A stretch of DNA of 10,067 nucleotides from Myxococcota bacterium (lineage in GTDB: Bacteria; Myxococcota_A; UBA9160; PR03): assembly GCA_030066475.1 (NCBI GenBank), contig JASJBO010000295.1, positions 1 through 10,067 on the forward strand, read 5' to 3'. The position numbers were made by a program, and so were the translations under genes. Shown one piece after another: positions 1 to 10,067 of the stretch (positions are counted from its first letter, which is position 1; each line of letters opens with the position of its first letter). The notes below the pieces were generated by a model. That model saw only the letters and a list, made by a program, of their open reading frames with translations, searched no databases and was not told the DNA's origin.

Positions 1-1
1 C

Positions 2-319
2 GAGCCGGACACCGACGACGTGCCGGCGCGCGGCTTCGTGTCGGAGGGCAGCGACCAGGCGTTGCGCGCCGCGTTCGCGTACCGGGGTGACGTGACCCTT
101 ACCCTCGACGACGGCAGCCAGGCCGAGGGCTACGTGTCGAACCTGCGCGAGGCAGAGCTCGAGCTGTGGGAGCGGGGCACGACGCGGGTGAGGCGGATCG
201 CGCGCGCGCGCATCCACCGGGTGGCCTTGAGCGGCGCCGATCCCGCCTCGGGGCGCAGCTGGGAGACCTGGATGCGCGCGCAGCGCGAGCGCGAGGCGTC
301 GCGCGCCGTGGCGCCCTGA
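2..319 (+). CDS. Small protein of unknown function, 5' end probably outside the window
   Basis: The frame is open from the first bases of the window (reading EPDTDDV before a GTG at 20) and ends with TGA at 317-319, so the true start is probably upstream and GTG at 20 is only a fallback. The visible 105 residues contain GFVSEGSD and AFAYRGDVTLTLDDGS, then a GYVSN turn, a charged stretch, ARIHRVALSGADPASGRSWETW and an acidic/basic tail. The alternating strand pattern with a conserved G-Y-V turn could be a small Sm-like beta-barrel, but that is a guess; I do not recognise a named family. It converges on the TetR gene with only 3 bases between the stops. Coding nature is supported by the GC3 pattern and the motif-like composition. 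No function is assigned. Confidence 0.65.
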   Translation, partial: EPDTDDVPARGFVSEGSDQALRAAFAYRGDVTLTLDDGSQAEGYVSNLREAELELWERGTTRVRRIARARIHRVALSGADPASGRSWETWMRAQREREASRAVAP

Positions 320-322
320 CGC

Positions 323-928
323 TCAGTCCGCCTTCGCCGCTGCCCCGCCGCGAATCCCCTCGAGCGCCAGGTCGACGATCGGGTCGACGATCTTCGGCTG
401 GATGCGGCCGCCGGTGAAGAACAGCCGCACCGCGATCGGCCCCACGATCAGGTCGGCCGCCAGGTCGAGGTCGAGATCGCCGGGCAGCTCGCCGCGCTCC
501 ACCGCGCGCTCGAGGGCGCGCGTGAGCGGGCGGCGCCGGCCCCGCATCACCGGGTCGAAGAGCTTGCCGAGCTCGGGGTTGTGGGCGCGCTCGCCCGCCA
601 GGCTCGGCAGCACCGCGCCGAGCGGCGTGGCGTTGAACAGCTCCAGGTAGGCGCGCAGCATGCGCTTCAGGTCGGAGACCAGGTCGCCGGTGTCGGACTC
701 CTCGAGCGCCGGCAGCCGGCCGAAGGCCTCGACCACCAGCGGCAGCTTCGAGGGCCAGCGCCGGTAGATGGTGGCCTTGCCGACACCCGCGCGGGAGGCG
801 ACGCCCTCGACCGTGAGCGCCGAGAAGCCCACCTCGGCCAGCAGCTCGAGCGTCGCGTCGAGGATCGCCTGGTGCGCCTCCTCGCTGCGGGGTCGGCCCG
901 CGCTCGACTGGCTGCCGTTGCTCGCCAT
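323..928 (-). CDS. TetR/AcrR-family transcriptional repressor
   Basis: The 201-residue product has the usual TetR length. After a short polar leader, residues 17-62 form the DNA-binding domain: AILDATLELLAEVGFSALT, then the helix-turn-helix VEGVASRAGVGKATIYRRW, a near-textbook TetR signature. Residues 80-200 are the helical ligand-binding and dimerisation domain, which is variable and does not identify the ligand. The ATG at 928 is chosen over the GTG at 994 because AGGAGG lies 11 bases upstream (940-945) and the HTH then starts at the usual distance. The gene is divergent from the P450 gene with 121 bases between start codons. That layout usually means the TetR protein represses itself and the P450 and is released by the P450 substrate or a related compound. 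The family call is firm; the target is inferred. Confidence 0.93.
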   Translation of the reverse strand: MASNGSQSSAGRPRSEEAHQAILDATLELLAEVGFSALTVEGVASRAGVGKATIYRRWPSKLPLVVEAFGRLPALEESDTGDLVSDLKRMLRAYLELFNATPLGAVLPSLAGERAHNPELGKLFDPVMRGRRRPLTRALERAVERGELPGDLDLDLAADLIVGPIAVRLFFTGGRIQPKIVDPIVDLALEGIRGGAAAKAD

Positions 929-939
929 CTGGCGGAATT

Positions 940-945
940 CCTCCT
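940..945 (-). promoter_or_regulatory. Ribosome binding site of the TetR gene
   Basis: On the minus strand this is a perfect AGGAGG, 11 bases before the ATG at 928. It decides the start: the longer open frame beginning at 994 has no comparable site and would add 22 residues unlike a TetR N-terminus. Confidence 0.7.
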
Positions 946-994
946 CGTTTCCGTCCACTTGGGCAGCTGGTCGCGGCTCTGGGCCGCGCCGCAC

Positions 995-1012
995 ATTACG
1001 ATACTATACGTT
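995..1012. promoter_or_regulatory. Divergent promoter/operator between TetR and P450 genes
   Basis: This is the only clearly AT-rich patch in the region. On the minus strand 1003-1008 reads TATAGT, a good -10 for the TetR gene; on the plus strand 1002-1007 reads TACTAT, a weaker -10 for the P450 gene. The two overlap. A small dyad, ACG-N8-CGT, spans 998-1011 and is centred on them, which is where a TetR operator would block both promoters. No convincing -35 box is visible on either strand. The dyad is short and imperfect, so the operator call is tentative. Confidence 0.42.
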
Positions 1013-1049
1013 CCGTTCTCATTCATCCCGCAGCCAGGGGACCGCCGCG

Positions 1050-2231
1050 ATGGTCGAATACGATCCCTTCTCCGAGGCCGTGATCCGGGACCCGCACCCG
1101 ATCTACGCGCGCCTGCGCGAGGAGGCGCCCTGCTACCACCTCGAGAAGTACGACGCGTGGGCGCTGTCGCGCTTCGAGGACATCTGGCAGGCGTCGATGG
1201 ACGCCGAGAGCTACACGGCGACCAAGGGGACCACGTCGAGCCACCTGCTGACCCGCGTGCAGCCGGTGACCCCGATGATCAACCTGATGGACCCGCCCCA
1301 GCACACCCAGCTGCGCTCGAAGATCGCGCGCTTCTTCACGCCGGGCGTGGTGCGCAAGCTCGAGGGCCGGATCCAGGGGTTCGTGGACCAGGCGTTCGCG
1401 GGAATCGCCGAGCGCGACCAGGCGGACCTGTTCAACGAGTTCGCGACCCAGGTGTCGGTGAAGGTCGCGTGCCTCGCGAACGGCTTCCCGCTCGAAGACA
1501 GCGACATGCTCAACCAGCTCGTCTGGCGCTTCTTCGCGCGCGAGGAGGGCGTGGACGGCATCACGCAGGACGGGCTGGCGGCGATGGGCGAGATGACCGC
1601 CTACTTCGCCGAGCTGATCCAGAAGCGGCGCGCCGCCGGCGACACCGAGGGAACGGTGATCGACGTGGCGCTCAACGCCGAGATCGACGGCCGCCGCTTC
1701 AGCGACGAGGAGGCGGGCTCGCACCTCTCGATGTTCCTGATCGGGGGCGCCGAGACCTTCCCGAAGGTGTTCTCGAGCGCGATCTACCGGCTCTGGCAGC
1801 ATCCCGCGCAGCGCGCCCGCTGCGTGGCCGACCCGAGCCTGATCCCCGGCGCCTTCGAGGAGGTGCTGCGCTACGACATGCCCACGCAGTTCCTGATGCG
1901 CGTGCTGCTGAAGGACGTGTCGCTGCACGGTCGGACCATGCGCGCCGGCGACTCGGTGATGTTCCTGTACCCGTCGGCCAACCGCGACCCGCGCGAGTTC
2001 GAGCGCGCCGACGCGTTCGACATCGACCGCCGCCCGCCGCGCATCCTGACCTTCGGCCACGGCATCCACACCTGCATCGGCCAGCACTTCGCGAAGATGG
2101 AGGGCCGGCTCTGCCTCGAGAAGGTGCTGCCCGTGATGCCCGAGTACGAGGTGCAGGAGGACCAGCTGCAGCGCATCCGCACCGAGTTCGTCCAGGGCTG
2201 GGAGACGATGCCGGTGCGCTTCAACCGCTAG
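1050..2231 (+). CDS. Cytochrome P450 monooxygenase (bacterial, soluble)
   Basis: The 393-residue product has the normal size for a soluble bacterial P450, which hydroxylates an organic substrate using O2 and electrons from a ferredoxin and its reductase; neither partner is in the window. Motifs appear in order: MDPPQHTQLR (80-89, C-helix region), GGAET (232-236, I-helix acid-alcohol pair E235/T236), EVLR (271-274, the ExxR motif), FERADAFD (317-324, PERF-like region) and FGHGIHTCIG (335-344), with Cys342 as haem ligand. The ATG at 1050 has AGGGG nine bases upstream; the longer frame to 768 reads across the intergenic region and is not used. The I-helix threonine is followed by F-P rather than the usual T, which may reshape the pocket. 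The TAG stop is the CTAG border of repeat cluster 1. The divergent TetR gene suggests substrate-induced expression. The substrate and CYP family cannot be read from sequence alone. Confidence 0.95.
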   Translation: MVEYDPFSEAVIRDPHPIYARLREEAPCYHLEKYDAWALSRFEDIWQASMDAESYTATKGTTSSHLLTRVQPVTPMINLMDPPQHTQLRSKIARFFTPGVVRKLEGRIQGFVDQAFAGIAERDQADLFNEFATQVSVKVACLANGFPLEDSDMLNQLVWRFFAREEGVDGITQDGLAAMGEMTAYFAELIQKRRAAGDTEGTVIDVALNAEIDGRRFSDEEAGSHLSMFLIGGAETFPKVFSSAIYRLWQHPAQRARCVADPSLIPGAFEEVLRYDMPTQFLMRVLLKDVSLHGRTMRAGDSVMFLYPSANRDPREFERADAFDIDRRPPRILTFGHGIHTCIGQHFAKMEGRLCLEKVLPVMPEYEVQEDQLQRIRTEFVQGWETMPVRFNR

Positions 2232-2411
2232 AAGCCTGCGCGGCAGAAGCCCCAGCAAGCGCCCGGAGGGCGCGCGCAGTGAGGCGAAGCCGAACGAAGT
2301 CCATCGGCTAGCCCGGAGGGCGCGCGCAGTGAGGCGAAGCCGAACGAAGTCCATCGGCTAGCCCGGAGGGCGCGCGCAGTGAGGCGAAGCCGAACGAAGT
2401 CCACCAGCTAG
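2228..2411 (+). repeat. Dispersed modular repeat, cluster 1: one head plus three tandem 50-bp tails
   Basis: A head of about 30 bases (2231-2260, containing CTGCGCGGCAG, a CTGC/GCAG mini-hairpin) is followed by three exact-length 50-base tail units at 2261-2310, 2311-2360 and 2361-2410. Each tail starts GCCCGGAGGGCGCGCGCAGT and ends in GGCTA or AGCTA. Units 1 and 2 are identical; unit 3 differs only near its end (CCACCAGCTA instead of CCATCGGCTA). Each tail joins the next base to form CTAG, and a CTAG (2228-2231, the P450 stop) also stands at the left edge. At the head-tail junction GCGCCC-GGA-GGGCGC can form a tight hairpin. The same family recurs at 3729-3890 and 6783-6918. It contains no plausible gene. 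Confidence 0.93.
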
Positions 2412-2414
2412 GCT
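2409..2414 (+). promoter_or_regulatory. Possible -10 hexamer (TAGGCT) upstream of the sugar dehydrogenase gene
   Basis: TAGGCT fits the TAnnnT shape and includes the last TAG of repeat cluster 1. Transcription starting about seven bases downstream would leave a leader of about 50 bases before the GTG at 2472. A very similar arrangement (TAGTCT followed by CTCGCG-like sequence) follows repeat cluster 3. No -35 box is evident. Confidence 0.3.
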
Positions 2415-2471
2415 CGCGGTCCGTGATCGGGCGCACCCGGCGCCCCGGGGCGGCATCCGAAGCGGGGAGAC

Positions 2472-3725
2472 GTGGACGCGACGAGGACCGCCGCACTGGC
2501 CATCCTGGGGGCCCTGCTGTGCGCAGCGCCGGCGCACCCGCAGGGCCTCTCGACCGTGCGCGTGGTCACGGGCCTCCAGGCGCCGGTGTTCGTGACCGCC
2601 CCGCCGATTCCGGGCGACGACCGCCTGTTCGTGCTCGAGCTGACGGGGCGCGTGCGCGTCGTGCAGGACGGCGTGCTGCTCTCCGACCCGTTCCTCGACC
2701 TGACCCGGGACTGCGAGACGCGGGACTGCGTCGGCACCGCCAGCGAGGGCGGCCTGCTGGGGCTGGCGTTCTCGCCCGACTACGCCAGCGACGGGCGCTT
2801 CTGGGTCTACTGGACCGTCGACGACCCGAGCGCGCCCTCGCCGTGGAACCTCGAGAGCCGCGTCTCGCGCTTCCTGGTGCAGGGCGATCCGGCCACGTCG
2901 AACCAGGCCGACCGCGACAGCGAGCAGGTCTGGTACCAGCTCGACCAGCCCTACGGCAACCACAACGGCGGCACCATCGCGATCCGCGGCGACTTCCTCT
3001 ACCTGGGCCTCGGTGACGGCGGCAGCGGCGGTGATCCCCTCGAAGCGGGCCAGGACGACGCCACCGACCTCGGCAAGCTCCTGCGCTTCGACTGGACCGA
3101 GTCCGAGCCCGCGGCGCCCGAACGCTGGGCCAAGGGCTTCCGCAACCCGTACCGCTTCTCCTTCGACTCGGAGACTGGAGACCTCTACGTCGGCGACGTG
3201 GGGCAGGGCTCGTGGGAGGAGATCGACGTGCAGCCCGCCGCCGCCCCGGCCGGCGAGAACTTCGGCTGGGACGTCGAGGAGGGCAGTGCGTGCTTCGATC
3301 CCGACCGGAACGAGCCCCCGTGCGGCGATCCCACGCTGGTGGGCCCGACCTACGAGTACCCCCACGCCAACCAGCAGTGCGGCGGCTCGGTGACGGGGGG
3401 CGTCGTCTACCGCGGCAGCGCGATCCCGAGCCTGCGGGGCCACTACTTCTTCGCCGACTACTGCCTCGACGAGATCTGGAGCTTCGTCTGGGATCCGGAG
3501 GCCGCGCAGCAGACGGTGGTGTCGCGCACCGCCGACTTCGCGCCCGACGCGGGCTCGATCCGCAGCGTGGCCGGGTTCGGCGAGGACGCGGACGGCGAGC
3601 TCTACGTCGTCGACCTCGAGGGCGGCGAGCTGTTCCGGCTCGTGCCCGAGCCGGGCGGTGCCGCGCTGCGCCTGGCGGCGCTCGCGGGGCTGGCGGCTGC
3701 CGGCGTGCTCCGCCGCCCGCCCGGC
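2472..3725 (+). CDS. Secreted PQQ-dependent sugar (aldose) dehydrogenase-like protein with PEP-CTERM-like tail; stop codon apparently lost
   Basis: The product looks like a soluble-GDH/Asd-type beta-propeller enzyme (GSDH family), which oxidises sugars in the periplasm or outside the cell using PQQ and Ca2+. Residues 1-23 are a signal peptide. Family signatures follow: GGLLGLAFSPDY (93-104), NHNGG (163-167, with H164 at the catalytic-His position), LGLGDGGSGGDP (178-189), GFRNPYRF (222-229, with R224 at the PQQ-binding Arg position), DLYVGDVGQGSWEEID (237-252) and HYFFADYC (324-331). Residues 391-415 read VPEP, a hydrophobic helix, then RR, a PEP-CTERM-type sorting tail for exosortase processing. 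GTG at 2472 has GGGGAG just upstream. The end given is the last codon before the position where a stop is expected: codon 3726-3728 is AAG where other repeat borders have TAG. Literally, the frame stays open to 5186. Actual PQQ use and substrate are not shown. Confidence 0.88.
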
Positions 3726-3728
3726 AAG

Positions 3729-3890
3729 CAGTCTGCGCGGCAGAAGCCCCTTGCAAGCGCCCGGAGGGCGCGCGCAGCGAGGCGAAGCCGAGCGAAATCC
3801 ACCGGGCTAGCAGTCTGCGCGGCAGAAGCCCTTTGCAAGCGCCCGGAGGGCGCGCGCAGCGAGGCGAAGCCGAGCGAAGTCCACCGGCTA
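3729..3890 (+). repeat. Dispersed modular repeat, cluster 2: two full head-plus-tail units in tandem
   Basis: Two copies of the full unit of about 80 bases lie head to tail. Copy A has its head at 3729-3758 and tail at 3759-3809; copy B has its head at 3811-3840 and tail at 3841-3890. Both heads contain CAGTCTGCGCGGCAGAAGCC. The tails belong to a distinct subtype: AGCGAGGCG and CGAGCGAA where clusters 1 and 3 have AGTGAGGCG and CGAACGAA. Tail A is 51 rather than 50 bases because of an extra G in GGG at 3804-3806. The left border reads GGCAAG where copy B is preceded by GGGCTAG. Both departures remove TAG stops from the frame of the upstream gene. Confidence 0.93.
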
Positions 3891-3903
3891 GCGCAGCGGC
3901 GCG

Positions 3904-3909
3904 TATACT
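3904..3909 (+). promoter_or_regulatory. Putative -10 box (TATACT) for the LLM oxidoreductase gene
   Basis: TATACT is a 5/6 match to the consensus -10 in otherwise very GC-rich sequence. It starts 14 bases after the end of repeat cluster 2 and lies 33 bases before the GTG at 3943. The -35 position would fall within the repeat and shows no clear match. Confidence 0.45.
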
Positions 3910-3942
3910 CCGCGCCCGCATTCCGGGGCGCGGGAGGGCAGG

Positions 3943-4845
3943 GTGGCGGAGCGGCTGCGGATCTCGATCACGCTGGCGGGGCTCGGGCGCCTCTACGGCG
4001 GCGACCTCGCCGGGGTCGTCGAGACGGCGCGCATCGCCGACCGGGTCGGCATCGACCAGGTTGCGCTGCCCGACCACCTGGCGATCGGTCCGCACACCGA
4101 GCGCTATCCCTACGGCCGCTTCCCGCTGCCCGACGACGAGCCCTGGCTCGAGCCGCTCACCGCGCTGGCCGCGATGGCCGGCGCCACCTGTCGCATCCGC
4201 CTCGCCACCGGCGTGCTGATCGCGCCGCTGCGTCCCGCGCTGCTGCTCGCGAAGACGGCGGCCACGCTCGACGTGCTCTCGGGCGGGCGCCTCGACCTGG
4301 GCGTGGGCACCGGCTGGCAGCGCGAGGAGTTCGACGCGTCGGGCGTCCCGTTCGAGGGCCGCGCCGCGCGCCTCGACGACACCCTGCGCGCCTGCCGCGC
4401 GCTCTGGCGCGGCGGCGCGGTCTCGTTCGACTCGCCCACGGTGCGCTTCGCGTCGATCCGCTGCGAGCCGCCTCCGCTCCAGTCCGGCGGCCCGCCGCTG
4501 TGGCTCGGCGTGGCGCCCGGTCCGCGCGGCGCCGCGCGCATCGCCGAGCTGGGAGACGGCTGGGCGCCGATCGGCTCCGACCTCGCCGAGCTTGCCGCCG
4601 GCGTCGCGCGCCTGCGCGACGCGTTCCGCGCCGCCGGCCGCGACCCCGCGACGCTCGGGGTGCGCGCCAACGCGCCGCTGGCGCTCGACGAGCGGAGCCG
4701 GCCCGATCTCGACCGGACGCTCGCGGGCCTGCCGGCCCTGCAAGAGGCCGGCGCGACGGTGGCCGCGTTCCCGCTCGGCGCCTTCGCCCGCGAGCGCGCG
4801 GAGATCCCGGGCTTCCTGGAGGCGCTGGCGCGGGCGGCGGTCTGA
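3943..4845 (+). CDS. LLM-class flavin/F420-dependent oxidoreductase (luciferase-like monooxygenase fold)
   Basis: The 300-residue TIM-barrel protein belongs to the bacterial luciferase-like superfamily; members use FMN or F420H2 for oxidation or reduction of varied substrates. Visible family features are the N-terminal strand RISITLAG, AADR-like IADRVGIDQVALPDH (31-45), the segment IRLATGVLIAPLRPALLLAKTAATLD (85-110), and the hallmark SGGRLDLGVGTGWQREEF (113-130). Later segments include PPLWLGV (184-190) and GDGWAPIG (204-211). It resembles the Rv2161c-like group of probable F420-dependent enzymes, but whether this organism makes F420 cannot be seen here. GTG at 3943 is preceded by GGGAGGGCAGG, a strong ribosome site overlapping close to the start. 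The gene has its own candidate -10 box just after repeat cluster 2 and converges on the SnoaL-like gene 9 bases downstream. The substrate is unknown. Confidence 0.92.
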   Translation: MAERLRISITLAGLGRLYGGDLAGVVETARIADRVGIDQVALPDHLAIGPHTERYPYGRFPLPDDEPWLEPLTALAAMAGATCRIRLATGVLIAPLRPALLLAKTAATLDVLSGGRLDLGVGTGWQREEFDASGVPFEGRAARLDDTLRACRALWRGGAVSFDSPTVRFASIRCEPPPLQSGGPPLWLGVAPGPRGAARIAELGDGWAPIGSDLAELAAGVARLRDAFRAAGRDPATLGVRANAPLALDERSRPDLDRTLAGLPALQEAGATVAAFPLGAFARERAEIPGFLEALARAAV

Positions 4846-4848
4846 GCC

Positions 4849-4869
4849 CGCCCGTCAGGGCTTCGGGCG
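4849..4869. terminator. Possible bidirectional hairpin between convergent genes
   Basis: CGCCCG (4849-4854) and CGGGCG (4864-4869) form a 6-bp stem with a 9-base loop at the junction of the convergent LLM and SnoaL-like genes; the stem overlaps the last codons of the SnoaL-like gene. There is no T-run on either side, so intrinsic termination is doubtful. Confidence 0.25.
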
Positions 4870-5370
4870 CCTCACCCACCCGCGCTCGTGCGGTGCGAAG
4901 AACACCACGTCGAGCTTCATCCGGCTGTGCAGCCAGACCCCGTCCTGGCGGACGTACTCGTCGTCCTCGACGCCCGCCATCCACATCGGCCGGTCGTCGG
5001 TGGTGGTGCACGGCGACAGCAGGTCCCAGCGGCCGCGCGCGCGGTCGCCTTCCACCTCGATGCGCGGCTTCACGAAGTAGTGCCAGGAGAAGTGCAGGGT
5101 GGGCCGCGCCAGGCGCTCGCGGATCGCGGCGCGCCCCTCGCACAGGCCGAGGCCGGCGCCGCCGTCCCACACCGCGTCCTCGCTGAACAGCGCGGCGATC
5201 TGGTCGGCCAGCCGGTCGACCTCGGGCTGCGGGCGCGGGCGCCCGCGCTCGTAGCGCGCGTCGACCAGCTCGGCGTAGCGCGCCTTGAGGCGGCGGATCG
5301 CCTCGACGTCCTCGAGCGCGGTCACGCGCGCACCCAGCTCTCGCAGCGCCGCCTCGAGATCGCGGGTCAT
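4855..5370 (-). CDS. SnoaL-like / NTF2-fold protein
   Basis: The 171-residue product fits the SnoaL_4-type group of NTF2-like cone-shaped alpha+beta proteins. Visible features are an N-terminal helix pair (about residues 3-36, ending IRRLKARYAELVD), ADQIAALFSEDAVWDGG (56-71), WHYFVKPRIEVEGDRARGRWDL (96-117), and the closing strands DEYVRQDGVWLHSRMKLDVVFF (137-158). In this fold the pocket can bind or isomerise small hydrophobic, often aromatic or steroidal, molecules. Members are frequent beside P450s and oxygenases, but many have no known activity. ATG at 5370 is supported by GGGAGGT a few bases upstream. The gene is divergent from the lipoprotein gene with only 47 bases between starts, so their promoters must be nearly superimposed. 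The last helix carries H161 and R163; no catalytic residue is assigned. Confidence 0.85.
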   Translation of the reverse strand: MTRDLEAALRELGARVTALEDVEAIRRLKARYAELVDARYERGRPRPQPEVDRLADQIAALFSEDAVWDGGAGLGLCEGRAAIRERLARPTLHFSWHYFVKPRIEVEGDRARGRWDLLSPCTTTDDRPMWMAGVEDDEYVRQDGVWLHSRMKLDVVFFAPHERGWVRRPKP

Positions 5371-5405
5371 CGCACCTCCCGGGGCCGCAGCGTAGCGCGG
5401 CGCGG

Positions 5406-5411
5406 TACCCT
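5406..5411 (+). promoter_or_regulatory. Candidate leaderless promoter -10 (TACCCT) for the lipoprotein gene
   Basis: TACCCT is followed by exactly six bases and then the GTG start at 5418, so transcription would begin at or next to the start codon. No Shine-Dalgarno sequence precedes this GTG. The same spacing is seen before 6928 and before 9609 (minus strand). Confidence 0.4.
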
Positions 5412-5417
5412 CCCGCG

Positions 5418-6023
5418 GTGCGATCCACCGTCCGCCGCGTCGCGATCTGCTCGCTGGCTGCCGCCGCTTCGCTCGTCGCGCCCGCCTGCTCCCAGCGCTA
5501 TCGCCCCGAGCCCGCCCCGCTCAACGCCGAGACGGCGGCGGCGGCCAGCAGCGTGCTCGAGGCCGCTGCCGATCGGATCAGCCTGGTCGAGGGCGGACTG
5601 CTGCTGCCCGAGGCGTTCCACTGGGAGGAGCAGCGGCAGATCGAGCCGCGCAGCGAGTGGGATCCGGCCACGGGCCGCTTCGAGATGGTCTGGCGCGAGG
5701 AGGTGCGCCGCGTGCTGGCGGGTCCCGAGTCGGTCTATCTCGCCTACGCCGACGTGCGCGCGGTCTCGATGCGCACCTGGGCGCTGTGGGCGGGTGTCGA
5801 GTTCGAGCTGGTCGAGCCGGAGGGCGGCGCCGCGGACCCGGCGGAGACGCCCCCGCGCCACAACCCGCTGCTGGTCGAGCTGGAGGACGAGGCCAGCGCC
5901 CGCGCGCTGGCCGAGGCGCTCGACCTGCTGGTGCGCTCGGTGCGGCGTCAATGGCAGGCGGATGGGCAGGAGGACGACCCCGATGCGGAACGGGCGCCTC
6001 CCCCGGCCGCCGGCCCCGAGTAG
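5418..6023 (+). CDS. Putative lipoprotein of unknown function
   Basis: The 201-residue product begins with a basic n-region (MRSTVRR), a hydrophobic stretch, and a lipobox-like VAPAC with Cys24 as the predicted lipidation site; the -3 residue is Ala rather than the preferred Leu, so the lipobox is acceptable but not ideal. The mature part has two short helical segments, a central region (about 64-125) with LPEAFHWEEQRQIEP and FEMVWREEVRRVL, and a D/E-rich segment LVELEDEASARALAEALDLLVRSV (131-154) that looks helical and amphipathic. The C-terminus is acidic and proline-rich. I recognise no family. It sits 24 bases upstream of a rhomboid protease gene on the same strand, so the two are probably co-transcribed. 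The start is the only one that gives a full signal peptide and carries a TAnnnT hexamer at leaderless spacing. Confidence 0.8.
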   Translation: MRSTVRRVAICSLAAAASLVAPACSQRYRPEPAPLNAETAAAASSVLEAAADRISLVEGGLLLPEAFHWEEQRQIEPRSEWDPATGRFEMVWREEVRRVLAGPESVYLAYADVRAVSMRTWALWAGVEFELVEPEGGAADPAETPPRHNPLLVELEDEASARALAEALDLLVRSVRRQWQADGQEDDPDAERAPPPAAGPE

Positions 6024-6047
6024 GGCCCGGGTGATCGGGTCGCGCCC

Positions 6048-6755
6048 ATGTTTCCGCTGCACGACGAGAACCCGACCTGCTCGTTCCCGTTCGTGACGCT
6101 GGCGATCGTCGCGGCGAACGCACTCGCCTGGGTCTTCGTCCAGGGCCTCGGCAGCGAGCCGAGGATCACCGGCTCGATCTGCACGTTCGGCCTGATCCCG
6201 GCCGAGCTGCTCGGCCGCCTGCCCGACGGTGCGCCGGTCCGACTCGGCGACGCGCAGTGCGTCGCACACCCCGCCGGCAGCTCGCTCGCGCTGCTGACCT
6301 CGATGTTCATGCACGGCGGCTGGCTCCACATCGTCGGCAACCTCTGGTTCCTCTGGGTGTTCGGAGACAACGTCGAGGACGAGCTGGGCCACGGCCGCTA
6401 TGCGCTGTTCTATCCGGCCTGCGGGCTCGTCGCCGCGCTCGCCGAGGTCGCGGCGAACCCCGCGAGCGAGGTCCCGATGGTCGGTGCCTCGGGCGCGATC
6501 GGCGGCGTGATGGGCGCCTACGCCGTGCTGCACCCGCGGGCGCGCGTCCACACGCTGTTCGTCCTCGTCGTCTTCGTCCGGATCATCCCCGTGCCCGCGA
6601 TCGTGCTGCTGGGCTACTGGTTCGCGCTCCAGCTGGTCGGTGGCGGAGCGGCGCTCGGCTCGAGCGGTGGCGGTGTTGCGTTCTGGGCCCACGCGGGCGG
6701 CTTCCTGGCCGGCGCCGCGTGTGCGCTCCCGCTGCGCGGCCGCAGGCCCAGGTGA
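6048..6755 (+). CDS. Rhomboid-family intramembrane serine protease
   Basis: The 235-residue polytopic membrane protein has all rhomboid hallmarks. TM1 lies at about 14-33 and is followed by a roughly 45-residue periplasmic loop. LTSMFMHGGWLHIVGNLWFLWVFGDNVED (83-111) contains H94 and N98 at the oxyanion-hole positions of GlpG. GASGAIGG (146-153) carries the nucleophile S148, and AHAGGF (214-219) carries the catalytic H215. Six or so hydrophobic segments are visible. Rhomboids cleave membrane-anchored substrates within or near the bilayer. Loop cysteines C45, C71 and C125 could form a disulfide, which is inference. ATG at 6048 has no strong ribosome site; it follows the lipoprotein stop by 24 bases, consistent with translational coupling or a shared transcript. 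The gene ends 27 bases before repeat cluster 3. The substrate is unknown, though the adjacent lipoprotein is an obvious candidate partner. Confidence 0.95.
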   Translation: MFPLHDENPTCSFPFVTLAIVAANALAWVFVQGLGSEPRITGSICTFGLIPAELLGRLPDGAPVRLGDAQCVAHPAGSSLALLTSMFMHGGWLHIVGNLWFLWVFGDNVEDELGHGRYALFYPACGLVAALAEVAANPASEVPMVGASGAIGGVMGAYAVLHPRARVHTLFVLVVFVRIIPVPAIVLLGYWFALQLVGGGAALGSSGGGVAFWAHAGGFLAGAACALPLRGRRPR

Positions 6756-6782
6756 AGAGCGGCGCTGGAGTCCGCGCGTCGG

Positions 6783-6918
6783 CTAGGGAGTCCGTGCGGC
6801 AGAAGCCCCCCGCAAGCGCCCGGAGGGCGCGCGCAGTGAGGCGAAGCCGAACGAAGTCCATCAGCTAGCCCGGAGGGCGCGCGCAGTGAGGCGAAGCCGA
6901 ACGAAGTCCATCAGCTAG
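6783..6918 (+). repeat. Dispersed modular repeat, cluster 3: one head plus two tandem 50-bp tails
   Basis: After a CTAG at 6783-6786, a head (6788-6817, with GTGCGGCAGAAGCC) leads into two identical 50-base tails at 6818-6867 and 6868-6917. They are of the same subtype as cluster 1 (AGTGAGGCG, CGAACGAA) and end in CAGCTA. Each tail end forms CTAG with the next base. The last CTAG overlaps the candidate -10 hexamer of the following gene. The head is the most diverged of the three and carries an extra G after CTAG. Confidence 0.92.
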
Positions 6919-6921
6919 TCT
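6916..6921 (+). promoter_or_regulatory. Candidate leaderless promoter -10 (TAGTCT) at the repeat border
   Basis: TAGTCT is followed by exactly six bases and the ATG at 6928; no Shine-Dalgarno sequence is present. Its first three bases are the terminal TAG of repeat cluster 3, so the repeat ends inside the promoter. Confidence 0.42.
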
Positions 6922-6927
6922 CGCGAC

Positions 6928-7302
6928 ATGCCGCTGCGCTTCCGCATCGACCTCGACGCGGACCTGGTCCTGACCACGGCCGAGGGCATCGTGTCCGGCG
7001 AGGACCTGACGGATCACGCGCGGAAGCTCGCCGATACGCCGAATCGGCCGCTGCGCGAGCTGGTGGACTTCTCGGATCGCGACGAGGTGACCGTGCCGAC
7101 CGAAACGGTGCGGCAGATGGCCAGCCTGCTGAGCGAGCGCGACCAGAACACGCCCGGCTCGCGCGTCGCCCTGGTTGCGAAGACCGACGCGATCTTCGGC
7201 ATGATGCGGCTGTTCGAGGCCCACCGCGAGCATCCCCACGTCACCTTGCGCGTGTTCCGCGATCGCGAGGAGGCGCTGCGCTGGCTGTTCCGAAGCGACT
7301 GA
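6928..7302 (+). CDS. Small SpoIIAA/STAS-like protein of unknown function
   Basis: The 124-residue soluble protein has no signal or membrane segment. The pattern is a starting strand MPLRFRIDLDADLVLTTAEGIVSGEDL, a helix (about 27-35), a strand ELVDFSD (44-50), a helix with TVPTETVRQMASLL (55-68), the strand RVALVAKTDAIFGMMRLFEAHRE (79-101), a final strand VTLRVFRD, and a last helix EEALRWLF. This alternating strand/helix order, with a VDFSD-type loop, resembles SpoIIAA-like/STAS proteins common in environmental Proteobacteria and Myxococcota, many of which are uncharacterised; some may bind lipids or partner proteins. The ATG at 6928 is the first start after the repeat and carries the leaderless -10. 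The gene converges on the amidohydrolase gene with 12 bases between stops. The fold assignment is by pattern and is moderate; function is unknown. Confidence 0.82.
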   Translation: MPLRFRIDLDADLVLTTAEGIVSGEDLTDHARKLADTPNRPLRELVDFSDRDEVTVPTETVRQMASLLSERDQNTPGSRVALVAKTDAIFGMMRLFEAHREHPHVTLRVFRDREEALRWLFRSD

Positions 7303-7314
7303 GCCGCGAGCTCG

Positions 7315-8553
7315 CTACGGCGTGGCCCGCCGCCGCTCGTAGCGCGCGCGCTGGAACGAGGGGCAGGCGGAGTCGGCGGGGATCTCGTCGAGCGGGGTCG
7401 CGACCAGCTCGGGCGTGATGCCGATCCCCTCGGCGGCGGGCCGCAGCAGGTCGAGATCGAAGCCGTACAGCGCGGCGGCGTTCTCGCCGAGCATCTTGCG
7501 CACCTCGCCCGGCTCGACGTCCGCGAATGCCAGCCGCATGTTCTCGCGCGAGTAGGGGTAGCAGCCCTCGTAGTGCGGGTAGTCGTTGCCCCACAGGATG
7601 TGGTCGACGCCGACGAAGTCGCGGCCCTCGATGTCGCGCGGGTGCGGGAAGCTGGCGCCGTACCAGCAGTTGCGGCGCGCGTAGAAGCTGGGCGGCTCGG
7701 GCAGCGCGGCCGACTTCGAGTAGTCGATCTCGCCCATCATGCCGGCCTTCATGCCCATGTGGACGCCGTCCATGCGGCGCAGCAGGCTCGGCGCCCAGGC
7801 GCAGCCCGACTCGGTCAGGATGTAGCGCAGGCGCGGGAAGCGCTCGAAGACGCCCGCCAGGATCAGCTGGCAGAAGCCGCGCTGCACGAAGAACGGCATC
7901 TCGAGCACCCACAGGGCGTCGCCGCCCGGGTCGCCGCCGTAGTCGGGGCAGCCCTGTCCGGAGTGCTGGTTGATCACGAGGTCGCAGTCCTGGATCGCGG
8001 CCCACAGCCGGTCGTACTCGGGGGAGGTGAGCGGCTTCAGGTGGACGTCGTCGGGCGCCGGGAGCGGCAGCAGCAGGCCGCCGCGCAGGCCGTGCTCGGC
8101 GATCCACTGCACGTCCTCGATGGCGTCGTCGACGTCGTTCAGGTGGATCAGCCCGATCCCGGCGCGCTGCGCCGGCTCCTCGGCGCAGAAGTCCGCCAGC
8201 CAGCGGTTGTGGGCGCGCGCACCTGCGCGCCAGCGCGGGTACTGCTCGGGGCGCGGCGGCGGCGCGATGTGGAAGGCCTTCTCGTAGAAGGGCGGCACCG
8301 TGTTGGGGAAGATGACCTCGGCGACCACGCCGTCGGCCTCGAGGTCGGCGCTGCGCTCGGCCGAGTCCCAGTTCTTGTTCTTCTTCCCGCCCAGGTGCTT
8401 CTTCGAGGGATTGCGGTAGGCGGAGCGCCAGGCGTCGAACTCGTCGCGGTGCCCGGGGTCGAGGTAGTCGCGGTACATGTCGATCGAGGCGCCCGCGTGG
8501 GTGTCGCCGGTGATCACCACGTAGGGCTGCTGGGAGTCGGCGGACGGGCTCAC
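7315..8553 (-). CDS. Amidohydrolase-family (ACMSD/amidohydrolase-2 type) metal-dependent hydrolase
   Basis: The 412-residue TIM-barrel enzyme resembles the amidohydrolase-2 family, whose members hydrolyse or decarboxylate ring compounds with one divalent metal. Features are GDTHAGAS (16-23, strand 1, only one His rather than the common HxH), INQHSGQG (194-201, H197 as a metal or base ligand), LTESGCAWAP (246-255) and WGNDYPHYEG (321-330), where D324 is the conserved catalytic/metal Asp of strand 8. MYRDYLDPGHRDEFDAWR (26-43) is typical of a subgroup whose substrates are unknown. The reduced first metal motif argues for atypical metal use. GTG at 8553 is chosen because AGGAGG lies five bases upstream; the longer frame to 8598 lacks a site. 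It follows the alpha/beta hydrolase gene by 82 bases on the same strand, a plausible two-gene operon. Confidence 0.92.
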   Translation of the reverse strand: MSPSADSQQPYVVITGDTHAGASIDMYRDYLDPGHRDEFDAWRSAYRNPSKKHLGGKKNKNWDSAERSADLEADGVVAEVIFPNTVPPFYEKAFHIAPPPRPEQYPRWRAGARAHNRWLADFCAEEPAQRAGIGLIHLNDVDDAIEDVQWIAEHGLRGGLLLPLPAPDDVHLKPLTSPEYDRLWAAIQDCDLVINQHSGQGCPDYGGDPGGDALWVLEMPFFVQRGFCQLILAGVFERFPRLRYILTESGCAWAPSLLRRMDGVHMGMKAGMMGEIDYSKSAALPEPPSFYARRNCWYGASFPHPRDIEGRDFVGVDHILWGNDYPHYEGCYPYSRENMRLAFADVEPGEVRKMLGENAAALYGFDLDLLRPAAEGIGITPELVATPLDEIPADSACPSFQRARYERRRATP

Positions 8554-8558
8554 GGTGG

Positions 8559-8564
8559 CCTCCT
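8559..8564 (-). promoter_or_regulatory. Ribosome binding site of the amidohydrolase gene
   Basis: On the minus strand this is AGGAGG, five bases before the GTG at 8553. It selects that start over the upstream GTG at 8598. Confidence 0.7.
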
Positions 8565-8635
8565 CGGCGGTGCGGCTTCCCCTCGGCTGGTGTCGCACAG
8601 CGGGGCGGGCCGGGCAAACCGCGGCGGCGCGCGCT

Positions 8636-9523
8636 TCAGCGCGGGGCCGGCGCGGCCCCCGAGACCGGAGCCCAGCGCTCGAGGAAGCGCACGATCCGCT
8701 CCGCGTAGGCCTCGCCCGCCACCTGCCAGATGTCGCGGTGCCCGGCGCCCTCGACGATCCACAGCGAGCGGGGCTCGCTCGCGGCGGCGTAGAGCGCGCG
8801 CCCCTGCGCCACGGGCACGCGCTCGTCGCGGTCGCCGTGGATCACGAGCAGCGGCCGCGAGGCGAGCTGGAGCGCCGCGGCGCGGGTGGAGGTGTCGAGC
8901 GTCATCACCGCGCGCAGGCTCGCGCCGGCGCGCCACAGCAGCACGCGCGCCACCAGCCGGTGGAACCAGGGCGAGAACTCCCGCATCGGCGGCGCCGTGG
9001 CGATCACGTCCACCAGGTCGACCCCGCCGCTCTCCCACACCAGCGCCTCGATCGCGGGCTCGGACTGGGCGGCCTGGAGCAGGCTCACGGCGCCCTGCGA
9101 GCGTCCCAGCCCCGCGACGCCGGCGAAGCCCCGCTCGCCCACCAGCCAGGACACGGCGGCGCGCACGTCGTGCTGCTCGCGGACGCCGAAGCTCAGGCCG
9201 CGCCCGGTGCCGTCGGAGATGCCGTGCTCGCGGCAGTCGAACAGCAGCGTCGGGTAGCCGGCCGCGTGCAGGGCCGGCGCCAGGCGCAGGTAGCTGCGGC
9301 GATCGCCGCCGCCGCCGTGCACGGCGACGACCGCCCGTTGCGCATCGCTGCGCCCCGGCACCAGCCAGCCGCGCAGGGTCGAGCCGTCCACGGCCGGGAA
9401 CTCGACCGTCTCGAACGGCAGGCCGAAGTCGTGCCCGGGGTCGCGCAACGGGCCGGGGGCGAGCCCCTCGGCGGGCGTGCGGTGCTCGTAGAACGACGGC
9501 CGCAGCCCCATGCCCGCGATCAC
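8636..9523 (-). CDS. Alpha/beta hydrolase, frameshifted near its N-terminus
   Basis: The 295 residues from GTG at 9523 hold a complete alpha/beta-hydrolase core: AVVAVHGGGG (64-73, oxyanion hole), LLFDCREHGISDG (93-105), GLGRSQGAVS (138-147) with nucleophile S142, VIHGDRDERVP (227-237) with acid D233, and EGAGHRD (258-264) with H262. It probably cleaves an ester, amide or similar bond outside the cytoplasm or at the membrane. The GTG at 9523 lies in the middle of a hydrophobic segment: in the same frame, upstream codons read APLVFAW, while a neighbouring frame begins with a good ATG at 9609 and reads MSWRRTRWLGAVAGAAGLVV. Joining them with one added base near 9544 makes a continuous signal anchor, so the intact gene most likely spanned 8636-9609. 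It precedes the amidohydrolase gene on the same strand. Confidence 0.87.
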   Translation of the reverse strand: MIAGMGLRPSFYEHRTPAEGLAPGPLRDPGHDFGLPFETVEFPAVDGSTLRGWLVPGRSDAQRAVVAVHGGGGDRRSYLRLAPALHAAGYPTLLFDCREHGISDGTGRGLSFGVREQHDVRAAVSWLVGERGFAGVAGLGRSQGAVSLLQAAQSEPAIEALVWESGGVDLVDVIATAPPMREFSPWFHRLVARVLLWRAGASLRAVMTLDTSTRAAALQLASRPLLVIHGDRDERVPVAQGRALYAAASEPRSLWIVEGAGHRDIWQVAGEAYAERIVRFLERWAPVSGAAPAPR

Positions 9524-9609
9524 CCAGGCGAAGACCAGGGGCGCAGGGCCACGACCAGCCCCGCCGCCCCGGCGACCGCCCCCAGCCAGCGTGTGCGCCG
9601 CCAGCTCAT
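9524..9609 (-). pseudogene. Out-of-frame N-terminal signal-anchor fragment of the alpha/beta hydrolase
   Basis: ATG at 9609 opens a frame coding for MSWRRTRWLGAVAGAAGLVV and then A-L-R before running into TGA at 9520-9522. A basic start followed by a hydrophobic helix is what an N-terminal membrane anchor looks like. The hydrolase frame takes over around 9544 with APLVFAWVIAG, continuing the same helix. A single missing base between 9541 and 9546, in a G/C-rich stretch, would explain both. The ATG has AGGA close upstream and a TAAGAT hexamer six bases away. Confidence 0.6.
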
Positions 9610-9643
9610 CGTCCTATCTTAGTGAGCGAGCTCGGTGAGCGAG
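9610..9643 (-). promoter_or_regulatory. Candidate promoter with tandem 9-bp operator-like repeats upstream of the hydrolase gene
   Basis: On the minus strand the order is CTCGCTCAC (9635-9643), CGAG, CTCGCTCAC (9622-9630), TAAGAT (9616-9621), six bases, then ATG at 9609. The two 9-base copies are perfect and 13 bases apart, and the second abuts the -10 hexamer. Their position suggests a regulator site; the TAAGAT-N6-ATG spacing suggests a leaderless or near-leaderless transcript, although AGGA within the six bases could also serve as a ribosome site. Confidence 0.4.
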
Positions 9644-9719
9644 TTCTCGCCCGCGGGCCAGTTCAGGAAAGCCCAATGGCTTCGCCAGCTTGCCGCGGCT
9701 GCCGCGCCGGTGGCGCCCG

Positions 9720-9778
9720 TCGGAGACGCATCCACGCGACACCCATCCCGGGTTGCGGGCTACCCACGGGGTGTCCGA
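9720..9778 (+). promoter_or_regulatory. Structured leader upstream of the last, partial gene
   Basis: GACACCC (9738-9744) pairs perfectly with GGGTGTC (9769-9775). The loop contains a second stem, CCCG (9747-9750) with CGGG (9756-9759), and TCGGA (9720-9724) can compete to pair with TCCGA (9774-9778). The structure ends about 40 bases before the ATG at 9820. It could be a cis-regulatory RNA, or chance in GC-rich DNA. No known riboswitch class was recognised with confidence. The rest of 9644-9819 shows no gene. Confidence 0.28.
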
Positions 9779-9819
9779 TGTTCCCGCCCCACGTCTGGAA
9801 CCTGGAGAGGATCGAATCG

Positions 9820-10067
9820 ATGAGGAATCTGCTGCTGACCCTGGCCGCCGCGGCCCTGCTCGCCGCTCCGGCGGCCCAGGCGCAGAACCTGCTGCAGAAC
9901 CCTGACTTCGATGAGGGCACCGACTTCTGGGAGACACTCCCCGGAGTGCCATTTACCGTGACACACGAGCCCAACGAGGACGTGGATGACGACGTCGACT
10001 CGGGCTCGGCACGCGTGAACAGCGCGCAGGATTCCGCCGGCGGCTCCGGGCAGGGCGGCAGCGGCAT
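9820..10067 (+). CDS. Secreted protein, 3' end beyond the window
   Basis: The frame is open from ATG at 9820 to the window end (82 codons visible). GGAGAGG at 9804-9810, nine bases before the ATG, supports the start. Residues 1-21 form a clean Sec signal peptide (MRNLLL, an Ala/Leu core, then AQA) with predicted cleavage before QNLLQNPDF. That N-terminal NLLQNPDFDEG..W pattern is typical of extracellular jelly-roll or carbohydrate-binding-like domains, including many PEP-CTERM surface proteins. The acidic run DVDDDVDSGS (54-63) could bind Ca2+, and the visible end is Gly/Ser-rich. Whether a PEP-CTERM tail exists lies outside the window. The gene is divergent from the alpha/beta hydrolase gene. 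Confidence 0.85.
   Translation, partial: MRNLLLTLAAAALLAAPAAQAQNLLQNPDFDEGTDFWETLPGVPFTVTHEPNEDVDDDVDSGSARVNSAQDSAGGSGQGGSG

Follow-up and report, generated by a model that had tools for sequence, protein, structure and literature searches.

The window analysed here, that is, the whole stretch of 10,067 bp, carries on its plus strand genes for a cytochrome P450, a glucose/sorbosone dehydrogenase-like protein, a luciferase-like monooxygenase and a rhomboid protein, among which lie three clusters of a short repeat (Table 1). Seven copies of a 26-base core of this repeat were found, all on the plus strand, and a second, different pattern recovered the identical seven copies, as against none in 200 shuffles. 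The dispersed repeat with a uniform orientation described in a first-pass annotation of this DNA is thus real; overall, its observation is confirmed and its interpretation partly supported. The reading frame of the dehydrogenase gene has no in-frame stop before or inside cluster 2 and remains open to position 5186.

Table 1. Genes, repeat clusters, repeat units and CTAG motifs of the window.
Feature	Position	Strand	Remarks
Cytochrome P450 gene	1050..2231	+	PF00067; adjoins cluster 1 on its 5′ side
Cluster 1	2232-2411	+	one full unit (80 bp) and two 50-bp tails
Cluster 1, full unit (head + core)	2232..2311	+	from after the CTAG at the P450 stop through the end of the next CTAG
Cluster 1, family core	2255..2299	+	GCAA 2255-2258, P1 2259-2273, then GCGCAG and P2 hairpin to 2299
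Cluster 1, second tail (50 bp)	2312..2361	+	P1 shortened; GCTA in place of GCAA; weaker match to model R1, 2307-2349
Cluster 1, third tail (50 bp)	2362..2411	+	P1 shortened likewise; model R1 match 2357-2399
Cluster 1, 26-base cores	2274-2299, 2324-2349, 2374-2399	+	
Dehydrogenase-like gene (glucose/sorbosone)	2472..3735	+	PF07995; between clusters 1 and 2
Cluster 2	3729-3891	+	two full units, 82 and 81 bp
Cluster 2, unit 1 (82 bp)	3729..3810	+	core 3753-3797; R1 match
Cluster 2, unit 2 (81 bp)	3811..3891	+	core 3835-3879; R1 match
Cluster 2, 26-base cores	3772-3797, 3854-3879	+	
Luciferase-like monooxygenase gene	3943..4845	+	PF00296; adjoins cluster 2 on its 3′ side
Rhomboid gene	6048..6755	+	PF01694; adjoins cluster 3 on its 5′ side
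Cluster 3	6787-6918	+	one full unit (82 bp) and one 50-bp tail
Cluster 3, full unit (82 bp)	6787..6868	+	core 6812-6856; R1 match
Cluster 3, second tail (50 bp)	6869..6918	+	P1 shortened; model R1 match 6864-6906
Cluster 3, 26-base cores	6831-6856, 6881-6906	+	
CTAG (start positions)	2228, 2308, 2358, 2408, 3807, 3888, 6783, 6865, 6915	+	

The clusters are built in two ways. On the one hand, only the tail is multiplied in clusters 1 and 3, the three and two copies counted earlier including the tail of the full unit itself. On the other hand, cluster 2 is a doubled full unit, as had been described. Separate duplication of a head and a tail is visible in the window, and there only; the conserved core straddles the border between the two, and the former “tail” is a single instance of a wider family whose core is about 45 nt long. 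The two subtypes that had been distinguished (clusters 1 and 3 versus cluster 2) differ chiefly in one base pair of the hairpin P2, T-A in the former and C-G in the latter, which is a compensatory change. Of the two small hairpins noted at the outset, GCGCCC-GGA-GGGCGC is real and is P1 of the family; CTGC-GCG-GCAG in the head is not conserved, cluster 3 reading CCGT-GCG-GCAG instead. The head string TGCGCGGCAGAAGCCC had no exact match among the 306 loci searched and looks like a local sequence outside the family core. No inverted repeats of at least 16 nt bounding the window units occurred in the 25 pairs listed out of 46, nor were terminal inverted repeats seen by eye at the unit ends.

The family core consists of 5′-GCAA, the hairpin P1, which is nearly free in sequence, and GCGCAG-YGA-GSC-GNA-GSC-GAR-CGNAG, in which the hairpin P2 has a conserved GNA loop and a conserved GA/GA internal loop. 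The core of cluster 1 matches model R1 at 71.3 bits (E 7.5e-23), this core being itself among the 18 sequences from which the model was built. P1 is flanked by GCAA and GCGC and mostly has a GNA or GNNA loop; in alignment A4, whose 39 rows were chosen as model matches, its foot is GCAA in 38 and GTAA in the remaining one, and the commonest dinucleotide 5′ of GCAA is CC (74/172). The P2 loop is GNA in 237 of 251 copies, and its outer pair is T.G in 16 of the 251. Triloops of P1 follow the GNA rule in 89 of 106 cases, with a C-G closing pair in 100, and its tetraloops are GNNA in 23 of 31. Both hairpins covary strongly. In the model-fitted alignment (the best 150 of 188 matches), 98.9% of cells are paired against 76.6% in shuffles, both sides have changed in 8 of 11 pairs (shuffles 6.2) and the covariation score is 0.474 (0.134); the corresponding values in an ungapped alignment not fitted to the model are 98.5% against 78.6%, 7 of 11 pairs (5.2) and 0.450 (0.128). 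The P1 stem varies from copy to copy within a single genome. Rapid swapping of P1 between copies is not supported: 23 of 43 tandem pairs have two readable P1 hairpins, which are identical in 16, differ in the loop only in 6 and show a paired change in 1.

Copies occur well beyond the window. Among 60 genomes around G001, 28 contain core matches within two mismatches and 32 contain none; numbers reach 118 matches in G001, with 74 in G033, and a further search gave 99 in G082, the reversed pattern used as a control having no match in either search. Across the phylum, 23 of 282 genomes contain the exact core and none the reversed pattern. Matches of the covariance model in G224, where the best core match in four loci has 6-7 mismatches, were not counted as members, and a scan of 377 genomes (16 candidates scored per genome), in which 169 had a match with E no higher than 0.001, was left out of the counts, single weak matches being treated as noise. 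No Rfam 15 family matched the window at gathering scores, and relaxing the threshold to E 1 for the window plus 11 loci yielded a sole match (E 0.59, in L004). Matches at E up to 10 came from 1,432 plasmid records, of which 15 cover more than 80% of the query; the 15 rows listed have weak E values (0.06 to 9), and 8 of them lie inside annotated genes. Among 34 phage records, none covers 80% of the query.

The copies are mostly extragenic: only 13 of 124 clusters lie inside called genes, in DNA that is 87-95% coding by a composition-based script of our own, which overlooks the dehydrogenase gene of the window with its stopless frame. Called genes flank 105 clusters on both sides; 43 of these are in convergent contexts (expected 20.4 from intergenic length, 18.2 from gene pairs) and 11 in divergent ones (33.4 and 17.0, respectively). 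Copies are found close to the 3′ ends of genes. Clusters between tandem genes are sense in 30 cases and antisense in 21 (p 0.26), with no clear strand bias. Neighbouring elements less than 200 bp apart in the fetched loci form direct repeats in 46 of 49 pairs, and those 200-499 bp apart are head-to-head in 5 of 5. Together with the copies in relatives, this extragenic placement supports the gene-less, dispersed hairpin family of REP/BIME style that the first-pass annotation had proposed. Insertion is likewise supported, by junctions that carry the element in one species and lack it in another: eight element sites (L003, L016, L084, L158, L178, L179, L203 and L226) have such a matching junction, gain and loss not being distinguished. 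The element is absent from the other species in 10 of 12 aligned comparisons, drawn from 29 flank matches; at L016/L031 it is present in both with a different P1, L083/L117 was assigned neither way, and L016/L226, L016/L197 and L084/L114 align poorly on one side. Neither a mobiliser nor an excision product was seen, which counts against insertion, and the species compared are too distant to prove target duplication. In G018, an N-joined scaffold, no clear GC skew was seen in 20 sampled stretches.

CTAG occurs nine times in the window, each time at a unit junction, against 14.8 occurrences expected from shuffles, so that it is otherwise avoided there. It marks 9 of the 10 unit borders, the tenth, 5′ of cluster 2, reading CAAG; the CTAG in front of cluster 1 includes the TAG stop codon of the P450 gene. 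Most window units are flanked by CTAG on both sides, which may be a target duplication. Across the family, a CTAG is present no more than about 60 nt downstream of 31 of 237 elements (4.3 expected) and upstream of 25 of 170 (3.1 expected), an enrichment due in part to the location of the elements beside stop codons; CTAG is enriched, yet not a general border of the family. A tetranucleotide at the borders recalls MITEs with a 4-bp target duplication, from which the window units differ in showing no terminal inverted repeats, and also the IS200/IS605 elements and their derivatives, which are likewise marked by (subterminal) hairpins; unlike the latter, the family does not carry its tetranucleotide throughout, and the Y1 domain was not found in several copy-rich drafts.

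The best reading is that of a REP-like yet distinct hairpin family. With slightly more confidence than doubt, its members are regarded as short, gene-less, extragenic DNA elements inserted by a trans-acting enzyme. One displaced strand would fold into the two adjacent hairpins P1 and P2, and the enzyme would recognise this folded single strand and insert the element, in the subfamily of the window at CTAG, one instance being the C-TAG that ends the P450 gene; the 50-bp tails would stem from later duplication at a CTAG. GNA and GNNA loops form exceptionally stable DNA mini-hairpins (PMC4686876). The loop types and the scarcity of G.T pairs fit the folding of single-stranded DNA better than that of RNA; the T.G outer pairs seen in some P2 hairpins count against this, and the energies of the window copies do not fit it: with the DNA parameters of ViennaRNA, two window copies show no excess folding (z -0.07 and -0.70), as against z -1.83 and -3.44 for copies from two relatives, and with RNA parameters the window copies fold somewhat more than expected (z -1.56 and -1.93).

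That the elements are instead structured RNAs of 3′ untranslated regions, which would protect mRNA ends, act in termination or bind a protein, having spread by duplication and been selected copy by copy, is judged rather unlikely. Such a role would agree with a core that stays nearly constant while P1 diverges with compensation, with the paucity of decayed copies, with the location near gene 3′ ends and with a well-defined RNA fold, the best structure of 3835-3879 accounting for 0.92 of the RNA ensemble and 0.20 of the DNA ensemble. It is at odds with the lack of a clear strand bias and of an Rfam family, and with the predominance of GNA triloops over GNRA tetraloops; the tetraloops are no argument against RNA, since 17 of the 23 that are GNNA are also GNRA. 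In addition, G.T pairs in P1 are rarer than mismatches (946 Watson-Crick, 8 G.T and 31 other among 985), the opposite of tRNA stems from the same DNA (799, 42 and 2 among 843), elements and tRNAs both being selected for pairing in this comparison. No T run follows the terminal CGNAG of the core (at positions 27-45 of 238 elements, the frequency of T is 0.55 at the first and 0.03-0.29 elsewhere), and the G+C-rich hairpin with a T run of an intrinsic terminator was not found in these elements. Sites that serve the host in replication, segregation or topology, with no dedicated mover, would also explain why nearly all copies found retain the core with its pairing, and why the placement is convergent; their patchy occurrence and the differing occupancy of matching junctions between species make this very improbable.

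Bacterial extragenic hairpin repeats are commonly tied to RAYT transposases, and the family shares with REPs and REPINs the many, mostly extragenic and clustered copies, the absence of a gene and the short imperfect hairpins with an internal loop. Its size falls within the REP range of 21-65 nt (PMC6006769), and some neighbours stand head-to-head. Classical REPs whose RAYT (Y1 HUH) transposase was lost or is missing from the drafts are nevertheless unlikely. PF01797, the Y1 domain of both IS200 and RAYT enzymes, was found in 10 of the 18 copy-rich genomes and in 24 of the 71 others (odds 2.4, p 0.11); it was not found in 8 of the 18, including G001 and G082 with their roughly 100 matches each, though the incompleteness of these drafts may explain some absences. 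The GTAG or GTGG foot of REPs, 0-2 nt 5′ of the hairpin, is replaced by GCAA; close neighbours are direct repeats and not inverted doublets of the REPIN type; and two hairpins stand side by side, mostly with GNA loops, one of them nearly free in sequence, so that the P1 stem differs between copies of one genome. The RAYT-like mover envisaged earlier is therefore not upheld. The Y2 (IS91) domain PF04986 was found in 10 of the 18 copy-rich genomes and 24 of the 71 others, but not in G033, G072 or G082; for the IS110 domain PF02371 the counts are 5 and 26, respectively, without G001, G033, G072 and G082. Y1 of RAYT type, Y2 and IS110 each went undetected in several copy-rich drafts, and none of them seems to be an obligate companion. 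Integron attC sites would be a further parallel, being folded strands with a variable hairpin part that often follow genes. Clusters 1 and 2 bracket the dehydrogenase gene, which would then be a cassette, and about 40 bp separate the P450 and luciferase genes of G050, which has no such gene between them. The R boxes of attC are RYYYAAC/GTTRRRY. They are absent from the conserved core in alignment A4, the elements are dispersed, and an integron integrase above the cut-off shows no visible link to copy-rich genomes (8/18, against 29/71 others; not in G001, G072 and G082), so that this explanation has very little probability.

A broader proposal, put forward tentatively and with the balance against it, is that the elements form a so far undescribed, mobile or once-mobile class of DNA read by single-strand shape, in which a fixed GNA hairpin with tandem G.A pairs stands next to one that may have any sequence provided it pairs, and moved by an enzyme from outside the families that have been linked to such repeats, their copies being also useful to the host. 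Decayed copies are scarce (G018 has 29 exact copies, 10 with one mismatch and 4 with two), which is odd for a purely selfish repeat, and copies kept intact one by one would suggest a use for the host as well. The GNA rule of the P2 loops and most P1 triloops is shared with the DNA mini-hairpins of the d(GCGAAGC) type, which are known from oligonucleotides and aptamers; the best-ranked literature results included no natural dispersed family of them. If their reading as folded DNA is right, the elements would be a natural use of a structure known from oligonucleotide chemistry and would point to an enzyme or binding protein that can be searched for. The structural rule itself, with its GNA loops, its GA/GA internal loop and its free but paired stem, is precise enough for a search model and a binding test.

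The observation of the first-pass annotation that the window holds a modular repeat in three clusters is confirmed: the clusters are real and share one orientation, with seven copies, all on the plus strand, and a pattern that matches all seven found nothing in 200 shuffles. The tetranucleotide CTAG has nine occurrences in the 10,067 bases (shuffle expectation, 14.8), each of them a unit junction; the 5′ side of cluster 2 is the sole unit border that lacks one, and the P450 stop codon lies within the CTAG preceding cluster 1. Besides P450, profile matches identified glucose/sorbosone dehydrogenase-like, luciferase-like monooxygenase and rhomboid genes as neighbors, and a small gene reached a SpoIIAA-like score of 24.9 bits, narrowly under the 25-bit cut-off. 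In the region 2472-3891, the PEP-CTERM-like end of the dehydrogenase-like gene lacks an in-frame stop, the frame staying open through cluster 2 to 5186, and the TAG that ends the first unit of cluster 2 is out of frame with it.

Repeat copies in the window (full unit, head plus tail, 80-82 bp)
Cluster	Composition	Coordinates	Strand
Cluster 1	full unit, then two 50-bp tails	2232-2311 (full unit)	+
Cluster 2	two full units	3729-3810 and 3811-3891	+
Cluster 3	full unit, then one tail	6787-6868 (full unit), 6869-6918 (tail)	+

When one genome per species was scanned with a pattern, the only hit was in the draft genome “Deltaproteobacteria bacterium isolate Ww563” (G001). A shortened core pattern, allowing at most three mismatches, has 62 forward and 65 reverse matches there (reversed pattern, 0 and 2). 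At a tolerance of two mismatches, matches are present in 28 of the 60 genomes around and including G001 (reversed-pattern controls all zero), and a slightly wider pattern matches in 10 of 30 further genomes (controls zero). The genome closest to the window by DNA among 377 (G072; 87% in an amidohydrolase gene, 83% in P450) has 59 matches to a covariance model of the element at E ≤ 1e-5. Of 282 genomes drawn from the phylum, 23 contain the exact 26-base core (controls zero), among them G122, G134, G304, and G326, all far less similar to the window by DNA; two viral contig records, alike over the stretches compared, also carry it. The head string of the window is absent from all 306 fetched loci.

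Aligned copies follow a common plan: GCAA, a hairpin of nearly free sequence (P1), then GCGCAG-YGA-GSC-GNA-GSC-GAR-CGNAG, in which a second hairpin (P2) has a GNA loop and a GA/GA internal loop; the two subtypes recognized by the first-pass annotation correspond to T-A or C-G at a single P2 pair. Among 251 unique elements, 177 have a P1 of 4-16 contiguous pairs (138 distinct sequences), and the remaining 74 showed no stem of this kind beside a G[CT]AA. A long P1 loop occurs in some copies of G037 and G041, in which an outer stem can also be discerned by eye. In the predicted fold, P1 stands on a two-pair base (GC paired with GC across an AA/GC internal loop); each of the two hairpins would thus have an upper stem set on a short base through a two-by-two internal loop. 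Across 135 distinct model-aligned rows, 98.9% of cells pair (76.6% in shuffles), 287 are altered on both sides (103.8 in shuffles) and the covariation score is 0.474 vs. 0.134. For 37 distinct equal-length rows, not fitted to the model, the corresponding values are 98.5 vs. 78.6% and 0.450 vs. 0.128, with both sides altered in 7 of 11 pairs (5.2 in shuffles). Strong conservation ends at CGNAG, followed by about 8 bases of weaker continuation. Many copies in loci L082-L101 of G001 continue on the 3′ side into a conserved extension of some 100 nt, comprising in order AAGGNTGCCTCCG, GAATCATCGAGCCCG, and GAACACCGC with variable stretches between them; several loci have this extension in tandem, at 110-158 nt. 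A further hairpin, starting with GCGGGTGGC and ending with GCCGGGACCCGC or similar, lies after several copies in L131, L161, and loci of G080, G089, and G090.

Whether the element folds as DNA or as RNA was weighed from its pairs and loops. Pairing in P1 follows Watson-Crick rules with little tolerance of G.T: among 985 pairs of 152 elements (P1 of 11-24 nt, at most two unpaired positions) there are 8 G.T and 31 mismatches, compared with 42 G.U and 2 mismatches among 843 pairs of 37 tRNAs in the same DNA, and the model alignment has 6 G.U and 13 unpaired cells in P1. Counting against this, the outer P2 pair is T.G in 16 of 251 elements. The motif pyGApu is a tandem G.A motif in DNA. GNA loops cap P2 in 237 of 251 elements and make up 89 of the 106 P1 triloops; of 31 P1 tetraloops, 23 are GNNA, and 17 of these 23 are also GNRA. 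DNA mini-hairpins whose loops are GNA or GNNA are known for extraordinary stability, the melting temperature of GCGAAGC being 78°C (PMC4686876). Also against folding as DNA, computed DNA folding energies are not above shuffles for two window copies, for which RNA energies are slightly above, and DNA folding is better than shuffles for two copies from relatives. An element of mRNA should favor the sense strand, and the 30 sense and 21 antisense copies in tandem gene contexts (p = 0.26) count against it.

Placement was assessed with our own gene caller for 124 clusters in seven genomes. Only 13 lie inside called genes, though 87-95% of the DNA is coding, and many elements are only a few bases from a stop codon. 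After removal of six clusters with a neighbor gene on one side only, 105 remained for gene-pair counts: 43 in convergent gaps (20.4 expected by intergenic length, 18.2 by gene-pair number), 11 in divergent gaps (33.4 and 17.0) and 51 in tandem gaps (51.2 and 69.8). Under both expectations together, the convergent excess is thus firm and the divergent deficit less so. Element pairs less than 200 bp apart are direct repeats in 46 of 49 cases; at spacings of 200-499 bp, each of the five pairs in the fetched loci is head-to-head.

When the flanks of 155 elements were compared, 29 matches emerged. Twelve of these were aligned, and 10 of the aligned junctions, representing eight element sites, lack the element in other species (three of the 10 alignments being poor on one side). 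In the clearest case, G040 has the element between a small gene and a luciferase gene, the upstream reading frame entering the element and stopping at a TGA inside it, and the same junction is without it in G047 and G029. An element occupies an 82-base stop-to-start gap in G072, the G032 gap being 17 bases. Judged from alignments, such differences may reflect either gain or loss. P450 and luciferase genes lie about 40 bp apart in G050, so that at this junction the window has one gene more than G050, namely the dehydrogenase gene flanked by clusters 1 and 2. In L158 of G037 (about 3560-3690), tandem copies are interleaved with repeats encoding MDREYKGGIYV, which comparison with L232 of G018 suggests are a duplicated 3′ end of the upstream gene plus element.

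Over the whole G018 record, 29 matches are exact, 10 have one mismatch, 4 have two and 25 have three (reversed pattern, 26 in all), indicating few decayed copies. The 22 long-form copies from G001 agree best in the core (mean identity 0.94), less in the 20 bases after it (0.77) and least at inner P1 positions (0.50). Adjacent tandem copies share P1 in 16 of 23 readable pairs, so P1 is inherited and changes slowly, with compensation. It looks as if either each copy is maintained or intact copies spread repeatedly.

The first-pass annotation had proposed a REP/BIME-like family, perhaps moved by a RAYT/TnpA_REP enzyme, and this is partly supported: the family resembles REPs in being a short, folded, extragenic repeat that is probably moved in trans. 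A RAYT enzyme as the mobilizer is not supported. Y1_Tnp occurs in 34 of 89 genomes, namely 10 of 18 copy-rich ones (at least nine core matches, counted with two slightly different patterns) and 24 of 71 others (Fisher p = 0.11), and was not found in 8 of the 18 copy-rich drafts. Y2_Tnp has the same distribution (10/18 and 24/71) and was not found in drafts G033, G072, and G082; IS110 Transposase_20 (5/18 and 26/71) was not found in these or in draft G001. Integron integrase lies above cut-off in 8/18 and 29/71; its 37 of 89 genomes around G001 over the curated cut-off seem high. As the genomes are drafts, single absences are weak and absence from several together is less so. These four families are those that the search covered.

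Identity with REP is further opposed by the lack of the foot GTAG/GTGG, which belongs to the definition in PMC6006769; PMC3116915 describes the REPIN as an inverted doublet of REPs, whereas close neighbors here are mostly direct. Integron attC sites, MITEs with inverted ends, terminators with a T run and Rfam RNAs do not fit. The core strings had no occurrence in the open-access papers searched, nor was such a family among top-ranked literature results, most subscription papers lying outside both searches. Apparently, this is a REP-like family with its own structure rule, undescribed so far; none of the transposase families searched seems obligatory as its mobilizer.

Related sequences were seen beyond the aligned copies. 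In the viral contigs (L010, 300-420; L011, 4660-4790), P1 of the core itself has GA/GA flanks, and an open frame follows shortly after. G224 has 53 model matches of near-equal score, with at least six core mismatches in all four loci examined, and these are perhaps another dispersed hairpin repeat. In L209, L217, and L210 (G167, G125), short GNA hairpins of a related kind, flanked by GA and lacking the GCGCAG part, occur in runs and are perhaps members of a looser superfamily.
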